DNA from: a virus
Direction: 5' to 3' (one strand)
IMG/VR virus record: IMGVR_UViG_3300042562_002309
Location: 1 to 62,922 of that record
Length of the DNA stretch: 62,922 nucleotides
This document shows positions 1 to 62,922 of this stretch, piece by piece. The position numbers and the translations under genes were made by a program. The notes under the pieces were generated by a model. That model ran no database searches. It was not told the DNA's origin and saw nothing but the letters and a program-made list of their open reading frames with translations. Position 1 is the stretch's first letter. Each line of letters opens with the position of its first letter.

Positions 1-1
1 A

Positions 2-49
2 TGGCTAAACTACATATTCAGATCTTCTACTAATCCACCTCCAAAATGA
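2..49 (+). CDS. 3' end of an upstream gene (partial)
   Basis: An open frame enters from the left edge and reads WLNYIFRSSTNPPPK before stopping at TGA 47-49. That stop overlaps the ATG at 46 as ATGA, the usual sign of translational coupling in this genome. A second frame ends at 31-33, so the choice of frame is not secure. Too little remains to suggest a product. Confidence 0.4.
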   Translation, partial: WLNYIFRSSTNPPPK

Positions 50-414
50 TTCATGATTTTAAGAGAGCCGGCCGCGATGCAATACGAAGGTATATCCTTG
101 CTCGACAATGTCTGGAAAGGAAAGCAATGATGTGCAAATCAACACACAGAGTCGATGCAGTTAAGAGAGTCATATATCAGCACGAGAAGACTATGAACCC
201 TCATTACGACATAAATCCAGAAATACTTCTCGATCCTGGAACGATAGGCGGTTCGGGTCGGCATCACATCAAATACAAAGTAGAGTATATCTCTAAGTTA
301 GATTCTAAATGGAGAAACTGGTATGACAAAGAAATCGACATTGATATCGAAAAGACCATTGTAGAATATCGAGATATTAGATTAGAAGAAATATTGAAAG
401 AGTCGGATGAATAG
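46..414 (+). CDS. hypothetical protein, 122 aa
   Basis: Unrecognised soluble protein. The N-terminal third is basic and rich in Arg and Lys, with Cys22 and Cys30. The C-terminal 30 residues are acidic. The start codon overlaps the stop of a possible upstream frame (ATGA). The TAG stop lies in the loop of the terminator at 401-430, so this is the last gene of its transcript. It converges on the rhodanese gene. No function can be assigned. Confidence 0.6.
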   Translation: MIHDFKRAGRDAIRRYILARQCLERKAMMCKSTHRVDAVKRVIYQHEKTMNPHYDINPEILLDPGTIGGSGRHHIKYKVEYISKLDSKWRNWYDKEIDIDIEKTIVEYRDIRLEEILKESDE

Positions 415-430
415 TCCGACTTTTTATTTT
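401..430. terminator. intrinsic terminator, possibly bidirectional
   Basis: AGTCGGA (401-407) pairs with TCCGACT (415-421) around a 7-nt loop, followed by TTTTATTTT. It lies between two convergent genes. Confidence 0.85.
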
Positions 431-858
431 ACAGGAAACCCGTAGTCCAACCAACCAGCAACTGGTATTCCTTCAACCGGAGAAACACCCATTCCAAATT
501 TTAAAGATATTACATCATATCCCAATAGTTTTAGTGATACCAACATTTGACTCGATGTGTGTCCAACATAGCAGATAAGAACAATTCTCTTATCCTTAGG
601 AAGCTTTTCTAAATTTTCAAGTAAGTCTTTCCAAAATATATTCTTTGCACCTTTGATATGACCAGACTTAAAGTCTTCAGACTTTCTTATATCCAACAAA
701 AAGTATTTACTTGGATCTTTATCCAAATCCTTTTTAAGATCCGGTGGGGTTATGTAGTTCCAGTTTTTATCAACCTCTTCCATATACGCTTTTAGTGAAG
801 TGAGTATGTAATCATTCTCTAAATCATCCTTTGCCTCAAAAAATTTTAAATGTTTCAT
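424..858 (-). CDS. rhodanese-like sulfurtransferase
   Basis: Single-domain rhodanese, 144 aa. The domain occupies roughly residues 32-140, with the typical LLDIR and SGHIKGAKNI segments followed by the catalytic loop CYVGHTS with Cys96 as the persulfide-carrying residue. Such proteins move sulfane sulfur between donors and acceptors, and the acceptor here is unknown. The N-terminus MKHLKFFEAKDD belongs to the MK-x-L-K-x-F class shared by several unrelated proteins in this window (see findings), so it may be packaged in the virion and trimmed. The start overlaps the stop of the membrane gene at 855-1085 by 4 bp, and the two form a minus-strand pair. Confidence 0.85.
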   Translation of the reverse strand: MKHLKFFEAKDDLENDYILTSLKAYMEEVDKNWNYITPPDLKKDLDKDPSKYFLLDIRKSEDFKSGHIKGAKNIFWKDLLENLEKLPKDKRIVLICYVGHTSSQMLVSLKLLGYDVISLKFGMGVSPVEGIPVAGWLDYGFPVK

Positions 859-1085
859 TCCTTCATCTTTTGTTTTCTATCCGACCAAATGTGGTACATA
901 TTTACTACGATAACCATCGAGTTTAAAAGTATTAGTGGCATTCTTCCGTGATAGAAAGCGTAGAATAAAAATATCACACATCCTACATTGTTTAGAATTC
1001 TAAGCAGTGTCACATTTTTCGTACAAAAGCTAATCAAAATTATTACCGATGCCATATAAGCCATTATTTCCATGAAATTTTCCAT
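855..1085 (-). CDS. small membrane protein, YgjV/PQ-loop-like
   Basis: 76 aa with three hydrophobic stretches (about residues 7-22, 32-45 and 50-62) and a basic tail, so an inner-membrane protein with about three helices. The spacing and the sequence around LRILNNVGCVIFLFYA resemble the Imp-YgjV family of bacterial inner-membrane proteins, which is related to PQ-loop/SemiSWEET proteins. This is family resemblance by eye, not proof. It is coupled by a 4-bp overlap to the rhodanese gene. TTTAATATATAAC (reverse strand, 1088-1100) lies just upstream of the start. Confidence 0.6.
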   Translation of the reverse strand: MENFMEIMAYMASVIILISFCTKNVTLLRILNNVGCVIFLFYAFYHGRMPLILLNSMVIVVNMYHIWSDRKQKMKE

Positions 1086-1101
1086 ATGTTATATATTAAA
1101 T

Positions 1102-1132
1102 TTGAAATCCAATATTAAATTTCATATCTTTG
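1102..1132 (+). promoter_or_regulatory. Bacteroidota-type promoter (TTG-N20-TATCTTTG)
   Basis: TTG at 1102-1104 and TATCTTTG at 1125-1132 match the -33 and -7 elements known for the housekeeping sigma factor of Bacteroidota. The element overlaps a TTG codon at 1130, which argues against translation starting there and for ATG 1169. Confidence 0.75.
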
Positions 1133-1168
1133 TTAAAACATAAACAACGTTTTTTTATAAATACTCTT

Positions 1169-1624
1169 ATGTTTATAAATGAAGTTATGGCACTTCTAAC
1201 GATACTGCCAAAGGTATTGGTCGCTACTATATGTGGTTGTTTGGTTGGGTGGGAAAGAGAAAAAAGAAATAAAGTTGCTGGTATAAGAACTAATATACTA
1301 ATATGTGTAGGATCTTGTATATTTACTATTACTTCTTTTTTGGCGGCACCGTATTATAGTTTATCAGATCCAACAAGAATATTGTCGACAATAGTCACAG
1401 GAATTGGATTCTTAGGAGCAGGTGCGATTATACAGAATAAAGATAAAATAACAGGACTAACTACCGCGGCATTTATATGGACTATTTCTGCAGTAGGAAT
1501 ATTGTGTGGAATGGGATTGACTTTAACTCCGATAGTACTTACTATAGGACTTATCTCAATATCACACTACTTCGAAAAAGTAGAACGATGGATAAAAAAA
1601 GATACAGAGAATGATAGAGATTGA
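1169..1624 (+). CDS. MgtC/SapB-family membrane protein
   Basis: 151 aa from ATG 1169; ATG 1187 is an alternative. The family signature GWEREKRNKVAGIRTN is present, followed by three more hydrophobic helices (FTITSFLAA, ILSTIVTGIGFLGAGAII, TTAAFIWTISAVGILCG). MgtC-like proteins of bacteria modulate membrane energetics, for example by inhibiting the F1Fo ATP synthase in intracellular pathogens. A role in altering the host membrane during infection is inference. The protein lacks the long soluble C-terminal domain of Salmonella MgtC. It is transcribed from a host-type promoter (1102-1132), consistent with early expression. Its 3' end overlaps the CYTH gene by 14 bp. Confidence 0.85.
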   Translation: MFINEVMALLTILPKVLVATICGCLVGWEREKRNKVAGIRTNILICVGSCIFTITSFLAAPYYSLSDPTRILSTIVTGIGFLGAGAIIQNKDKITGLTTAAFIWTISAVGILCGMGLTLTPIVLTIGLISISHYFEKVERWIKKDTENDRD

Positions 1625-2108
1625 AAGAAAGTTTTTACTAAAATCGATTCCGGATGTAAAGCCATCCGAGACTATAAAAATAAATCAATGGTATCTTAAA
1701 GTAGATGGTATTTGGGAAAGAGCAAGATCGATGGATTCCAATGTCTATGGAATCAAATGGGTCCATACCGTAAAGACACGAATTTCCGAAATATCAAATA
1801 TAGAAGAAGAGCGAGACTTATCTAAGGATGAGTTTGACGACTTTGTAAAAAGATGTAAAGATGCCAATATGAATGCAAGATATATTAAAAAACAAAGGCG
1901 TATTTATCCAGACGGAGAACTAAAATGGGAAGTGGACGTATTCTCTCTAAAATGTCATATCATAGTTGCCGAAATAGAAATACCTACGGAAGACTATGAT
2001 TTGCGGATTCCTGACTTTATACAGAAAAAAAATTTATTGGAGGTAACCGGCCTGAAGCAATTCAGTAATAGAAGTCTTTCCAATCGAGTCAAATCAAACT
2101 TTCGATAA
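1611..2108 (+). CDS. CYTH-domain phosphatase/cyclase-like protein
   Basis: 165 aa. The N-terminal EIERKF provides the diagnostic ExExK motif (Glu3, Glu5, Lys7). Further charged strands typical of the triphosphate tunnel follow: KTRISE, EEERDL, KKQRRIY, KWEVDVF, EIEIP. CYTH enzymes bind triphosphates with metal ions and act as class IV adenylate cyclases, thiamine triphosphatases or inorganic tripolyphosphatases. Which activity this one has cannot be read from the sequence. It overlaps mgtC by 14 bp and belongs to the same transcript. Confidence 0.85.
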   Translation: MIEIERKFLLKSIPDVKPSETIKINQWYLKVDGIWERARSMDSNVYGIKWVHTVKTRISEISNIEEERDLSKDEFDDFVKRCKDANMNARYIKKQRRIYPDGELKWEVDVFSLKCHIIVAEIEIPTEDYDLRIPDFIQKKNLLEVTGLKQFSNRSLSNRVKSNFR

Positions 2109-2126
2109 TTTCAATATATAAAATCT

Positions 2127-2711
2127 ATGGAAAGAAAATTAGAATTACGTATGTATGGATTCGTGCCCTACAATATATCGGAGATACAAAAAGCTATACA
2201 ATTTGGGCATTCCGTAGTAGAATACGGACAGATGGTCAAGCACAATCTAAATGAAACTACTATTGGTGAGCTATACGACGACTGGGCAGACAACTGGAAA
2301 ACTTTCATTATTCTAAATGGTGGCACTAGTAATCATATTGATCCTGAATATATAGGATCGATGGAAAGTATTTTAGAAGAGTTGAAAACCAATAACGTTA
2401 CTTTGTCAACTTTTAATGAACCGGATTTGAACGACATGCTTTCCGCGATAACGTTCATCATAGACGAAAGAGTTTTTAATAGAAAAGACTATCCAGACTT
2501 TGGTGATTGGGTTATGGTAAATCATTTCTCATATCTTAGAGACAACATGATAAATAGTGGCAAGATTGAAAAGATGAGAAAGGAAGGATATTTTATTGGT
2601 GGAAACGATAGAGAACGGAAGATATATTCTGACTGGACTGATTTTGTTGGTGGTGAGAAGAACGTCTTTCTTAGAGATTTTTTGAATCCAAACAAAGTAA
2701 AATTGGCATAA
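2127..2711 (+). CDS. PTH2-like (peptidyl-tRNA hydrolase fold) protein
   Basis: 194 aa. The segment KAIQFGHSVVEYG resembles the Q-x-x-H-A helix of PTH2-family proteins. FNEPDLNDMLSAITFII resembles the later strand-loop region seen in small phage PTH2-like proteins. The ~65-residue C-terminal extension is unusual and basic. PTH2 enzymes release peptides from peptidyl-tRNA, but catalytic competence is not certain here. AATATATAAA (2113-2122) lies 4 nt upstream. Its TAA stop overlaps the ATG of the next gene (TAATG). Confidence 0.5.
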   Translation: MERKLELRMYGFVPYNISEIQKAIQFGHSVVEYGQMVKHNLNETTIGELYDDWADNWKTFIILNGGTSNHIDPEYIGSMESILEELKTNNVTLSTFNEPDLNDMLSAITFIIDERVFNRKDYPDFGDWVMVNHFSYLRDNMINSGKIEKMRKEGYFIGGNDRERKIYSDWTDFVGGEKNVFLRDFLNPNKVKLA

Positions 2712-3049
2712 TGAACAACTGGTTGAAAATAGCCAATGACACGTTCTATGTAAAGGAATGTGACGTACAGCTCTCATTCGAGAAATGGGCTATTCTATAC
2801 CTTACTCTGGATATAAGCGCATATCCGAAATACTACGATGACTTTATAAATATATACGAAGGAAGAAAGTCATTTGACATATACACTGTTAAGTTTGCCG
2901 CTCAGAATTGTAGGATAAAAACTATGGACATAGACTTTGGTAAGAAGATTTCTATGAGCATTAGATGTGAAAACTTAGATGCACATAATATATCAGAACG
3001 AAGAGACGAACTTATCAATGATATACTAAGCTTTAAAATTATATTTTAA
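2711..3049 (+). CDS. hypothetical protein, 112 aa
   Basis: Unrecognised. Rich in aromatic residues in the first half (ILYLTLDISAYPKYYDDFINIYEG) and ending in a charged segment. It is coupled to the upstream PTH2-like gene by a 1-base overlap of stop and start, so the two products may act together. No signal peptide or membrane segment. Confidence 0.6.
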   Translation: MNNWLKIANDTFYVKECDVQLSFEKWAILYLTLDISAYPKYYDDFINIYEGRKSFDIYTVKFAAQNCRIKTMDIDFGKKISMSIRCENLDAHNISERRDELINDILSFKIIF

Positions 3050-3106
3050 TTTATCATAACCTTTGTCAGTTAAATATATTTGATTTCTTTTTTAATATTA
3101 AATATT

Positions 3107-3116
3107 AATATATAAA
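3107..3116 (+). promoter_or_regulatory. AATATATAAA element before a virion gene
   Basis: AATATATAAA occurs 17 nt upstream of the ATG at 3134, within an AT-rich gap. The same decamer recurs at 2113, 4692, 7100, 14141, 50931 and 54708. It resembles the T4 late-promoter core TATAAATA. A promoter role is inferred. Confidence 0.45.
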
Positions 3117-3133
3117 GAAACAATATTTTTAAG

Positions 3134-3916
3134 ATGGCAGACGAATACGTACCATACCAAGGAGGACTTACGATAGACGAATTTATCGATAGTATCAACA
3201 CAGAGCTTACAATAGGTTGTTCACTTCCTAGAACATTACCAGATGCTATGATCCGGCAGATAGTAGAAAAAAGAGCGTTGCCTTGGTTCTATAGATCTTA
3301 TCAATATGCCGTTCAGAAATTGTATTTTTTGATTAAAAAAGAGGCCTTCACCAGTGAAGAGTTTACGAAGTACAACTATGTTCAGGTTCCTTGTGAGATA
3401 CAATCGGTAATATACCTCTATGAGGTTAGAGGTACCAGTCTTTTCCAATTAGGTATAAATACTCCTAACCTTTCTGTAAACCTTGGTGTTACGAATCAAC
3501 CATACTTATCTTCATATGTTACAACAATCGGTGAGTTGGGTATGTACAAAACTTTGCTGGATAACATGTCGGACATGCTAAACCAGTTGAACAAATACAC
3601 ATTGAAGTACCAGTTCAACCAGTTGAACCATAGACTACACATATTAACAAATGTTAAGTATGACGTGATTATGGAAGCTTATGCCAACATACCACAGGAA
3701 AATCTATTCAATGATGATTTGTTCTTCAAATATTGTGTAGGATATGCCAAACAAGCATTGGGAAATATGGTCGGAAGGTATACGTTCACTTTGCCGGGTG
3801 GTGTCACGATCAATGCGAATGATTTGGTTTCTCAAGGAAAAGAAGAAGTTAAAGAAGTTGAAGAGGAAGTGAAAGGTCAAAGTAATTCTAGTTTCTTTTT
3901 CATGATCAAAAAGTAG
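3134..3916 (+). CDS. putative virion protein (neck/connector-like), 260 aa
   Basis: A soluble protein with a long helical middle and the C-terminal pattern YAKQALGNMVGRYTFTLPGG, then a linker and an acidic coiled segment (EEVKEVEEEVK). The LPGG-x-x-IN-x-x-L arrangement followed by an acidic helix recurs in structural proteins of T4-like phages, so a neck or head-tail connector role is suggested. That is a family impression, not a firm assignment. It stands alone behind the AATATATAAA element at 3107-3116, as expected for a late gene, and is followed by a homing endonuclease, which typically inserts beside conserved phage genes. It contains a short internal repeat (CCAGTTGAAC three times near 3574-3627). 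Confidence 0.55.
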   Translation: MADEYVPYQGGLTIDEFIDSINTELTIGCSLPRTLPDAMIRQIVEKRALPWFYRSYQYAVQKLYFLIKKEAFTSEEFTKYNYVQVPCEIQSVIYLYEVRGTSLFQLGINTPNLSVNLGVTNQPYLSSYVTTIGELGMYKTLLDNMSDMLNQLNKYTLKYQFNQLNHRLHILTNVKYDVIMEAYANIPQENLFNDDLFFKYCVGYAKQALGNMVGRYTFTLPGGVTINANDLVSQGKEEVKEVEEEVKGQSNSSFFFMIKK

Positions 3917-3952
3917 TTTACCAGGGAGTGTTAAAAAGTTTATATATAGTAT

Positions 3953-4693
3953 ATGGAAGAAATTAAATATACTATTTACAAACTTATTGATCCTTTAACC
4001 AACGAGACACGTTATATAGGATTGACATTTAATGATTTGAAACAAAGATTGAGATCACATTGTAGTGAGAATTCAAAATCACACAAATCAAATTGGATAA
4101 AAAAACTTAAATCAGAAGGAGTTAAGCCAATAATAGAATCGATTGAGGATAATATATCATCATATGATGAATGTTGTGAAAGAGAGATATTCTATATTGA
4201 GAAGTTCAAGTTAGATGGACATCGTCTTACAAATTCTGCAACAGGAGGTAATAAGAATAAGAAGATGTCCGATGAAACTAGGAAAAAAATGTCCGAATCA
4301 CATATCGAAAGATATAAGACTTACAAAATGGTACATTCTGAAGAAACTAAAGTATTATTGAGTAAAAGAGCTAAAGAAAAATTTGAAAATGAGTCGGAAC
4401 GTGATAAATTAAGAATATCCAATAAAAGATATGAAGATTCTAAAACGGATGAGCAAAGACTAAAGGATATTTTAATACAAAAATGCAAAACGGTTTATCA
4501 ATATGACAAAAAAATGAATCTAATCAACACATATCCATCTATAAATAATGCCGCAAAAATAAATAAAATATCCAATAGTAATATAACTAAATGTTGTCAG
4601 AAAAAAGTAGCGGCAGTTGGGGGTTTTGTATGGAGATATGAAGGTGATTTAACACCACCGACATATAAATACAAAAATGTTTCTGAAATTTAA
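3953..4693 (+). CDS. GIY-YIG homing endonuclease with NUMOD3/NUMOD1 tail
   Basis: 246 aa. The nuclease domain covers residues 1-95, with TIY (7-9), YIG (21-23), catalytic Arg32 in LKQRLRSH and a metal-binding Glu at 76-78. It is followed by two short NUMOD3-type DNA-binding repeats (around MSDETRKKMSESHIER and HSEETKVLLSKRAKE) and a NUMOD1-type helix-turn-helix module at 180-235 (YQYDKKMNLINTYPSINNAA). Such free-standing enzymes cut alleles lacking the gene and spread by repair. It is inserted between a conserved virion gene and small accessory genes. Unlike the other three homing endonucleases here it has no RHH partner gene. Confidence 0.9.
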   Translation: MEEIKYTIYKLIDPLTNETRYIGLTFNDLKQRLRSHCSENSKSHKSNWIKKLKSEGVKPIIESIEDNISSYDECCEREIFYIEKFKLDGHRLTNSATGGNKNKKMSDETRKKMSESHIERYKTYKMVHSEETKVLLSKRAKEKFENESERDKLRISNKRYEDSKTDEQRLKDILIQKCKTVYQYDKKMNLINTYPSINNAAKINKISNSNITKCCQKKVAAVGGFVWRYEGDLTPPTYKYKNVSEI

Positions 4694-4706
4694 TATATAA
4701 AATAGA

Positions 4707-4817
4707 ATGATGCTTAGATACGAACAACTTAATGAAAAAAAAATGTGGTACGTCGTGATTGGAATAGACAAAAGGTCTAAACTAACTAGAGAAGAAATAC
4801 AAAATTTAATATCATGA
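4707..4817 (+). CDS. small protein, 36 aa
   Basis: Reads MMLRYEQLNEKKMWYVVIGI and continues for 16 residues to TGA 4815-4817. The start lies 5 nt after AATATATAAA (4692-4701), and the stop overlaps the next ATG as ATGA, which supports real translation. The N-terminus LRYEQLNEKK is a short form of the recurrent MK-x-L-K-x-F...NE motif (see findings). Confidence 0.55.
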   Translation: MMLRYEQLNEKKMWYVVIGIDKRSKLTREEIQNLIS

Positions 4818-5443
4818 AATACTTAAAGAGATATAACGAAAATTTTAAAGGTTTTGCTAATGTTGATACTAGTCAAGATGCTTTCAATAGATGTCAAAAC
4901 TTATCAGAGGACGAATTCTTAAAAATATTAAGAGAAAATTGTAAAAACTTTTCACTTAGTAATGACCTTTTATATAGAAATAAAGAATATTCTGGTGATT
5001 TTCAGTTATTTAAACCATATAAAAGAAGAACAAACCCAGCAACTTTTCCAAAATTCTTTAATGGAATAGAGGATGATTCAAACTACCCGGTTAAAAGAAA
5101 GTTATCTTTGATAGGTGGTACAAATCCATCATTCATATCAGAGTTAGATCCGGATTTAGCGGTTTATATAGTTATACCGTTTGATAATTCTAAGATTGTT
5201 TTTTGTCCGGTTCCGGATTTATTATTTTTAGACGATAGAACAAAAGAAGAATATGTGAGTGGTGAGCCAGTTAGTGATAAAAATTTTGTGATGGTTGAAT
5301 ATACAAAAGACTTTAAAATTCCTGAGGAAGATTTAAGTAAACTACCCGGTCATAAATCCTCTCATTCGGGTTATGAGTTTTTTACATCCAGTAATTGTTT
5401 ACTAATTCATGAATCATATATAGATATTTTAAACCAAATTTAA
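4814..5443 (+). CDS. hypothetical protein with MK-x-L-K N-terminal motif, 209 aa
   Basis: Begins MKYLKRYNENFKG, one of the clearest members of the recurring N-terminal motif. The remainder is a mixed alpha/beta protein with segments such as LAVYIVIPFDNSKIVFCPVPD and a C-terminal SCLLI-like strand region ending DIL. No catalytic motif is recognised. It is coupled to the 36-aa gene by ATGA and followed directly by a strong terminator. Possibly a virion-packaged protein, by inference from the N-terminus. Confidence 0.65.
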   Translation: MKYLKRYNENFKGFANVDTSQDAFNRCQNLSEDEFLKILRENCKNFSLSNDLLYRNKEYSGDFQLFKPYKRRTNPATFPKFFNGIEDDSNYPVKRKLSLIGGTNPSFISELDPDLAVYIVIPFDNSKIVFCPVPDLLFLDDRTKEEYVSGEPVSDKNFVMVEYTKDFKIPEEDLSKLPGHKSSHSGYEFFTSSNCLLIHESYIDILNQI

Positions 5444-5449
5444 ATTAAA

Positions 5450-5477
5450 AAAACCAGTCAATCGACTGGGTTTTTTT
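5450..5477. terminator. intrinsic terminator
   Basis: CCAGTC (5454-5459) pairs with GACTGG (5464-5469) around AATC, flanked by A and T runs, so it can serve both convergent transcripts. Confidence 0.85.
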
Positions 5478-5500
5478 ATTTCATCTATTCTCATTTGTCG

Positions 5501-5710
5501 TCATTCTTCTAAGGTTACGAAATATCTTACATCTTGAAGCTCATAGTAAGGCATGTGCCTGAGTCCTTTATCGTTGGTGAAATCTATGATGTTTCCAAAC
5601 TGATCCATTAGAACCACGTACTTTTTTCCGTATGTAAAGCTTTCACAATAGCTGACGCAGACAATGATATCACCTCTTTTGAGTAGTTTAGTAGAAGATG
5701 TATTTTTCAT
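5501..5710 (-). CDS. hypothetical small protein, 69 aa
   Basis: Unrecognised, mostly beta in character (KRGDIIVCVSYCESFTYGKKYVVLMDQFGNIIDFTN). The layout, with GDIIVC followed by Y-G-K-x-Y-x-V, recalls SH3-like small phage proteins, but no family can be named. It overlaps the 5688-6002 gene by 23 bp on the same strand, so they are co-transcribed. Confidence 0.55.
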   Translation of the reverse strand: MKNTSSTKLLKRGDIIVCVSYCESFTYGKKYVVLMDQFGNIIDFTNDKGLRHMPYYELQDVRYFVTLEE

Positions 5711-6002
5711 CCTCTTTGATGCAATAGATTGAGATAGGATATATTCTCAAATCGTCGTTGCTTTCGTCAATCATGAATCTCATGGCACCATCTATAATCT
5801 CAGGGTTGATTATTTTTATAGTAGCATGGTGAAGACCTTTTAATACCGTATAGGAAATTTCATCCATTTCTTCGGTAAGGACCATATAGTTTTCCTTTCC
5901 TTGTATTTTACCATTCAATCCTTCGATAAAGTATGTCTTTTCGATTATTGACCTTAGAGCGTCTGTTGCCGAGCACTCTACTTTAATTTCATGTTTTACC
6001 AT
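5688..6002 (-). CDS. hypothetical protein, 104 aa
   Basis: Unrecognised soluble alpha/beta protein with charged surface segments. First of a two-gene minus-strand transcript with 5501-5710. No signal peptide, no membrane segment and no motif that could be named. Confidence 0.6.
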   Translation of the reverse strand: MVKHEIKVECSATDALRSIIEKTYFIEGLNGKIQGKENYMVLTEEMDEISYTVLKGLHHATIKIINPEIIDGAMRFMIDESNDDLRIYPISIYCIKEDEKYIFY

Positions 6003-6052
6003 TTCAGTTTATTTAGTTATTACGATATTTGTATTGATAAAGATAAAAAAGT

Positions 6053-6262
6053 TTAGCTATGATAGACGATATTTATAGATGTTATCTCATGGTCGTCAAA
6101 TGGGTATAGTTCTTTGAATAGTTCATATCCTTCATGTGAAGAATAGTTGTCGAACCCTTTGTTTATCTTTTTTATTATTGGAATAAGAGAATTTATCTGC
6201 GTGTTCGTCACTTCAATCTTTTGACGATTATCCTCTGTGTCTATTATTAAAAAACCTCTCAT
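6053..6262 (-). CDS. hypothetical small protein, 69 aa
   Basis: Short acidic protein starting MRGFLIIDTEDNRQKIEV. Upstream on its strand is TTATATATAAA, the recurring AT element. Function unknown. It sits in the minus-strand run 5501-6675 with its own upstream element. Confidence 0.5.
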   Translation of the reverse strand: MRGFLIIDTEDNRQKIEVTNTQINSLIPIIKKINKGFDNYSSHEGYELFKELYPFDDHEITSINIVYHS

Positions 6263-6297
6263 ATAAGTTTTATTTTTATTTATATATAAGTTTGTTA

Positions 6298-6675
6298 TTA
6301 TGGTAATATATTTTTTATTTCTTCGGAACCATCAGGATTGGCGGAGTGTATTACGTATTCAGGGAATTTAAAACCATTTTCATTACAGAAATTTAACAAA
6401 AACTTAGCACAATGCAATCCAGTATAAACCCGATTTTCATTTAGATCAAACCATTCTTCGAATGGTAGTTCTGCCTTTAGTTCTTCAACGTCTGCCAAGT
6501 CATAATCGAATGCAACCAAATCAGGAACACCATTGTTCTCGATCCATTTTACGAACTGACCATAAGAACGAACGATATCCCATTCTTCGTGATAGATACG
6601 ACAGTCTGTTCTTCGCCACATATAAGTAGCACAATCTATGGGTATCCGCCAATCGTCTAAAAATAACCGTTTCAT
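6298..6675 (-). CDS. cyclic-phosphate processing receiver-like (cREC) protein
   Basis: 125 aa. The pattern LFLDDWRIP at the start, then VRSYGQFVKWIE, PDLVAFDYDL and a C-terminal HSANPDGSEEI, is that of the cREC group of receiver-domain proteins. These have been linked by comparative genomics to processing of cyclic phosphate ends in RNA repair. A paired function with the RNA ligase at 42457 is possible but inferred. A TATGTTTG promoter element (reverse strand, 6680-6687) is only 4 nt from the start, so the transcript is nearly leaderless. Confidence 0.7.
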   Translation of the reverse strand: MKRLFLDDWRIPIDCATYMWRRTDCRIYHEEWDIVRSYGQFVKWIENNGVPDLVAFDYDLADVEELKAELPFEEWFDLNENRVYTGLHCAKFLLNFCNENGFKFPEYVIHSANPDGSEEIKNILP

Positions 6676-6679
6676 AGTG

Positions 6680-6687
6680 CAAACATA
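6680..6687 (-). promoter_or_regulatory. TAnnTTTG promoter element
   Basis: Reverse-strand TATGTTTG fits the Bacteroidota -7 consensus and lies 4 nt before the ATG of the cREC gene. Confidence 0.55.
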
Positions 6688-6708
6688 CGGACAAATTTTA
6701 ATATATAT

Positions 6709-6812
6709 AGTATAAGAACCGGGGGACTATGTCCCACTTTAGGACCGGTATAGTTTCAGCCCCAACGGGTACTATAAGAAAGCCACTGAATTCGCTACTC
6801 GGTGGCTTTCGC
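6709..6812 (+). ncRNA. structured noncoding RNA with terminator
   Basis: No ORF fits here, yet the GC content rises sharply and three helices nest or stack. ACCGG (6718-6722) pairs with CCGGT (6745-6749) and encloses GGGAC/GTCCC (6723-6727/6731-6735) plus the bulge ACTTTAGGA. ATAGT (6750-6754) pairs with ACTAT (6771-6775) and encloses CCC/GGG with an AAC loop. A terminator-like stem follows: AAGCCACTGA (about 6780-6789) with TCGGTGGCTT (about 6799-6808), then CGCTTTAT. Upstream lies TTTTAATATATATAGTATAA, possibly its promoter. It may be a free small RNA or the leader of the membrane gene downstream. No known RNA family was recognised. Confidence 0.6.
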
Positions 6813-6838
6813 TTTATAATATATATTGGGTGTTACTG

Positions 6839-7085
6839 ATGTTACCAATGGATAAGTCCAATCATATTATATACGGACTAATAATCTTTATAATATTTTA
6901 TTTTATTTTTAAAAAATTAAAAATTAAGAATAGTATAGTAATGACTTTTTTTGTTAACTGTCTATATTTCAATAATAAAAGAAATATTCGACTATCAAAA
7001 TATAAACATGCACACACCCGAAATATACGATGCTATGTGTACTATATTAGGAGCATTATTGGGAGTTATAATAAGTTTGATTTAA
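6839..7085 (+). pseudogene. frameshifted small membrane protein
   Basis: Frame 1 from ATG 6839 (or 6848; GTG 6830 is also possible) reads MDKSNHIIYGLIIFIIFYFI and onward, with two hydrophobic segments. It then turns into a basic sequence of no membrane character. After the T7 run at 6946-6952, the next frame continues naturally: LLTVYISIIKEIFDYQNIN, then MHTPEIYDAMCTILGALLG and a hydrophobic end, stopping at TAA 7083-7085. Removing one T would join both parts into one ~80-aa protein with three to four helices and the motif KEIFDY. It is either a pseudogene, a homopolymer sequencing error, or a slippery frameshift site. Function unknown; a holin-like role is only a guess from size and topology. 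Confidence 0.7.
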
Positions 7086-7128
7086 ACTTTGGTCTAATTA
7101 ATATATAAAAGAAACAACTAAAACAATT

Positions 7129-8094
7129 ATGGAAAACACAGAACATATTTTAAAAGAAAATCCGGGAAGATTCGTACTTTTTCCGTTGAAGTACCACGAC
7201 ATCTGGGAGATGTATAAGACTGCCGAGCATTCATTTTGGACAGCCGAAGAGATTGACTTAGCTCAAGACTTAACTGACTGGGATGAAAAACTTAATGATG
7301 ACGAAAGACACTACATCAAAAATGTATTGGCATTCTTCGCTGCATCTGATGGTATCGTAAACGAAAACTTAGCAGAGAACTTTGTGAAAGAAGTTCAATA
7401 TCCAGAAGCGAAAAACTTTTACGGTTTTCAAATCGCCATGGAGAACGTTCACTCTGAGACTTACTCTCTTTTGATTGATACTTATATCAAAGATGAAAAA
7501 GAAAAAGATCATTTGTTTAACGCAATCGATACTGTTCCTTCTGTAAAGAAGAAAGCAGATTGGGCTTTAAAGTGGATCGATTCTGAATCATTTGCAGAAC
7601 GTTTAATAGCATTTGCTGCAGTAGAAGGTATCTTCTTCTCAGGATCATTCTGTTCTATCTTCTGGTTAAAGAAAAGAGGTTTAATGCCTGGTTTAGCTTT
7701 CTCAAATGAGTTGATTTCAAGGGATGAAGGTTTACATTGTGAGTTTGCTTGTTTGTTACATAACAAATACATTACAAACAAAGTTAGTCAAGAAAGAATT
7801 ACTCAGATAATAACAGAAGCAGTTGAGATTGAAAAAGAGTTTGTAACAGATTCTTTACCGGTATCTCTTATTGGAATGAACGCAAAGTTGATGCAGCAAT
7901 ACATCGAGTTCGTTGCTGACTATTGGTTAAGTGAACTTGGTTGTAAGAAATTCTATAACGCCGAAAATCCTTTCGACTTTATGGATATGCTTTCTTTGCA
8001 AAACAAATCAAACTTCTTTGAGAAAAGAGTTTCTGAATATCAAAAAGCATCTGACAAGAATATCGACTTCGATAACATGGATGATGACTTCTAA
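7129..8094 (+). CDS. nrdB: ribonucleotide reductase small subunit (class Ia)
   Basis: 321 aa, the usual length for the R2 subunit of the eukaryote-like class I type. Metal ligands are in place: Asp43 (WTAEEID), Glu105 and His108 ([10 protein letters not shown]), Glu166 (AAVEGIFF), and Glu200 and His203 (RDEGLHCEF). The radical tyrosine is Tyr112. The C-terminus NMDDDF would bind the large subunit. The enzyme makes the diferric-tyrosyl radical needed to reduce ribonucleotides for phage DNA synthesis. No nrdA lies in this window, so it is elsewhere in the phage genome or taken from the host. The AATATATAAA element (7100-7109) lies 19 nt upstream. Codon use is smoother than in its neighbours (ATC/ATT rather than ATA for Ile). 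Confidence 0.97.
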
Positions 8095-8105
8095 AAAAAT
8101 AAAAT

Positions 8106-9185
8106 ATGATAAACATATACGAACCATACCTAAATAAGGATATTCTAAAATACGCACATGATGCTTTAGATTCCACATGGATATCATCAAATGGTAAATA
8201 TTTGAATCTTGTAAAGGATATGCTTACCGAAAAAAATGAAAGTAAGTACGTATTGTTGTGTAACAATGGGACTACCGCAACACATCTGTTGGCGGTAGGT
8301 CTTAAGCACAAGTACCCAAAGATTAAAAACCTTATTGTTCCCAATAACGTATATGTTGCCGCATGGAATTGTTTTTTGATGAATCCAATGTTCAATCTGA
8401 TTCCAATAGATTCTAATCTAGATACTTGGAACATAGATTTGGAAGTATTGGACAAAACCATACAAAGATATTCGCCAGAGGATACGGCGGTATTGATTGT
8501 TCATAATGTTGGAAACATTGTCAATGTTCCAATGTTGAAGGATAAATACAAAGACTATGTTTTTTTAGAAGACAATTGTGAGGGTTTTTTAGGAGAGTAC
8601 GAAGGATATAAGTCTGGGTCTAAATCTTTCGTATCATCCGTATCATTCTATGGAAACAAAACAATAACGAGTGGTGAAGGCGGAGCGGTGTTTACTGATG
8701 ACGAAGAACTTTTTGAGTTTTTGAATTCTGTCAGAACACAAGGATCGACATCCAAAAAGTTTATCTTTGACAAGCTTGGGTACAACTATAGAATGACGAA
8801 CATTCAGGCCGCCCTACTATATGGACAGATGGAATATCTTGATGAGATATTGGAAAAGAAACAGATTATATTTGATAGATATAGAAGCAATTTGGATGGA
8901 TTTTCTTTTCAAAAGATTGAAGAGAATACCAAGCATTCCAATTGGATGATTGGAATTAATCTTAAAAAGGATATAAAAGATTTGTGTTATAGTTTGTTTC
9001 AACAGGGTGTTGAAACGAGACCTATGTTTCCGCCAATGTCAAAACATTTACATCTTAATAAATATGTTGGTGACGAGACGAATTCAAAAGAGTTGTATAA
9101 TACATGTATAATGCTACCTAGTTATCCAACTCTGAACAAAAAGCAGATAGATTATATATGCAATTTAATAAAAAAAAATAGCTAA
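8106..9185 (+). CDS. DegT/DnrJ/EryC1-type sugar aminotransferase
   Basis: 359 aa, the normal length for the family. PLP-binding features are present: CNNGTTATHLL, EDNCEGFLGEY and the Schiff-base Lys185 in SFYGNKTITSGEGG, plus the YNYRMTNIQAAL signature near 220. These enzymes transaminate 4-keto (or 3-keto) nucleotide sugars. It is followed by a glycosyltransferase-like protein and a GNAT acetyltransferase, as in loci making N-acylated amino-deoxy sugars. Because the phage also encodes GDP-mannose 4,6-dehydratase, whose product is a GDP-4-keto sugar, a GDP-perosamine synthase role is plausible but inferred. Confidence 0.92.
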   Translation: MINIYEPYLNKDILKYAHDALDSTWISSNGKYLNLVKDMLTEKNESKYVLLCNNGTTATHLLAVGLKHKYPKIKNLIVPNNVYVAAWNCFLMNPMFNLIPIDSNLDTWNIDLEVLDKTIQRYSPEDTAVLIVHNVGNIVNVPMLKDKYKDYVFLEDNCEGFLGEYEGYKSGSKSFVSSVSFYGNKTITSGEGGAVFTDDEELFEFLNSVRTQGSTSKKFIFDKLGYNYRMTNIQAALLYGQMEYLDEILEKKQIIFDRYRSNLDGFSFQKIEENTKHSNWMIGINLKKDIKDLCYSLFQQGVETRPMFPPMSKHLHLNKYVGDETNSKELYNTCIMLPSYPTLNKKQIDYICNLIKKNS

Positions 9186-9926
9186 ATGAGATCAATAATA
9201 GGTAAGAAATACAAAATCGATTTTCCATTTCATGATGAGGTTTTTATATACCATCATCTCGGATTGGGAGATCATATAAGTTGTCACGGAATAGTAAGAC
9301 ATAATTGTGAGATTTACAAAAAGGTAAACCTATTCGTAAAGCCACACTATTACGAAAACGTCAAGTATATGTACAATGATTTGGAAAACTTAAATATAAT
9401 GAAGGCCGATGATCCACAGGTAATTAATTTTTTGAACACAATGGATCCGGTCAATGTCAAATATATAGGTGCCGTAACCAAATATGGATATGATTCGAGT
9501 AAATTAGTGGAAGAGAATGGAAATTTTGAAAGACAATTCTATGAGATGGCCAAACTACCATTTGAATATAAATATGAGAAGTTTTATATAAACAGAGACA
9601 TGGAAAAAGAAATGGAATTATTTAACTCTTTGGGTATAAAGGAAGGTGAATATATTTTTGTTCATTCGGGTGGTGCTGAGATAAAAGAAGACGTTATAAA
9701 GAACAAAGACTTAAAAAGAATAAGTCCGGATACTCATATGTTCTTTGATTGGATCTATGTAATAGAAAACGCAAAAGAGATACATTGTATGGATTCTTCT
9801 TATTTATGTCTGATTGATTGCCTAAACCTCAATAAAGATATTGAACTATTCAATCATCGATATATAAGAGGATATCCAGACTTCATAAAAGTTGCGACTA
9901 ATAAAGAATGGAACTTCATAAAATGA
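9186..9926 (+). CDS. glycosyltransferase-like protein (GT9/heptosyltransferase resemblance)
   Basis: 246 aa. The N-terminal YHHLGLGDHISCHGIVR is like the G-x-G-D loop that opens GT-B transferases of the heptosyltransferase type. YIFVHSGGAE lies at the start of the second half, and MDSSYLCLIDCLN resembles the conserved late S-x-x-x-H-x-A-x-A segment. The protein is shorter than typical GT9 enzymes (~340 aa). It begins exactly after the aminotransferase stop and overlaps the acetyltransferase by 19 bp, so it acts in the same pathway. Confidence 0.6.
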   Translation: MRSIIGKKYKIDFPFHDEVFIYHHLGLGDHISCHGIVRHNCEIYKKVNLFVKPHYYENVKYMYNDLENLNIMKADDPQVINFLNTMDPVNVKYIGAVTKYGYDSSKLVEENGNFERQFYEMAKLPFEYKYEKFYINRDMEKEMELFNSLGIKEGEYIFVHSGGAEIKEDVIKNKDLKRISPDTHMFFDWIYVIENAKEIHCMDSSYLCLIDCLNLNKDIELFNHRYIRGYPDFIKVATNKEWNFIK

Positions 9927-10318
9927 CATGTGTTGAGATAGACTCAAAAAACTCATATCTTCTAAAGGAATTCATAGAGGAAAACTATAATAAAAGTTTT
10001 AGATACTATGACAGTAGATCATTTGATTGTATAGAAAATCATCTCTTGACAAATTTATACTATGAAGATGGTCAATGTGTAGGATACGGACATCTTGATA
10101 TAGAAGGAAAAATATGGCTTGGTATAATGGTTGCCGATGGTTTAAGGGGCAAAGGTTATGGAAGTCTTATAATGGACGATCTGATATCTAAGTCGGTTGA
10201 GGAAATATACCTTACGGTGGATAGATCAAATCCAGCCAAAAATCTTTATGTGAGAAAAGGATTTGAAGTATTGGAAGAAAAGAAAAATCATTTTTTAATG
10301 ATTAGAAAAAATAAATAA
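9908..10318 (+). CDS. GNAT acetyltransferase
   Basis: 136 aa. The acetyl-CoA binding motif A is clear: MVADGLRGKGYGSLIMDDL (R/Q-x-x-G-x-G/A). It is followed by YLTVDRSNPAKNLYVRKGFE, the motif B region. It probably N-acetylates the amino sugar made by the upstream aminotransferase, an inference from operon context: the start lies inside the glycosyltransferase gene. Protein or antibiotic acetylation cannot be excluded. Confidence 0.88.
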   Translation: MELHKMTCVEIDSKNSYLLKEFIEENYNKSFRYYDSRSFDCIENHLLTNLYYEDGQCVGYGHLDIEGKIWLGIMVADGLRGKGYGSLIMDDLISKSVEEIYLTVDRSNPAKNLYVRKGFEVLEEKKNHFLMIRKNK

Positions 10319-10325
10319 AATAAAA

Positions 10326-10631
10326 ATGGATAGTTTAGGAAACGTTGTCGACAAGTTAGTAACGGTCGACATGAAAATGTGGGATAATCAAGAACTTCTT
10401 TATGAGATAAGAAGAATGACTTTTGAAGAATATAAAGAAAAGTATTTCAATACTGAAGAAGGTGCGAATCTTTTATGGGAAACCCTTAAAAAAGCATGTG
10501 ATTTGAACGTTCAAAGAAATCAACTTATAAACGAATTCGACGAAAAGCTTATTCAGATGTTTGATGCCTTTAAAAACGGAGAAGATTTGGACAACGGAAG
10601 ATTCTTGCAAAGAAGCCACAAAACATATTAA
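10326..10631 (+). CDS. hypothetical protein, 101 aa
   Basis: Highly charged and largely helical (MTFEEYKEKYFNTEEGANLL), with no cysteine cluster or membrane segment. It is 7 nt downstream of the acetyltransferase and 6 nt upstream of a membrane gene, so part of the same transcript. Function unknown. Confidence 0.6.
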   Translation: MDSLGNVVDKLVTVDMKMWDNQELLYEIRRMTFEEYKEKYFNTEEGANLLWETLKKACDLNVQRNQLINEFDEKLIQMFDAFKNGEDLDNGRFLQRSHKTY

Positions 10632-10637
10632 TACGAA

Positions 10638-10850
10638 ATGGAAAAAAAACCTAAAGTGTGGAAGATGATGTTGATTTCTTGGCTATTCGTCTACCCTGTA
10701 ATAAACATAATGTTCGCATTAGTCTTTCCTTTGATCAAAGACTTTCCTCAGCTAGTAAAGACTTTAATCTTTACCGTGATTTTAGTTCCTTTGATGGGTT
10801 TGGTGATTCCAAAACTTCATAAGACGTTCTGGGACTGGATAACAAAATAG
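10638..10850 (+). CDS. two-helix membrane protein, 70 aa
   Basis: Two hydrophobic segments (about residues 11-29 and 38-57) separated by a short charged turn, with basic ends. The size and topology are like DUF2798-type small membrane proteins, but the match is not certain. It lies within the 8106-11533 plus-strand operon, 5 nt before the methyltransferase. Confidence 0.6.
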   Translation: MEKKPKVWKMMLISWLFVYPVINIMFALVFPLIKDFPQLVKTLIFTVILVPLMGLVIPKLHKTFWDWITK

Positions 10851-10855
10851 ATACA

Positions 10856-11533
10856 ATGATAAAAATGAGAAAAATAAATCGAATAATAATAGATTCCACA
10901 GACTCAAGAACGGATCTATGTGAGTTAGGAGTAAAATACCCAACGGATAAATCTCCTTACAACAAAATAGAATCCGTTACGAAACACGGAAGCGGACATA
11001 GACATCCATATACGGCAGTGTATGATTTTATCTTCTCAAACATGAGATATGACAACATCAAGTTGGCTGAGATAGGAGTGCTTGATAACATGTCGATGCT
11101 TTGCTGGAGAGAATACTTTACGAACGCCACCCTGTTTGGATTTGACTTCAATCCAGAATTCATTGAGAATGGAAAAAGTTTTGGATTGGAAAAAACCGTA
11201 TATGATTTCATGAACGTACACTTTATCGAATCCATAGAAGATGGTTTAAATAAATACGAAAAGTATGACATAATAATCGAGGATAGTACTCATCAATTTG
11301 ACGACCAGATGAGAGTATGCAGTGTGGCACACAAATATCTAAGACCTGGCGGAATACTGGTGATAGAAGACATATTCAGAAGTACTGATGAATCGATATA
11401 CCTAAATGGAATTTCGGATGTAATGCAGTACTACTCTTCTATAACATTCGTAATGACTGAGCACCAACTAAAAAACTCAACAGGATGGAATAACGACAAA
11501 TTGCTCGTTCTATACAGAAACGATAAAGACTAA
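10856..11533 (+). CDS. class I SAM-dependent methyltransferase (macrocin/TylF-like)
   Basis: 225 aa from ATG 10856 (ATG 10865 is also possible). An N-terminal SDK-like segment, LCELGVKYPTDKSPYN, precedes motif I (LAEIGV), the acidic post-I strand (LFGFDFNPEF), the catalytic-region IIIEDSTHQFDDQMR and motif VI (LRPGGILVIEDI). This order is found in small-molecule O-methyltransferases and cephalosporin-hydroxylase-like proteins that modify sugars. It ends the sugar-modification transcript, right before a strong terminator, and likely methylates a sugar. Its by-product SAH is the substrate of the neighbouring SAH hydrolase. Confidence 0.8.
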   Translation: MIKMRKINRIIIDSTDSRTDLCELGVKYPTDKSPYNKIESVTKHGSGHRHPYTAVYDFIFSNMRYDNIKLAEIGVLDNMSMLCWREYFTNATLFGFDFNPEFIENGKSFGLEKTVYDFMNVHFIESIEDGLNKYEKYDIIIEDSTHQFDDQMRVCSVAHKYLRPGGILVIEDIFRSTDESIYLNGISDVMQYYSSITFVMTEHQLKNSTGWNNDKLLVLYRNDKD

Positions 11534-11569
11534 AAAATGCCTGCTTATATAAATAGCAGGCATTTTTGT
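11533..11569 (+). terminator. intrinsic terminator
   Basis: A 13-bp perfect stem, 11533-11545 with 11555-11567 (core ATGCCTGCT/AGCAGGCAT), a 9-nt loop and a terminal T run. Confidence 0.92.
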
Positions 11570-11619
11570 TTAAACATATTATGTTATTTATGATATAATA
11601 TAAAAAATAATGAATATAA

Positions 11620-12930
11620 ATGACAGGAAAAGTAAACGAACGCGTGAGCTACAAAGTTAAAGACATCTCTCTTGCAGAATTTGGAAGAAAAGAGATTAGA
11701 CTTGCAGAGGCGGAGATGCCAGGATTGATGGCAATACGTAAAGAATACGAAGGAAAACTTCCTTTAAAAGGAGCTAGAATCGCAGGATGTCTACACATGA
11801 CAATCCAAACTGCAGTTCTAATCGAAACACTTGTAGAATTAGGTGCAGAAGTATCTTGGAGTTCTTGTAACATCTTCTCTACGCAAGATCACGCAGCTGC
11901 GGCAATTGCAGAAGCTGGTATTCCAGTATATGCTTGGAAAGGAATGAATGAAGAAGAGTTTGATTGGTGTATCGAACAAACTATCAACGCATTTGAAGGT
12001 GGTAAATACCTTAATATGATTTTAGATGATGGTGGTGATTTAACAAACTTAGTATTTGACAAATACCCACACTTAGCAGAAGACATTAAAGGTTTATCTG
12101 AAGAAACTACTACAGGAGTTCACAGACTTTATGAAAGAATGAAAAATGGAACTCTTTTATTGCCAGCAATCAACGTAAACGATTCTGTTACTAAATCTAA
12201 ATTTGATAACAAATACGGATGCAAGGAATCTTTAGTAGACTCTATTCGTAGAGCGACTGACGTTATGATGGCAGGTAAAGTTTCTGTTGTATGTGGATAT
12301 GGCGATGTAGGGAAAGGTTCGGCGGCTTCTCTACAGGGTGCTGGTGCAAGAGTTATTGTTACTGAGATTGATCCTATCTGTGCTTTACAAGCCGCGATGG
12401 ACGGATTTGAAGTAAAGAAACTTGACAATGTAATCCATTTGGCAGACATCGTAGTTACTGCAACAGGAAACAAAGACATTATTAAAGGTAGACACTTTCT
12501 TGCGATGAAAGATAAGACTATCGTTTGTAATATTGGACACTTTGATAATGAGATTGATATGACTTGGTTAAATAAAAGCTATTCTAAGATTGAAGTTAAA
12601 CCACAAGTTGATATCTATGATGTAGAAGGAAAAGACGTTATCGTATTGGCAGAAGGAAGACTTGTGAACTTAGGTTGTGCTACAGGACATCCATCATTCG
12701 TAATGTCAAACTCTTTCACAAACCAAGTGCTTGCTCAGTTAGAGCTTTGGAACAACTCTGATAAATATGAGAATAAAGTTTACACTCTTCCTAAGCATTT
12801 GGATGAGAAGGTGGCTAGACTTCACTTAGAGAAGATTGGTGTTGAATTGGACGTACTTTCTAAAGAACAGGCTGATTATATCGGTGTTGCGGTAGAAGGA
12901 CCATACAAAAACGACGAATACAGATACTAG
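11620..12930 (+). CDS. ahcY: S-adenosylhomocysteine hydrolase
   Basis: 436 aa, full length for the family. It cleaves S-adenosylhomocysteine to adenosine and homocysteine using bound NAD. Visible hallmarks are [30 protein letters not shown], the substrate-site LDDGGDLT, the NAD-binding [10 protein letters not shown] near residue 225, and the C-terminal KNDEYRY that closes the neighbouring subunit's cofactor site. The gene ends 1 bp before a cytosine-5 DNA methyltransferase, suggesting it removes the inhibitory by-product of DNA (and sugar) methylation. Codon use is host-like and smoother than in neighbouring small genes, which may reflect acquisition from a bacterium or high expression. Phage-borne SAH hydrolase is unusual. 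Confidence 0.97.
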
Positions 12931-12931
12931 G

Positions 12932-13777
12932 ATGAACGTTCTTTCTTTATTTGATGGTATGTCTTGTGGACACATTGCTTTAGACAAGCTTGGTATTGAA
13001 GTAGATCAATACTTTGCATCCGAAATAGAAGAAGCTTCTATCAAAGTTACTATGGCAAACTATCCCAATACCATTCAAATAGGAGACGTAACCAAAGTGA
13101 ATGGAAAGGATCTTCCGAAAATCGACTTGTTGATTGGTGGAAGTCCTTGTCAATCACTATCTAATGCAGGAAATGGCTCTGGTTTTGATGGCAAAAGTGG
13201 ATTGTTCTACGAATGGGTAAGGCTTTTGAAAGAATGCCAACCAAAATACTTCATGCTCGAAAACGTCAAGATGAAAAAGGAATGGCAAGATGTTATTACG
13301 AATATCTTAGGTGTCGAGCCTATTTTAATCAATAGTAATCTTTTTTCCGCCCAGAATCGTCAGAGACTTTATTGGACCAATATTCCAATGGATTCTTTAC
13401 CTGATGACAAAGAGGTTTACATCGAAGACATATTGGAGAGCAGCTTTGATTCAAAGTATTGGCTACCTGAAAAGAATGCCGGTTTGCTAAGCAAGAAAGT
13501 CGATATAACCGGTGCTCCTGATGTTTGTTGCATAGATGTTTACAACAAGCGATACAAGAAGGATAGAAGAAGTCCTACTCTCACGCATCCTTGTCATAAC
13601 TCTTTAAGGCTTTTGCAGGATGGCAAGTTCAGAAAGCTGACACCTATCGAATGTGAAAGGCTTCAGACGGTTCCGGATGGATACACAGAAGGAGTTTCCG
13701 ACACGCATCGATACGCGATGCTTGGAAATGGCTGGACTGTGGATGTCATAGCGCACATATTTAAAAACCTCGTTTAA
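12932..13777 (+). CDS. DNA (cytosine-5) methyltransferase
   Basis: 281 aa, a compact C5 methyltransferase. Motif I is LSLFDGMSCG. Motif IV is GGSPCQSLS with nucleophile Cys73. Motif VI is LENV with Glu110. Motif VIII is QNRQRLYW. Motif IX is around LTPIECERLQTVPDGY, and motif X is YAMLGNGWTVDVIAHIF. The short target-recognition region (about 150-200) suggests limited specificity. Likely uses are protection from host restriction or marking of phage DNA; no partner restriction gene is present. It begins 1 bp after ahcY and ends at a terminator. Confidence 0.95.
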   Translation: MNVLSLFDGMSCGHIALDKLGIEVDQYFASEIEEASIKVTMANYPNTIQIGDVTKVNGKDLPKIDLLIGGSPCQSLSNAGNGSGFDGKSGLFYEWVRLLKECQPKYFMLENVKMKKEWQDVITNILGVEPILINSNLFSAQNRQRLYWTNIPMDSLPDDKEVYIEDILESSFDSKYWLPEKNAGLLSKKVDITGAPDVCCIDVYNKRYKKDRRSPTLTHPCHNSLRLLQDGKFRKLTPIECERLQTVPDGYTEGVSDTHRYAMLGNGWTVDVIAHIFKNLV

Positions 13778-13791
13778 GACGAGGTTTTTTT
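13763..13791 (+). terminator. intrinsic terminator
   Basis: AAAAACCTCGT pairs with ACGAGGTTTTT (13763-13773 and 13779-13789) with a 5-nt loop and a T7 run. The methyltransferase stop lies within it. Confidence 0.9.
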
Positions 13792-13816
13792 GTTTTTATA
13801 AAATAATATATACCTT

Positions 13817-14110
13817 ATGAAGATATTAAGATTCGAAGAGTTTGAGATGACAAACGAGGCACTACCCAATCAAAAGACGGTGGATCAATTGAAAAAGGTT
13901 ATGAAGATGTCTGCTAGAACAGATATTGGAAATCGTATTTCAGATATGAACAAGCAGGGTGCCAACATACACTATATGCAAAATCCTATTGAGACTGGTA
14001 TTGAATCTAAAGAAGACTACGACGAGCACAACAAGAAGTTCGTTTCTTCTTGGAACCTAAAAGGCATGCTAGGACCTTTCAAAGGAGAAGACAATAAACA
14101 AAACAAATAA
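13817..14110 (+). CDS. hypothetical protein with MK-x-L-R-F-E-E-F motif, 97 aa
   Basis: Starts MKILRFEEFEMTNEALPNQK, which fits the recurring N-terminal motif with NE at 13-14 as a possible prohead-protease site. The remainder is polar, lysine-rich and largely helical, with no recognisable fold. AATATATA (13805-13812) lies 4 nt upstream. Possibly an internal virion protein, by inference. Confidence 0.6.
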   Translation: MKILRFEEFEMTNEALPNQKTVDQLKKVMKMSARTDIGNRISDMNKQGANIHYMQNPIETGIESKEDYDEHNKKFVSSWNLKGMLGPFKGEDNKQNK

Positions 14111-14152
14111 AAAAATACGAAATATTCGATATAAAAAATTAATATATAAACT

Positions 14153-14476
14153 ATGAAATATTTAAAAACATTTGAAGGCTACAACGACAAGGGTTTAGCA
14201 AGAGGGATTGCGGAAGACTTACTACCACAACTACAAAAGATTAGAGACGAAAAAGGAATCTTTACCGTAAGCATGTTCGACAACTTTATGGAAGAAAGAA
14301 AAGCTGATATGAGATTGACAGACGAAGTCATTGCAGAACTTGTTAATTTAGGATTCCAATTCGACAGCGAAGACGATGATTCGGAAGATTTTGATGAAGA
14401 TGAATACGACGATACCGAATACGGAGACAGAGATAATTTTGAAGGATATCCAGGAATGGAATATGGCCTAAACTAA
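14153..14476 (+). CDS. hypothetical acidic protein with MK-x-L-K-x-F motif, 107 aa
   Basis: Starts MKYLKTFEGYNDKG, close to the start of the 4814 protein although the rest differs. Residues 15-72 form a helical domain (AEDLLPQLQKIRDEKG, DEVIAELVNLGF). Residues 73-100 are extremely acidic (runs of D, E and DDDSEDFDEDEYDD), resembling a DNA-mimic or nucleic-acid-shielding tail. AATATATAAA (14141-14150) is 2 nt from the ATG, and a terminator follows. Confidence 0.65.
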   Translation: MKYLKTFEGYNDKGLARGIAEDLLPQLQKIRDEKGIFTVSMFDNFMEERKADMRLTDEVIAELVNLGFQFDSEDDDSEDFDEDEYDDTEYGDRDNFEGYPGMEYGLN

Positions 14477-14480
14477 ATAA

Positions 14481-14512
14481 AAAAAAAGAGACTCAAGCGA
14501 GTCTCTTTTTTT
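14481..14512. terminator. intrinsic terminator
   Basis: GAGACTC/GAGTCTC stem with AAGC loop, flanked by A7 and T7, able to act on both strands between convergent genes. Confidence 0.92.
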
Positions 14513-14518
14513 TATCTA

Positions 14519-14689
14519 TTATTTTAAAACCATATATTTTACACCATCGACAATCTTAACGACATATTTACCAGTGTCTTTCTTTTCGACTTTTTTAGTG
14601 GCCCGTTTAGAAGCGGTGGCTCCTTTAACACTTTTCTCTGATTCGCCATACTTTTGTTTGATAAACTCTTTCATTGAAAATCTTTCCAT
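14519..14689 (-). CDS. hypothetical basic protein, 56 aa
   Basis: Start chosen at ATG 14689 because the longer frame (to 14746) would run through a TATCTTTG promoter. It reads MERFSMKEFIKQKYGES, then a Lys/Ala-rich stretch (SVKGATASKRATKKVEKK), and ends in a small strand motif YVVKIVDGVKYMVLK. A strongly basic small protein, possibly nucleic-acid binding. Transcribed from the host-type promoter at 14715-14722. Confidence 0.55.
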   Translation of the reverse strand: MERFSMKEFIKQKYGESEKSVKGATASKRATKKVEKKDTGKYVVKIVDGVKYMVLK

Positions 14690-14714
14690 AGTTCTTTCGT
14701 TTTTGATTGTGTTA

Positions 14715-14722
14715 CAAAGATA
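14715..14722 (-). promoter_or_regulatory. TAnnTTTG promoter element
   Basis: Reverse-strand TATCTTTG, preceded by TTTG/TTG about 18-21 nt further upstream and 25 nt before the start at 14689. Confidence 0.7.
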
Positions 14723-14753
14723 GTAATCTTTTTGAATGCACAACAAACTTTTT

Positions 14754-14780
14754 AGTGGATAAAGTGGATAAAGTGGATAA
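14754..14780. repeat. three tandem 9-bp repeats (AGTGGATAA)
   Basis: AGTGGATAA is repeated three times head to tail directly upstream of the HNH endonuclease transcript. Candidate operator for the RHH protein at 15595 (inference). Confidence 0.7.
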
Positions 14781-14809
14781 GGGTGAAATACAATATTTAT
14801 ATATACTAT

Positions 14810-15580
14810 ATGAAAAAATGTAGTAAATGTGAAATAGAAAAGGGATTGATCGAATTCTACAGAAAGAAGACCACAAAAGATGGTCTTAGATCGGAATGTA
14901 AGGAATGTAATAAATTATATCAAAAAGAAAATAAAGATAGAATTAAAGAGTATAGAGATTCTTACAATAAGTCTGATAGATATAAAGAATTATATAAAAT
15001 TAAATATAATAATAATAAAGAGAATATTCTTGAAAGAAATAAAGAATATAGAAGTAAAAATAAGGAGGATCTTTCCAATAAAAAGAAACTTTACTATGAA
15101 AGTAATAAAGAAGATATTTTAATAAAAAGAAAAGAATACTACGAAATTATAACTTCGGATGAAGACCTTAGAAAGTCTTTAAAAGAAAGACATAAAATAA
15201 ACGCAAATAATTATCGAATAAAGAATAAAGAACTATTAAGTCAAAGGATTAAAGATAAAAAGAAAAACGATCCACTTTTTAGACTGAGCGATTCCATAAG
15301 AACTCTAATTTGGATTTCCATAAATAAAATGGGGTATAAAAAGAATAGCAAGACAAATAATATACTTGGATGTTCCTTTGAAGAGTTTAAATCATATATA
15401 GAAGTTCAGTTTAATGATAATATGTCCTGGGAAAATTATGGTGAGTGGCACTTGGACCATAAGACACCGGTAAGTTGGGCAGAAACAGAGGAACAAATAT
15501 ATGAATTGAATAAATATACAAACTTTCAGCCTCTATGGGCAAAAGATAATCTTTCAAAAGGAAACAAATGGGCGGATTAG
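14810..15580 (+). CDS. HNH homing endonuclease with zinc-finger N-terminus
   Basis: 256 aa from ATG 14810; the upstream ATG 14783 lies in the AT-rich leader and adds no conserved sequence. Residues 1-40 hold a Cys4 module (CSKCEIEKG ... CKECNKLY). The middle is a long Lys/Glu/Tyr/Asn-rich helical linker with repeated N-K-E and Y-K-x-x motifs. The C-terminal HNH nuclease is GEWHLDHKTPVSWA ... NFQPLWAKDNLSKGNKW. Such enzymes act as selfish mobile elements in phage genomes. A 51-aa RHH gene follows after 14 bp on the same strand. Confidence 0.9.
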   Translation: MKKCSKCEIEKGLIEFYRKKTTKDGLRSECKECNKLYQKENKDRIKEYRDSYNKSDRYKELYKIKYNNNKENILERNKEYRSKNKEDLSNKKKLYYESNKEDILIKRKEYYEIITSDEDLRKSLKERHKINANNYRIKNKELLSQRIKDKKKNDPLFRLSDSIRTLIWISINKMGYKKNSKTNNILGCSFEEFKSYIEVQFNDNMSWENYGEWHLDHKTPVSWAETEEQIYELNKYTNFQPLWAKDNLSKGNKWAD

Positions 15581-15594
15581 AATATAATAAAAGT

Positions 15595-15750
15595 ATGAAA
15601 GAAAAAACGAAAAAAAAACTGAAAGTGTATTTCTCAATGAATCCTGATTTACATGAAATATTCGAAAAACATATAGATAAAAATCTATTGGATAAATCTA
15701 AAGTTATTGAGAACTTAATTGATGAATATATCAAAAAATTAAATAACTAA
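15595..15750 (+). CDS. ribbon-helix-helix protein, 51 aa (RHH-1)
   Basis: Starts MKEKTKKKLKVYFSMNPDL from ATG 15595, not the in-frame ATG 15568 inside the endonuclease. A short basic beta strand is followed by two helices with the pattern DKSKVIENLIDEYIKKL, typical of Arc/CopG/MetJ-type DNA-binding dimers. Closely similar in layout to the proteins at 47071 and 51973, all next to homing endonucleases. It may repress or target its partner endonuclease (inference). Confidence 0.75.
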   Translation: MKEKTKKKLKVYFSMNPDLHEIFEKHIDKNLLDKSKVIENLIDEYIKKLNN

Positions 15751-15826
15751 ACTTTTATACAAAATTTTAATATAAATAATAACTGAACAAGGTGTTTAGT
15801 AAATAAAAACAAATAAAAAGCAAATT

Positions 15827-16798
15827 ATGGCAACAAATGAAATTGACGACCTATTTAATGGAGGTTTAGACGGAAAAATGGATTTTCTTAATGAAGTAAA
15901 ATCAAGTAACAACAATGATGGAATCTACAGAGTAGATCTTAAATTGGCGAAAGACGAAAAGAAAGGATGGAGATCTGTAGTAAGATTCTTGCCTAACTTA
16001 ACACAGGACAGCAAGATAGGCCAATCGGCCGTGGAAAAAATCTCGCATTATGTGGATATAAAATCCGCGAAAGAATTAAGTGGATGGTTTGACTCCGCAA
16101 AAAACTTCAACGAAAAATGTGCATTAACAGATTTGTATTACCAAATGCAAAACTCTAAAAATGCGATTTTGATTGAAAAATCAAAACAATTAAAGTTTTC
16201 TAAAAAATACTACTCTTATGTTTTAGTATTAGAAGACGAGCAACAACCAGAATTAGTTGGAAAGATATTGATTTTCCAATATGGTAAAACTATCAAGGAT
16301 AAGATCATGGCTGAGAAAAACGGAGAAATCTCTGGAGTTCCTTGTAATGTTTTTGACTTATCAGCTGGTAAAGAATTCGTTCTTGTTGTTAAGAAAATCC
16401 AAACAGGAGACGAAACATACCCAGATTACAAAGCAAGTATGTTCAGAGGTGAAACAACTTCTTTACCTATTTTCAAAAACGGTATTTTCAAAAACGCGCC
16501 ATTAGAAAATGGTAAAATCGCACCTAACGCACAAACAGTTGTTAAAAACTTTTTGTTAGAAAGAAATGTTGAGTTAGAAGACTTCTCACCAAAGAGATTA
16601 AGTGACGAACAACAGGCTAAAATCACAGAGATTACAAACTTCTTGACTGGTAAAGCTTCTTCTTCTTTCACAAGTGCTAAAGCAGAGGCTAAGCCATCAT
16701 CTGATGATTTTTCTTTTGATGAGAACTTTTCTGCAAAAGCTCCGGCTACTACTACGGTATCTGCAGAAGAAGATGACTTCTTTTCTGATTTACAATAA
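15827..16798 (+). CDS. 32: single-stranded DNA-binding protein, T4 gp32-like
   Basis: 323 aa, close to T4 gp32 (301 aa). The core contains GWRSVVRFLPN, KKYYSYVLVLEDEQQPELVG and ILIFQYGKTIKDKI, the strand pattern of the gp32 OB fold. The Ser/Ala-rich linker is followed by an acidic C-terminus (EEDDFFSDL), which in gp32 recruits replication partners. It binds cooperatively to ssDNA in replication, recombination and repair. The typical zinc-ligand His/Cys cluster of gp32 is not obvious, although Cys97 and a few His are present. Codon use is host-like, as expected for an abundant protein. A strong terminator follows. Confidence 0.9.
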   Translation: MATNEIDDLFNGGLDGKMDFLNEVKSSNNNDGIYRVDLKLAKDEKKGWRSVVRFLPNLTQDSKIGQSAVEKISHYVDIKSAKELSGWFDSAKNFNEKCALTDLYYQMQNSKNAILIEKSKQLKFSKKYYSYVLVLEDEQQPELVGKILIFQYGKTIKDKIMAEKNGEISGVPCNVFDLSAGKEFVLVVKKIQTGDETYPDYKASMFRGETTSLPIFKNGIFKNAPLENGKIAPNAQTVVKNFLLERNVELEDFSPKRLSDEQQAKITEITNFLTGKASSSFTSAKAEAKPSSDDFSFDENFSAKAPATTTVSAEEDDFFSDLQ

Positions 16799-16810
16799 GA
16801 TTTTTTAAGT

Positions 16811-16847
16811 AAAAAAAGCCTCTGAATTACGTTAGAGGCTTTTTTTA
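16811..16847 (+). terminator. intrinsic terminator
   Basis: AAAAAAAGCCTCT and AGAGGCTTTTTTT form a 13-bp stem around a 10-nt loop, 13 nt after the gp32-like gene. Confidence 0.93.
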
Positions 16848-16958
16848 TTTCAAATACTTATATGTATGGTGTTATTACTAATACCTATTTTTAATAGAGT
16901 AACAATAAACTTTACTTTTATTTTTATATATAAGTTAAAACTAATATATTTTTAAATT

Positions 16959-19079
16959 ATGGATAACAAGAAAAACAAAAATAACAAGTATGTTAAAAAC
17001 ATACCAAATATAAAAAGTTCTTTAAGTGATGACGATGATGAAAAGTCTTCTTATAGTTCAGGTAACAAAAAAACAGATTCAAAGTCTAAGACTCCTGTAT
17101 TGGATACTTATAGTCGTGATTTGACTAAGATGGCGGAAGAAGGAAAACTTGACCCTATCGTAGGAAGAGAAAAGGAAATCGAAAGAGTTTCTCAAATCTT
17201 GGCGAGAAGAAAAAAGAACAATCCAATACTTTTAGGTGAACCTGGAGTTGGTAAATCTTCTGTAGCAGAAGGATTGGCACTTAGAATCATTCAAAGAAAA
17301 GTTAGTAGAATTCTTTTCAACAAAAGAGTTGTTATGTTAGACTTAGCTTCTATGGTTGCCGGTACTAAATACAGAGGTCAATTCGAAGAAAGAATTAAAG
17401 CTCTTATGGGAGAGATGGAGAAAAATCCAGATGTTATTTTATTCATTGATGAAATTCATACAATGATTGGTGCCGGCGGTGCATCAGGATCTATGGATGC
17501 ATCTAACATGTTCAAGCCTGCATTGGCAAGAGGTGAGATACAAATCATTGGTGCGACAACTTTGGATGAATACAGAAAACATATTGAGAAAGATGGTGCT
17601 TTAGAAAGAAGATTTCAAAAAGTAGTAATTGAACCTGCTTCTTCGGAAGAGAGTATGGAAATCTTGAACAACATCAAAGACAAATACGAGTCGCACCACA
17701 ATGTTGAATATACTCCAGATGCAATCAAAGCTTGTGTAGATTTAACATCAAGATATATGACCGATAGATTCTTACCGGACAAGGCTATCGATGCTTTAGA
17801 TGAGGCGGGATCAAGAGTTCACATCTCTAACATAGTTGTTCCTAAAGAGATTACGGATATTGAGAAAAAAATCTCTGATATCAAAGACAAAAAGAATGAA
17901 GTTATTCGTTCTCAAAAGTATGAAGAGGCTGCCAAATTAAGAGATGTTGAACGTCAGCTTAATGAAAGTTTGGAAAAAGCTAGAAAAGAGTGGGAGGATG
18001 AATCTTCTAAAAACAGACAAACCGTTACCGAAGACAATGTTGCAGAAGTTGTTTCTATGATGACTGGTATTCCCTTACAGAAGGTTGGTGAAAAAGAAAA
18101 CGAAAGACTTTCTAGAATGGGTTCTGAAATCTCTGGTAAAGTAGTAGGTCAAGACGATGCGGTTAAGAAAGTAGTTAGAGCCATTCAAAGAGGTCGTGTT
18201 GGTATGAAAGACGAAAACAGACCAGTGTTCAGCGGTATGCTTATTGGTAACTCTGGAGTTGGTAAGACCGAGTTAGCAAAACAAATCGCCAAATACCTAT
18301 TCGATTCAGAAGATTCTTTAATCAGATTAGATATGTCTGAGTATATGGATAAAATCTCTATGTCTAAGATTCAGGGTTCTGCACCAGGATATGTTGGATA
18401 TGAAGATGCGAACGTTCTTGATAAAATCAGAAGAAAGCCTTATTCAGTAGTTCTTTTTGACGAGATTGAAAAGGCACATCCAGAAGTATTCAATATCTTC
18501 CTTCAAATGCTTGATGATGGTCACGTTACTGATTCACACGGAAGAAAGGTGAGCTTTAAAAACTGTATCATTTTGATGACTTCCAACGTAGGAACCAAAA
18601 TGGTTAAAGATTTTGGAACTGGAGTAGGATTCTCTACGAAGAACAAAGAAAACGTAAGAGAAGATGAAATCAAAGGCATCTTAGAGAAAGAGTTGAAAAA
18701 CAAGTTCGCTCCTGAGTTTATCAACAGACTTGACGAGATTATCTACTTTAAAGATTTGGGCAAAGAAGAGATTCTTAAAATTGTAGACTTAGAATTGGTT
18801 AAGACTATAAAAAGAGCATCTGATATTGGTTACCCAACAGAAATAACAGAAACTTTAAAAGATCATTTGGTGGAAGTTGGATACGATCCTAAATATGGTG
18901 CTAGACCATTGAAGAGAGCTATACAAAGATGGGTAGATGATGTAATTACTGATTATATTATCGAAAACAATCCAAAAGAAGGAACTAAGTTTTTGATGGA
19001 CTACAATAAAGAAGATGATGCATCATTCATCACTTTTGAAAAGGTAGTGAAAAAGACAAGAAAGAAAAAAGATGAATAA
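16959..19079 (+). CDS. ClpC-like AAA+ protein unfoldase lacking the N domain
   Basis: 706 aa with two AAA+ modules. Walker A1 is GEPGVGKS (93-100, Ser instead of the usual Thr) with Walker B FIDEIH. Walker A2 is GNSGVGKTE with LFDEIEKAHP. A UVR-type coiled segment (KYEEAAKLRDVERQLNESL) lies between the modules, as in ClpC. The Clp_N repeats that bind adaptors are replaced by a ~45-residue charged, Ser/Asp-rich leader. A VGF tripeptide (TGVGFST) sits where ClpC carries its ClpP-docking loop, so it may hijack host ClpP. It could remodel or degrade host proteins, or aid virion assembly. Monocistronic, with terminators on both sides. Confidence 0.95.
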   Translation: MDNKKNKNNKYVKNIPNIKSSLSDDDDEKSSYSSGNKKTDSKSKTPVLDTYSRDLTKMAEEGKLDPIVGREKEIERVSQILARRKKNNPILLGEPGVGKSSVAEGLALRIIQRKVSRILFNKRVVMLDLASMVAGTKYRGQFEERIKALMGEMEKNPDVILFIDEIHTMIGAGGASGSMDASNMFKPALARGEIQIIGATTLDEYRKHIEKDGALERRFQKVVIEPASSEESMEILNNIKDKYESHHNVEYTPDAIKACVDLTSRYMTDRFLPDKAIDALDEAGSRVHISNIVVPKEITDIEKKISDIKDKKNEVIRSQKYEEAAKLRDVERQLNESLEKARKEWEDESSKNRQTVTEDNVAEVVSMMTGIPLQKVGEKENERLSRMGSEISGKVVGQDDAVKKVVRAIQRGRVGMKDENRPVFSGMLIGNSGVGKTELAKQIAKYLFDSEDSLIRLDMSEYMDKISMSKIQGSAPGYVGYEDANVLDKIRRKPYSVVLFDEIEKAHPEVFNIFLQMLDDGHVTDSHGRKVSFKNCIILMTSNVGTKMVKDFGTGVGFSTKNKENVREDEIKGILEKELKNKFAPEFINRLDEIIYFKDLGKEEILKIVDLELVKTIKRASDIGYPTEITETLKDHLVEVGYDPKYGARPLKRAIQRWVDDVITDYIIENNPKEGTKFLMDYNKEDDASFITFEKVVKKTRKKKDE

Positions 19080-19083
19080 TAAA

Positions 19084-19116
19084 GAAGAGAGAGTTTTAAA
19101 CTCTCTCTTTTTTTTT
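19084..19116 (+). terminator. intrinsic terminator
   Basis: AAGAGAGAGTTT pairs with AAACTCTCTCTT, then T9. Confidence 0.92.
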
Positions 19117-19144
19117 CTATATAACTAAAAACACAAAAATATTA

Positions 19145-20065
19145 ATGAATTTAGATTCTAGAATCTTCGTTGCAGGACACAACGGAATGGTTGGTTCGTC
19201 CATAGTAAGAAAGCTTGTGCAGCTTGGATACACAAACATAATAACAATGTCTAGAAGCAATCTGAATCTTCTCGACCAGTCAGAAGTAGATAATTTCTTC
19301 AGAAAGATAGGACCTGAATACGTCTTTCTTGCTGCTGCAAAAGTTGGTGGAATCAAGGCCAACCTAGAAATGAAGGCGGACTTCATATACGAAAACATCA
19401 TGATACAGACAAACATCATCAAGTCTTCGTATTCGTACGGTGTGAATAAGCTACTTTTCTTAGGAAGCTCTTGTATCTATCCAAAGATGTGCGAACAACC
19501 TATTAAAGAAGAGTATCTTATGACTGGTGAGTTGGAAATAACAAACGATGCTTATGCTATTGCCAAAATAGCTGGAATCAAAATGTGCCAAAGCTACAAC
19601 GAGCAATATGGAACGAATTTCATCTCGGCCATGCCAACAAATCTATACGGGCCTAACGACAACTATGACCTAAACAACTCTCACGTACTTCCTGCGATGA
19701 TTAGAAAGTTTCATGAAGCAAAGTTAGAGGGAAAGGAATCCGTAGAGATATGGGGTACCGGAACGCCTAAGAGAGAGTTTCTCTACGTAGATGACTTGGC
19801 GGATGCTTGCGTGTTTTTGATGGACAACTATTCTGGTAACGAAATCGTAAATATTGGGACCGGACAGGACGTTACTATAGCAGATCTCGCTGTAGTTATA
19901 TCAAAAATAGTTGGATACGAAGGCAACATTCACTACAATACAGGTATGCCTGATGGAACACCCAGAAAATTATTAGATGTCTCTAAGTTAGAGAATATTG
20001 GTTGGAAGTATAGTACTTCATTAATGGATGGGATAGAAAAAACTTATAAAGATTATGTCAAATAA
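19145..20065 (+). CDS. fcl: GDP-L-fucose synthase
   Basis: 306 aa, full length. Short-chain dehydrogenase with NADP-binding AGHNGMVGSS (10-19), conserved AAAKVGGI, and the catalytic triad Ser108/Tyr137/Lys141 (GSSCIYP, YAIAK). NLYGPNDNYD and RKLLDVSKLENIGW are family hallmarks. It epimerises and reduces GDP-4-keto-6-deoxy-mannose to GDP-L-fucose. Its 3' end overlaps gmd by 11 bp, so both enzymes of the de novo GDP-fucose pathway are made together. They open the glycan cluster that contains two fucosyltransferase-like genes. Confidence 0.96.
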   Translation: MNLDSRIFVAGHNGMVGSSIVRKLVQLGYTNIITMSRSNLNLLDQSEVDNFFRKIGPEYVFLAAAKVGGIKANLEMKADFIYENIMIQTNIIKSSYSYGVNKLLFLGSSCIYPKMCEQPIKEEYLMTGELEITNDAYAIAKIAGIKMCQSYNEQYGTNFISAMPTNLYGPNDNYDLNNSHVLPAMIRKFHEAKLEGKESVEIWGTGTPKREFLYVDDLADACVFLMDNYSGNEIVNIGTGQDVTIADLAVVISKIVGYEGNIHYNTGMPDGTPRKLLDVSKLENIGWKYSTSLMDGIEKTYKDYVK

Positions 20066-21095
20066 AAAAGCGTTAGTAACCGGAATAACAGGACAATCAG
20101 GGAGCCATCTAGCCGAGCTACTTTTAGAAAAAGGATACGAAGTACATGGAGTTATTAGAAGATCGTCTTCTTTCAATACGGGAAGAATAGATCACATCTT
20201 CGATAGATTAAATCTACATCATGGAGATGTAACAGATCCATTGGTAATTTCGAACCTAATATCAAAGATACAACCGGACGAGGTATATAACCTTGCTGCC
20301 CAATCACATGTAAAAGTTTCCTTTGAAGAACCTTACTATACCGGACAGGTGGATGCGATGGGAACACTCGTTATATTAGAGGCAGTTAAAAATCATTGTC
20401 CTAGTGCAAAAGTATATCAAGCATCTACATCGGAGCTTTATGGAGGTATGAGTTATAATATGCCTATAACAGGATATACAGAGACTTCTATTATGCATCC
20501 AAGAAGTCCTTATGGATGTGCAAAGATGTACGGCCTTTGGATAACGAAGAACTACAGAGAGTCTTATGTAATGTTTATCTGTAACGGTATACTTTTCAAT
20601 CACGAAGGAGAACGTAGAGGAGAAACTTTTGTAACTAGAAAGATAACAATAGGCCTTTCTAAGATAAAAAAATCATTGCTCGACAAAACAGAATTTGAAC
20701 CTTTAAAATTAGGCAATCTTTATTCTAAAAGAGATTGGGGATATGCCAAAGACTATGTAGAGGGAATGTGGAGAATGCTGCAACATGATACACCAGATGA
20801 TTATGTTCTTGCAACAAACGAAACACATAGTATTAAAGAATTTGTTGATTTGGCCATAGAACAATGTGGTGTGGATGCAGAATGGATCGGTGAAGGTATT
20901 GATGAAAAACTGGTAACCAAATCTGGTAGAAAAGTAATCGTTGAGATAGATAGTAAGTACTACAGACCCGCAGAAGTCGATACTTTATTAGGTGACTACT
21001 CTAAAGCCAAAGAAGTTTTGGGTTGGGAACCACAGGTAAAATTTGATAGCCTGGTTAAAATCATGATTAATCATGATTTAGAAAAATTAAATTAA
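20055..21095 (+). CDS. gmd: GDP-mannose 4,6-dehydratase
   Basis: 346 aa. NADP-binding TGITGQSGSHLAE near residue 9, GVIRRSSSFNTGRIDH, NLAAQSHVKVSF and the catalytic Tyr153/Lys157 (SPYGCAKMYG). FNHEGERRGETFVTRK and DWGYAKDYVEGMW are diagnostic of Gmd. It converts GDP-D-mannose to GDP-4-keto-6-deoxy-D-mannose, the branch point to GDP-fucose (via the upstream Fcl) and potentially to amino sugars (via the aminotransferase at 8106). GDP-mannose must come from the host. Confidence 0.97.
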   Translation: MSNKKALVTGITGQSGSHLAELLLEKGYEVHGVIRRSSSFNTGRIDHIFDRLNLHHGDVTDPLVISNLISKIQPDEVYNLAAQSHVKVSFEEPYYTGQVDAMGTLVILEAVKNHCPSAKVYQASTSELYGGMSYNMPITGYTETSIMHPRSPYGCAKMYGLWITKNYRESYVMFICNGILFNHEGERRGETFVTRKITIGLSKIKKSLLDKTEFEPLKLGNLYSKRDWGYAKDYVEGMWRMLQHDTPDDYVLATNETHSIKEFVDLAIEQCGVDAEWIGEGIDEKLVTKSGRKVIVEIDSKYYRPAEVDTLLGDYSKAKEVLGWEPQVKFDSLVKIMINHDLEKLN

Positions 21096-21098
21096 AAG

Positions 21099-21215
21099 AT
21101 GATACACAGAAAATCGGAAATCTTTCAACCTCTTTGTTCTATGAAAAATCTAGAAAAATCAAATAAAGTTTATGATACATATTCTATGGGCAACAATTCG
21201 CCCTCAACAATTTAA
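21099..21215 (+). CDS. possible small ORF, 38 aa
   Basis: ATG 21099 lies 3 nt after the gmd stop and reads MIHRKSEIFQPLCSMKNLEK, ending at TAA 21213-21215. It overlaps the first 44 bases of the glycosyltransferase at 21172 in another frame. It may be a decayed remnant or simple read-through. Weak support. Confidence 0.25.
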   Translation: MIHRKSEIFQPLCSMKNLEKSNKVYDTYSMGNNSPSTI

Positions 21216-21876
21216 AGAAATGCACTCTGAATGGATTAAACGAGCAGATAATCCATCAAATATACAAACCTACGTTGCGGTTAATTGGGAACAACACGCT
21301 ACAGAATTAAAAGATTATTTAAAAAATAACTTTTTAATTACATTAAATACAAATAAGATTGGTGTTTGTTATCCATCCTATCAATTATCTTCTAACTTAG
21401 GTATTAAGATGGGTAAATGTGAAGATAGCGATATTGTTATTTTTGCAAGTGATGATTTTATGGCTCCACAAGGATGGGACACATATCTTAATAATAAACT
21501 AGAAGGTAAAGGTGATGTTGGTTTAATGTGTCTTGATGGTTATCAGTTACCAGATTCTTCCAACATGTTGCACCCCGTTATCACTATTCCTATAATGACT
21601 TATGGTTGTTTAAGAAAAATGAATGGGGTTATCTACCATCCTGCTTACAACCATATGTTCAGTGATGCCGAGTTATATAACAATCTAAAAGATTTAAACC
21701 TACTTTACGATGATAGGTTGAACGATGAGACAATGTTTGAACATTTACACTATGCTGCTGGTAAAAGAGTTGCAGACCAAGCGGATCAAGCATATAATAC
21801 TAAATGGGCTGAAGATGATTTAACTTGGCAAAAAAGACAGACTATGTCTGTGGAAAAAAGATTACTTATTGATTAA
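21172..21876 (+). CDS. glycosyltransferase-like protein (GT-A type), 234 aa
   Basis: The start MIHILWATIRPQQFKEMHSEW and the central DIVIFASDDFMAPQGWD resemble GT-A fold transferases with an acidic metal/nucleotide-sugar motif (SDD). Later HPAYNHMFSDAELY fits an acceptor-side loop. It lies 3 nt before the next glycosyltransferase, within the fucose locus. Donor and acceptor sugar are not predictable. Confidence 0.65.
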   Translation: MIHILWATIRPQQFKEMHSEWIKRADNPSNIQTYVAVNWEQHATELKDYLKNNFLITLNTNKIGVCYPSYQLSSNLGIKMGKCEDSDIVIFASDDFMAPQGWDTYLNNKLEGKGDVGLMCLDGYQLPDSSNMLHPVITIPIMTYGCLRKMNGVIYHPAYNHMFSDAELYNNLKDLNLLYDDRLNDETMFEHLHYAAGKRVADQADQAYNTKWAEDDLTWQKRQTMSVEKRLLID

Positions 21877-21878
21877 AA

Positions 21879-22601
21879 ATGAAAGTATTCACCACTATAA
21901 ACCCATATGGTAACTTTGATGCGCAAAGAGAAGCAATTCTTTCTTGGTGTGTAGAATATGATGTCTATTCTGTTAATAGTGAAGAAGAAATAAAAATTGC
22001 AAAGGATCTTTACCCAGAAGTAACATTCATACAGACCGAAAATACTTATAAGATTGGTAAGAAGACTTTAATAAAACTAGATGCTATATTAGATGCCATA
22101 AAATCAGTGGATACTATACAATGCGCAATAGTAAATTCCGATATAATACTCGGTCAAAAAATAAATAAAAATAAAAAGCTTGGCGATTCTCTTATAATCG
22201 CCACACGATGGGAATTAGGTGATGTTCCTTCATATCCTTTTACTGATGGATATGACCTTTTTATTTTTGATAAGAGAAACATAGATTTATTCTATAACAA
22301 AAACTATGTCATAGGAATGCCTTGGTGGGATTTTTGGATTCCAATAGTCGCCAATCGTGCAGGTATAACTATTCATCACATAAAGAATAATGTCATACGA
22401 CACAGAACACATAAGACTAACTATGATCAAAAAACATGGCATTTGTTTGCAATACTTTTCTATCATGACATAAAACGACTTGGTGGTCTTTGGAGGATAG
22501 ATGAATCTATTCTGAACAATCCAGATTTGGAAGACGGTACATTTTGTACTCAAATTAAAAAATTCATAGAATCAAAACAAATAAACATAAAATCAAAATG
22601 A
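21879..22601 (+). CDS. glycosyltransferase-like protein, 240 aa
   Basis: Residues 1-100 show a Rossmann-like pattern with CAIVNSDIILGQKI (an S-D-I acidic motif in place of DxD), followed by YDLFIFDKRNIDLFY, GMPWWDFWIP and IRHRTHKTNYDQKTW. This is the order seen in uncharacterised GT-A proteins that handle nucleotide sugars. It overlaps the GT10 gene by 4 bp (ATGA). Specificity unknown. Confidence 0.55.
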   Translation: MKVFTTINPYGNFDAQREAILSWCVEYDVYSVNSEEEIKIAKDLYPEVTFIQTENTYKIGKKTLIKLDAILDAIKSVDTIQCAIVNSDIILGQKINKNKKLGDSLIIATRWELGDVPSYPFTDGYDLFIFDKRNIDLFYNKNYVIGMPWWDFWIPIVANRAGITIHHIKNNVIRHRTHKTNYDQKTWHLFAILFYHDIKRLGGLWRIDESILNNPDLEDGTFCTQIKKFIESKQINIKSK

Positions 22602-23422
22602 AAAAAAAAATAAAGATAGATTTTAGTGATTGGTGGGGTGGCTTTGATAAAACAGATAACTACTTCTACAATCTTCTCAAAGAAGAATTTGAAGTAGAGA
22701 TTTCGAATAACCCTGATTTTCTTTTCTTCTCTTTGTTTGGTCAAAACCATCAAAGATATAATTGTAAAAAGATATTCTATACCGGTGAGAATATAGCACC
22801 ACCATTGGATTATTGTGATTATTCTTTTTCCTTCGAACCAACCTTAGATAGAAATTATAGGCTACCACATTATCTTTTATATGATGGATATTACGAATTG
22901 GCTTTAGAAAAAAAGATTGATGAATCTTTATCCAAACGAAAGTTTTGTAATTTTATTGTTTCTAATGGTGCTTGCCAAGAAAGAAATAACTTCTTTAACA
23001 AACTATCGAAGTATAAAAAAGTTGATTCGGGTGGTAGATTTGCAAACAACATAGGGTATTCGGTTACTGATAAAAGAAAGTTCCAATCCGAATACAAGTT
23101 TTCTATTACTTTTGAAAATAACGCATACAGACCGGGTTATGATTGGTATATTACAGAGAAGCCATTTGAGGCCATGTGTTCAAGCTCGATACCAATCTAT
23201 AATGGCGGAGTAAAAATAAGCGAGGATTTTAATACTAAGTCTTTTGTGAACATACATAATTTTCTTTCGGAAAAAGACGCGATAGAATATATTATAGAAT
23301 TGGATAAGAATGATGATAAATATATGGAAGTTTTAAGACAACCATGGTTTAATAACAACCAAATACCGGATAATAATAAAACAGAAAATATAAAGTCCTT
23401 TTTATATAATATTTTTGAATAA
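22598..23422 (+). CDS. GT10 alpha-1,3/4-fucosyltransferase
   Basis: 274 aa. The donor-binding signature of family GT10 is clear at 167-200: YKFSITFENNAYRPGYDWYI followed by TEKPFEAMCSSSIPIYNGG. N-terminal KKIFYTGENIAPPLDYCDYS also matches bacterial GT10 enzymes (the FTGEN-x-x-P region). It transfers L-fucose from GDP-fucose to a GlcNAc or similar acceptor. It is shorter than Helicobacter FutA/B and lacks their heptad repeats and amphipathic tail. Its donor is made by fcl and gmd upstream, giving a complete fucosylation route in one cluster. Confidence 0.88.
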   Translation: MKKKIKIDFSDWWGGFDKTDNYFYNLLKEEFEVEISNNPDFLFFSLFGQNHQRYNCKKIFYTGENIAPPLDYCDYSFSFEPTLDRNYRLPHYLLYDGYYELALEKKIDESLSKRKFCNFIVSNGACQERNNFFNKLSKYKKVDSGGRFANNIGYSVTDKRKFQSEYKFSITFENNAYRPGYDWYITEKPFEAMCSSSIPIYNGGVKISEDFNTKSFVNIHNFLSEKDAIEYIIELDKNDDKYMEVLRQPWFNNNQIPDNNKTENIKSFLYNIFE

Positions 23423-23512
23423 AAAAGAATTTGAAAGTTGATTACTTTAATAAATGTTTAAAACAAACATGCGGTCAAAACATATAATATAATATTAATT
23501 AAAATTTTAAAT

Positions 23513-24226
23513 ATGAAGAAATACCATATAAACTATTCGAATGGTAGATATATAAAAGCGCAGGAAATTTGTAGTAAGACTGCGAAATCTGCAGGATTCG
23601 ATGAGGTGATATCATATTCAATCGATAAAATCGACAAAGATTTCTATGAAAAGAATAAACATATACTTAATCAACCCAGAGGTGCTGGGTATTGGTTATG
23701 GAAGCCATATTTCATAAACAAAACACTTGAAAGTATAAATGACGGTGATTTATTGGTATACTCTGATTCAGGATCTTATTATGAGAAATCGGTAAATACA
23801 TTAATCGATTTGATTCAAAAAGAAGAAAGTGGTGTTCTTTCATTCGAACTACATGGTTTAATTGAAAAAGCTTATACGAAAAAGGACACTTTTGTTTTGA
23901 TGGGTTTGGATAGTGAAAAATATACAGACACATCTCAAAGAGAAGCTACCTATATATGGCTTATAAAAAATGACTTTACGGTATCTTTAATAAAAGAATA
24001 TTTGGAGTATGCACAGGATGAACGAATCATAACAGATTTGTATTGTGATGGTAACTATGATGATTTTAAAGACCACCGACATGATCAATCAATCTGGTCT
24101 TTACTTTGTAAGAAGTATGATATACCACCACATAAACTAATCTCACAATGGGGAGATGGTATGAAATCAAATTTTCCTAAAGATACTTACGAAAGAATAG
24201 TAATGCACCACAGAAATCCAATGTAA
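23513..24226 (+). CDS. glycosyltransferase-like protein (GT32-like), 237 aa
   Basis: Contains the GAGYWLWKPYFINKTLE segment followed by DGDLLVYSDSGSYY, where DSG takes the place of DxD. This arrangement is common in capsule or LPS-linked glycosyltransferases related to GT32 and TcdA/TcdB-type domains. A late HRHDQSIWSLLCKKY is the typical D-Q motif of such enzymes. It precedes the GT47 fusion gene by 6 bp. Sugar specificity unknown. Confidence 0.65.
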   Translation: MKKYHINYSNGRYIKAQEICSKTAKSAGFDEVISYSIDKIDKDFYEKNKHILNQPRGAGYWLWKPYFINKTLESINDGDLLVYSDSGSYYEKSVNTLIDLIQKEESGVLSFELHGLIEKAYTKKDTFVLMGLDSEKYTDTSQREATYIWLIKNDFTVSLIKEYLEYAQDERIITDLYCDGNYDDFKDHRHDQSIWSLLCKKYDIPPHKLISQWGDGMKSNFPKDTYERIVMHHRNPM

Positions 24227-24232
24227 ATAAAA

Positions 24233-25702
24233 ATGAAGTTATATACAATATACACCGAATCTCATAAGGGCATGTATGAGAATTATTTTTTAAAAACAAT
24301 CTCTGATGAGTTTGAAATAATACCAAGCGAAATACCACAGGAGTGTCCTACTGGTGAATTTTACGAAAATGGTTGGGATAAAACATGTTACAGAAAAACA
24401 GAGTTATACTTAAAGGCATGTGAAGAAAACATAGGAGAAACATTTATTTTCTCTGATGTCGATATTCAATTTTTTGGAAAAATAAAAGATGTTCTACTAG
24501 AAGAACTCGGAGATTTTGATATTGCGTGTCAAAACGATACTGGAAATTATTATTGTTCTGGATTCTTTATATGTAAATCAAACGAAAGAACACTTAACAT
24601 GTTTAGAGAGATGTTAAAAAACTATCAAAAAGATGATCAAACCACTCTGAATAACCACATACATATGGTCAACTCAAAGTTTCTTTCTAACAAATTCTTT
24701 ACTATTGGCCATACACTTAATGCGGTTTGGGCAGGACAGGAATTTAGTATAAACCATGAAATACTTGTTCATCATTCAAACTGGGTTGTCGGTATAGACA
24801 AAAAAATAAAACTAATGGATATTGTAAGAGAAAAGAACAACGATAGAATATCCAATATACAGAGTATGATTGACCAACATTTTTCGAATTGGAGACCCAC
24901 TCCGGAATATGATACATACCCACCCTATCATGAGGGATTATATTTAGAAGATAGATTTTATGAACTATATAAAGAACAAAATATAACATCAAATCGATTT
25001 TACATACCTGTTTTCTGGACTACATGTTATTGTGAAAACAAAATACAGGGTCTACAACATGCAATCAATTGTCTAAACCCTGCCATGAAGTATTTTACAG
25101 TCGCACAGCACGACGATGCGATAAGAGAGAAACTACCAAAGGACACGATATGTTTTAATGCTGGTGGAAACGGAGGCGGTATACCAATTCCACTTATATG
25201 TTCATCTATAAACGATAGCAAAAAGCCTAAATTCAAAAATAGAGACATCTTCTGCTCATTTATCGGATCTTTGACACATTCGATAAGAATGAAAATGTAT
25301 AATATACTGAATAACAATCCTAAATACTATCTTAAAGTAGGACAATGGACCTCATCGGTCAGTGATGATAACTTACAAGAATTTTTAGACGTTACATCGA
25401 GAAGTACTTTCGCTCTTTGTCCAAGAGGATATGGTCGGTCATCCTTTAGACTTTATGAAGTTATGCAATTGGGTACCATACCTGTATTTATATACGATGA
25501 TAAATGGCTACCATTTGAGGATGAAATAGACTGGAACGAATTCTCAGTATTGGTGCAATCTACAGAATTGGATAATATAGATAAGATTCTATCTTCCTAT
25601 TCGGAAGATAGAATAGAACAAATGCGCAATAACCTAACTAAATATTGGGAAGAAAATTTTACGATGGAATCGGTGTTTGAAAAAATAATAAAAAGAATAT
25701 AA
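24233..25702 (+). CDS. bifunctional glycosyltransferase: GT-A domain plus exostosin (GT47) domain
   Basis: 489 aa. The N-terminal half (1-215) resembles nucleotide-diphospho-sugar transferases of the GT77 type, with FIFSDVDIQFFG (DVD motif), YYCSGFFICKSN and the DDQTTLN loop. The C-terminal half (235-489) is an exostosin/GT47-like domain with FCSFIGSLTHSIRMKM, FALCPRGYGRSSFRLYEVM and QLGTIPVFIYDDKWLPFEDE. The fusion suggests two successive sugar additions, possibly in a repeating glycan. It carries a 12-bp perfect inverted repeat near its 3' end (25586-25614). It ends 34 bp before the next transferase. Confidence 0.82.
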   Translation: MKLYTIYTESHKGMYENYFLKTISDEFEIIPSEIPQECPTGEFYENGWDKTCYRKTELYLKACEENIGETFIFSDVDIQFFGKIKDVLLEELGDFDIACQNDTGNYYCSGFFICKSNERTLNMFREMLKNYQKDDQTTLNNHIHMVNSKFLSNKFFTIGHTLNAVWAGQEFSINHEILVHHSNWVVGIDKKIKLMDIVREKNNDRISNIQSMIDQHFSNWRPTPEYDTYPPYHEGLYLEDRFYELYKEQNITSNRFYIPVFWTTCYCENKIQGLQHAINCLNPAMKYFTVAQHDDAIREKLPKDTICFNAGGNGGGIPIPLICSSINDSKKPKFKNRDIFCSFIGSLTHSIRMKMYNILNNNPKYYLKVGQWTSSVSDDNLQEFLDVTSRSTFALCPRGYGRSSFRLYEVMQLGTIPVFIYDDKWLPFEDEIDWNEFSVLVQSTELDNIDKILSSYSEDRIEQMRNNLTKYWEENFTMESVFEKIIKRI

Positions 25703-25736
25703 TCTTCATAGATGCATTTTAAAAAATAATTTAAAA

Positions 25737-26537
25737 ATGACAAATAAGTTAATATTGGAACCGGTCAATGGACTGATGAATAGATTTAGAAGTATTGCTT
25801 CTGCAAAGATATTGTCCGAATTCACAAACAGAGAATTCCTACTTAATTGGGTACCTGAATATGTTTGTAACGTGAACATATCCGATTTGGTTGAAGATGG
25901 ATTTTTTAACATAGGATATAACGTAAATAGACATAGTTGCTACTATCACAGTGGTCCTGAGAAAGGATCGGAACAACCATTCGTTGGTGAGATGATTTCA
26001 ACGGATAGAGAAATAGTATATTTGCTCGCGGGCGGGAACTTCATTCCAACCGGAATGGGAATGATGGAATTCAACAACAAAAAAAGTGATTTCTATAGGT
26101 CGATACCATTTGTAGAAAGAATACGAAATGAATATGGTGATTTTTTTTCCAAAAACAATGACTATATAGGAATTCATCTGAGATATACCGATAGGATAGA
26201 GTATTCACCAACTATAGAGTATGTCGAAAGCATCATATCCGATAATGAAACGAGTATATTCATCTGCTCTGATGATAGAAATGTTTTAAACAATCTAAAG
26301 TCTAAATTCGGAGATAGAATACTGACATACGACACAACTAGTCTAAACAGAGCAAGTATCGATGGTAGTCAACAGGCTATTATAGAATGGTTAATATTGG
26401 CGAATAGTAAAAAAATATATTATTCTGCAGGCTCATCATATTCTTATGAGGCATGTTTTGTCAATAAACTAGATAATTCGATTGAACTGAATTCTCGGAA
26501 CAAAGTTGACGATTTTAAAATAGATTTAAAATTCTAA
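25737..26537 (+). CDS. fucosyltransferase-like protein (GT11/GT23/O-FucT fold)
   Basis: 266 aa. N-terminal GLMNRFRSIASAKILSE and the central YIGIHLRYTDRIEY match the GT-B fucosyltransferase superfamily, where an H-x-R motif binds GDP-fucose. The following IFICSDDRNVLNNL and AGSSYSYEACF also match the late motifs of NodZ-like, GT11 and O-fucosyltransferases. Which linkage it forms (alpha-1,2, alpha-1,6 or O-linked) cannot be told. A second user of the GDP-fucose made upstream. Confidence 0.72.
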   Translation: MTNKLILEPVNGLMNRFRSIASAKILSEFTNREFLLNWVPEYVCNVNISDLVEDGFFNIGYNVNRHSCYYHSGPEKGSEQPFVGEMISTDREIVYLLAGGNFIPTGMGMMEFNNKKSDFYRSIPFVERIRNEYGDFFSKNNDYIGIHLRYTDRIEYSPTIEYVESIISDNETSIFICSDDRNVLNNLKSKFGDRILTYDTTSLNRASIDGSQQAIIEWLILANSKKIYYSAGSSYSYEACFVNKLDNSIELNSRNKVDDFKIDLKF

Positions 26538-26560
26538 AAAAATAAAATATATAAAATAAT

Positions 26561-27181
26561 ATGGAAATTAAATATTTATGTGATAAGTACAAATTTATAC
26601 CAACTGGGATAATTCACATTGGTGCACATTTGATGGAAGAGAGAGAAAGCTACCTAAAAATGGGTATAGACAATATAATATGGATAGAGGCAAACCCGAT
26701 GTTGTTTGAAACCATTAAAAATAAAAATACCTCTTCAAAAGAATTTTTTTTCAACTATGCCATATCCGATAAGGACAACGAAATATGTGAGTTCAATATT
26801 ACCAACAACGGACAATCATCTTCGATACTCGAATTGGACAAACATAAAATATATCATCCAGAGATACATGTAACGGAAACTATAAGAGTGGAATCCAAAA
26901 CAATAGACTCTCTATTAGAATCCAATAAAATAGATGCATCAGACTATAACTTTTTGGCAATCGACATACAAGGCGCTGAATACTTAGCATTCTTAGGTGC
27001 AAATAAAACACTCGAAAAAATAGAATATATATATTCCGAAGTCAATGAAGGAACTCTATACAAAGATTGTGGTTTAATTTCGGATATAGATTTACTATTA
27101 TCAAAATATGGATTTAAAAGAGTGGAGACTGATATGTCTCCCTGGGAATGGGGTGACGCACTTTATATAAAAAGTAAATAA
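26561..27181 (+). CDS. FkbM-family methyltransferase
   Basis: 206 aa. Order of motifs as in FkbM proteins: IIHIGAHLMEERESYLKMG, IIWIEANPMLFETI, NYAISDKDNEICEFNI, TIDSLLES, FLAIDIQGAEYLAFLGA and YIYSEVNEGTLY. These SAM-dependent enzymes O-methylate sugars or polyketides. As last gene of the glycan cluster it likely methylates a sugar in the fucosylated glycan. SAH produced would feed the AhcY at 11620. Confidence 0.9.
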   Translation: MEIKYLCDKYKFIPTGIIHIGAHLMEERESYLKMGIDNIIWIEANPMLFETIKNKNTSSKEFFFNYAISDKDNEICEFNITNNGQSSSILELDKHKIYHPEIHVTETIRVESKTIDSLLESNKIDASDYNFLAIDIQGAEYLAFLGANKTLEKIEYIYSEVNEGTLYKDCGLISDIDLLLSKYGFKRVETDMSPWEWGDALYIKSK

Positions 27182-27193
27182 AAACTAATAGGG

Positions 27194-27221
27194 TTACCCA
27201 TTTACCCATTTAATGGGGTAA
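27194..27221. repeat. tandem TTACCCAT plus inverted copy
   Basis: TTACCCAT occurs twice head to tail (27194-27209), then TTAATGGGGTAA completes an inverted copy. No T run follows, so it is more like an operator or recombination scar than a terminator. Confidence 0.55.
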
Positions 27222-27404
27222 AAGAATTTTCCAATCAAAAGGTCGGGAGTTTTATACTATGGAAGATTGTTTTGTTCACATGAAATCATTAATGTAGAAG
27301 ACGAGTTTCTAAAAATACTCTCCAACGAGCTGGTCAATTCCATAGATGTTGAAATAATCAACAATATTAAAAATATGGCTTCTTCAAAGTTTTGGAAGAA
27401 CTAG
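27222..27404 (+). pseudogene. remnant of an unidentified gene
   Basis: An open frame without a start codon reads KNFPIKRSGVLYYGRLFC, continues through EIINVEDEFLKILSNELVN and SIDVEIINNIKN, and ends at TAG 27402-27404. The helical acidic pattern looks like a real protein, perhaps a phage structural protein, cut at both ends. It sits between the glycan cluster and a second broken gene on the opposite strand. The source gene was not recognised. Confidence 0.45.
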
Positions 27405-27455
27405 CGGAAAATAAAGAAGAGGAATGAAAATACTCTATCGATAAAATTTATAAAA

Positions 27456-28073
27456 CTAAAGACGTTGAATAATCTGAGGTAGTGCACCAAGTTCCAAAAC
27501 TTTACTTTTGTCCAATAGAAACTCTATATCATAGAAGTTAAAGTGGAATACCATAGTAAAGTCTTTGGATGCTATCTTTTGTTGAGAATAGTTGAAAGTA
27601 TTGTCCGATAAAGACTTTAGTATTATCTCATAAAATTTTATCACATATAAAGCATCTCGGTGTATATCTACACATGTTATAGTAAATGGGTTTAAGAATG
27701 CATCTTCAACATCCATATAATGCTTGTTCAATACATCAAACATAAGCCAATAGTTTAAATCCGCATCTACCGATCTAAAAGTAATCGTCAACTCATGTGT
27801 AGTTGTTATGTCCTGAATATTCTTAGATGGCTTAAACTTACGTTCTTTACCTCTCATCATTATTTGTTTTGGCATATCAAAAGATATTCCAGGAAAGTTA
27901 ACAGACTTTATCGTAGAGTTTAAATAATCTATAACATTCTCATACTGGACCCAATTCTTTTCTAAGATTGGTTGATATGTATTTATAGTTTCAGGCTTTA
28001 AAAAATCTTGCGGTAAATTAAAAATAAATTGGGAGGACTGTGAGCTAAGACGGATGGCTAATGTGACTATTTT
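27456..28073 (-). pseudogene. 5'-damaged virion-protein gene (open frame without a normal start)
   Basis: ATG 27875 gives 139 aa (MPKQIMMRGKERKFKPSKN...). The frame stays open for 66 more codons upstream to 28073, and the extra sequence looks genuinely coding (FIFNLPQDFLKPETINTYQ, then EKNWVQYENVIDYLNSTIK and SVNFPGISFD) but offers no ATG, GTG or TTG. Either the 5' end is lost or shifted, or a rare start such as ATA/ATT is used. ELTITFRSVDADLNYWLMFD is reminiscent of tail or baseplate proteins, in line with the neighbouring structural genes. It may still be expressed from internal ATG 27875. Confidence 0.55.
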
Positions 28074-28159
28074 TTATTTACAAATTGTAATTTTTCATCT
28101 AAAATTTCTGATATTAGTATATATTTAATTTAATCTCTCTCTAATATTTTTAAACAATC

Positions 28160-30160
28160 TTATGATCCTCCTTTTTTAGTCGGTACGGTTACTCCAGTAA
28201 TAAGTTTTCTGGTAACAACCGCAGTATTTTTAGGCAATTTAGGATCTTGATTAATAGAAGAGTTTCCTGCAGTAACCGAATCCTTATTAAGAGTAGAAAT
28301 GTTCGAAAGATTATCGAATATTTGGAACAAACCTGTATAAATAACAGAAACATTATTCTGACTACTGGCTATTATATAGAATAGGTTTACTCCAGATTCA
28401 TATATCTTCTTTATGGACATTACTTTAGATTGTGGTATTTTAAAAACAATTTGACCTAATTTTAAGTTTATATCGGTGGCTTCCGCAAGAAGTGTGAACT
28501 CTTCTGTTGTATTGTCGTTTCTAAATGCCATTTTTATCTCACCAAGTCCAGTCATGTCTAAATAGTCTGGTTTTAGTGCATCACCTGATGCTATTATGAA
28601 TTTGATGATGTTATCATAAGGATAAATCTTTATTTGCATTTTTGCATTTCCGTAGAAAACATTATTGTTGAATATAGAATTATCAGACTTACCGATTATA
28701 TTAGCCCTGTCTATAAGAACTGGATAAGGAACTTTTACCGTCTCTATCTTAACCTGACCGGCCCCGAAACCACCACCGGCACCAGCACCACCAGCACCAC
28801 CGGCACCACCAGCTCCTGCACCTCCGAATCCAGCACCGCCATTGGGACCTACTCCCGCACCAAATCCTGAACCTGATCCCAAATCTCCTTTGTTAACCGC
28901 GATACCTACATTGAATCCAGCACCACTAGATGCCTTTTGATTATATCTTCCCCTTGGTGTAGTAGTTTTACCCATTGCATTAGTAACACCTAACAAAGAC
29001 GCATCTATAGCATTCTTCACATTATATACCTTAGGCTTGGATGCATTGACCAAGTTTATCTTAAGCATGGTTGTACTATATTTAGAAACTTCATCCTGAA
29101 GCATTCCATAAGAAGCTCTTCTAAGTATGTAAGAGTCATCCACCGAATCTATAAGTCTCATCTCGACATCTATTATAGCACTCGTGGTGGAAAACTTTAT
29201 AATCGGTCTATATTCAATTGTTTCATTAAATCCATCATGTACGGTGACTGTAGTGGTCTTACCTCTTGTGTTCTGTTCGAATGTTGTTATATTATACTGC
29301 ACGTAGTATCTATGTCCCATCCTGACAGAATCATCAATGAATTTTTTGAACTCTGATATGTTATCATTATACGTTCCATATATTTCGAAGAAATCTCCAT
29401 CTGGTGAGTGTTGTACCACAAGTGCCAACCTTTCAAATTCTGGGGCTTGTGGTATAGTAGTCGTTACTTTATTCGTAAGTATATAACTTTTTATTCCATT
29501 TACCTTTTGTATACCATCGATAAAATAAAAGTCTATGAATATAGGTGCGGTTATACTAAGACCGATACTATTGGTTAAATTGTAATTTATACTATCTTCC
29601 TTGGGTGTACCATTTAAACTTTGTGCGGCAACTTCATTGATTGCAGGAACTTCTATCTGTATGGTCTTTCCCCAAAGTTTTTCCTGAAACATCAATGGTG
29701 GTGAAGAATAGTTCAGAAGATATTGTTGATCAACATTAGTCATGTCAAAGTGGAAGTTGGATATCTCGAACGGGTTAGTATTCGTTTCATCCATCGTATA
29801 AACTCTTATATAAAAACCTAAGTGTTCTCCAAACGTCCAGTTTATCGGTATATGAACTTTTATTGTATCATGTCTTACTGGTATTCCTGCTCCAAATTCT
29901 TTGTATTGAAGATAAGAGTAGTAGTCTGGGTTTACGACACCATATCTTCCCGATACTTGATCCAATTTAAAAAGCTGGTTTTCTTGACCAGTTATATTAG
30001 TATTTCCTGTAGAACTAAAATCACCTGCTATATAAGACCTTCTATTGTCTCTTGAATCTATGAGAATCTTATATTGGTCGGCAATCATGTTACCGTCGTT
30101 GTATATGTACTCCAATAAAATATCTTTATCTAACTTTACATATTTTGAAATTTTAGCCAT
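28160..30160 (-). CDS. large virion protein with Gly/Ala-rich hinge, 666 aa
   Basis: Soluble beta-rich protein. Residues 1-400 and 475-666 look like two structured regions, with segments such as DTIKVHIPINWTFGEHLGF and APEFERLALVVQHSPDGDF in the first. They are joined by a low-complexity stretch (about 425-470) built of GGAGGAGGAG-type repeats, a flexible hinge typical of phage tail or baseplate fibres. A late-type AT element (TTTTTATATATAA, reverse strand 30180-30192) lies just upstream, and the terminator of the previous transcript adjoins it. Probably a baseplate, tail or head-decoration protein; the exact part is unknown. Confidence 0.7.
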   Translation of the reverse strand: MAKISKYVKLDKDILLEYIYNDGNMIADQYKILIDSRDNRRSYIAGDFSSTGNTNITGQENQLFKLDQVSGRYGVVNPDYYSYLQYKEFGAGIPVRHDTIKVHIPINWTFGEHLGFYIRVYTMDETNTNPFEISNFHFDMTNVDQQYLLNYSSPPLMFQEKLWGKTIQIEVPAINEVAAQSLNGTPKEDSINYNLTNSIGLSITAPIFIDFYFIDGIQKVNGIKSYILTNKVTTTIPQAPEFERLALVVQHSPDGDFFEIYGTYNDNISEFKKFIDDSVRMGHRYYVQYNITTFEQNTRGKTTTVTVHDGFNETIEYRPIIKFSTTSAIIDVEMRLIDSVDDSYILRRASYGMLQDEVSKYSTTMLKINLVNASKPKVYNVKNAIDASLLGVTNAMGKTTTPRGRYNQKASSGAGFNVGIAVNKGDLGSGSGFGAGVGPNGGAGFGGAGAGGAGGAGGAGAGGGFGAGQVKIETVKVPYPVLIDRANIIGKSDNSIFNNNVFYGNAKMQIKIYPYDNIIKFIIASGDALKPDYLDMTGLGEIKMAFRNDNTTEEFTLLAEATDINLKLGQIVFKIPQSKVMSIKKIYESGVNLFYIIASSQNNVSVIYTGLFQIFDNLSNISTLNKDSVTAGNSSINQDPKLPKNTAVVTRKLITGVTVPTKKGGS

Positions 30161-30193
30161 TTTAGAATTGAAATCTTTTTGTTATATATAAAA

Positions 30194-30228
30194 AAAGAAA
30201 ACCTCTCATTATTATGAGAGGCCTTCTT
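30194..30228 (-). terminator. intrinsic terminator
   Basis: CCTCTCAT pairs with ATGAGAGG (30202-30209 and 30214-30221) around TATT. On the minus strand it is followed by TTTTCTTTTTTT. It ends the 30212-31581 transcript, and the stop codon of 30212-30616 lies in the loop. Confidence 0.88.
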
Positions 30229-30616
30229 TTTTTAATCTAAGTCGTACTGTCTCTACAATTTGATTTTCGGAAAGATCCGAATGTCTTTCGATTATTCTTT
30301 TATAGAGTTGTTCTTCTTCCACCGCAAGCTTTTCAATTTCTTTGTTTAGAGGTTCTACAAACTTTTCAATCTTATTACCTTCTTCTTCGATATAATCAAA
30401 AATTGAAAGTAATTTTGATGTTAACTCTGTATTAACATTTTGATTCTTTCTCGAATCCTCAATTTCTTTTTCAAGATTTTCGATTTGATTATGTGCGTCT
30501 TGTAGTTTTTCTATTGCTTTTTCTGTACGTTTACTATAAAAATTTAAATTAGATGTTAGATCTATATATTTTTTCTTAATATTTACCGCAGCGATAAGAA
30601 ATTTTTCTTCAATCAT
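30212..30616 (-). CDS. coiled-coil protein, 134 aa
   Basis: Almost entirely helical with heptad character (EKAIEKLQDAHNQIENLEKE; EPLNKEIEKLAVEEEQLYKR). No catalytic motif. It overlaps the upstream 322-aa gene by 4 bp and lies next to large virion proteins, so a structural or assembly role is likely (inference). Confidence 0.65.
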   Translation of the reverse strand: MIEEKFLIAAVNIKKKYIDLTSNLNFYSKRTEKAIEKLQDAHNQIENLEKEIEDSRKNQNVNTELTSKLLSIFDYIEEEGNKIEKFVEPLNKEIEKLAVEEEQLYKRIIERHSDLSENQIVETVRLRLKKEGLS

Positions 30617-31581
30617 TGTTGTTCTGTCTCTTTTTTAGCCCTGGTCTTTTTGGGTACAACTATTGTATTCTCTTTCATTTTTTCTGATAAATCCTTTTTA
30701 ACCGTTTTAGTAACCGTTCCTACAACCGGTTTCTTTACTACGGTTCTTTTTTTTACAGACTTCGTATAGACCATATCTCTTATTTTTGATTTTATACTTT
30801 CTTTCAGAGATTTTGGATCTTTAAGTAATTCTTTTGTGAATTCTTCCGCCAAAAAATCTATTATACTCTTTTCGTAAGAGTCTTCCATCATTTCTATAAA
30901 GTCCAATCTAGGAATTTTGTTCTCAAGTTTTAGATCTAAACTAAATTCGACAGATCTCTTTACTCCTCTGAACATCGTATATATAGGATCCTCTTTAGGC
31001 TTTGTATAGACCGGTTCTGAATTTTGTTGTTGAGATCCATTTACTACAACGGTTCCATTATCTCTATCAATATCAACCCTTTGAATAGGGGGTTCATCAT
31101 TGACAATCTGTCTCGGTGTCGGTGTTTGAGGTAGTTCATCAAGCTCTTCACTATCTTCCAATATCCTTGCAAATGCTTCGTTCTGTCTTGCAACCGATTG
31201 GTTGTTTTCCATACTAACACCATATTTTTTAGCAAGTTCTTCTTTTTCATCATCAATACTACCATAGATTACGGCACTATCATCTTCTAAGGGTGGTGTA
31301 TATTTATTGTCGATACTAACGCTTGGTCTAATCTCTCCATTGTCATCGGGTATTCTATCGGATGGAATAGTCTTTATCTTTTCAAATAAGTCATTGTAAG
31401 CACTTTGGGTATTAAAAAATACACTAGGGTCAACTTGTTCCGTGAAATGGTTTGGGTCCATAAGACGCCTAGCATCTATTTTGGACTTATTTTCAAGAAT
31501 TGCTATGTTCTCAAAAGAATCAATTACCTTCAATACCTCACCTGTTCTATTATCTTTAAATATCTTATTATTAAGATTCAT
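30613..31581 (-). CDS. hypothetical virion/assembly protein, 322 aa
   Basis: Three parts. Residues 1-50 form a compact beta segment (RTGEVLKVIDSFENIAILEN). Residues 50-210 are a long polar, Pro/Glu/Asp-rich region likely disordered. Residues 210-322 are helical with a very basic end (KKRTVVKKPVVGTVTKTVKK). The basic tail may bind DNA or a scaffold. It is the first gene of a two-gene transcript with a coiled-coil protein. Unidentified. Confidence 0.6.
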   Translation of the reverse strand: MNLNNKIFKDNRTGEVLKVIDSFENIAILENKSKIDARRLMDPNHFTEQVDPSVFFNTQSAYNDLFEKIKTIPSDRIPDDNGEIRPSVSIDNKYTPPLEDDSAVIYGSIDDEKEELAKKYGVSMENNQSVARQNEAFARILEDSEELDELPQTPTPRQIVNDEPPIQRVDIDRDNGTVVVNGSQQQNSEPVYTKPKEDPIYTMFRGVKRSVEFSLDLKLENKIPRLDFIEMMEDSYEKSIIDFLAEEFTKELLKDPKSLKESIKSKIRDMVYTKSVKKRTVVKKPVVGTVTKTVKKDLSEKMKENTIVVPKKTRAKKETEQQ

Positions 31582-31735
31582 ATGAATATATTTATTTTTT
31601 TTACAAGGTTATGACCCTGCATTTATTTATCTATTTATTATAAATGCAATTTTGAAAAAGTTGAAAAAAATTAGATTTTAATTGGACAAAAATAACATAA
31701 AAACCATTTAGATTAAAAATCAATTTGTATTTTTT

Positions 31736-31744
31736 AATATATAG
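31736..31744 (+). promoter_or_regulatory. AATATATAG element before fibre gene
   Basis: AATATATAG lies 3 nt upstream of ATG 31748, one of many copies of this AT-rich start-proximal element. Role as late promoter or translation signal unresolved. Confidence 0.4.
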
Positions 31745-31747
31745 ACT

Positions 31748-33256
31748 ATGGGATATTCAATCAATAGAACAAACTTTAATATAAATCAAAACTTGACGAT
31801 AATGGATGGTGGTCAAGGATCTGATAATATACTTATATCAAATATAAATGGAGTGGCTAAATGGAGAATACCACAAAATTATATCTCAAGTAAACCCAAT
31901 AATCATTATATTGGTGAGTTTTTTGGCGGTGGTGTAGTCGTTGCTGTTTGGATACAGGATGGTATAGAAAAGTGTTTGGTTGCTGCTACTGAAAATATAT
32001 CCAGTACGACCGTATCTAATAACATAACCTCGTTTGTATATGGTTATGCTTGGTCTGATACAACAGCTCAGTCTTCTGCAATTTATAATTCTTTTGGGGC
32101 GAGTAATAGTAATATAATATCTATACAATCTACTGCATCTGCCGCACAAAAATGTTTGGACTATCTTAATCCTAATTTAGGAACGGGTGTTTGGGATGAT
32201 TGGTATCTTCCTTCTATATACGAATTGGGATATTTTATCAATAATACCGCCATATTCAACAAAGTACTTGATGGATATTCATATGATAATAATGAACCTA
32301 AATTAGACGTTGTTGGTATAACATACTTTTATGGTTCGTTTCCAAATCCACCTACTTTCACCACAGATTCTGTTATACAAAGTAATATAAACCTTTTGAA
32401 TTTTGGAAAAACGAAACATACCCGTTATACATATAATTACTATCTTGACGAAACAACAATATCTACCATAGAATCCAACGACGCAGACTATTATTGGTCT
32501 TCTACGGAAGATGCCAATCCGATTATTTATCCAATCAGAAGCTGGGGTGTTCAAGTCGGAACAAGCTCTACATTAAATTTAGACGCCACACTTATTCAAA
32601 AATCTACTTTAGGTAAAGTAAGGCCATTTAGAATAGCAGATGATACACAAACTCCTTTCGATTTCGACGCAGACTATATAGTAATTTCGTATAGTTTCTC
32701 AGGTGAGAACGATTTGGACACAAGAACAACGATGATAGAACCATCCGCACCTCAGTCAGAATCAGGATATGGTGGTTATTTCAACGGTGTTGGTTGGACT
32801 CCCGATTCTCTATCGAATCCCGCACATCCAAACAGCTCGACATATTCCATTCTTTGGCATGGTGGTGATAATATTGGTATGGGATATGAAACTGTTCTTA
32901 TAAATCTGAATGCTTTTAAATTTTATTATCCAGGTCAGGCAGAAATAGTAATAGATGCAAAGGCTCATTGGTATGTAGGAAGTTGGGTACCGGATTTTAC
33001 ATCAGGTGATCAAGCTAGACTTGACGCAACACCTCCTGTCATATTGGATGTTAAGCTATATAAAGGTGGAACTCCTATACCAAATCCACTTGACACAAAT
33101 CAATGGATAAATCCTACAGCAGGTGCTAGTATGTCTGTACAATCTTATGGTAAAAATATAAATGTGCAATATACCAATGGTATCGGTACAGGAATGAGAG
33201 TTTCAAAATTCAAATATAATGTACTTGGAAAATTTGGATATCTTTTCTCTGATTAA
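31748..33256 (+). CDS. tail-fibre/adhesin-type protein with DUF1566-like domain, 502 aa
   Basis: Residues ~30-55 form a short repeat-like module (NILISNINGVAKWRIPQNY). Residues ~55-300 are a DUF1566/Lcl-type, C-lectin-like domain with YIGEFFGGGVVVAVWI, DDWYLPSIYELGYF, DYYWSSTEDANP and KVRPFRIAD. The rest is beta-rich. DUF1566 modules occur in surface and receptor-binding proteins, some of them diversified in other phages. The same module occurs twice in the next gene, so these two proteins are paralogous in part. A host-binding fibre role is inferred. No reverse transcriptase or template repeat is visible here. Confidence 0.75.
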   Translation: MGYSINRTNFNINQNLTIMDGGQGSDNILISNINGVAKWRIPQNYISSKPNNHYIGEFFGGGVVVAVWIQDGIEKCLVAATENISSTTVSNNITSFVYGYAWSDTTAQSSAIYNSFGASNSNIISIQSTASAAQKCLDYLNPNLGTGVWDDWYLPSIYELGYFINNTAIFNKVLDGYSYDNNEPKLDVVGITYFYGSFPNPPTFTTDSVIQSNINLLNFGKTKHTRYTYNYYLDETTISTIESNDADYYWSSTEDANPIIYPIRSWGVQVGTSSTLNLDATLIQKSTLGKVRPFRIADDTQTPFDFDADYIVISYSFSGENDLDTRTTMIEPSAPQSESGYGGYFNGVGWTPDSLSNPAHPNSSTYSILWHGGDNIGMGYETVLINLNAFKFYYPGQAEIVIDAKAHWYVGSWVPDFTSGDQARLDATPPVILDVKLYKGGTPIPNPLDTNQWINPTAGASMSVQSYGKNINVQYTNGIGTGMRVSKFKYNVLGKFGYLFSD

Positions 33257-33272
33257 AATAAATAAGTAAAAT

Positions 33273-36200
33273 ATGGTAATTGTAAAGGTAATATCCGCTA
33301 CAGGAAGATTGAAAAACAAAATAGACTTTTCATATAGTGTTGCCACAACCGGTGGTGAAATAATTGTGGATAGTGGTTTAGTATATAGTATAGATCCAAA
33401 TAATATAATTAATGGCGATATAAGAGCGATATCGTTTTCTGGCACAGGAACATTTTCAAAAACATTCGAAAATATACCAAATGGTAGATATTATGCAGTC
33501 GCATATGCGTATGATAATGGTATTGGGAATAATTACTATAGCTCTCCCGTACAATTTACGGTTTCCGATAATGGATATGAACTATCTTTAGATGGTATTA
33601 CCATAGCAAATCCATTGGTTATATCTAATGGTTCAGAAGGTAATGATAAGGTTCTTATATCCGATTCGTCAGGATTGGCCAAATGGAAACCAGTTAGGTC
33701 TTTGTTCTCACTTGGTCACTATATAGGTGAGTTCTATGGTGGTGGTGTAGTCGTTGATGTGTGGAAAGAAGGTGATGATGAAAAAGTCCTGATAGTCTCT
33801 TTGGAAGATTTGAAAAGCACCAATGGGTTTTTTGACACTAATGGGTCTATTGAATCACAATGGATATATGGTGGATCGATGAGCACCACTTTAATTGGAA
33901 CATCCGCGCAGAGTCTATATGATGGTAAATCAAATACGAATTCTATTATAAAAAATTCTAATATATCTGGTGCTACCGGAAGTGCCGCACAGGTTTGTTA
34001 TGATTACAGAGGTGGTGGATATGACGATTGGTATTTACCTGCATATTATGAGATAAATACTATATACTATCAGGCTGCTGCGGTAAATAAAGTTCTTAAC
34101 CGCGAGAGTATAAATGCATTATTTAGATATTGGACATCGACAGAGGCAAGTATGGATTATTCCTATCTTATTTCATCGGGTGGCTATTTAGTTTCCGAAT
34201 ATAAATCTAGAAGTTATTTTGACGAATCAAAACCTAGGATAAGAGCGGTAAGGAGAGAATCTATCTATGTTGGCTCTGGATTGTGTCTAAATTTAGATGC
34301 AACAAATTCAAAGTCTTTTAGTGATTCTACATATATGTTTTTGGGAACATCAAGTAAGTGGGTGGACTTGGTAAATAGTGGAATGACATCATCTTATTCT
34401 TTTAACCTATCTGCATACCCAACGATTTCATCAGGAGGTGTTTCTACCAATATCATACCTATTTTAAGTAATATTACCGGTCCAGGAACCACTTTTTCGG
34501 GATACAATGGTAGTTGGTATCTAAGTAATATAACTAATTCCGACACTTCCTTACCTAAGCTATATAACAATGGTGGTACATCCAGTTTTACATCAAACTA
34601 CTTTTTAATTGGTTATAAAGACACGACTATCCAATTCCGAACAAGAGACATGTCTTCTGTTACAAATATGTCAGGTGCTACACTAAACATCTATATATCA
34701 ATACAATATAGTGGATATTCATCATCGTACAAACTAATAAGTCAGATTACGAATACAACTCCTTCTGTCAACAATATAAGCATTCCTCTATATTCATATT
34801 ATGGTAAAACAATATCGATAAAAGTAACCGCACCCAATGCATCATATACATCCTTATCGTCATATGTGGGACCTTCATTCGATGAAGTTAGTGTGATTGG
34901 CACGAATGGTGGATATCAAGCAACTGGTCCGGTTTATTTTCCGGACGAAAGTGGATTCTTGACATTCAATGGGACAGGAAGCGTGGGTAGCTATGTCGAC
35001 TTCAAAGCGCCTCTTGGAAGCGCCTCGACAGTTACTGTGGAGATGTGGGCTAGAATCAAATCGACTTCAAAATTTATATTTGGTTGGGATAAATATGATG
35101 TTATAACAAATGCCGATGGTGTATTTGGATTCAACACAGGCCAAGGCGATATTTATGGAATAACTTCATCTAGGATACAAGAGTTTATCAATGTTTGGAA
35201 GCATTATGTTTTCGAAATGAGAAGTGATGTTTCATATACCAACAACAAAATCTATATAAATGGTGATCAACAGGAACTTGACGCTCAGATTGCACCATAT
35301 AGTGGAGGTACTTTGGGAGTTGAAAATCCTTCCAGAAGAAACTTTAATGGTGGAGTTGGTAGAATAGGTAGTTGGGGAAACTCAACCATAAACTTGTTCG
35401 ATGGTGACATATCAGTATTCAGAGTTTACAATAGGGCTCTTACTAAAGATGAGGTAATGAAGAACTACAACGAAGAAAAGAAAAGATATGAGATTCTTCC
35501 TATAGTAATGAAAAACAAATTGAAGATGAACTTTGATGCGAGTCTTTCATATTCAGGTACCGGTACCGTTATAACGGAACTTAGTGGAAGCCATTCGAAT
35601 GGAAGTATAGTAACATCTTCGGGGTATACCTCACCCACCTATTCGAGTAGTAGCTCTCTCTATCCAGGTAAATATTTCACTTTCAACGGCTCAAACACTA
35701 AAATTCAATATGCTCCAATAAGTCTTGTCGAAAATATGTCTTGGGAGACATGGGTTAGATGTGTCGGAACGGTCTCTTCTCCTAACCCAGCCTTCGGTGG
35801 TGCATCAATAAATATGTTCATGGGTCAGGTATTGCCATATTTCTCATTCCGTGATGGTAATAGAATTCTTTTCTCAAACTACATAAATAATACACAGACA
35901 TACCTTGATGGTAGTAGTACATTGTTATTGGACAAATGGTATCATTTTGTTGGAACAACAGAGACTATATCCAACATCACACTTTCTAAAATATACATAA
36001 ATGGTGTTAAAGACGTAGAAAAATACAATTTAGGAACTCAAAGTAAATGGCAGGGAACGGACTACAATTTCGCTATCGGTGATGGACAGGGAACAGATAG
36101 ACCTACATCCGGTATGACACAGTGGTTTCCGTTCAAAGGAGATATCGGACAAGTAAGAGTGTACTACAAAACTCTATCTTATGAAGAAGTTAAAAATAAT

Positions 36201-37469
36201 TACAATACATCTAAGCATATTTATGAAGACGATTATGATGATGCGAATAAATTCTACTCACATGAGTTAAATGGTAATCCAACTTTCTCTATTACACAAA
36301 ATCTATTTATTGATATACCCGGTAAATCCAATGATAAGATACTCAGATCCGATTCCAATGGAAAAACATCTTGGGTGGATAAAAATTACTTGTTCATCAG
36401 ACCAAATAACCAAAGGTTTGTAGGTGATTTTTATGGTGGTGGAATAATAGTTTCTGCTTGGAAATACCCATCTAATGTATTTAACTATTTAGTTATGTCT
36501 TTAGAAGACATAAGTACTTCTTCCGCTTGGAGTAATATTTCGTCAGGTGTATCGGGAGCAACATCTGAGCATAATGGTATTTCAAATACCAATAATATAA
36601 TAGCACAATCAGGACACACAAATTCTGCAGCCAAACTATGCGATGACTATGTAGGCGGTGGTTTTAACGATTGGTACTTACCATCCATAACCGAACTGAA
36701 CTATGGATTCAACACTGGTCAGATAGTGGATTCTGTATTGGGAACGGATAAGCTAATAGAATCTTATTGGACTTCTACAGAAATCGACTCAACGAAAGCA
36801 TATTCATATTCTTTCAGTAGTAGTGTTAATAAAAAAACAAGTATAAATATGTCGTCAAAAGATGGTATATTTAAAATAAGACCATTCAGACAAGTCAAAG
36901 TCTATGATATTGTAAATAACTGGCAAAGTGGGTGGCCTGTAGAATATACACCTATGTGGGGTTCACCATATTCATGGAGTGATGAAAATTGGAACTTCAA
37001 AACTTCTATAGTCATAGATACAAATCCAATAATATTTAAAGTTGATTTAACAACCAGTGGTGGTGTTATATACGTTTCACCATCGAGTCCGCAAGCCAGT
37101 GTGTCCATGACTTTTTCCAATGTGATATATACCAATGAAACTATAATAAACACCGGTGTTTGTTGGGCAACTTCATCAACCACACCAACGATTGCAAATT
37201 CGTTCACGTATTCAACATCAACAGGACCTGCAACTTTCATTATAAAAACACCCACTATTATGGGACCTACTGCGGGTGTGCCATCAGTTGATTATACGCA
37301 TTTCTTTTTATATGTTAGGGCATTTGTAAATACGTCAAGTGGTACATACTATAGTAGTAACGGTAATTATACAAATGGTGGTACATACTCTACGAGTATA
37401 AACACATATAGTAGTTACCCAAATACATGTTATGTTTTTGAATTTCCTCGTATATATTTCAGTGGTTAA
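33273..37469 (+). CDS. giant modular fibre/adhesin, 1398 aa
   Basis: Modules in order: FN3-like beta domain (1-100); short KVLISDSSGLAKWK linker; DUF1566-like domain (~147-330, HYIGEFYGGGVVVDVWKEG ... YWTSTEASMDYSY); beta region; LamG/concanavalin-A-like domain (~555-735, VTVEMWARI ... GDISVFRVYNRALTKDEV); a second LamG (~750-980, SWETWVRCVG ... GDIGQVRVYYKTLSYEEV); a second DUF1566-like domain (~1048-1210, FVGDFYGGGIIVSAW ... GIFKIRPFRQVK); and a C-terminal FN3-like region. LamG domains bind carbohydrate, so this is very likely a receptor-binding or capsid-adhesin protein contacting host or environmental glycans. It starts 16 bp after the related 502-aa protein. Confidence 0.85.
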   Translation: MVIVKVISATGRLKNKIDFSYSVATTGGEIIVDSGLVYSIDPNNIINGDIRAISFSGTGTFSKTFENIPNGRYYAVAYAYDNGIGNNYYSSPVQFTVSDNGYELSLDGITIANPLVISNGSEGNDKVLISDSSGLAKWKPVRSLFSLGHYIGEFYGGGVVVDVWKEGDDEKVLIVSLEDLKSTNGFFDTNGSIESQWIYGGSMSTTLIGTSAQSLYDGKSNTNSIIKNSNISGATGSAAQVCYDYRGGGYDDWYLPAYYEINTIYYQAAAVNKVLNRESINALFRYWTSTEASMDYSYLISSGGYLVSEYKSRSYFDESKPRIRAVRRESIYVGSGLCLNLDATNSKSFSDSTYMFLGTSSKWVDLVNSGMTSSYSFNLSAYPTISSGGVSTNIIPILSNITGPGTTFSGYNGSWYLSNITNSDTSLPKLYNNGGTSSFTSNYFLIGYKDTTIQFRTRDMSSVTNMSGATLNIYISIQYSGYSSSYKLISQITNTTPSVNNISIPLYSYYGKTISIKVTAPNASYTSLSSYVGPSFDEVSVIGTNGGYQATGPVYFPDESGFLTFNGTGSVGSYVDFKAPLGSASTVTVEMWARIKSTSKFIFGWDKYDVITNADGVFGFNTGQGDIYGITSSRIQEFINVWKHYVFEMRSDVSYTNNKIYINGDQQELDAQIAPYSGGTLGVENPSRRNFNGGVGRIGSWGNSTINLFDGDISVFRVYNRALTKDEVMKNYNEEKKRYEILPIVMKNKLKMNFDASLSYSGTGTVITELSGSHSNGSIVTSSGYTSPTYSSSSSLYPGKYFTFNGSNTKIQYAPISLVENMSWETWVRCVGTVSSPNPAFGGASINMFMGQVLPYFSFRDGNRILFSNYINNTQTYLDGSSTLLLDKWYHFVGTTETISNITLSKIYINGVKDVEKYNLGTQSKWQGTDYNFAIGDGQGTDRPTSGMTQWFPFKGDIGQVRVYYKTLSYEEVKNNYNTSKHIYEDDYDDANKFYSHELNGNPTFSITQNLFIDIPGKSNDKILRSDSNGKTSWVDKNYLFIRPNNQRFVGDFYGGGIIVSAWKYPSNVFNYLVMSLEDISTSSAWSNISSGVSGATSEHNGISNTNNIIAQSGHTNSAAKLCDDYVGGGFNDWYLPSITELNYGFNTGQIVDSVLGTDKLIESYWTSTEIDSTKAYSYSFSSSVNKKTSINMSSKDGIFKIRPFRQVKVYDIVNNWQSGWPVEYTPMWGSPYSWSDENWNFKTSIVIDTNPIIFKVDLTTSGGVIYVSPSSPQASVSMTFSNVIYTNETIINTGVCWATSSTTPTIANSFTYSTSTGPATFIIKTPTIMGPTAGVPSVDYTHFFLYVRAFVNTSSGTYYSSNGNYTNGGTYSTSINTYSSYPNTCYVFEFPRIYFSG

Positions 37470-37493
37470 TTTTTAATATTGTAATATTATACT

Positions 37494-37501
37494 TATATTT
37501 G
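37494..37501 (+). promoter_or_regulatory. TAnnTTTG promoter element
   Basis: TATATTTG, 14 nt before the 58-aa gene; no clear -33 TTG at the usual distance. Confidence 0.45.
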
Positions 37502-37515
37502 TAAAAAAAGAAACT

Positions 37516-37692
37516 ATGAAAGGAGTAATCAAAATTGGGAAGGCAACGAAAGAAAATATCATGAATGCTTATAAAAAAGCTTCGCGAGAAATGGAGTTGG
37601 AGAACTCCACCGGATGGATTGCCAAACATAAGGTTCATAAATCCGAAAAGGACTATAATAGAAACCCAAAACATAAAAATTTGGTATATTAA
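37516..37692 (+). CDS. small basic protein, 58 aa
   Basis: Reads MKGVIKIGKATKENIMNAYK and ends in a Lys/His/Asn-rich tail (GWIAKHKVHKSEKDYNR). The pattern K-x-x-I-x-x-A-x-K-x-A-S-R-E-x-E-L-E-N-S-x-G-W-x-A-K-x-K-V-H-K-S resembles a small protein found repeatedly in Bacteroidota genomes and phages whose function is unknown to me. It is preceded by TATATTTG and followed by a bidirectional terminator, so it has its own transcript. Confidence 0.7.
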   Translation: MKGVIKIGKATKENIMNAYKKASREMELENSTGWIAKHKVHKSEKDYNRNPKHKNLVY

Positions 37693-37697
37693 TATTT

Positions 37698-37728
37698 AAA
37701 AAGACTATTCTTTAGAATGGTCTTTTTT
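37698..37728. terminator. bidirectional intrinsic terminator
   Basis: AAAAAGACTATTC and GAATGGTCTTTTT form a stem (one G-T pair) around TTTA between convergent genes. Confidence 0.85.
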
Positions 37729-38151
37729 GTTTAGAATAATTTTAGGAATATCTGCTTCTATTCTATTGTAGACACCATAGTTCTTAAACTTGACAGACTT
37801 TGTTATTTCCATAGAAATATCTATTTCAAAATCTACTGGTTTATACATTTTATATTTTCTAATAAGTTCTGATGACCAAATAGATAGATTTCCATTATAA
37901 GAGTATATATCAGCCAAAATAACATCTGTTTTTTCACAAGACTCTATGTAGGCCCATTCAATACCAAAACTATCATATGATTTTCCATCCACACCATCAA
38001 AGAACAAAGATAGGAATTTTATATTATCACCTGTATGAAAATGATAGTTATTAATGTCTTCTTTTGTTGAGTTGACACTTAATATATTATAGATTTCATC
38101 CAATACTTGAGAGTCCGATGATGATATTGATATAGAATTTAAACTTAGCAT
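37705..38151 (-). CDS. hypothetical protein, 148 aa
   Basis: Unrecognised. Starts MLSLNSISISSSDSQVLDEI and contains WAYIESCEKTDVILADIYSY and a basic C-terminus (LNKKDHSKE). No membrane or catalytic motif. TTTAATATATAAA lies upstream on its strand near 38164-38176. Its 3' end reaches into the terminator shared with the 58-aa gene. Confidence 0.55.
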   Translation of the reverse strand: MLSLNSISISSSDSQVLDEIYNILSVNSTKEDINNYHFHTGDNIKFLSLFFDGVDGKSYDSFGIEWAYIESCEKTDVILADIYSYNGNLSIWSSELIRKYKMYKPVDFEIDISMEITKSVKFKNYGVYNRIEADIPKIILNKKDHSKE

Positions 38152-38175
38152 AAAAAGTTTTTATTTTTATATATT

Positions 38176-38207
38176 AAAAAAGGTCTACTTTAAGTAGACC
38201 TTTTTTT
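38176..38207. terminator. intrinsic terminator after dnaJ
   Basis: Near-perfect palindrome AGGTCTACTTTAAGTAGACCT flanked by A and T runs, ending the minus-strand grpE-dnaJ transcript. The dnaJ stop lies at its edge. (Motif longer than the stem core GGTCTACTT/AAGTAGACC.). Confidence 0.92.
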
Positions 38208-39270
38208 AAACTTTAAAGTTATTAGACTCTTTCAACTTCTCTAAAATATGTTGTTCGTCCAAATCTATATTCTTAGGTATTTTTATTGATATCTTTACAT
38301 ATAAATCTCCTAAGCCATAGTGTATATCGGGAATTCCTTTACCACCAATCCTTGCAGTCTTACCATGTTCAGTACCCGGTTCTATATACAAAGGTATTTC
38401 ACCATGTGGTGAAGAAACTTTAATATGTGCACCACATATGGCATCTATAATCGAAATAGTCTTTTCTACTATAATATTATTACCTTCTCTTTTATATGAA
38501 AAGTTCTGTGCCTCCTCAACCAATATATTCAAATCACCCGGAACACCATCTCTAACATTGTTACCGAATCCCTGCATTGTCAACTGCATACCCGTGGAAA
38601 CACCTACAGGTATTTCGACATCAACAACCTGTTCCTGTAGCTGAGTTCCTTCTCCATGACAATGACCACATCGGTTTTTTATTATACTTCCGGTACCGCT
38701 ACAATCGGGACATGTCATTTCCGTCCTCATCTGACCAAACGGAGTGTTCTGAACTACGATTCTATGTCCGGTACCATTACACGTAAGGCATTCTCTTACA
38801 TCAGTTCCACCTTTTCCGTCACAAGGATCACATTTTATACTCCTTTTGTATTTTAGTTTTTTAGTACAACCTTTGAGTATTTCATCTATGTTCAAAACAA
38901 CTTTTATTCTTAAATCAGAACCTTTAGATTGTCTTCTTTGTTGTCTTCCGCCTCTGTTTCCGAAAACGTCTCCAAACTGGGAGAATATATCGTCCATTGA
39001 GAATCCATGACCGCCTCCACCAAAAGGGTTTCCACCTCCGCCAAAAGGGTTCCCTGTAGCGGAACCATAGTTGTCGTAGTTTGACTTTTTGGATGAATCC
39101 GAAAGTACGTCATATGCCTCTGCAGCATCTTTGAATTTAGTTTCTGCATCTGGATTTCCGGGGTTCTTATCCGGATGCAACTCCATCGCTTTCTTTCGAT
39201 AAGCCTTTTTTATTTGGTCGTCAGATGCGTTTCTATCTACTCCCAAAATGTTGTAGTAGTCTTTACTCAT
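38206..39270 (-). CDS. dnaJ: co-chaperone DnaJ (Hsp40)
   Basis: 354 aa with all classic parts: J domain with HPD at 32-34; Gly/Phe-rich linker (72-95); four CxxCxGxG zinc-finger repeats at 147, 161, 187 and 201; and two C-terminal beta-barrel domains with the client-binding region. It is slightly shorter than bacterial DnaJ (about 375 aa). It stimulates DnaK ATP hydrolysis and delivers substrates. It is the last gene of a minus-strand operon led by a 171-aa unknown gene and grpE. Together with dnaK at 44230 it makes a complete Hsp70 system. Its start overlaps the upstream gene by 4 bp. Confidence 0.97.
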
Positions 39271-39623
39271 ATTATATTATTATTTTTTGGTGTGTTATTC
39301 AATATATTATTTAATATTATCTCCCTTCTAATCGACTTCTTAGGATCGACAAAGATAATATCGGTTTCCTTGTTGTATTCTAACCATATTTCTATTTCCT
39401 TTGATTGTGGAGAATATTTATAGTCCTTATTTGTTCTAAGTCTCATAACTGGTAGTTCGTCGAATATATCTTTGTAAAGCTCTTCTATCTTTTCGATGTC
39501 GTATTCTTCAATATCTGAGATTCTGCCTATGAAGTATTCCATAAATGGTTCGACAGTCTCTTCTACTTTCTTCAAATATTGTTGACTCTTAAACCCTTTA
39601 CACTTTATATACCAACCTACCAT
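39267..39623 (-). CDS. hypothetical protein in chaperone operon, 118 aa
   Basis: Helical, acidic N-terminal half ([20 protein letters not shown]) and a beta segment [16 protein letters not shown], then a basic end. Unrecognised. It overlaps its upstream neighbour by 7 bp and dnaJ by 4 bp, so translation is coupled within the grpE-dnaJ operon. Confidence 0.6.
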
Positions 39624-40141
39624 TTCTTCAAAGTTTTGCCAATTCTTAAATCCCTTATTTCCATCTGTATATCATCTCTATTACGAGATAGTTCTAAAAG
39701 TCCTGCGATATAGTTGTCGACTATGAGAGACAATGTTTCTGCAGTTCTATCTAACTTATCAAATTCTATCAAAGAAGTTTTGACCTTAGGCATTATTTCA
39801 ATCAAATAATCTACAAAATCATCAATATCGAAAAGAAGCTGGAACAATTCCAGCTTCTTTTCTTTAAGTAGTGTTGGTGGATCGACGAAAACCTTTCCCC
39901 AGACTCTCCTGATTGCAGGAAGTATCAAGTCGAGAGTATCGTCATCCTCTGGATAGAAAGCGCCGGAGAAATCATCTGTTTCAAAAAGATGAAGCTTTTC
40001 GTCGATGACATAGTCTACTATATTCCTGAAATCCGAAGTAAGTCTTATTCCTTGGCAAAGCGTGTCGACAAGCATGTTTCTGAAATCAGTATCTTTTTTC
40101 AGATCGAGTATGCTCTTTCTATCCTGCTTTCTTGGGACCAT
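39617..40141 (-). CDS. hypothetical protein in chaperone operon, 174 aa
   Basis: Helix-rich acidic protein (NIVDYVIDEKLHLFETDD; LFDIDDFVDYLIEIMPKV) with a basic C-terminus ([13 protein letters not shown]). Not recognised. It starts at the base after the grpE stop. Its coding sequence contains a perfect 14-bp terminator-like hairpin at 39831-39861, which may reduce expression of dnaJ relative to grpE (see findings). Confidence 0.6.
   Translation of the reverse strand: MVPRKQDRKSILDLKKDTDFRNMLVDTLCQGIRLTSDFRNIVDYVIDEKLHLFETDDFSGAFYPEDDDTLDLILPAIRRVWGKVFVDPPTLLKEKKLELFQLLFDIDDFVDYLIEIMPKVKTSLIEFDKLDRTAETLSLIVDNYIAGLLELSRNRDDIQMEIRDLRIGKTLKKW
39831..39861. terminator. intragenic terminator-like hairpin
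   Basis: AAAAGAAGCTGGAA (39831-39844) pairs perfectly with TTCCAGCTTCTTTT (39848-39861) around CAA, ending in a T run on either strand. It lies inside the 39617-40141 gene between grpE and dnaJ; a candidate attenuator. Confidence 0.65.
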
Positions 40142-40687
40142 TTATTTACCAAGAACGATTTTAGGAAATCTGAAAGGCTTTCCATTAAGAGTATATCCTT
40201 TACTAACAACATCAACAATCTTGTTCTTACCAACCTCCAAAACAGAAATTACCTCATGCAAATCCTCGTCATAGGTTTCTGTTTGTATTGGTTCGATACC
40301 CTGATTCTTCAAAAAGTTCTGAACTTTGGACGCGATAAGCTCTACTCCTTTTTTTGCGGACTTATCTTTAATGTTTTTGATGGCCAACTCAATGTCACTA
40401 TCCATATCTAATATAGATGTTATCATAGATACTTTGGTGTTGTTCTTTATCTCTTCCTTTTCTCTTTGAACTCTTCTTTTGTGGTTTTCGAAGTCCGCGT
40501 ATAGAAGAAGGTATTTGTCCTTTTCTTCTTTCAATTGTTCTTCTAATACAGAAACATGCACTATTGGATTGTCTTCCAATACAAACTCTGTCGCATTCTC
40601 GCCAGTCAAATCAAGTCCAATAGTATGATCTTCTATTTTCATTTCTTCGGCTTTCAGTTCCTCATTAATTTTGTTTTTATCTTCCAT
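40142..40687 (-). CDS. grpE: nucleotide exchange factor GrpE
   Basis: 181 aa, normal size. Long N-terminal helix with LLLYADFENHKRRVQREKEE (the R/K-x-A-x-F-x-N-x-x-K/R-R hallmark), followed by the four-helix region and a C-terminal beta domain with DEDLHEVISVLEVGKNKIVD and VSKGYTLNGKPFRFPKI, which contacts DnaK. It releases ADP from DnaK. The unusual 45-residue leader is acidic. First recognisable gene of the operon that ends with dnaJ. Confidence 0.95.
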   Translation of the reverse strand: MEDKNKINEELKAEEMKIEDHTIGLDLTGENATEFVLEDNPIVHVSVLEEQLKEEKDKYLLLYADFENHKRRVQREKEEIKNNTKVSMITSILDMDSDIELAIKNIKDKSAKKGVELIASKVQNFLKNQGIEPIQTETYDEDLHEVISVLEVGKNKIVDVVSKGYTLNGKPFRFPKIVLGK

Positions 40688-40691
40688 TTTA

Positions 40692-41180
40692 TTAATAATT
40701 AAATTTTAGTAGTTTTCTAACTATGTTAGAATTATAGAATTCGTAAGTTATATTTTTATCCACAATCTTATGTACTTCTAATTTTTCAACGTTTTTTTTA
40801 ATAACTTCGACATACTCAACTAGATCTAACAAACCATTTCTATAACTTGTACTTGGTTCCCAATAGTCAGGAAACTTATCAACGAATTTATCTAAGGCCG
40901 CATCCAGTGCTTTTTTCCTAACTAAAAGAAATTCTTTCTCTTTTAGAGATTTATTGGTTAGTAATTCCATTACATAACCATTAAATTTGTGTATAAGGTT
41001 ATCAGTCTCAATAACTTTTAGTAATCCGATTACTAATGCATCCTTTTCCGATACTTCAACCTCCGCGTTTTCTTTCAGAATCTTTTCGGCCTCTTTATCA
41101 GAACCACCTAATATATAATATACATAATGGTCCCATAGGCACCGCTTTATAATGTCCTCAGGATATATTTTTATTACCAT
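40692..41180 (-). CDS. hypothetical protein heading the chaperone operon, 162 aa
   Basis: Start taken at ATG 41180 (MVIKIYPEDIIKRCLW); the longer frame to 41222 runs through the promoter-like ACTTATATAAGAAG. A helical protein with acidic patches (EAEKILKENAEVEVSEKDAL). Unidentified. It lies 4 bp before grpE and is therefore the operon's first gene. It is divergent from the host-type promoter at 41233. Confidence 0.6.
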   Translation of the reverse strand: MVIKIYPEDIIKRCLWDHYVYYILGGSDKEAEKILKENAEVEVSEKDALVIGLLKVIETDNLIHKFNGYVMELLTNKSLKEKEFLLVRKKALDAALDKFVDKFPDYWEPSTSYRNGLLDLVEYVEVIKKNVEKLEVHKIVDKNITYEFYNSNIVRKLLKFNY

Positions 41181-41210
41181 AAATAATTTATTTTTTCTTC
41201 TTATATAAGT

Positions 41211-41240
41211 TTGATTGTACAAAGTTTATCCATACATTTG
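41211..41240 (+). promoter_or_regulatory. Bacteroidota-type promoter (TTG-N19-TACATTTG)
   Basis: TTG at 41211-41213 and TACATTTG at 41233-41240, 16 nt before ATG 41257. Confidence 0.72.
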
Positions 41241-41256
41241 TTAAAATTACGTAGAA

Positions 41257-41445
41257 ATGAACATAGAAGAAAAAATAGAATTGAACAAGCAGATAAGAAA
41301 GTATGAAGGAACAAATAGTTTTCTACTTTCACTACAAAAGATTTTAAAGACTAGTAAATACCTTTCTAAGGAAGAAAACAACGGGAAATCAGTGAAAGTT
41401 CTTTCCGAAAAACAATATGAGGCCGCTAAATCCTCAATGGAATAA
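41257..41445 (+). CDS. hypothetical small protein, 62 aa
   Basis: Short charged helical protein (MNIEEKIELNKQIRKYEGTN) with a Lys-rich C-terminus. Read from the host-type promoter at 41211-41240 and co-transcribed with the nucleotidyltransferase 30 bp downstream. Function unknown. Confidence 0.6.
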   Translation: MNIEEKIELNKQIRKYEGTNSFLLSLQKILKTSKYLSKEENNGKSVKVLSEKQYEAAKSSME

Positions 41446-41475
41446 ACATTGCAATATTTTTATACTATAATCAAC

Positions 41476-41898
41476 ATGATGAAGACAGGATTCACTTGCT
41501 CTTGCTTTGACCTATTCCATGCAGGACACATAATGATGCTCAAAGAAGCAAAGTCGAAATGCGACTACCTTATAGTAGGACTTCAAACAGACCCGACTAT
41601 TGATAGACCAGAAAAGAACAAGCCGATACAGAGCGTTGTCGAAAGATTCATACAATTGGAGTCATGCAAGTACGTTGACGAGATTGTTGTCTACGCCACC
41701 GAAAAAGACTTGCTGGATATATTATATACCTATCCAATCAACATAAGATTCGTCGGAGAGGAATACAAAGAAAAAGATTTTACCGGAAAGGACCTAGAGC
41801 ATACAGAAATCTACTACAATAGTAGAAAACATTCATTCTCTACAACAGAGCTTAGAAAAAGAGTTATCGATAGATACGAAAAAGAAAAGAAATCCTAA
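41476..41898 (+). CDS. cytidylyltransferase-like nucleotidyltransferase
   Basis: 140 aa from ATG 41476 (ATG 41479 also possible; the TTG at 41449 is not favoured). The HxGH-type motif CFDLFHAGHIMML near the N-terminus, then DYLIVGLQTDPTIDRPEKNKP, and later HSFSTTELRKRV (the S/T-S-x-x-R signature), define the TagD/glycerol-3-phosphate cytidylyltransferase group. It activates a small phosphorylated alcohol or sugar as CDP- or ADP-derivative. The actual substrate is unknown. Its last 4 bp overlap the convergent nuclease-like gene. Confidence 0.82.
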   Translation: MMKTGFTCSCFDLFHAGHIMMLKEAKSKCDYLIVGLQTDPTIDRPEKNKPIQSVVERFIQLESCKYVDEIVVYATEKDLLDILYTYPINIRFVGEEYKEKDFTGKDLEHTEIYYNSRKHSFSTTELRKRVIDRYEKEKKS

Positions 41899-42404
41899 GA
41901 TATCTTATTAAAAATAAGTTTACAACTTAGATTATGTGCCATTTTTCTTATGAACTCTTCATTGGCCTTAGTCTTATGCAACAGCTTCGGCTTCTTCATA
42001 ACTTCAAAAGAAGAATCTTCGTTCATATAGATTAAACCTGCATATTCTGGAACTTCATCTACAGATATCAAATCCTTTGGCGTGACGAAGCTAAAGTAGT
42101 TTGGTAGAAGATAGCTCAACTGGCCCTTTACAGTTCTTGTGTACTTCTCGTTTATTATATGTGTGTGCTTTTCCTTGATGAAATCCTTTTTGAAATCTGC
42201 TCTACTCGTCTTAATCTCATACTCGTATATGTAATCGGACTTTGATATAGAGATTACGTCACATTCTTGCAAGCCCATTCCCGTGAACCTGGTAGTTATA
42301 GGTGAATGTGATTTCTCATATAGATACATGCACATCGCAGACTCGATGTTTTTTGACTTAGAGTTGTCTCTCTTTATTTTATTTACTGATGATTTTCGAC
42401 TCAT
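41895..42404 (-). CDS. PD-(D/E)XK nuclease-like (MmcB-like) protein
   Basis: 169 aa from ATG 42404 (MSRKSSVNKIKRDNSKSKN); the longer frame crosses the divergent promoter. ESAMCMYLYEKSH, then ECDVISISKSDYIYEYEIKT with the acidic pair and E-x-K spacing (E-C-D ... E-I-K-T-S-R-x-D-F), follows the PD-(D/E)XK pattern seen in MmcB-type proteins and restriction-like folds. A DNA or RNA nuclease role is likely; its target is unknown. A possible partner in repair or host DNA breakdown. Confidence 0.6.
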   Translation of the reverse strand: MSRKSSVNKIKRDNSKSKNIESAMCMYLYEKSHSPITTRFTGMGLQECDVISISKSDYIYEYEIKTSRADFKKDFIKEKHTHIINEKYTRTVKGQLSYLLPNYFSFVTPKDLISVDEVPEYAGLIYMNEDSSFEVMKKPKLLHKTKANEEFIRKMAHNLSCKLIFNKIS

Positions 42405-42405
42405 A

Positions 42406-42435
42406 TTGTATATATCGGATTTATCCGTATCTTTG
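42406..42435 (+). promoter_or_regulatory. Bacteroidota-type promoter (TTG-N19-TATCTTTG)
   Basis: TTG at 42406-42408 and TATCTTTG at 42428-42435, 21 nt before the RNA ligase start. One of the best matches to the consensus in the window. Confidence 0.8.
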
Positions 42436-42456
42436 TGTATTAAAAATATATAGAAA

Positions 42457-43653
42457 ATGAAAAGATACTTATTATCATACGATGAGGCGGTCGCACTTAC
42501 TTTAGGTCCTGACGCCACATTCTACGAATCAAAGTTCGTGGTCGAAGGGTATGACGTATCTATATTTAACTACCGCTTGGCGAGCTATTCCGACTTTGAT
42601 GACAATTTGGCATTTGAAATGAGAGGGTTGACTTTTGTCTTTGACGAAGACGGATCATTGTTCAACAGATACCTATTGCTGCACAAATTCTTTAACCTAA
42701 ACCAAGTTCCAGAGTCTCAATACTCTTTGGTTCAAGACTTAGATATAAGATCAATACACAACAAAGAAGATGGTTCTGTGGCGTCCTTCATAAGACTTCC
42801 AAACGGAACCGTTCTGGGTAAGTCCAAAATGTCTTTCGATTCCGACCAAGCGGCAGGCATGAACAGATTGTATAGATCGAACGTCGATCTGAAAAGATTC
42901 GTAGACTGGTCATTGGACAACGACTATGTCGCGGTGTTCGAATATGTCGCACCAAACAACAGAATAGTATTGAGATACTTAGACGAAGAATTGATATTGC
43001 TGAGATTGAGAGACAACAAAACTGGAGAATACCTAGATTTGTCTAAATTCTCTAAAGAAATAGGTTCGTTGAAAGTTGCACCATCCGATGTCGCAAAATT
43101 AGACGAACTTGTCGAACTATCTCATACTATAGAAGACAAAGAAGGATGGATCGTGGAATTCTCCAACGGACTTTTCATAAAAGTCAAGACTGCTTGGTAT
43201 GTTTCACTTCATGGCCTTCTAACAGACGATTTATATAGAGAACACGTATTGGTTAGATATGTCTTGGACGAAAAGATAGACGACGTTCTTGGTCAAATAC
43301 CAGAAGAAGAAGTTGAAGCACATGCTAGAATCGAAAAGATAATAGCCGTTGTAAAAAATGCTGTTTCCGAAAAGGTCAATGACATAAACAAATCTTATGA
43401 ATTGTTTTTAGAAGTTGATAAAGACGGGCCTGTAGATTTACAACTAATGAGAAAGACTTTCGCGTTGAAGTATGGAAAAGACACAAACTTTGCATATGTT
43501 ATGTCTTTATCAAAAGGAAATGATGTCTATGACTTAGCGAAAGAATGGGTTCATAATCAATCAAAAAAACTAAGTATTGCCAGAGAATTCTTGAAGGAAA
43601 GAGACACATCTCTTTTCTTCATAGATGTTCCAGAAGACGAAATCGGAGATTAA
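42457..43653 (+). CDS. rnlA: RNA ligase 1 (T4 Rnl1-like)
   Basis: 398 aa (T4 Rnl1 is 374). The adenylated lysine is Lys103 in HNKEDGSVAS (KxDGS). Upstream NLAFEMRGLTFVFDEDG holds the conserved Arg, motif III/IIIa is AVFEYVAPNNRIVL, motif IV EGWIVEF and motif V IKVKTAWYVS. The C-terminal ~120 residues form the helical domain that gives T4 Rnl1 its tRNA specificity. It seals broken tRNAs, typically after host anticodon nucleases cut them. It is read from a strong host-type promoter, fitting early expression. No matching polynucleotide kinase was found in this window. Confidence 0.93.
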   Translation: MKRYLLSYDEAVALTLGPDATFYESKFVVEGYDVSIFNYRLASYSDFDDNLAFEMRGLTFVFDEDGSLFNRYLLLHKFFNLNQVPESQYSLVQDLDIRSIHNKEDGSVASFIRLPNGTVLGKSKMSFDSDQAAGMNRLYRSNVDLKRFVDWSLDNDYVAVFEYVAPNNRIVLRYLDEELILLRLRDNKTGEYLDLSKFSKEIGSLKVAPSDVAKLDELVELSHTIEDKEGWIVEFSNGLFIKVKTAWYVSLHGLLTDDLYREHVLVRYVLDEKIDDVLGQIPEEEVEAHARIEKIIAVVKNAVSEKVNDINKSYELFLEVDKDGPVDLQLMRKTFALKYGKDTNFAYVMSLSKGNDVYDLAKEWVHNQSKKLSIAREFLKERDTSLFFIDVPEDEIGD

Positions 43654-43663
43654 TATATAGTAT

Positions 43664-43885
43664 ATGATCAAAATCGAAAAATATAGATGTGCTCTTTGCG
43701 GAGAGTACCTCTATAAGACTGATGGCGGAGGAAAGACAGTTACTCTACAATGTTCTTCAGAAGAAGCGAAGTTTTGGAATTTTGACAGAGGATCCGAGGC
43801 TCAGAAAATATCGCATGAGCACTTTATAGATTCTTTGGTATCGATATCAAAAAAGGAATGGGATAATGAAAATAAAAAAGTTTAA
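43664..43885 (+). CDS. small CxxC protein, 73 aa
   Basis: CALCGEYLYKTDGGGK near the N-terminus and a later lone Cys30 suggest a partial zinc ribbon or redox pair. The rest is polar and helical. AATATATAG (43652-43660) lies 3 nt upstream of the start. It overlaps the next small gene by 20 bp. Confidence 0.6.
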   Translation: MIKIEKYRCALCGEYLYKTDGGGKTVTLQCSSEEAKFWNFDRGSEAQKISHEHFIDSLVSISKKEWDNENKKV

Positions 43886-44021
43886 AGACTTCAAATTCAA
43901 AGGACGAAAGGGAAAAGTTAAGATAAGAAAATTTTCTGGAGAGAATGGATACGCTTGGACTCCTATTTCAAATAACAATAGCCCTGCACCTGGATATCAG
44001 GTAAATATAGTCAACAAATAA
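43866..44021 (+). CDS. small basic protein with MK-x-x-K-F motif, 51 aa
   Basis: Reads MKIKKFKDFKFKGRKGKVKI and ends with a neutral segment (GYAWTPISNNNSPAPGYQV). The first ten residues match the recurrent N-terminal motif but without the following NE. Strongly basic. It begins inside the previous gene. Confidence 0.55.
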   Translation: MKIKKFKDFKFKGRKGKVKIRKFSGENGYAWTPISNNNSPAPGYQVNIVNK

Positions 44022-44098
44022 TATCATAAGTATTTATTTCAATAACATTAAAAAACTTTTTATTTATTTTAAATATAATGTTTATAAATTGTCATTTT

Positions 44099-44163
44099 AA
44101 AAAACCTGACAAAAATCAGTTTTTAAAAATCGTTTTTACAAAAAACCTGACAAAAAACCTGAC
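44099..44163. repeat. three AAAAAACCTGAC repeats upstream of dnaK
   Basis: AAAAAACCTGAC at 44099-44110, 44140-44151 and 44152-44163, the last two in tandem. About 67 bp before the dnaK start. Possible operator for dnaK control; not a known heat-shock element. Confidence 0.6.
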
Positions 44164-44166
44164 ACA

Positions 44167-44184
44167 AAACTTTAAATAAAGTTT
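44167..44184. promoter_or_regulatory. inverted repeat between repeats and dnaK
   Basis: AAAACTTTAAATAAAGTTTG contains AAACTT/AAGTTT around a 6-nt spacer. It could fold in the dnaK leader or bind a dimeric regulator. Confidence 0.4.
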
Positions 44185-44229
44185 GGTACAGAGTTTGACT
44201 TAACAAGTAAAAAATAAAATAAAATAAAT

Positions 44230-46122
44230 ATGAGCAAAAATGTAATTATAGGAATTGATCTTGGGACAACAAATTCCTGCGTTTCCGTTGTAGAAGGTGG
44301 AGAACCAATCGTAATCAGTAACTCTGAAGGAAGAAGAACGACACCTTCAATAGTTTCTTTTTCAGGAACAGAAAGAAAAGTTGGTGATCCTGCAAAAAGA
44401 CAATCGGTTACAAATCCAAAAAACACGGTATACTCTATTAAAAGATTTGTCGGAAAAGACTATTCAGTTTGTACAGATGAGATAAAAAGAGTTCCTTATG
44501 AAGTTAAAAAATCAAAAACTGGAAATGTTCCTGTAGTGAACATCGACGGAAGAGACTACACTCCACAAGAACTTTCTGCAATCATTTTACAGAAAATGAA
44601 AAAAACTGCCGAAGACTACTTAGGACATGAAGTTACTAGAGCGGTTATCACGGTTCCTGCATACTTCGGTGACGCGGAAAGAACGGCTACTATTGAAGCA
44701 GGTGAAATCGCTGGTTTAAAAGTAGAAAGAATCATCAACGAACCAACTTCCGCAGCTTTGGCATATGGTTTAGACAAAAAGAACACAGACTCTAAAATCT
44801 TAGTATTTGACTGCGGTGGGGGAACTCATGACGTATCTGTATTGGAGATTGGTGATGGTGTATTCGAAGTAAAATCTACTGATGGTGATACTCACTTAGG
44901 TGGTGATGACTTTGACAACGCGATTATCACTTGGATGTTAGATGAATTCAAAGCTGAGCATTCTATGGACTTGGAAAAAGATCCTATGGCTTTGCAAAGA
45001 TTGAAAGATGCTGCAGAAAAAGCGAAGATTGAATTATCTTCTACATCTGAATCAGAAATCAACCTTCCTTATATCACCGCACAGGATGGAATTCCTTTAC
45101 ACTTTGTTAAGAAATTGACTAAGTCTAAGTTTGACCAAATGACTTCTTCTTTAGTAGATAGAGCGATTGCTTGTGCTAAGTCTGCTTTGAAAAATGCAGA
45201 ATTAAAAACAACAGATATTGATGAAGTAATCTTAGTTGGTGGTTCTACGAGAATCCCAGCAGTACAGGATGCGATTGAGAAGTTCATCGGTAAGAAAGCT
45301 AACAAATCAGTAAACCCTGATGAAGTTGTTGCATTAGGTGCTGCTATTCAAGGTGCTGTATTAAATGGTAGTATCACTGACGTTCTTTTATTAGACGTAA
45401 CTCCTTTATCATTAGGAATCGAAACAATGGGTGGTGTTTTCACTAAATTGATTGAAGCTAACTGTACAATCCCAACAAGAAAAAGTGAGACTTTCTCTAC
45501 TGCTTCTGATAACCAGCCATCTGTAGAACTTCACGTTCTTCAAGGAGAAAGAGCAATGGCTAAAGACAATAGATCTTTAGGGAAGTTCAACCTTGACGGA
45601 ATCATGTCTGCACCAAGAGGAGTTCCGCAGATATCGGTGACTTTAGACATTGACGCAAATGGCATCTTGTCCGTTTCTGCACAGGACAAAGCAACTGGTA
45701 AGGAAAACAAAATCAGAATTGAAGGTGGATCTCAACTTACAAAAGAAGAGATTGAGAAAATGAAAGCTGATGCAGAATTAAACGCAGAATCTGATAAAAT
45801 CGAAAAGGAAAGAGTTGAAAAGCTTAACCAAGCGGATACTCAAATCTTCCAAACTGAAAAACAGATGAAAGAATTTGACGAGAAGCTTACAGAAGAAGAT
45901 AAGTCTACATTAAAAACAGATTTAGATGCTTTAAGACAAGCACATGCTGATCAAGATGTTGCAATGATTGATGCAACTTCTGAAAAGTTGAACGAAAGCT
46001 GGAACGCAATCAGTACTAGATTGTACCAAGAAGGCTCTCAAGAAACTCAAAACGAAAGTACTAATACTGAAGCAAGTGGTAATGAAGAAGTAGAAGATAC
46101 GGATTTTGAAGAAATATCTTAA
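44230..46122 (+). CDS. dnaK: molecular chaperone DnaK (Hsp70)
   Basis: 630 aa, full length. N-terminal ATPase signatures [26 protein letters not shown] (His where the usual IFDLGGGTFDVS has Phe) and [14 protein letters not shown]. The interdomain linker is [14 protein letters not shown]. The substrate-binding domain follows and ends with the acidic DTDFEEIS tail. Residues are ordered as in bacterial DnaK. It is separated by 4 kb from grpE/dnaJ on the other strand, with its own regulatory-looking leader repeats and a terminator downstream. Codon use is host-like and more GC at third positions than neighbours, indicating strong expression or bacterial origin. A complete phage Hsp70 triad is exceptional. 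Confidence 0.98.
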
Positions 46123-46130
46123 AAAAAAAT

Positions 46131-46167
46131 AAAAAAAGCCTTATAATTAAATTATAAGGCTTTTTTT
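46131..46167. terminator. bidirectional intrinsic terminator after dnaK
   Basis: AAAAAAAGCCTTATAAT and ATTATAAGGCTTTTTTT make a 17-bp stem with loop TAA between convergent genes. Confidence 0.94.
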
Positions 46168-47003
46168 ATTTTTTCTAATACTGAATAATCTTTATCAATA
46201 ATAAATTTGAAGTTATAATTATTTTCTATACAAGATTTCTTTTTATTTATATTCTTCTCAAGATATAGATTATAATAATAAGTAGATTTTACTTCACATA
46301 TTAGATTGTATTCTGGTAAATAAAAATCCGAATGATAAATTTTAATTTTACCATCGTGTTTGTATTTTATTGATGGTCCATTTTCAACTTTAATATCAAT
46401 ATTCTCACAATATTTTATAAAATCTAATTCATAAGTACCTCTATAATATAGACCATTATATCTCTTACAATTAAATCCAGACATTTGTTGCTTTTGGAAA
46501 ATATATTTATTTTGCAAAGCATTATCAACACCATACCTATCAATTATTGTTTTTTTTGCTAACTCTCTATTATTATAGTTTTTATCTCCATATTTAATAT
46601 ACTTTGTGTTTCTAACTTTATCTTGTGATATCTTAGAAATATTATCAATACCATATTTTGATTTAAGTGTTGATAATCTATCATTTTTAACACTTTCTAA
46701 TTCGAGTGTGTGTTCAACACCATATTTACTTATGTTATTAATTTTTACCTTTTCATATGAACAACCAGAACAATAGTATGAACTACTTTTTGTAGATTTC
46801 ATGTAACTATAGTATTTTACATTTTTTATGATTGTACAATTATCACACATTACTGATATTAAAATATGAGATCCTTTTGGTAAATCACTAACCTTAACTT
46901 TAATTATCTCACCAACTTTACCAATATAACCCATATTTATATAATTATTTATGTGTTTGCTATTCATTTTTACATCAACTTCATCTGTTATTATCATAAA
47001 CAT
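46152..47003 (-). CDS. homing-type endonuclease with Vsr/EDxHD-like nuclease domain
   Basis: 283 aa. N-terminal Cys-containing segment (MCDNCTII ... YCSGCSYEK) like a zinc ribbon. It is followed by repeated KYGVEHTLELESVKN, KYGIDNISKISQDKVRN and RYGVDNALQNKY modules that are typical DNA-binding repeats of phage homing enzymes. The C-terminal nuclease region is LYYRGTYELDFIKYCE ... YHSDFYLPEYNLICEVKST, with Asp and E-x-K in the Vsr-like/EDxHD arrangement. A free-standing mobile endonuclease. Divergently next to the 50-aa RHH gene at 47071. Confidence 0.82.
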   Translation of the reverse strand: MFMIITDEVDVKMNSKHINNYINMGYIGKVGEIIKVKVSDLPKGSHILISVMCDNCTIIKNVKYYSYMKSTKSSSYYCSGCSYEKVKINNISKYGVEHTLELESVKNDRLSTLKSKYGIDNISKISQDKVRNTKYIKYGDKNYNNRELAKKTIIDRYGVDNALQNKYIFQKQQMSGFNCKRYNGLYYRGTYELDFIKYCENIDIKVENGPSIKYKHDGKIKIYHSDFYLPEYNLICEVKSTYYYNLYLEKNINKKKSCIENNYNFKFIIDKDYSVLEKIKKAL

Positions 47004-47049
47004 TTTTTTTAATTTTTATATAAAGTATATATTAAAAATTAAAATCATT

Positions 47050-47068
47050 TTTTAGACATTTTAGACAT
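47050..47068. repeat. two tandem 9-bp repeats (TTTTAGACA)
   Basis: TTTTAGACATTTTAGACA lies between the endonuclease and the RHH gene, right before ATG 47071. Same period (9 bp) as the repeats at 14754-14780. Candidate RHH binding site (inference). Confidence 0.6.
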
Positions 47069-47070
47069 TT

Positions 47071-47223
47071 ATGAAAAAGAGAACAACAAGAACTTACACT
47101 ATAGACGATGAATTATACAAAGAATTTGAAAAAATAATTAAAGAGAAATCTATAAATAGATCTAGGCTTATAGAGAATTTCATAGAGGACTTTGTTAAAA
47201 ATTATAAATCAAATGATAAATAA
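47071..47223 (+). CDS. ribbon-helix-helix protein, 50 aa (RHH-2)
   Basis: Reads MKKRTTRTYTIDDELYKEFE with the C-terminal SRLIENFIEDFVKNYK pattern. The strand-helix-helix arrangement and S-R-x-I-E-N pattern match RHH-1 (15595) and RHH-3 (51973). It is divergent from the adjacent homing endonuclease, with a 9-bp tandem repeat between. Likely a DNA-binding dimer that regulates the endonuclease (inference). Confidence 0.75.
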   Translation: MKKRTTRTYTIDDELYKEFEKIIKEKSINRSRLIENFIEDFVKNYKSNDK

Positions 47224-47254
47224 AAAACCCACTCAAACTTAGTGGGTTTTTTTT
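47222..47254 (+). terminator. intrinsic terminator
   Basis: AAAAAACCCACT/AGTGGGTTTTTT stem, 7-nt loop, T8. It abuts the promoter of the Nudix gene. Confidence 0.9.
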
Positions 47255-47255
47255 G

Positions 47256-47263
47256 TATCTTTG
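47256..47263 (+). promoter_or_regulatory. TAnnTTTG promoter element
   Basis: TATCTTTG directly after the terminator and 18 nt before ATG 47282. The -33 region is inside the terminator and lacks TTG. Confidence 0.6.
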
Positions 47264-47281
47264 TATGTAAATATATACTCT

Positions 47282-47674
47282 ATGATAGAAACGAAACAAG
47301 CAAAACTGGCAGCAGTTGCACTTATCTTCAATGAAGATAAGACAAAACTATTGGGAGTATCTCGAAAAGACAACTTTAAACTATTTGGTTTACCAGGTGG
47401 TAAAGTAGATGTAGGAGAAAGTATGACAGAAGGAGTCATTCGTGAAGTAAGAGAAGAAACAGGAATAGAAGTTAAATCCGCGGTGCCGATATTTATAAGA
47501 GAAGATGGAGAATTCGTGGCGGCGGTTTATTTGGTAACCGATTATGAAGGCGAGGTTTCGACCAAAGAATCTGGCGTAGTTGCCTGGATAACTTTCGAAG
47601 ATTTAAAACAAGGTGCTTTCTCAGAATACAATACTAAGCTAGAACAACATTTAAAGTTTTTAAACATTATATAA
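47282..47674 (+). CDS. Nudix hydrolase
   Basis: 130 aa from ATG 47282; the TTG 47261 lies in the promoter. The Nudix box is complete: GGKVDVGESMTEGVIREVRE followed by ETGIE (G-x5-E-x7-REUxEExGU). The strand pattern before it (LAAVALIFNEDKTKLLGVSR) is usual for the family. Nudix enzymes hydrolyse nucleoside diphosphate derivatives such as oxidised dNTPs, NADH, sugar nucleotides or mRNA caps; the substrate is not apparent. It ends one base before the nucleotidase gene. Read from a host-type promoter, so probably early. Confidence 0.93.
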   Translation: MIETKQAKLAAVALIFNEDKTKLLGVSRKDNFKLFGLPGGKVDVGESMTEGVIREVREETGIEVKSAVPIFIREDGEFVAAVYLVTDYEGEVSTKESGVVAWITFEDLKQGAFSEYNTKLEQHLKFLNII

Positions 47675-48111
47675 TGAAAAAGAAAGTATACGTGGATATG
47701 GATGGTGTTATGTGCGACTTCTATGCCGCGTCAAAAAAAGCCAAAGAGTTAAATCCTTTACAACCTTATCCACAATCACAATGGGGATTCTTCCTTAAAT
47801 TAGACGAGATAAAAGATGCTGTTGAATCTTATAGATTGCTTGAAACAAAGTATGACGTATGGATCTTGACACGTCCTTCTTTTCAGAACGTGAACTGCTA
47901 TACAGAGAAGATACAATGGGTTTGGGACCATTTGGGACCAGATGTAGTTAAGAAGACTATCTTGATACCAAACAAGTCTTTGGTTAAAGGAGACTATCTT
48001 ATAGACGACCAGGGAGGATATGGACAAGAAGAGTTTGAAGGAGAATGGATACACTTCGGAGAAAAACCTTTTGAAAATTGGAAATCGGTAGTAGAATATT
48101 TAATGAAATAA
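47674..48111 (+). CDS. 5'(3')-deoxyribonucleotidase (HAD family)
   Basis: 145 aa. Motif I DMDGVMCDF with catalytic Asp8 and Asp10, motif II VWILTRPS, and the late KSLVKGDYLIDDQGGYG with the metal-binding Asp residues. This is the arrangement of NT5C-like deoxyribonucleotidases, which dephosphorylate deoxynucleoside monophosphates. It may adjust dNTP pools together with NrdB and the Nudix enzyme, with which it overlaps by one base. A perfect terminator follows. Confidence 0.9.
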   Translation: MKKKVYVDMDGVMCDFYAASKKAKELNPLQPYPQSQWGFFLKLDEIKDAVESYRLLETKYDVWILTRPSFQNVNCYTEKIQWVWDHLGPDVVKKTILIPNKSLVKGDYLIDDQGGYGQEEFEGEWIHFGEKPFENWKSVVEYLMK

Positions 48112-48138
48112 AAAAGAGAGTCATTTGACTCTCTTTTT
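48111..48138. terminator. intrinsic terminator
   Basis: GAGAGTCATTTGACTCTC stem-loop between A6 and T6, between convergent genes. Confidence 0.9.
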
Positions 48139-48149
48139 TATTATATCTT

Positions 48150-49451
48150 TTAGTAGTTGTCTGGTGAAAACCATTCTCCATCAGTAGTTCTAGCGACTCT
48201 GACTGGACCACTGTGTTCGTCATATTCATCAGAATATTCACCATCCGGATCTACGGCCTCGGGTGAATTCCCTACTATGTTGTCCTTTATGTTTATGAAG
48301 CACATTGTATCCATATAAGGATAACAATCTGATGGATTTGCATCCTTTACTTTACAAACAATGTTAGCTCTACTTAAATCTTCACTTCCGTTCGTAATCT
48401 TTTCCGATGGAGACATAGACTGTTCTTTTTTAAACCACCATCCGTTTTTCTCAGCGAATTGTTTGAATAGACTAACGTCTGAATCCTGAGATGTATAGAT
48501 TCTGTCTAAGAACTTAACATCGTTTCCGTTTATCTTGCAATCCCATAGAATAGCTCTTCCTTTAATCTTTTTGGATACGTACTTACCATCTTCTAAAATT
48601 CCGTTGTCGTCGTATAGTATTACAAGACTTACTTCCGGGTTTTTAGAGTATATTTGAAGCCATTCTGGTTCTGCCTCTGCCATGCAAGAGTTGTTCATAG
48701 TACCTCCACCGCTTTGGTATTGATCATGCCAGTACCAGTGTATTATATCACTACCCTGTATAATATCGAATTGTTTTAGTATGTCTGCCGCGAAATCATA
48801 AGTAGCTTTGTATTGATTTACAAACTCTTCAATATCTTGGTCGGTGAAAGAAACTTTTGCCGCAGTCAAAAACGCTCTTGCGAATCTTCCTATCTTAACA
48901 GGGTTTCTCGCTGTCTTCCAGATTGCCTTTAAATCATCGCTGTCAAGCTCCATCGCTTCTTTGTTTATTACGCCGATTCTTGGCTCATCTCCTGTAGGTT
49001 CAACTTCTTCAACCATGCAGTATGTTTTTCCGGTAACGCTTTGAGTCTCTGACAATATACTCAACAAAGTTCCTGTGTCTGGTGCCCAGTTTTGTCTTCC
49101 GGTTTTGTCATATCCTAATCTTCCGAAAATCTTGTCGTTTCTATCACTATGCGTAAGGTATCTTCCACTATTCGTAACCCTATAGTGTTCAGGTCTTCCT
49201 ACAGTCAACTCTTGAACTTTTCTATCAGGAGTGAATGACAGCTCTTCTTTAGAATCTGTCATGTCGACATAATTTTGTGCGATACCATCTACATCTTTAG
49301 ATTGAAAGCTTAGAATAGACGATGCTATCTTATTGGTCTTCATTCTATTGAGAAGGTTTACAAGTTTCTGTGAGAATACTACCTTCGATTCTAAAAGCAT
49401 TTCGTACGCTGCTTTTTCTGTTATATAGTCTCCATATTTAAGAATATTCAT
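48150..49451 (-). CDS. conserved phage protein with MN-x-L-K motif, 433 aa
   Basis: Starts MNILKYGDYITEKAAYEMLL, another form of the recurring N-terminal motif with a possible cleavage site at ITE. The body has a segment CMAEAEPEWLQIYSKNPEVS LVILYDDNG and GRAILWDCKINGNDV that recurs in uncharacterised proteins of large phages, and a polar C-terminal tail (DPDGEYSDEYDEHSGPVR). No catalytic motif was identified. TTTAATATATAA (reverse strand, ~49470-49481) lies upstream, suggesting late expression. Possibly an internal or injected virion protein (inference). Confidence 0.6.
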   Translation of the reverse strand: MNILKYGDYITEKAAYEMLLESKVVFSQKLVNLLNRMKTNKIASSILSFQSKDVDGIAQNYVDMTDSKEELSFTPDRKVQELTVGRPEHYRVTNSGRYLTHSDRNDKIFGRLGYDKTGRQNWAPDTGTLLSILSETQSVTGKTYCMVEEVEPTGDEPRIGVINKEAMELDSDDLKAIWKTARNPVKIGRFARAFLTAAKVSFTDQDIEEFVNQYKATYDFAADILKQFDIIQGSDIIHWYWHDQYQSGGGTMNNSCMAEAEPEWLQIYSKNPEVSLVILYDDNGILEDGKYVSKKIKGRAILWDCKINGNDVKFLDRIYTSQDSDVSLFKQFAEKNGWWFKKEQSMSPSEKITNGSEDLSRANIVCKVKDANPSDCYPYMDTMCFINIKDNIVGNSPEAVDPDGEYSDEYDEHSGPVRVARTTDGEWFSPDNY

Positions 49452-49546
49452 AAATAAAAAATTATTTTTTATTATATATTAAAAAACCATTTCAAAAAGC
49501 GGCATCCTTTATTTTTTTCTTGTTATTATTTAATATATAATATATT

Positions 49547-49789
49547 ATGAAGAGAAAGGTTGCTAAGATGATATTGATAATGGGTATAGGCCTTACTGAA
49601 TTGGTACTAGACCTGAATCTAAGTTTCGCAACCTTCAATTCTATTGAATATGTTAAGTCAGAGAACAAGATATATCTTTATATCATGCACGAAGACGACG
49701 ATTTGGAAATAAGCTATGACTTTGACGACTTATGTAAAGAAGACAAGACCATTGTCTATATTTCACTTGCGTCTATACTCTACAACTAG
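49547..49789 (+). CDS. hypothetical protein, 80 aa
   Basis: N-terminus MKRKVAKMILIMGIGLTELV is weakly hydrophobic. It is followed by a beta/acidic segment (IMHEDDDLEISYDFDDL). Possibly membrane-associated or exported, but no clear cleavage site. TTTAATATATAATATATT lies just upstream. It ends overlapping the convergent gene by 4 bp. Unidentified. Confidence 0.5.
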   Translation: MKRKVAKMILIMGIGLTELVLDLNLSFATFNSIEYVKSENKIYLYIMHEDDDLEISYDFDDLCKEDKTIVYISLASILYN

Positions 49790-50292
49790 CCATTATATCT
49801 TTCCTTTCGCTTCTTTTCTATATATGCTTCTACGTCCGCGTACGATACGGATCCAGGATTCTGAGTAATCAAATCTGCATTTCCTGCGGGTTTTTCTTCA
49901 AGTTTCTTCAACTCGTCGTTCTTTTTCTTCTCTTCGTATCTTATTTCCATTTCTTTTAGAATATGTCCTAAATAGAAGTCCATTCCTTTCTCTTTAACCA
50001 TTTTGAAATCGAAGTCGAATAAAAACTCTTCAAAGTTGTCACCATAATACACCGCCAATATAGGATCTTTTATATAATGATCTGTATAAAATCTTATATT
50101 CCCTGCATTACCCTGTGCGTATATGATGGTATTGTACACATTGTTGTAGAAGTGTGAGAAATGGTCTTTATCATTATATTTCCTCGCACCGCTTTTTTCT
50201 ACGGTCGCCACCAATCCAAGACTTACTCTAAAGTATCTTGATGTTTTGATTTGGTTTATTAGCTGAAAATTAGTTACTATGTTTACGTCCAT
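49786..50292 (-). CDS. hypothetical protein, 168 aa
   Basis: An alpha/beta N-terminal domain (MDVNIVTNFQLINQIKTSRY; IIYAQGNAGNIRFYTDHYIK) with a charged coiled C-terminus (EMEIRYEEKKKNDELKKLEE) and a final basic helix. Unidentified. Convergent with 49547-49789. Confidence 0.55.
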   Translation of the reverse strand: MDVNIVTNFQLINQIKTSRYFRVSLGLVATVEKSGARKYNDKDHFSHFYNNVYNTIIYAQGNAGNIRFYTDHYIKDPILAVYYGDNFEEFLFDFDFKMVKEKGMDFYLGHILKEMEIRYEEKKKNDELKKLEEKPAGNADLITQNPGSVSYADVEAYIEKKRKERYNG

Positions 50293-50325
50293 TCTTTATT
50301 TATTAAATATATCCTTCTCCAATTG

Positions 50326-50354
50326 AAAAATGCCGACATTTGTCGGCATTTTTT
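50326..50354. terminator. intrinsic terminator
   Basis: AAAAATGCCGACA/TGTCGGCATTTTT stem around TTT. It lies right behind the 50353-50910 gene. Confidence 0.93.
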
Positions 50355-50910
50355 ATTCGGTTTCTATTTCTAGTTTTTCGTCATCATCTCCAAAAGTTTC
50401 ATCAAGTTCTATTTTAAGGTCAACTAAGAACCCTTCATCAATATCCTTAATCTTTACATTCTTTGTCATCTGTCCAACAACTTCAAATGTGTCCAAATCA
50501 TATTTTTTAAATTTTATAAAACATTTTTCTATATCTTCAAATGAAAAGTCTGCCTCAGGATCTTTTGGCATACCGTCTTTCAAATCAATTAAAAGTAACA
50601 TGTTGTATGTTGCGTTAGCATCACTAAATTTTATAGTAATCGAATCGTATAGTTTAGAATACTTAGATATCTCGGAACTCTCCAACTGAACACCCAAATC
50701 TTTAAAAGTAAGTTTTTTACTCTTACCTTTCGACTTTGCTTTCATGATGGAAGAATTTCCTTCCTTTTCCTTTTCGTCTTCAAGATCTACTTGATCCTCA
50801 AACATCTTACTAATCTTCTTCTGAAGTTGTTTTAGTGCGGTCTCAATATAAGACTCTGGAGTATCATTGAACTCTTCGTTTATAAACTCTATAAATTTTC
50901 TAATCTTCAT
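50353..50910 (-). CDS. hypothetical protein with MK-x-x-K-F-x-E-F motif, 185 aa
   Basis: Starts MKIRKFIEFINEEFND, the clearest match to a T4-like capsid-targeting peptide, with FINE as a possible protease site. Residues 20-75 are helical and highly charged (KKISKMFEDQVDLEDEKEKE, then a SKGKSKK segment). Residues 80-170 form an alpha/beta domain (YDSITIKFSDANATYNMLLL; DLDTFEVVGQMTKNVKI). No known domain. Ends acidic. Confidence 0.62.
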   Translation of the reverse strand: MKIRKFIEFINEEFNDTPESYIETALKQLQKKISKMFEDQVDLEDEKEKEGNSSIMKAKSKGKSKKLTFKDLGVQLESSEISKYSKLYDSITIKFSDANATYNMLLLIDLKDGMPKDPEADFSFEDIEKCFIKFKKYDLDTFEVVGQMTKNVKIKDIDEGFLVDLKIELDETFGDDDEKLEIETE

Positions 50911-50954
50911 ATCTTATATATTAAATTTTTAATATATAAAATAAAAAAAATAAT

Positions 50955-51362
50955 ATGATTAGTTTAGTTATAGGTATAATATTAGTATCAATCGCAGGAA
51001 TGTCAAAGGCAATAATGGATAAATTGCAATTTCATTATCATAAGAGTATGTTTAAGCAGGATCCTGTCAGATACAACCAAACCTTTTGGGATCCAACATT
51101 GTCTTGGTCAAACAAATACAAAGAAGGTAGCATGACAGAGCCAAAATTTTTTGGATCCACCAGCTATTTCGTCTTCTTGACAGATGCTTGGCATCTATTT
51201 CAGATGCTTATGCTGATATGCTTGTTCATAGGCGTTGCAATAACATCTTTCTATAGTGGATCATTCATCTTTATGATGATTAAAGTCATTATATTAAGAC
51301 TGTTCTTTGGCCTAACATTCACATTGTTCTTCAATAAGTTTTTGAATGTAAAAACTATTTAA
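50955..51362 (+). CDS. membrane protein, 135 aa
   Basis: An N-terminal helix (2-19), a soluble loop with HYHKSMFKQDPVRYNQTFWD (His- and Trp-rich), and two closely spaced C-terminal helices (about 76-95 and 101-127). The loop between helices resembles a small domain found in host and phage membrane proteins, but I cannot name the family. AATATATAAA (50931-50940) lies 14 nt upstream. Tail-to-tail overlap of 4 bp with the next minus-strand gene. Confidence 0.6.
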   Translation: MISLVIGIILVSIAGMSKAIMDKLQFHYHKSMFKQDPVRYNQTFWDPTLSWSNKYKEGSMTEPKFFGSTSYFVFLTDAWHLFQMLMLICLFIGVAITSFYSGSFIFMMIKVIILRLFFGLTFTLFFNKFLNVKTI

Positions 51363-51595
51363 TCATTCTTAGTAACATTTCGGAACATTAAATAATGCAC
51401 CAACAGACCTATGAAGCTACCTGCCGCCGCAAATCCACCCAAGAATATAAACGGCTCATCACCAGGTATACATTCTCTTATTATTCCTGGTAGAGAAATC
51501 CAAAATGCTATATTTATGAATCCTGAAAATAGGAAACATGCTAGATATATCATATTCTCCCTTTGTTTGTTTATTTTAAACCTGTCTTCTTCCAT
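51359..51595 (-). CDS. two-helix membrane protein, 78 aa
   Basis: Basic/acidic N-terminal 14 residues, then two hydrophobic segments (IYLACFLFSGFINIAFWISL and FIFLGGFAAAGSFIGLLVHYL) joined by a loop with one Cys. Possibly a holin-like or host-membrane protein; no family match is clear. Convergent with the membrane gene 50955-51362. Confidence 0.55.
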   Translation of the reverse strand: MEEDRFKINKQRENMIYLACFLFSGFINIAFWISLPGIIRECIPGDEPFIFLGGFAAAGSFIGLLVHYLMFRNVTKND

Positions 51596-51627
51596 AACTT
51601 TTATTTTTCTTTTATATATAAAATATA

Positions 51628-51635
51628 TATATTTG
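51628..51635 (+). promoter_or_regulatory. TAnnTTTG promoter element
   Basis: TATATTTG, 13 nt before ATG 51649. Confidence 0.5.
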
Positions 51636-51648
51636 TAAAAAAGAAGAT

Positions 51649-51978
51649 ATGAGTAGGACTATCAAAACAAACTCTGGATCAGAATTCATAACTAATATAA
51701 GTAACGAACAATTTATTGGTGTTCTTTGTAAAGAAGTTGGTGCGAAGCATGACAGTGACTTAGTAGGTCCTACTATGGCATATGATATGACAGAAGAAGA
51801 AGCGAACGATGCCGTTTACCGGATAACTGATTTTCTTTCGCGTGAGAGGTATTTCAGATTCTTTGAAAAAGTCAAACCTCTTTTCTTCACTAATGACGCT
51901 TCTATATATACCTTTGTGGAAAGTGTAGAGGGTATAATAGATAATTTAAAAAAATCAAAAGGATACGAATGCTTATGA
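51649..51978 (+). CDS. hypothetical protein, 109 aa
   Basis: Soluble alpha/beta protein (GVLCKEVGAKHDSDLVGPTM and YDMTEEEANDAVYRITDFLS), charged and without known motifs. Expressed from a host-type promoter. Its end overlaps the convergent RHH-3 gene. Confidence 0.55.
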   Translation: MSRTIKTNSGSEFITNISNEQFIGVLCKEVGAKHDSDLVGPTMAYDMTEEEANDAVYRITDFLSRERYFRFFEKVKPLFFTNDASIYTFVESVEGIIDNLKKSKGYECL

Positions 51979-52116
51979 ATTATTTTCGATATACTGAATC
52001 ATAAACTTTTCAATTAGATTTGACATATTTGTTGATTTATCATTGCATATTTTTTTAAATTTATCCGATACTTTAATATCAATTGAAAAGTTTTGTCTTT
52101 TTTTATACTTAATCAT
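51973..52116 (-). CDS. ribbon-helix-helix protein, 47 aa (RHH-3)
   Basis: Reads MIKYKKRQNFSIDIKVSDKF with the C-terminal MSNLIEKFMIQYIENNS. Strand-helix-helix with S-N-L-I-E-K pattern as in RHH-1 and RHH-2. It starts 6 bp after the GIY-YIG endonuclease stop on the same strand, so both are co-transcribed. Candidate repressor or DNA-binding partner of the endonuclease. Confidence 0.75.
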   Translation of the reverse strand: MIKYKKRQNFSIDIKVSDKFKKICNDKSTNMSNLIEKFMIQYIENNS

Positions 52117-52122
52117 TTTTAT

Positions 52123-52917
52123 TTATTTTATTTTTTGCCAATAGTTTTTTCCAGGTCTTTCAATATTATGTTTTTCCAAACAATATTGAATCTTTCTAAC
52201 TGAAATATTTAATATTTTAGATATCTCAGGTATAGATTTTTCCCATAATAAAGGCTTAATATTTTCCAATAGTGAAGATAGATCTTTTAAATAACCATCA
52301 ACTCTTTTCTTCTTCTCTGTCATAAATATTTTATTGTAAAATAATTCCAAATCAGAATCTATATATTCTTCTCTTTTTGATTCGAAGTTTATATATGAAT
52401 TTTGTCCAAATAAATATAAAGACACTTTATCATACATCTCTGCTGCTTCTATCTCACTGGATGTATATTTATCTTTTTTAATAAAACTATTTTGTATTCT
52501 ACAAACCCATGATTTTTTAGACTCTTTCCAAGAAACACCTTTATAGATACTATGTTTTTTATTAGAGGGTTTATAATCCTTTCCTAATCTAAAAGTTGAT
52601 AAATGTTTTTTCAAATCATCACTTACAAAGTGATTATCACCACATCCTCTTATGTTATATCCATTTGGTCTATATGAATTATACATATTTGCATAATATT
52701 CTTCTAAATGATTCAATTCTTCTAAAGAATCTATATTTTCTTTTAATATTTCAACAATAAAATTATCTAAACCATTTTTTAAGTATGAATTTTTAAGTAT
52801 TTCATTATGTGTATAGAGCCACCATTTACCACCTTTGTATCTTTCATTAAAACTATTTACTGACTGTCCAATATAAGACTTATTATTTTTTATATTTAAA
52901 ATTCTATAGATAATCAT
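52123..52917 (-). CDS. GIY-YIG homing endonuclease with AP2-like DNA-binding domain
   Basis: 264 aa from ATG 52917; the longer frame to 53109 runs through the divergent promoter and UV-endonuclease start. GIY-YIG domain: MIIYRILNIKNNKSYIGQSV (1-20), catalytic Arg in FNERYKGGKW and metal Glu near the LEELNHLEEYYANMY helix. It is followed by an AP2-like DNA-binding domain (HSIYKGVSWKESKKSWVCRI ... TSSEIEAAEMYDKVSLYLFG). The C-terminus carries a helix-turn-helix (IPEISKILNISVRKIQYCLE). Free-standing mobile element inserted beside uvsE. Its RHH partner lies downstream. Confidence 0.9.
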   Translation of the reverse strand: MIIYRILNIKNNKSYIGQSVNSFNERYKGGKWWLYTHNEILKNSYLKNGLDNFIVEILKENIDSLEELNHLEEYYANMYNSYRPNGYNIRGCGDNHFVSDDLKKHLSTFRLGKDYKPSNKKHSIYKGVSWKESKKSWVCRIQNSFIKKDKYTSSEIEAAEMYDKVSLYLFGQNSYINFESKREEYIDSDLELFYNKIFMTEKKKRVDGYLKDLSSLLENIKPLLWEKSIPEISKILNISVRKIQYCLEKHNIERPGKNYWQKIK

Positions 52918-52958
52918 ATAATTTTTATAATTTATAGTATATATAAAAAATGTGTGTG

Positions 52959-52966
52959 TATCTTTG
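52959..52966 (+). promoter_or_regulatory. TAnnTTTG promoter element
   Basis: TATCTTTG, 23 nt before the uvsE start; no TTG at the -33 position. It lies in the divergent gap next to the homing endonuclease. Confidence 0.6.
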
Positions 52967-52989
52967 TGTATAGATAATAATTTAAAAAA

Positions 52990-53931
52990 ATGAATAGAGT
53001 AGGATATTGTTGTATAAACATCTCGATAAATGACGGTAAGAAAAAGAAAGATTTCATTACCGTAAATAGAGGAATGGTCAAAAAAACTTTTGAGAGTAAA
53101 GGCCTTCAATATGTTACCGAGTTGGCTCTCTTAAATATAGATGATATGTTTAAGATAATAAAATGGAATAAAGAAAATGATATATTCGTATATCGAATGT
53201 CTAGTGATATTCTTCCATGTATTGGCTTCTATAAATTAGAGGATCTACCAAAGTTTGATTTGATTTCAAAAAAATTAAAAGAGATTGGTGACTATGCTAA
53301 AAGTGTTGATATGAGATTATCATTCCATCCTACACATTTTTGCATACCCGCCAGCGAAAATCCAGTTGTTGTTGAAAATGCAATTGATGAACTAGATAAG
53401 CATGCACAAATAATGGATTTGATGGGCTTGGACCAAACACATTATTATCCAATAAATATACATGTAAACACAACAAAACCGACCAGAGAAGAAGCTGCAA
53501 AAAGATTCTGTGAGCAGTTTTGGAATTTAAGCGAGTCTTGTAGAAAGAGATTAGTAGTTGAAAATGATGATGGACCAAATCAATATTCTACAAAAATGTT
53601 ATATGATTTGATACATAAAGAAATTGGAATACCAATAACTCACGATTTTCATCATCACAATTATGGTCCCAAAGATATTTCACAAGAAGAAGCACTTCGA
53701 TTGGCTCACTCTACTTGGAATGTAAAGCCGCTCACACATATCAGTTCACCAAAGACATTAGAAGATGCGACAGGAAGAGCAACAGCGCACGCAGACTACA
53801 TTTATGAAGAGATTCAGACGTTTGGTCTCGAGTTTGACACGGAACTAGAGTGTAAACAAAAAGATATTGCATTACTTAAATATAGAAAAGACTTCTTAGT
53901 TGCACACAGAAGAGATAAAAAAATTAAATGA
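52990..53931 (+). CDS. uvsE: UV damage endonuclease (UvsE/UVDE)
   Basis: 313 aa, full length for the family. Characteristic N-terminus RVGYCCINISI, then MRLSFHPTHFCIPASENPVV, LVVENDDGPNQYS, ITHDFHHHNYGPKDIS and LTHISSPKTLEDATGRATAHADYI, which supply His, Glu and Asp metal ligands of the TIM barrel. It cuts DNA 5' to UV photoproducts and related distortions, starting alternative excision repair. A repair gene suited to a phage of sunlit waters. Read from a host-type promoter; it ends 4 bp overlapping with an internal frame of the next gene. Confidence 0.95.
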   Translation: MNRVGYCCINISINDGKKKKDFITVNRGMVKKTFESKGLQYVTELALLNIDDMFKIIKWNKENDIFVYRMSSDILPCIGFYKLEDLPKFDLISKKLKEIGDYAKSVDMRLSFHPTHFCIPASENPVVVENAIDELDKHAQIMDLMGLDQTHYYPINIHVNTTKPTREEAAKRFCEQFWNLSESCRKRLVVENDDGPNQYSTKMLYDLIHKEIGIPITHDFHHHNYGPKDISQEEALRLAHSTWNVKPLTHISSPKTLEDATGRATAHADYIYEEIQTFGLEFDTELECKQKDIALLKYRKDFLVAHRRDKKIK

Positions 53932-53940
53932 ATTGGGTAT

Positions 53941-54360
53941 ATGAAAGAACAGGTAATAGAAATAATAGACACGCTTATAGGTGCGACAAGCAACGGTACG
54001 ATCCTCTGGAAAGAGAGAGATCCGAATTCGAATTCGAGAAAATACAAGAGAGTGATGTTCGCCAATGGCTCCGATGGCACCAAATTCGAGATGAATATAG
54101 AATATGTTCTTTCTGGGGATATATGGAATCTGGAAGAGAACGGCATATGGATAGAGAATTCCAATCTACCCGAAGGTAGATACAACATAGGTGCATACAA
54201 ATACAAAGAGGTCTTACTACTCAGAGATCTGATAATGGAGAATTTCTGCACAGATATGGATCCAAAGATAAAAGATGTCGAAGATGCACTATCGGATATC
54301 TGCAAAGGCATTTCCATATCTACATTTAGAGACAACAAGCTAAAGGATTTGGGAATTTAG
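53941..54360 (+). CDS. hypothetical protein, 139 aa
   Basis: Helix followed by beta segments (MKEQVIEIIDTLIGATSNGT; KRVMFANGSDGTKFEMNIEY; GIWIENSNLPEGRYNIGAYK) and a helical end. The frame beginning at 53928 is a shadow. The pattern with W-x-E and an N-G-x-D/G-G-T loop is seen in other small phage proteins of unknown function. Starts 9 bp after uvsE. Confidence 0.6.
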   Translation: MKEQVIEIIDTLIGATSNGTILWKERDPNSNSRKYKRVMFANGSDGTKFEMNIEYVLSGDIWNLEENGIWIENSNLPEGRYNIGAYKYKEVLLLRDLIMENFCTDMDPKIKDVEDALSDICKGISISTFRDNKLKDLGI

Positions 54361-54383
54361 ATTCTTTTCCATATCTTCGCTAT

Positions 54384-54701
54384 ATGAAAGAAGAAATATT
54401 TAAGCTAGCGAAGATAGAATCGGAATGGATACGATACTATGGCTTCGTCGATTCTAGATTGGAAGAAAAGTTCGAAGACATCGACTTCTATGATAGAATG
54501 ATTCCTATTGGATACTCAAAAGTATATACCCCATTGGTTCAGAAATGTCCAATGGGTTTTGTCAATAGTCTGAATCCTGAAACCGTAGAGGTCGTATATG
54601 GTCCCAGAAACCATGATAAGAATGTCTACACTCCACTGGAGTTTGTTATCTACAACAAAGTAGAAGGATATAAAGATTTGATAAATCTGATAAAAGGATA
54701 G
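54384..54701 (+). CDS. hypothetical protein, 105 aa
   Basis: Acidic, aromatic-rich protein (IRYYGFVDSRLEEKFEDIDF; YDRMIPIGYSKVYTPLVQKC). One Cys. Upstream lies TATCTTCG, a one-base variant of the TAnnTTTG element, 14 nt from the start. Unidentified. Confidence 0.55.
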   Translation: MKEEIFKLAKIESEWIRYYGFVDSRLEEKFEDIDFYDRMIPIGYSKVYTPLVQKCPMGFVNSLNPETVEVVYGPRNHDKNVYTPLEFVIYNKVEGYKDLINLIKG

Positions 54702-54734
54702 TATATTAATATATAAAAATAAAAATCAAATTAA

Positions 54735-55427
54735 ATGAAAAATCTATTAGTAGCAATATTGCTATTCTTATCTAGTTTATCTTTTGCACAACAAATTGTA
54801 ACCAAATCTAAACTAATAATACAACACACAGACATGACATTGTATCTACAGAGTGATACGAGTACAATGGTTTCTGTTCATAATCTAACATATGAAAACT
54901 ATTTAAAAATAGGCAAAATTATTCGAAAGGATTTAGGCGATCCTTGGTTTGACGATACCTACAAAGGAAAATTCAAAGAAAAGTATTATAAAAAAAATAA
55001 TTTCGATTTAGGACATTTAACTCCATTCAAAGAATCTTCATATTCAAAAGAGGTAGCAACCAATTCATTTAGCTCATATAATCAAGCACCACAAGACTCG
55101 GAATTCAATCGAATAAGTTGGAAAGGATTAGAGAAAAATATATTGGATACTATTGGCATATATGCAAAAAAGGATAAAAAAAACTCTTATATAATAACTG
55201 GAGTAATCTACAATAATGCAAATCCAACTTATTTGACAAATTCTAGAATAAAAATACCAATATATTTTTTTAAAATCTTATTTGTTTCCGATAAGACATA
55301 CTATTGGCTAGGTGATAACGCACCAGGTGTCGCAAATCCAATTAGATTGACTACAAACGAAGAATTGAATAAGCTGTTTAAAGACAATAAAATGGATCTT
55401 AAAATAAACTTAAACAAAAAACAATAA
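54735..55427 (+). CDS. secreted DNA/RNA non-specific endonuclease (beta-beta-alpha-Me)
   Basis: 230 aa with a clear signal peptide (MKNLLVAILLFLSSLSFA, cleaved after Ala18). The nuclease motif is DLGHLTPFKE with catalytic His94; the usual DRGH has Leu instead of Arg. It is followed by SYNQAPQDSEFNRISWKGLE, where the conserved Asn residues bind magnesium. This is the order of the NUC1/Serratia-type nuclease family. It would act in the periplasm or outside the cell on DNA or RNA. Roles could include degrading host or rival DNA, nucleotide scavenging or lysis debris removal (inference). AATATATAAA (54708-54717) lies upstream. A signal peptide on a phage nuclease is notable. Confidence 0.88.
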   Translation: MKNLLVAILLFLSSLSFAQQIVTKSKLIIQHTDMTLYLQSDTSTMVSVHNLTYENYLKIGKIIRKDLGDPWFDDTYKGKFKEKYYKKNNFDLGHLTPFKESSYSKEVATNSFSSYNQAPQDSEFNRISWKGLEKNILDTIGIYAKKDKKNSYIITGVIYNNANPTYLTNSRIKIPIYFFKILFVSDKTYYWLGDNAPGVANPIRLTTNEELNKLFKDNKMDLKINLNKKQ

Positions 55428-55437
55428 TCATTTAAAT

Positions 55438-55464
55438 AAAAAAGAGAGCATCAGCTCTCTTTTT
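55438..55464. terminator. bidirectional intrinsic terminator
   Basis: AAAAAGAGAGC/GCTCTCTTTTT stem around ATCA, between convergent genes. Confidence 0.9.
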
Positions 55465-55906
55465 CTATTCTTATACTTCTTTCAGGATATTTTGACCTTA
55501 CATTGTCACTTATCTTAATTGCCTCACCATATTCGTTTATTCTAACAAAAACAGTTTCGCATCTTAGTGCCAAGACTTCTTTTTCGGTATCTACCGAGTG
55601 TGTTCTAATCTCTACGTTCAAAGTTATAGAAGTTATTCCTATCTTTTTAATACCAACATAGGTCTTGTAGATTTGATTTGGTAGGATCTCTTTAACAAAC
55701 TCACTGTTCATCGTCTTTGTAACAACCCAAGGCGTGTCGCATATTTCAGCTGCAAATACCGCGCACACAGAATCTATTTCTTCAAGCATTTCCGCACCAA
55801 ACATCCTACCATGCACTCCTACCTGTTTTCCTTTGCAGAACTGGCTGTTTCTGCATATAAGCTCTCCTTTTTTAAGGAGCTCTACGTTAAATTCTCTCTG
55901 TGTCAT
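55451..55906 (-). CDS. acyl-CoA thioesterase-like hotdog protein
   Basis: 151 aa. QVGVHGRMFGAEMLEEIDSV is the hotdog helix with the G-x-M-F-G pattern of YciA-like thioesterases. SEFVKEILPNQIYKTYVGIK and IGITSITLNVEIRT match the following strands (D-x-V/I ... G-x-T-S). It hydrolyses acyl-CoA or related thioesters, possibly changing host lipids or coenzyme A pools. Last gene of the minus-strand replication/transcription cluster. A hotdog thioesterase is unusual in a phage. Confidence 0.8.
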   Translation of the reverse strand: MTQREFNVELLKKGELICRNSQFCKGKQVGVHGRMFGAEMLEEIDSVCAVFAAEICDTPWVVTKTMNSEFVKEILPNQIYKTYVGIKKIGITSITLNVEIRTHSVDTEKEVLALRCETVFVRINEYGEAIKISDNVRSKYPERSIRIEKES

Positions 55907-55909
55907 CTA

Positions 55910-56110
55910 CTATTTGTTACATTCCAATATATTTGTGATTTTCTTCATTCTTGCCTCTCTTCTTTCTGTCATTATTTCAGAAATCATATCAGAGACTTGC
56001 TTTGATGTTATGATATAATTTCCATCACCGCTTCGACCTACTTTGTTTATATAGGCAGCAGATTGAAGAATCTTCTCATATAGATCTTTTTGGTACTGGC
56101 TATTATCCAT
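55910..56110 (-). CDS. hypothetical protein, 66 aa
   Basis: Helical and basic (MDNSQYQKDLYEKILQSAAY ... ERREARMKKI). It touches the nusG stop by one base and lies 3 bp before the thioesterase gene, so it is part of the same operon. Unrecognised; DNA- or RNA-binding is possible from its charge. Confidence 0.55.
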   Translation of the reverse strand: MDNSQYQKDLYEKILQSAAYINKVGRSGDGNYIITSKQVSDMISEIMTERREARMKKITNILECNK

Positions 56111-56661
56111 TATGCTTTCTTGTCGATTTGATTTACTCCAAGCTCTAGTAGTGTTATTCTTCCGAATACAGAAACCGCAACCTTTACTTTTTCTCCATTT
56201 ACCTGTTCAACCTTTCCTGCGAAAGTATTGAAAGGTCCGTCCAAAATCTGCACTTCTTCACCAACGATGAATTTTACTTCAACTTCAACTTCTTCTTTTG
56301 CTTTCTGTTGTTCACCAATCATTCTATTTACTTCCGTTTGAGTAAGCGGTAAAATATCACCCGATCTATTTGTTAGGAACCCTTGAGCACCATTCATACC
56401 TTTTAAGAAATATTTCAACTCGCCTACAGCGTTTGTTTCGATAAAGATATACCCTGGGAATTTTACCTTCTCTCTCTTTACTTTCTTTCCGTTTTTCAAA
56501 TAGAAAGAATTCTCGATTGGAACGATCACTCGTCCAAGCTTACCCATTAAATCACCTACAGCACCTTCGTTTGTAAGTCTTTCTCCTATTGATCGTTCTC
56601 GGTTGCTTTGAGCCCTTACCACATACCACTTCATCGTGGCTTCTTTTTCAACTATGTTCAT
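56110..56661 (-). CDS. nusG: transcription elongation factor NusG-like
   Basis: 183 aa, the size of bacterial NusG. NGN domain with MKWYVVRAQSNRERSIGERL and KVKFPGYIFIETNAVGELKY, and a C-terminal KOW with EEVQILDGPFNTFAGKVEQV and KVKVAVSVFGRITLLEL. ATG 56661 or the internal Met at 10 (56634) may be used; the latter gives a NusG-like start MKWYVV. It binds RNA polymerase and could act as a specialised NusG/RfaH-like antiterminator for phage operons (inference). It lies in the gp39-RNase H cluster. Confidence 0.92.
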   Translation of the reverse strand: MNIVEKEATMKWYVVRAQSNRERSIGERLTNEGAVGDLMGKLGRVIVPIENSFYLKNGKKVKREKVKFPGYIFIETNAVGELKYFLKGMNGAQGFLTNRSGDILPLTQTEVNRMIGEQQKAKEEVEVEVKFIVGEEVQILDGPFNTFAGKVEQVNGEKVKVAVSVFGRITLLELGVNQIDKKA

Positions 56662-56679
56662 ATTCGTATTTTATTTTTA

Positions 56680-57090
56680 TTAGTTTCCTTTTTCTAACTT
56701 CTTTAAGTATGTCTGTTCTTCTTTTATGAAGTCTGGATATCTATCAATCAGATAATCTAAGTCAGACTCTTTTATTAACAAGTGTCTTAGAAGTTGTTTG
56801 TATTCTTTTTCGGGCATATCCTTTTCCTGTTTCGGACTTTTCGACCAGAACCAATCTGGGTATGGCTGTGTCTTCATAAAATGAAACCAAAGATCCATAG
56901 CGGTTGCCTTATCTATCGTTTTAAGGTTTAAAAGTTGAGCTCTTTCTACATATTTTTTAGAAAAATATCTATTGAATATAAAGAAAAACTTTATTTTATC
57001 TTCATCCGTTATCCTATCTTTATTACTATTGTATATCCAATCGTTTTTAAATTTGAATATCGCATTGGCGACATCGGTTATCTCTGCCAT
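56680..57090 (-). CDS. possible clamp-loader small subunit (gp62-like)
   Basis: 136 aa. MAEITDVANAIFKFKNDWIY at the start, FFFIFNRYFSKKYVERAQLL, then FMKTQPYPDWFWSKSPKQEK and a helical end. The N-R-x-x-S-K/M-x-x-x-x-x-x-x-A-x-x-x-N spacing and the order of the segments recall T4-type gp62 small clamp-loader subunits. The context (RNase H, topoisomerase, NusG) agrees. Not secure without a profile search. It lies 18 bp before nusG on the same strand. Confidence 0.4.
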   Translation of the reverse strand: MAEITDVANAIFKFKNDWIYNSNKDRITDEDKIKFFFIFNRYFSKKYVERAQLLNLKTIDKATAMDLWFHFMKTQPYPDWFWSKSPKQEKDMPEKEYKQLLRHLLIKESDLDYLIDRYPDFIKEEQTYLKKLEKGN

Positions 57091-57138
57091 TAAAAGTTTA
57101 TTAAGTATAACTATTTTATCATTTACCTATTGGAAAGT

Positions 57139-58113
57139 TTATACGATTTTACCATACCCACTTTCCATCTTCTCAAGAATCTCTTCTGGTAGATTGTGAA
57201 GTCTTAAATCAATAAGCTTAAAATTTCCTTTTATGTTCTCAACAATCTCTTCAATCTTAGACTTGCTCAACTTCTTTTTCTCACAGATTAGATCGGCGAT
57301 ATTCTCATTTAAGTCTGGATCCGATAAGTTTATCTCACCAAATTCTTCGATATAGGAATCGTAGATACCTTTAGCTCCTTTAGAACCAATACCTCTAGTC
57401 TTACCGTTTTTAGTCACGTTCCAAACAGACGAGATATTATCACTTTGATCACCAGATATAATCTTTATCATAAGAGATTCGATAGGATTGATTTCATGAA
57501 GTTCGTATTTGTTTATGAATCTATCCATAAGTGCCAAAAAATCAGAGTTATCATTCAGTTCAAAGATATCGTCGTTTGGAAGCTTGGATACTTTGTTCAA
57601 GAATATCTGATAGTTTTGTGGAAGGAATAGTTTCTCTTTGTTAAACATCTCGTTAGACATGATGTTTATATAGAGTGGTTCTAAACCATAGTTAACTATT
57701 TGTTTGATATCATAGTCATTGGAAACGATTATCGTAGATCTACCGTTTTCATTTGCCTTGGTGGCCAAAAAACTTAACCAATCATCTCCTTCGACGTGAG
57801 GTGCTTCCAATACTTTGAATCCACTATTGATTCCTTTTTTGAAATCGCCATAGGTTTCGTAGACGAAGTTCCAGTCAATGTCTGTGTCTTTTTTTCGAGT
57901 GGCCTTGTAGGCACTTGTGTATTGTTTTCTCCAAGACTTTTCTTTGGAGTCGGAAACTAAGTAAATATTTGCAAACGGATACCATTTGCGGTAGTTACTT
58001 ATAGTATTTTCTAGAGACTTGTGTAATGCACCAAAAAGTAGATTATTCTTATGTAATGTAAAAACCAGTTTGCTTAAAATATAATTCCCATCTATGATAA
58101 GATCAACTAACAT
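57139..58113 (-). CDS. rnh: FEN-type RNase H / 5'-3' exonuclease
   Basis: 324 aa (T4 RNase H is 305). Acidic metal sites: LIIDGNYILSK near the start, HVEGDDWLSFLA, IIVSNDYDIKQIV and IKIISGDQSDNISSVW. The helix-turn-helix region (TRGIGSKGAKGIYDSYIEEF) binds duplex DNA downstream. It removes RNA primers of lagging-strand fragments together with the gp32-like protein. Its order in the cluster is gp39-type topoisomerase, two small genes, RNase H, gp62-like, NusG. Confidence 0.93.
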   Translation of the reverse strand: MLVDLIIDGNYILSKLVFTLHKNNLLFGALHKSLENTISNYRKWYPFANIYLVSDSKEKSWRKQYTSAYKATRKKDTDIDWNFVYETYGDFKKGINSGFKVLEAPHVEGDDWLSFLATKANENGRSTIIVSNDYDIKQIVNYGLEPLYINIMSNEMFNKEKLFLPQNYQIFLNKVSKLPNDDIFELNDNSDFLALMDRFINKYELHEINPIESLMIKIISGDQSDNISSVWNVTKNGKTRGIGSKGAKGIYDSYIEEFGEINLSDPDLNENIADLICEKKKLSKSKIEEIVENIKGNFKLIDLRLHNLPEEILEKMESGYGKIV

Positions 58114-58178
58114 ATAGATTTATTATTTTTTATTATATAGAAAAAAATCGCTCTTATGTTTTGAAATATACCATATTT

Positions 58179-58703
58179 TTATAGTATCTGATTTATTTGA
58201 ATCTCTCGGTAAAGTCTGTCGAAATCATCTCTTATGTCTTGTGGATACTCGTATTTTTTGATATTAGAATAATAATCGTAGTTTTGTCTGTTGACAATCT
58301 TTTTTATGACTTCGTAGTTTTCCTTTATAAGGTTGTAACAATCTTCTTTGTTTGCCCAGGTTGTCATGTTACGTATAACGTCAAATTGAATATCCTCAAA
58401 GCCTTTGAAGAACTCTTTTTGTATGTAGGATCTAAAATAGTGATGTATTATTGCGTTCTTATGATCTTCAACACCTTTTGGGTTAGAAAGTTCAGGAGTT
58501 GTGAAATAAAACTCTACATTAAGCTCTACGAGCCTTTTAGTAATCTTCAGCACGGGCTTGACTATTCTTTTGTCCAAAAAGACATAGACTATGTCGTCTT
58601 CGATATAGCAAATAGGAATATTGACATACTTTTTGTATGTTAGTTGGCACTTGCCGACTTTCCAAGCCGTGGAACCATCCGGTATAAAATCACTTAATTC
58701 CAT
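58179..58703 (-). CDS. hypothetical protein, 174 aa
   Basis: Alpha/beta protein (CQLTYKKYVNIPICYIEDDI; VYVFLDKRIVKPVLKITKRL) with a Tyr/Asn-rich helical C-terminus. It overlaps its upstream neighbour by 14 bp. Unidentified, but lying in the replication cluster. Confidence 0.55.
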   Translation of the reverse strand: MELSDFIPDGSTAWKVGKCQLTYKKYVNIPICYIEDDIVYVFLDKRIVKPVLKITKRLVELNVEFYFTTPELSNPKGVEDHKNAIIHHYFRSYIQKEFFKGFEDIQFDVIRNMTTWANKEDCYNLIKENYEVIKKIVNRQNYDYYSNIKKYEYPQDIRDDFDRLYREIQINQIL

Positions 58704-59010
58704 ACTCTTTTAATATCTTATGAAGCAAAAGTTTGTTTTCTTCTCTTGTTCTTAGCTGTCCTTTGGATCTCCAGCCTGTAGTTCTGTTTGGAGAATACTT
58801 TTCTTTATATTTGGAATCCCATTTGGTTGTTGTATGAGTTTTGTATCTGAAAGCTTGTTCTTTACCAATGAAATCCAATAATGTAGGATAAGGATTGTAG
58901 AAACCGTTAACATCTTCGAAATGCCACCAATGTCCACAACTGTGCAATTTCAACAGTCTTCTTATGACTATCCTTTCTTCCACATATCTTCGCCACGCAC
59001 GATTTCCCAT
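58690..59010 (-). CDS. conserved phage protein, basic, 106 aa
   Basis: MGNRAWRRYVEERIVIRRLL at the start, then LHSCGHWWHFEDVNGFYNPY and a basic tail with KYKEKYSPNRTTGWRSKGQL. This arrangement (N-R-x-x-R-R-x-x-E-E-R-I-V-x-R-L, W-W-x-F-x-D-x-N-G) is seen in other T4-like phages as an uncharacterised protein. Its TATCTTTG promoter (reverse strand, 59016-59023) is only 5 nt from the ATG, so the mRNA is nearly leaderless. Confidence 0.62.
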   Translation of the reverse strand: MGNRAWRRYVEERIVIRRLLKLHSCGHWWHFEDVNGFYNPYPTLLDFIGKEQAFRYKTHTTTKWDSKYKEKYSPNRTTGWRSKGQLRTREENKLLLHKILKEYGIK

Positions 59011-59015
59011 AGAGA

Positions 59016-59046
59016 CAAAGATACGAAAAAACTATTTGATATCAAA
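59016..59046 (-). promoter_or_regulatory. Bacteroidota-type promoter (TTTG-N19-TATCTTTG)
   Basis: Reverse-strand TATCTTTG at 59016-59023 with TTTG 19 nt further upstream (59043-59046). It drives the 106-aa gene within the minus-strand cluster. Confidence 0.75.
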
Positions 59047-59205
59047 CCCCTTTTCGAACATCCTTTGAATTTTCATCCTTCTCATAGTTGCGTTGAATCT
59101 ACTATTCTGGTTTTTCTTCATCTTGTTGAATTCAGACAAAGAAATATACCCATCGGCGACTTTGACATCGTCTTCTCTTTCTTTCTTGTCTGTTACTACT
59201 ATCAC
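59032..59205 (-). CDS. 57-aa protein with GTG start, coupled to gp39-type gene
   Basis: GTG at 59205 overlaps the topoisomerase stop as GTGA. The frame reads VIVVTDKKEREDDVKVADGY and ends RMKIQRMFEKGFDIK at TAG 59032. It is basic at the C-terminus and coding-like throughout, so it is probably real despite the lack of an ATG. The promoter of the 106-aa gene lies inside its last codons. Possibly a small topoisomerase partner, in analogy to T4 gp60, though too short to be the same domain. Confidence 0.65.
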   Translation of the reverse strand: MIVVTDKKEREDDVKVADGYISLSEFNKMKKNQNSRFNATMRRMKIQRMFEKGFDIK

Positions 59206-61049
59206 TTCAACAATTCGTTCTTTCTTAGATCCGCGCTTTTACCAAACCAAGTTTCTAAAGATCCTTTCGACGCATCGTCTTTTGTTATCAAAGTAAGTCT
59301 TGGTCTGTTGATAATGTCATCGTACTCGTCATCGACAAGCGCCGCCAATCCTTTTTTGTACTTTATCTCGAATTGCTTCAAATCGTTCTGTTCTGCCCAA
59401 GTATTGTATTCTCCCTGTGTGTAGAACAGAACTTTCTTCTTTGTCTTCGCCTTTGGAATGGCGACCACAATCGGTGTTTCGACTTTGTAAATCATCTTGC
59501 GCTCGAACATATCTGGCCAGTACTTGTAGAAGAAGTTTATCAAAAGCGCGGAGATTGCGTTACCATCCATATCAGCATCTGTAAATATAAGAACTCTACC
59601 ATATCTAAGATTCTTAACATCAATAGGCTGTCCAAGCTTCAATCCAATAGAGGCCATAAGGTTTACCGCCTCGTCGTTCTGAACCAGCTTTTGATTTGTT
59701 ATTTCTGATACATTGACAAACTTTCCTTTAAGTGCGAAGGCACCCATAGTCTCGGGTGTTCTATACTTTCTGAATGCCGAAATAGCTGAATCCCCTTCAA
59801 ACAAACCGATAGAATACTTCCATCGGTCCTTTCCTTTGGCATCGATAAGTTTCTCAACCTTAATCTTTGTAAGTTTCTTATTAAGATCTCTTTGAAGCTT
59901 GCTATCCTCAGCATTCTTCTTTTGTTGAATCCAATCTAAAACTGAGTTTACTATCTCCGACTTCAATATTGACTGTATAAGTTTAGTACTTACTTCGAAT
60001 GTAGTTCCAAACTCTTTTACCTCAGTGATAAGCTTTTCTTTCGTCTGAGATGAGAAAGAAGGATTTATAACAGTTGAATTTAAAAATAAAAACATATGTT
60101 GTTTTAATTCAGATGGCTTGATATCTACTTTATGTTTCTTCAAGAAAAACTCTCTAAGAGAAACAATTATCTGGTTCATCACATAGTCTACGTGAGTACC
60201 ACCATCATAAGTTTCAGTAGTATTGGCAAAACTTACTTGTTGGAATCCATTTTGTGAAAGAGCTATTCCTAAAGACCATGTATTATCCTTTTTAGACTCA
60301 CAGAAGAACTCTTCTGTATAAAGCTTTATATAATCATCAAAAGATTTTATGTTTATAGGATTTCCATTGAAGTATATCTTCAATCCTGTGTTACAGGCCG
60401 CGATGTCATAGATTCTTTTCTCAATCATCTTTAAATGATCCTCATCAATCTTTTCTATTCCAAACTTCTCTAAATCGGGTGTATATGTTATTTCTGTGTG
60501 ATTTTTAGTAGATTTATTAATGACAGCTTTAGTTCTTTCTCTCATATTGCTTGAGAATACTTGTAAGAAGTGATTCTTACCATCACAAGATGAAACTATA
60601 AACTCTTTTGAGAAAACATTGGATAATTTTGCACCCAATCCATTGGTTCCTGCAACCGTACGTTCTTCAGTATCATCATAGTTAGAACCCGACATAAGGT
60701 TTCCAAAAATAACTTCAGGTACATATTGTTTATGTTCTTTGTGTATAACAATTGGAATTCCACCATTATCTCTAACAGATATTTGGTTTTTACTTAAATC
60801 TATATTTACATCAATTCTATTTAATTTAGGATTTCTTTGGTGCTCGTCAACAGAATTGGTAACAACCTCATCGAATATCTTTAGAAAAGATGGTATGTAG
60901 GTTATTTCTCTTTGAACCATTCTACCATCATCAAATACCCATTTAAGAGATGTACTTGGTTTGTTTGAGCCTACATAAGTGCCAGGTCTTAACAAGATAT
61001 GAGATATCTGATCCAGTACTTTATATTTGTCTTCTATTTTCTTAGCCAT
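59202..61049 (-). CDS. 39: type II topoisomerase large subunit (gp39/GyrB-like)
   Basis: 615 aa. ATP-binding GHKL domain: DEVVTNSVDEHQRN, VRDNGGIPIVIHK, VAGTNGLGAKLSNVF; transducer region; TOPRIM domain with LFEGDSAISAF and ILIFTDADMDGNAISALL. The order is that of T4 gp39 together with gp60, but here in one uninterrupted protein. It resolves supercoils and links at phage replication forks, together with the divergent gp52-type subunit at 61857. First gene of the minus-strand cluster. Confidence 0.96.
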   Translation of the reverse strand: MAKKIEDKYKVLDQISHILLRPGTYVGSNKPSTSLKWVFDDGRMVQREITYIPSFLKIFDEVVTNSVDEHQRNPKLNRIDVNIDLSKNQISVRDNGGIPIVIHKEHKQYVPEVIFGNLMSGSNYDDTEERTVAGTNGLGAKLSNVFSKEFIVSSCDGKNHFLQVFSSNMRERTKAVINKSTKNHTEITYTPDLEKFGIEKIDEDHLKMIEKRIYDIAACNTGLKIYFNGNPINIKSFDDYIKLYTEEFFCESKKDNTWSLGIALSQNGFQQVSFANTTETYDGGTHVDYVMNQIIVSLREFFLKKHKVDIKPSELKQHMFLFLNSTVINPSFSSQTKEKLITEVKEFGTTFEVSTKLIQSILKSEIVNSVLDWIQQKKNAEDSKLQRDLNKKLTKIKVEKLIDAKGKDRWKYSIGLFEGDSAISAFRKYRTPETMGAFALKGKFVNVSEITNQKLVQNDEAVNLMASIGLKLGQPIDVKNLRYGRVLIFTDADMDGNAISALLINFFYKYWPDMFERKMIYKVETPIVVAIPKAKTKKKVLFYTQGEYNTWAEQNDLKQFEIKYKKGLAALVDDEYDDIINRPRLTLITKDDASKGSLETWFGKSADLRKNELLK

Positions 61050-61107
61050 TGTAAAATGTCGATTTTTTGTTTATATATATCAAAAAATCTTTTTTGTTTA
61101 CTTTTAA

Positions 61108-61776
61108 CTATTTTAATGGTATTTCTGGACTAACATCGAAATTCTCGTTCAGATATTGTTTTAACTCGTTTTCTATGTAATGATCAGGAACATGTTTATC
61201 ATTTGGCTCTGCTTCCATCTTTTTGCTTAAATGCGTGGCGAACGCGTCAACAACTTCCGGTTTAAGCGCGTCAATCAATCTATCCTCAACCACGAAAGCT
61301 CTTGTGAATCTATCTTTTACATCTACCTCGCCTTCCGGTACTTTTGCAGCAACCTTTACAAAGCTTTTAAGAAAGTCTACGTATTTAGAGTCCGAATCCA
61401 TATTTTGAAAGATAGGCTTTGTTATTCTATTGAATAACCTGGTGCTACCAAATACCAATCCGACAATCGCCATTATCGGAAAGAATGGCGCTAGTACCAA
61501 AGGCAACGCTCTTGGTATCGCAGACAGAAATGCCTTTTTGGTCTCTTGTGCCATTTTTGCTTCTTTGGCGTCTCTGAATATGGCCGCGAGTATTCCAAAG
61601 GTGAATTCTCCGCCGTTTTCTATCAGGTATGTACCTAATTTACCTCTCTTCGCCAAGCTGACCTGTTTTTTTATTTCATCACCTTCGACTCCCATCTTTT
61701 TAAGCTCATCTTCAAGATTATCATCTCTCAATAGTATATTTTCGTTGATGAAGCTATTGTATCTCTTTATTCTCAT
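61108..61776 (-). CDS. membrane-associated protein with MR-x-K-R-Y N-terminus, 222 aa
   Basis: Start set at ATG 61776, giving MRIKRYNSFINENILLRDDN, which matches the recurring N-terminal motif with FINE as a possible cleavage site; the longer frame crosses AT-rich leader. A hydrophobic hairpin at about 85-125 (IPRALPLVLAPFFPIMAIVG LVF-like) suggests membrane insertion, and the C-terminal part is helical and charged. Possibly an internal protein that inserts into the host membrane on injection (inference). TTTAATATATAAC (reverse strand) lies upstream. Confidence 0.58.
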   Translation of the reverse strand: MRIKRYNSFINENILLRDDNLEDELKKMGVEGDEIKKQVSLAKRGKLGTYLIENGGEFTFGILAAIFRDAKEAKMAQETKKAFLSAIPRALPLVLAPFFPIMAIVGLVFGSTRLFNRITKPIFQNMDSDSKYVDFLKSFVKVAAKVPEGEVDVKDRFTRAFVVEDRLIDALKPEVVDAFATHLSKKMEAEPNDKHVPDHYIENELKQYLNENFDVSPEIPLK

Positions 61777-61856
61777 AATAAACAAAATTCGCGTTTTGTT
61801 ATATATTAAATTAAGATTCCAAAAAAACAAAAACATTTTTTACTATATAGGAAACT

Positions 61857-62922
61857 ATGACAGAAAAAACAATAACAGAATTCTTATCGGTCGAATACAA
61901 AGATTTTGCGATGTATTCCATTGAAGGTCGAGCGATTCCATCGTGTATTGATGGTTTCAAACCTTCTCAAAGAAAGGTAATACACGTTGCTAATCAGATA
62001 TGGAAAACAGGAAATGAAAAAGTTCTTAAAATATTCCAGCTGTCTGGCAAAGTCGCCAGCGATGTGTTCTATCATCACGGCGACGCTTCGCTAAACTCGG
62101 CCATAATAAACATGGCGCAGAAGTTTAAGAACAACGCACCGCTTTTAGAAGAAGATGGTCAGTTTGGATCTTTAAGATCACCACAAGCTGGTGCTCCTCG
62201 ATATATCGGCACAAAACTATCTGATAACTTTAGATTGATGTACAAAGACTTTGACCTGCTAAACTATAAAGAAGAAGAAGGTGAGAGTATCGAGCCGGAG
62301 TTTTTCTTGCCTATCATACCTACGGTTCTTATAAACGGATCTTCTGGTATCGCAGTAGGATTCGCAACAAACATTCTAAACAGAGACGTTAAAAGTGTAA
62401 CAGACTCTTGTATAAAGATTCTTACGGGCAAAAAGATAGAAGAGATCGCACCTTCTTTAAGAGAGTTCACTGGTGATTTCGTACAAGACACAGAGAATCA
62501 CAAAAGATGGATTATCAGAGGTAAGATTGAAAGGTTGAATACTTCTACAGTAAAGATTACAGAACTTCCACCTTCGATGACTTTCGAAAAGTATGAGGAT
62601 TTGTTGGACAAGCTTTGTGAGGCAAAGGAGATTGTTTCCTATGATGATAATTGTAAGGACCGCATCGAATACATCATTAAGTTTACAAGAGCGGATCTAG
62701 AAAAAGCAACCGACGAAAAGCTTATAAAGATGTTTAAGTTAGAGGAAGCCTCTACAGAGATATTCTCTACGTTGGACGAAAATGGAAAGTTGAAGATATT
62801 CGAAAAGACTTCAGAGATAATAGAATATTTCGTTGCGTTCAGACTTTCTTATTACCACAAAAGAAAAGCATTCATGCTTGCTAAGATGAATCACGATCTT
62901 AAGATTCTAAGCAACAGAGGTA
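61857..62922 (+). CDS. 52: type II topoisomerase small subunit (gp52/GyrA-like), partial
   Basis: The first 355 codons are present and the window ends before the stop. N-terminal MTEKTITEFLSVEYKDFAMY is followed by SIEGRAIPSCIDGFKPSQRK. The catalytic AGAPRYIGTKLSDNF has the active tyrosine at residue 116, the same position as in T4 gp52. TVLINGSSGIAVGFATNIL is the conserved DNA-gate region. It cleaves and rejoins DNA as a partner of the gp39-type subunit. Divergent from the 222-aa gene, with ACTATATAGG upstream. Confidence 0.95.
   Translation, partial: MTEKTITEFLSVEYKDFAMYSIEGRAIPSCIDGFKPSQRKVIHVANQIWKTGNEKVLKIFQLSGKVASDVFYHHGDASLNSAIINMAQKFKNNAPLLEEDGQFGSLRSPQAGAPRYIGTKLSDNFRLMYKDFDLLNYKEEEGESIEPEFFLPIIPTVLINGSSGIAVGFATNILNRDVKSVTDSCIKILTGKKIEEIAPSLREFTGDFVQDTENHKRWIIRGKIERLNTSTVKITELPPSMTFEKYEDLLDKLCEAKEIVSYDDNCKDRIEYIIKFTRADLEKATDEKLIKMFKLEEASTEIFSTLDENGKLKIFEKTSEIIEYFVAFRLSYYHKRKAFMLAKMNHDLKILSNRG

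What the first reader, a model, noticed from the sequence alone, without database searches (positions are those of the whole stretch)
6709..6812. Strongly folded noncoding RNA at 6.7 kb
In an AT-rich genome this 100-nt stretch contains three helices with GC cores (ACCGG/CCGGT enclosing GGGAC/GTCCC; ATAGT/ACTAT enclosing CCC/GGG; and a terminator) and no coding frame. It lies between divergent genes with its own AT-rich promoter-like motif. I do not recognise the family. It could be a phage small RNA, a decoy for host CRISPR or tRNA-directed defence, or the leader of the damaged membrane gene.
Basis: partly seen in the sequence, partly recalled or inferred. Interest (0 to 1): 0.7.

Follow-up and report, generated by a model that had tools for sequence, protein, structure and literature searches.

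The report
Phage small RNA targeting host ribosomes
Many giant, T4-like bacterial viruses carry a previously undescribed small RNA whose exposed loops are the exact complement of one universally conserved spot in the bacterial ribosome (helices 69-71 of 23S rRNA), so it probably grips the host's ribosomes or their precursors during infection.

Summary
It is one member of a large RNA family absent from Rfam. I found about 200 members in viral contigs, mostly T4-like and often huge (up to 642 kb), usually one per genome, often beside nrdA or nrdB. Its parts are P1/H1, H2 and a terminator hairpin H3; H3 covaries massively (99% paired, 322 double changes, 0/500 shuffles).

What is invariant is the loops, and they are antisense to 23S rRNA helices 69-71. 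In the window, UUUAGGACCGGUAUAGUUUC pairs with E. coli 23S 1929-1910 (17/20), and the H3 loop UUCGCUAC pairs with 1937-1930 (8/8). The two segments abut exactly. Scanning phage contigs with the rRNA-derived 17-mer gave 63 contigs, only one being rDNA; two other conserved 23S 17-mers gave 0 and 2. Cultured Vibrio phages (PWH3a-P1 and kin) carry both elements too.

Best explanation: a trans-acting phage RNA that base-pairs with free or immature host 50S subunits. Pairing is well supported by sequence; the effect on translation or assembly is inference. CRISPR/tRNA decoy and mRNA-leader readings are not supported.

The parts
6696..6709 (+). promoter-like box TTTTAATATATATA just upstream of the RNA; resembles boxes upstream of nrdB and other window genes, and the T4 late promoter TATAAATA
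   Evidence: not tested for function
6713..6812 (+). the small RNA (5' end inferred; 3' end at the terminator-type hairpin)
   Evidence: (CM hit 6700-6825, E 1.1e-16)
6718..6749 (+). hairpin H1: P1 ACCGG 6718-6722 / CCGGU 6745-6749, enclosing a variable hairpin GGGAC 6723-6727 / GUCCC 6731-6735 and the loop CUUUAGGA
6738..6757 (+). antisense element 1, UUUAGGACCGGUAUAGUUUC: 17/20 identical to the complement of 23S rRNA 1929-1910 (helix 69 and the strand 3' of it)
6750..6775 (+). hairpin H2: AUAGU 6750-6754 / ACUAU 6771-6775 with inner CCC 6761-6763 / GGG 6767-6769; carries the conserved UAGUU
6778..6810 (+). hairpin H3, terminator type: GAAAGCCACUGA / UCGGUGGCUUUC; stem covaries through the family
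6791..6798 (+). antisense element 2, H3 loop UUCGCUAC: 8/8 complementary to 23S rRNA 1937-1930, abutting element 1's target
7129..8094 (+). nrdB (ribonucleotide reductase small chain), downstream neighbour; nrdA or nrdB is a recurrent neighbour of the RNA

Best explanation
It is a trans-acting, roughly 100-nt phage RNA ending in an intrinsic-terminator hairpin. Three hairpins present three antisense segments against one contiguous, universally conserved stretch of host 23S rRNA (E. coli 1910-1937): the H2 loop UAGUU against the helix-69 loop, CUUUAGGACCG against 1920-1929, and the H3 loop UUCGCUAC against 1930-1937. The most likely action is that it pairs with this region while it is exposed, in free 50S subunits or late 50S precursors. 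That would block maturation or intersubunit bridge B2a and so withdraw or reprogramme host ribosomes. Shown: the RNA family, its covarying scaffold, the abutting antisense loops, their recurrence in separate phage lineages, and the identity of the target in Bacteroidota. Inferred: transcription, actual pairing in the cell, and the effect on assembly or translation.
For: The conserved segments' longest antisense matches in rRNA fall side by side on 23S: CGGTCCTAA at 1920 and GTAGCGAA at 1930. For the window 20-mer, 17/20 match, reached by 3 of 20,000 shuffles; for the family consensus, 18/20, reached by 0 of 20,000. Over 80 representatives, every position 1920-1937 is 91-100% Watson-Crick or G-U. 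Of 84 distinct cores, 60 have their best antisense site in 16S+23S at helix 69, and 78 of 84 loops at 1926-1942. Scanning 2.9 million viral contigs with the rRNA-derived 17-mer gives 63 contigs, 1 of them rDNA; in 42 the second element TCGCTA follows although the search did not ask for it. Two other conserved 23S 17-mers give 0 and 2. Ten contigs carry the stretch uninterrupted, AATTTCGCTATCTTAGGACCGTTATAGTT, ahead of a strong terminator and, in the three loci read in full, behind a TATAAT-like box. Cultured Vibrio phages carry both elements in a gene-free gap. Bacteroidota hosts have the identical 23S stretch. H3 covariation: 99% paired, 322 double changes, 0/500 shuffles. Precedent: a PNA against helix 69 inhibits E. 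coli growth (PMC7038079), and helix-69 loop mutations block translation or 70S formation (PMC1190176).
Against: No transcript has been seen. Order is permuted: element 1 precedes element 2, although its target lies 5' of element 2's target, so simultaneous pairing needs a closed, pseudoknot-like complex. Both partners are self-structured. Simple duplex energies rank the site first for L019 and L125, second for the window, L004 and L118, but fifth for L088, among 730 rRNA windows. In subtypes with CCGGGACUAGUU, element 1 pairs with an extra bulge. Motif invariance inside the family is partly a product of motif-based searching. A lytic phage needs ribosomes, so a global block would be self-defeating unless timed or partial.
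Confidence: 0.62

Rival explanations
1. Guide RNA: it pairs with the same 23S stretch but recruits an enzyme (modification, cleavage or a host-shutoff nuclease), as eukaryal and archaeal snoRNAs do.
For: Bipartite complementarity with a sharp junction at 1929/1930. A cyclic-phosphate-processing receiver-domain gene (PF20274) is the divergent neighbour here, and by sequence reading also in L011, L043 and L049.
Against: The segment order is the reverse of a box H/ACA pocket; no C/D or H/ACA boxes are seen; neighbours vary between lineages, so no obligate enzyme partner is visible.
Confidence: 0.13
2. Shield: it covers helices 69-71 to protect ribosomes from a host defence toxin that cleaves there.
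For: The target is a known toxin- and drug-sensitive region (own knowledge: MazF-type cleavage of 23S near 1940); same pairing evidence.
Against: Masking a bridge helix would also stop translation; no such toxin in these hosts was examined.
Confidence: 0.08
3. Cis-acting 3'-UTR terminator or stabiliser of the upstream gene, with incidental rRNA complementarity.
For: 139 of 161 instances follow a co-directional gene, usually 20-45 nt before the core, often nrdA.
Against: 22 instances have a divergent upstream gene; usually one copy per genome; the loops rather than the stems are invariant; the rRNA match far exceeds chance.
Confidence: 0.05
4. DNA-level element: an attachment site in rDNA or a relic of an I-CeuI-type homing site, which recognises the same 23S stretch.
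For: The target stretch is the I-CeuI site (own knowledge); two contigs (L369, L373) carry a contiguous 25-nt copy with no terminator noticed.
Against: Segments are separated and permuted; stems covary; H3 is followed by a U-run in most members; 84,980 bacterial and archaeal genomes gave no hit for the family pattern.
Confidence: 0.04
5. Scaffold for an unknown phage protein that reads the loops; complementarity is coincidence.
For: Loops are invariant while stems vary, as in protein-binding hairpins.
Against: Coincidence would have to occur for two loops at abutting sites and again in separate phage lineages.
Confidence: 0.04

Closest known systems
T4 RNAC and RNAD (rnaC, rnaD), stable late RNAs of unknown function
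   Same: Small stable RNAs of T4-type phages. The 8-mer TCGCTACC (complement of 23S 1929-1936) occurs once in the whole T4 genome, in the loop of an invariant rnaD hairpin.
   Different: No significant CM match to T4; helix 69 ranks only 104th of 730 for rnaD by duplex energy; rnaD lies in a tRNA cluster, with no terminator hairpin of this kind noted. A lead, not homology.
Box C/D and H/ACA guide RNAs
   Same: Small RNAs with conserved segments antisense to rRNA; some guide modification in helix 69.
   Different: No C/D or H/ACA boxes seen, reverse segment order, viral, terminator-ended.
Antisense PNA against helix 69 (Kulik et al. 2017, cited in PMC7038079)
   Same: Targets the same helix by base pairing; inhibits growth.
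   Different: Synthetic; this is a natural structured RNA.
Trans-encoded bacterial sRNAs with intrinsic terminators
   Same: About 100 nt, hairpins, single-stranded seeds, terminator.
   Different: Seeds point to 23S rRNA, not mRNAs; no Rfam family.

Membership tests
New anti-H69 phage RNA family (defined here) | YUURGGRYCG core followed by hairpin H3 with loop (A)UUCGCUAC | tested here: met
   window CM hit E 1.1e-16; core 6738-6747, loop 6790-6798
New anti-H69 phage RNA family (defined here) | H3 stem conserved by covariation | tested here: met
   99% paired, 322 double changes against 85 in shuffles
New anti-H69 phage RNA family (defined here) | antisense to 23S 1910-1937 | tested here: met
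Any Rfam 15 family | gathering-score match | tested here: not met
   none in the window; only tRNAs in 12 related loci
T4 rnaC/rnaD | sequence/structure homology | tested here: not met
   CM R2 finds nothing significant in T4; duplex rank 104/730; one shared 8-mer loop
Box C/D or H/ACA guide RNA | boxes and guide order around the target nucleotide | tested here: not met
   boxes not seen on reading; element order reversed relative to an H/ACA pocket
CRISPR repeat / tracrRNA mimic or tRNA decoy | similarity to a repeat or a tRNA fold | tested here: inconclusive
   no tRNA, no Rfam match; conserved parts explained by rRNA complementarity. CRISPR repeats of the hosts were not searched
Intrinsic terminator | GC-rich hairpin followed by U-run | tested here: met
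   flagged by scan at 6794-6806; long stem; U-run weak in the window, strong in most relatives
Trans-acting antisense RNA | transcript pairing with target in the cell | not testable with these tools
   needs RNA-seq and crosslinking

The most novel reading that the evidence does not exclude
Several lineages of tailed phages, some perhaps independently, have evolved dedicated small RNAs that seize the ribosome by antisense pairing to 23S helices 69-71: a new class of viral anti-ribosomal RNA that acts on a target every bacterium shares.
Probability: 0.6. Interest if true: 0.95.

Novelty: categorically new. Interest (0 to 1): 0.87.

Why it matters
A natural RNA aimed at a universal, functionally critical ribosomal helix would be a new way for a virus to control translation or ribosome assembly. 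It may explain why the same loop sequences stay invariant across phages with different genomes. It also offers a hypothesis for stable T4-type RNAs whose function is listed as unknown (PMC3014915, PMC9697503). Because cultured Vibrio phages carry the elements, it can be tested directly.

Tried and rejected
Rfam at gathering and permissive thresholds: nothing. Sarcin-ricin-loop mimicry (AGGACCGG is also a sense match at 23S 2662): 8 nt for the window and L004, 13 nt in L018; dropped in favour of the antisense match. Phage-internal targets: complements of the loops are not enriched in 1.7 Mb of related loci. Isolate-phage blastn with three other family variants: no real hit. Tenacibaculum phages pT24 and Larrie, whose nrdB is closest among named isolates, lack the RNA. 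RM378, KVP40, S-PM2, T4 and two Vibrio phages (1.244.A, D506): no significant CM match. T4 rnaD as a homologue: suggestive 8-mer, but energy ranking fails. The second CM hit in G018 looks like chance on reading and the one in G002 is weak and was not read; the one in G009 looks real. The SRL control 17-mer was not found in five Bacteroidota 23S loci checked, so the PTC 17-mer (found in four of the five) is the fairer control.

Full report
OBSERVATION. The stretch 6700-6830 folds far better than shuffles (z -4.3), codes for nothing, lies between divergent genes, and shows the three helices described. No Rfam family matches. The window is a 62,922-base virus record of 33% G+C.

A FAMILY. blastn against phage records gave two huge uncultured phages, LR745206 (635 kb) and LR756502 (642 kb), with the same element. 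A pattern made from what the three shared gave 54 IMG/VR contigs; two half-patterns, each leaving the other half free, gave more than 100 further contigs. A covariance model built on 24 of these recovers all types with E from 1e-24 to 1e-7. In all, 166 instances in 165 loci were collected, and about 40 more came from a later rRNA-based search. Whole-record searches find a match in 21 of 24 records of 78-642 kb: one strong copy each. G009 has a second, divergent copy that looks real. A third huge phage, LR756504, carries a divergent copy found by the model alone, with no motif imposed. The family pattern has no hit in 84,980 bacterial and archaeal genomes.

WHO CARRIES IT. 25 of 28 records tested, including all three LR phages, encode a T4-type major capsid protein (PF07068; 23 over the curated cut-off), so this is largely a T4-superfamily feature. 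The window's nrdB is 72% identical to those of Tenacibaculum phages, which suggests Bacteroidota hosts.

ANATOMY. From 5' to 3': a variable first hairpin (in the window P1 ACCGG/CCGGU with a smaller hairpin inside); the motif YUUAGGACCG; hairpin H2 with GUU; and a terminator-type hairpin H3 with loop AUUCGCUAC. H3's stem changes freely but stays paired: 99% of cells, 322 double changes against 85 in shuffles, 0/500, and all slid controls far lower. Thus stems vary and loops do not: the loops carry the function. In loci with a divergent upstream gene, a TTAATATATA or TATAAATA-like box sits just before the RNA in most cases on inspection. In 139 of 161 instances the RNA follows a co-directional gene, mostly closely, in about 50 loci nrdA, so some copies may be processed from a 3' UTR.

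WHAT THE LOOPS SAY. Against E. coli 16S and 23S, the conserved core and the H3 loop, tested separately, have their longest antisense matches side by side: CGGTCCTAA at 23S 1920 and GTAGCGAA at 1930. Laid out, element 1 (CUUAGGACCGNNAUAGUU) is complementary to 1929-1910, covering the helix-69 loop and the strand after it; element 2 (UUCGCUAC) is complementary to 1937-1930. The two abut with neither gap nor overlap. Per position over 80 representatives (below 85% identity), Watson-Crick plus G-U pairing is 91-100% for 1920-1937. The window matches 17/20 in element 1 (3 of 20,000 shuffles reach this) and 8/8 in element 2; the family consensus 18/20 (0 of 20,000); L125 19/20. Letter conservation within the family is partly built in by motif searching; identity to rRNA is not.

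TEST WITH AN rRNA-DERIVED PROBE. I scanned 2.9 million viral contigs with TTAGGACCGTTATAGTT, the exact complement of 23S 1912-1928. 63 contigs matched; one is 23S rDNA. In 42 the second element TCGCTA follows downstream without having been asked for. Ten carry the whole stretch uninterrupted (AATTTCGCTATCTTAGGACCGTTATAGTT) ahead of a strong terminator; the three read in full (L379, L380, L420) have a TATAAT-like box upstream, and their 5' parts differ. Five follow a gene I read as a major capsid gene, and L398 is another context with a terminator. Only 6 viral contigs hold the junction TTTCGCTACCTTAGGACCG in the order found in rDNA. Control 17-mers from the sarcin-ricin loop and the peptidyl-transferase region gave 0 and 2 contigs; the first is the weaker control because it was not found in the Bacteroidota 23S loci checked. 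The same 23S antisense stretch, used as a blast query on isolate phages, found (besides mislabelled rDNA) cultured Vibrio phages PWH3a-P1, qdvp001, P018-4 and kin. In the three read, CCTTGGGACCGTTATAGTTATGGC lies in unannotated sequence, followed by a hairpin whose loop region is GUGUCGCUACC. The isolated blast E-value is weak (0.3); what counts is the second element.

MECHANISM. Shown: a conserved structured RNA gene and two or three loops antisense to one 28-nt rRNA stretch that is identical in Flavobacterium, Psychroflexus, Chryseobacterium, Pedobacter and Aquimarina. Inferred: pairing in the cell, most plausibly with free 50S or late precursors, where helices 68-71 are still mobile (own knowledge), and consequent interference with subunit joining or assembly. 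Precedents: a PNA against helix 69 inhibits E. coli growth (PMC7038079); helix-69 loop mutations inactivate ribosomes or impair 70S formation (PMC1190176). The permuted order of the two elements means a closed complex if both pair at once. The duplex-energy ranking is supportive but not decisive.

KNOWN OR NEW. Literature searches for a phage RNA aimed at helix 69 or complementary to 23S rRNA found nothing (open-access library only). T4's RNAC and RNAD are described as late RNAs of unknown function (PMC9697503, PMC3014915). rnaD has the only TCGCTACC in the T4 genome, in an invariant hairpin loop, but the duplex test fails, so I leave it as a lead.

VERDICT. An rRNA-directed antisense function is the best explanation by a wide margin; the physiological effect remains open.

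Noticed in passing
44230-46122 (+), 38206-39270 (-), 56110-56661 (-): The phage encodes its own Hsp70/DnaK (PF00012, E 9e-242), DnaJ and a NusG-like protein.
   Followed up: partly
6298-6675 (-); also L011, L043, L049: The divergent neighbour of the RNA is a cyclic-phosphate-processing receiver domain protein (PF20274, E 1.7e-16), a family linked to RNA end processing; similar proteins stand at the same place in three other loci by sequence reading.
   Followed up: partly
window 4814-5443, 13817-14110, 14153-14476, 50353-50910; many related loci: Many otherwise unlike proteins begin MK(H/Y)(I/L)K.FE.F.NE, which resembles the T4 capsid-targeting sequence: possible large sets of injected internal proteins.
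   Followed up: no
5688-6002 (-): A 104-aa protein without Pfam match recurs within four genes of the RNA in 17 loci.
   Followed up: no
11620-13777 (+): S-adenosylhomocysteine hydrolase directly followed by a C5 cytosine DNA methylase.
   Followed up: no
L369 2600-2642, L373: A contiguous 25-nt complement of 23S (TCGCTACCTTAGGACCGTTATAGTT) in a gene-poor stretch; no terminator noticed; function unclear.
   Followed up: partly
T4 NC_000866 71053-71171 (-), rnaD: Invariant hairpin CCGG-GUCGCUA-CCGG with the genome's only TCGCTACC, an 8-nt complement of 23S 1929-1936; rnaC nearby holds GAGTAGCG twice.
   Followed up: partly
L440 801-817 (Staphylococcus phage SpP, PP468606): Intergenic GACCGTTATAGTTACGG, a 17-nt complement of helix 69, upstream of a terminase gene; may be chance (E 4).
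   Followed up: no
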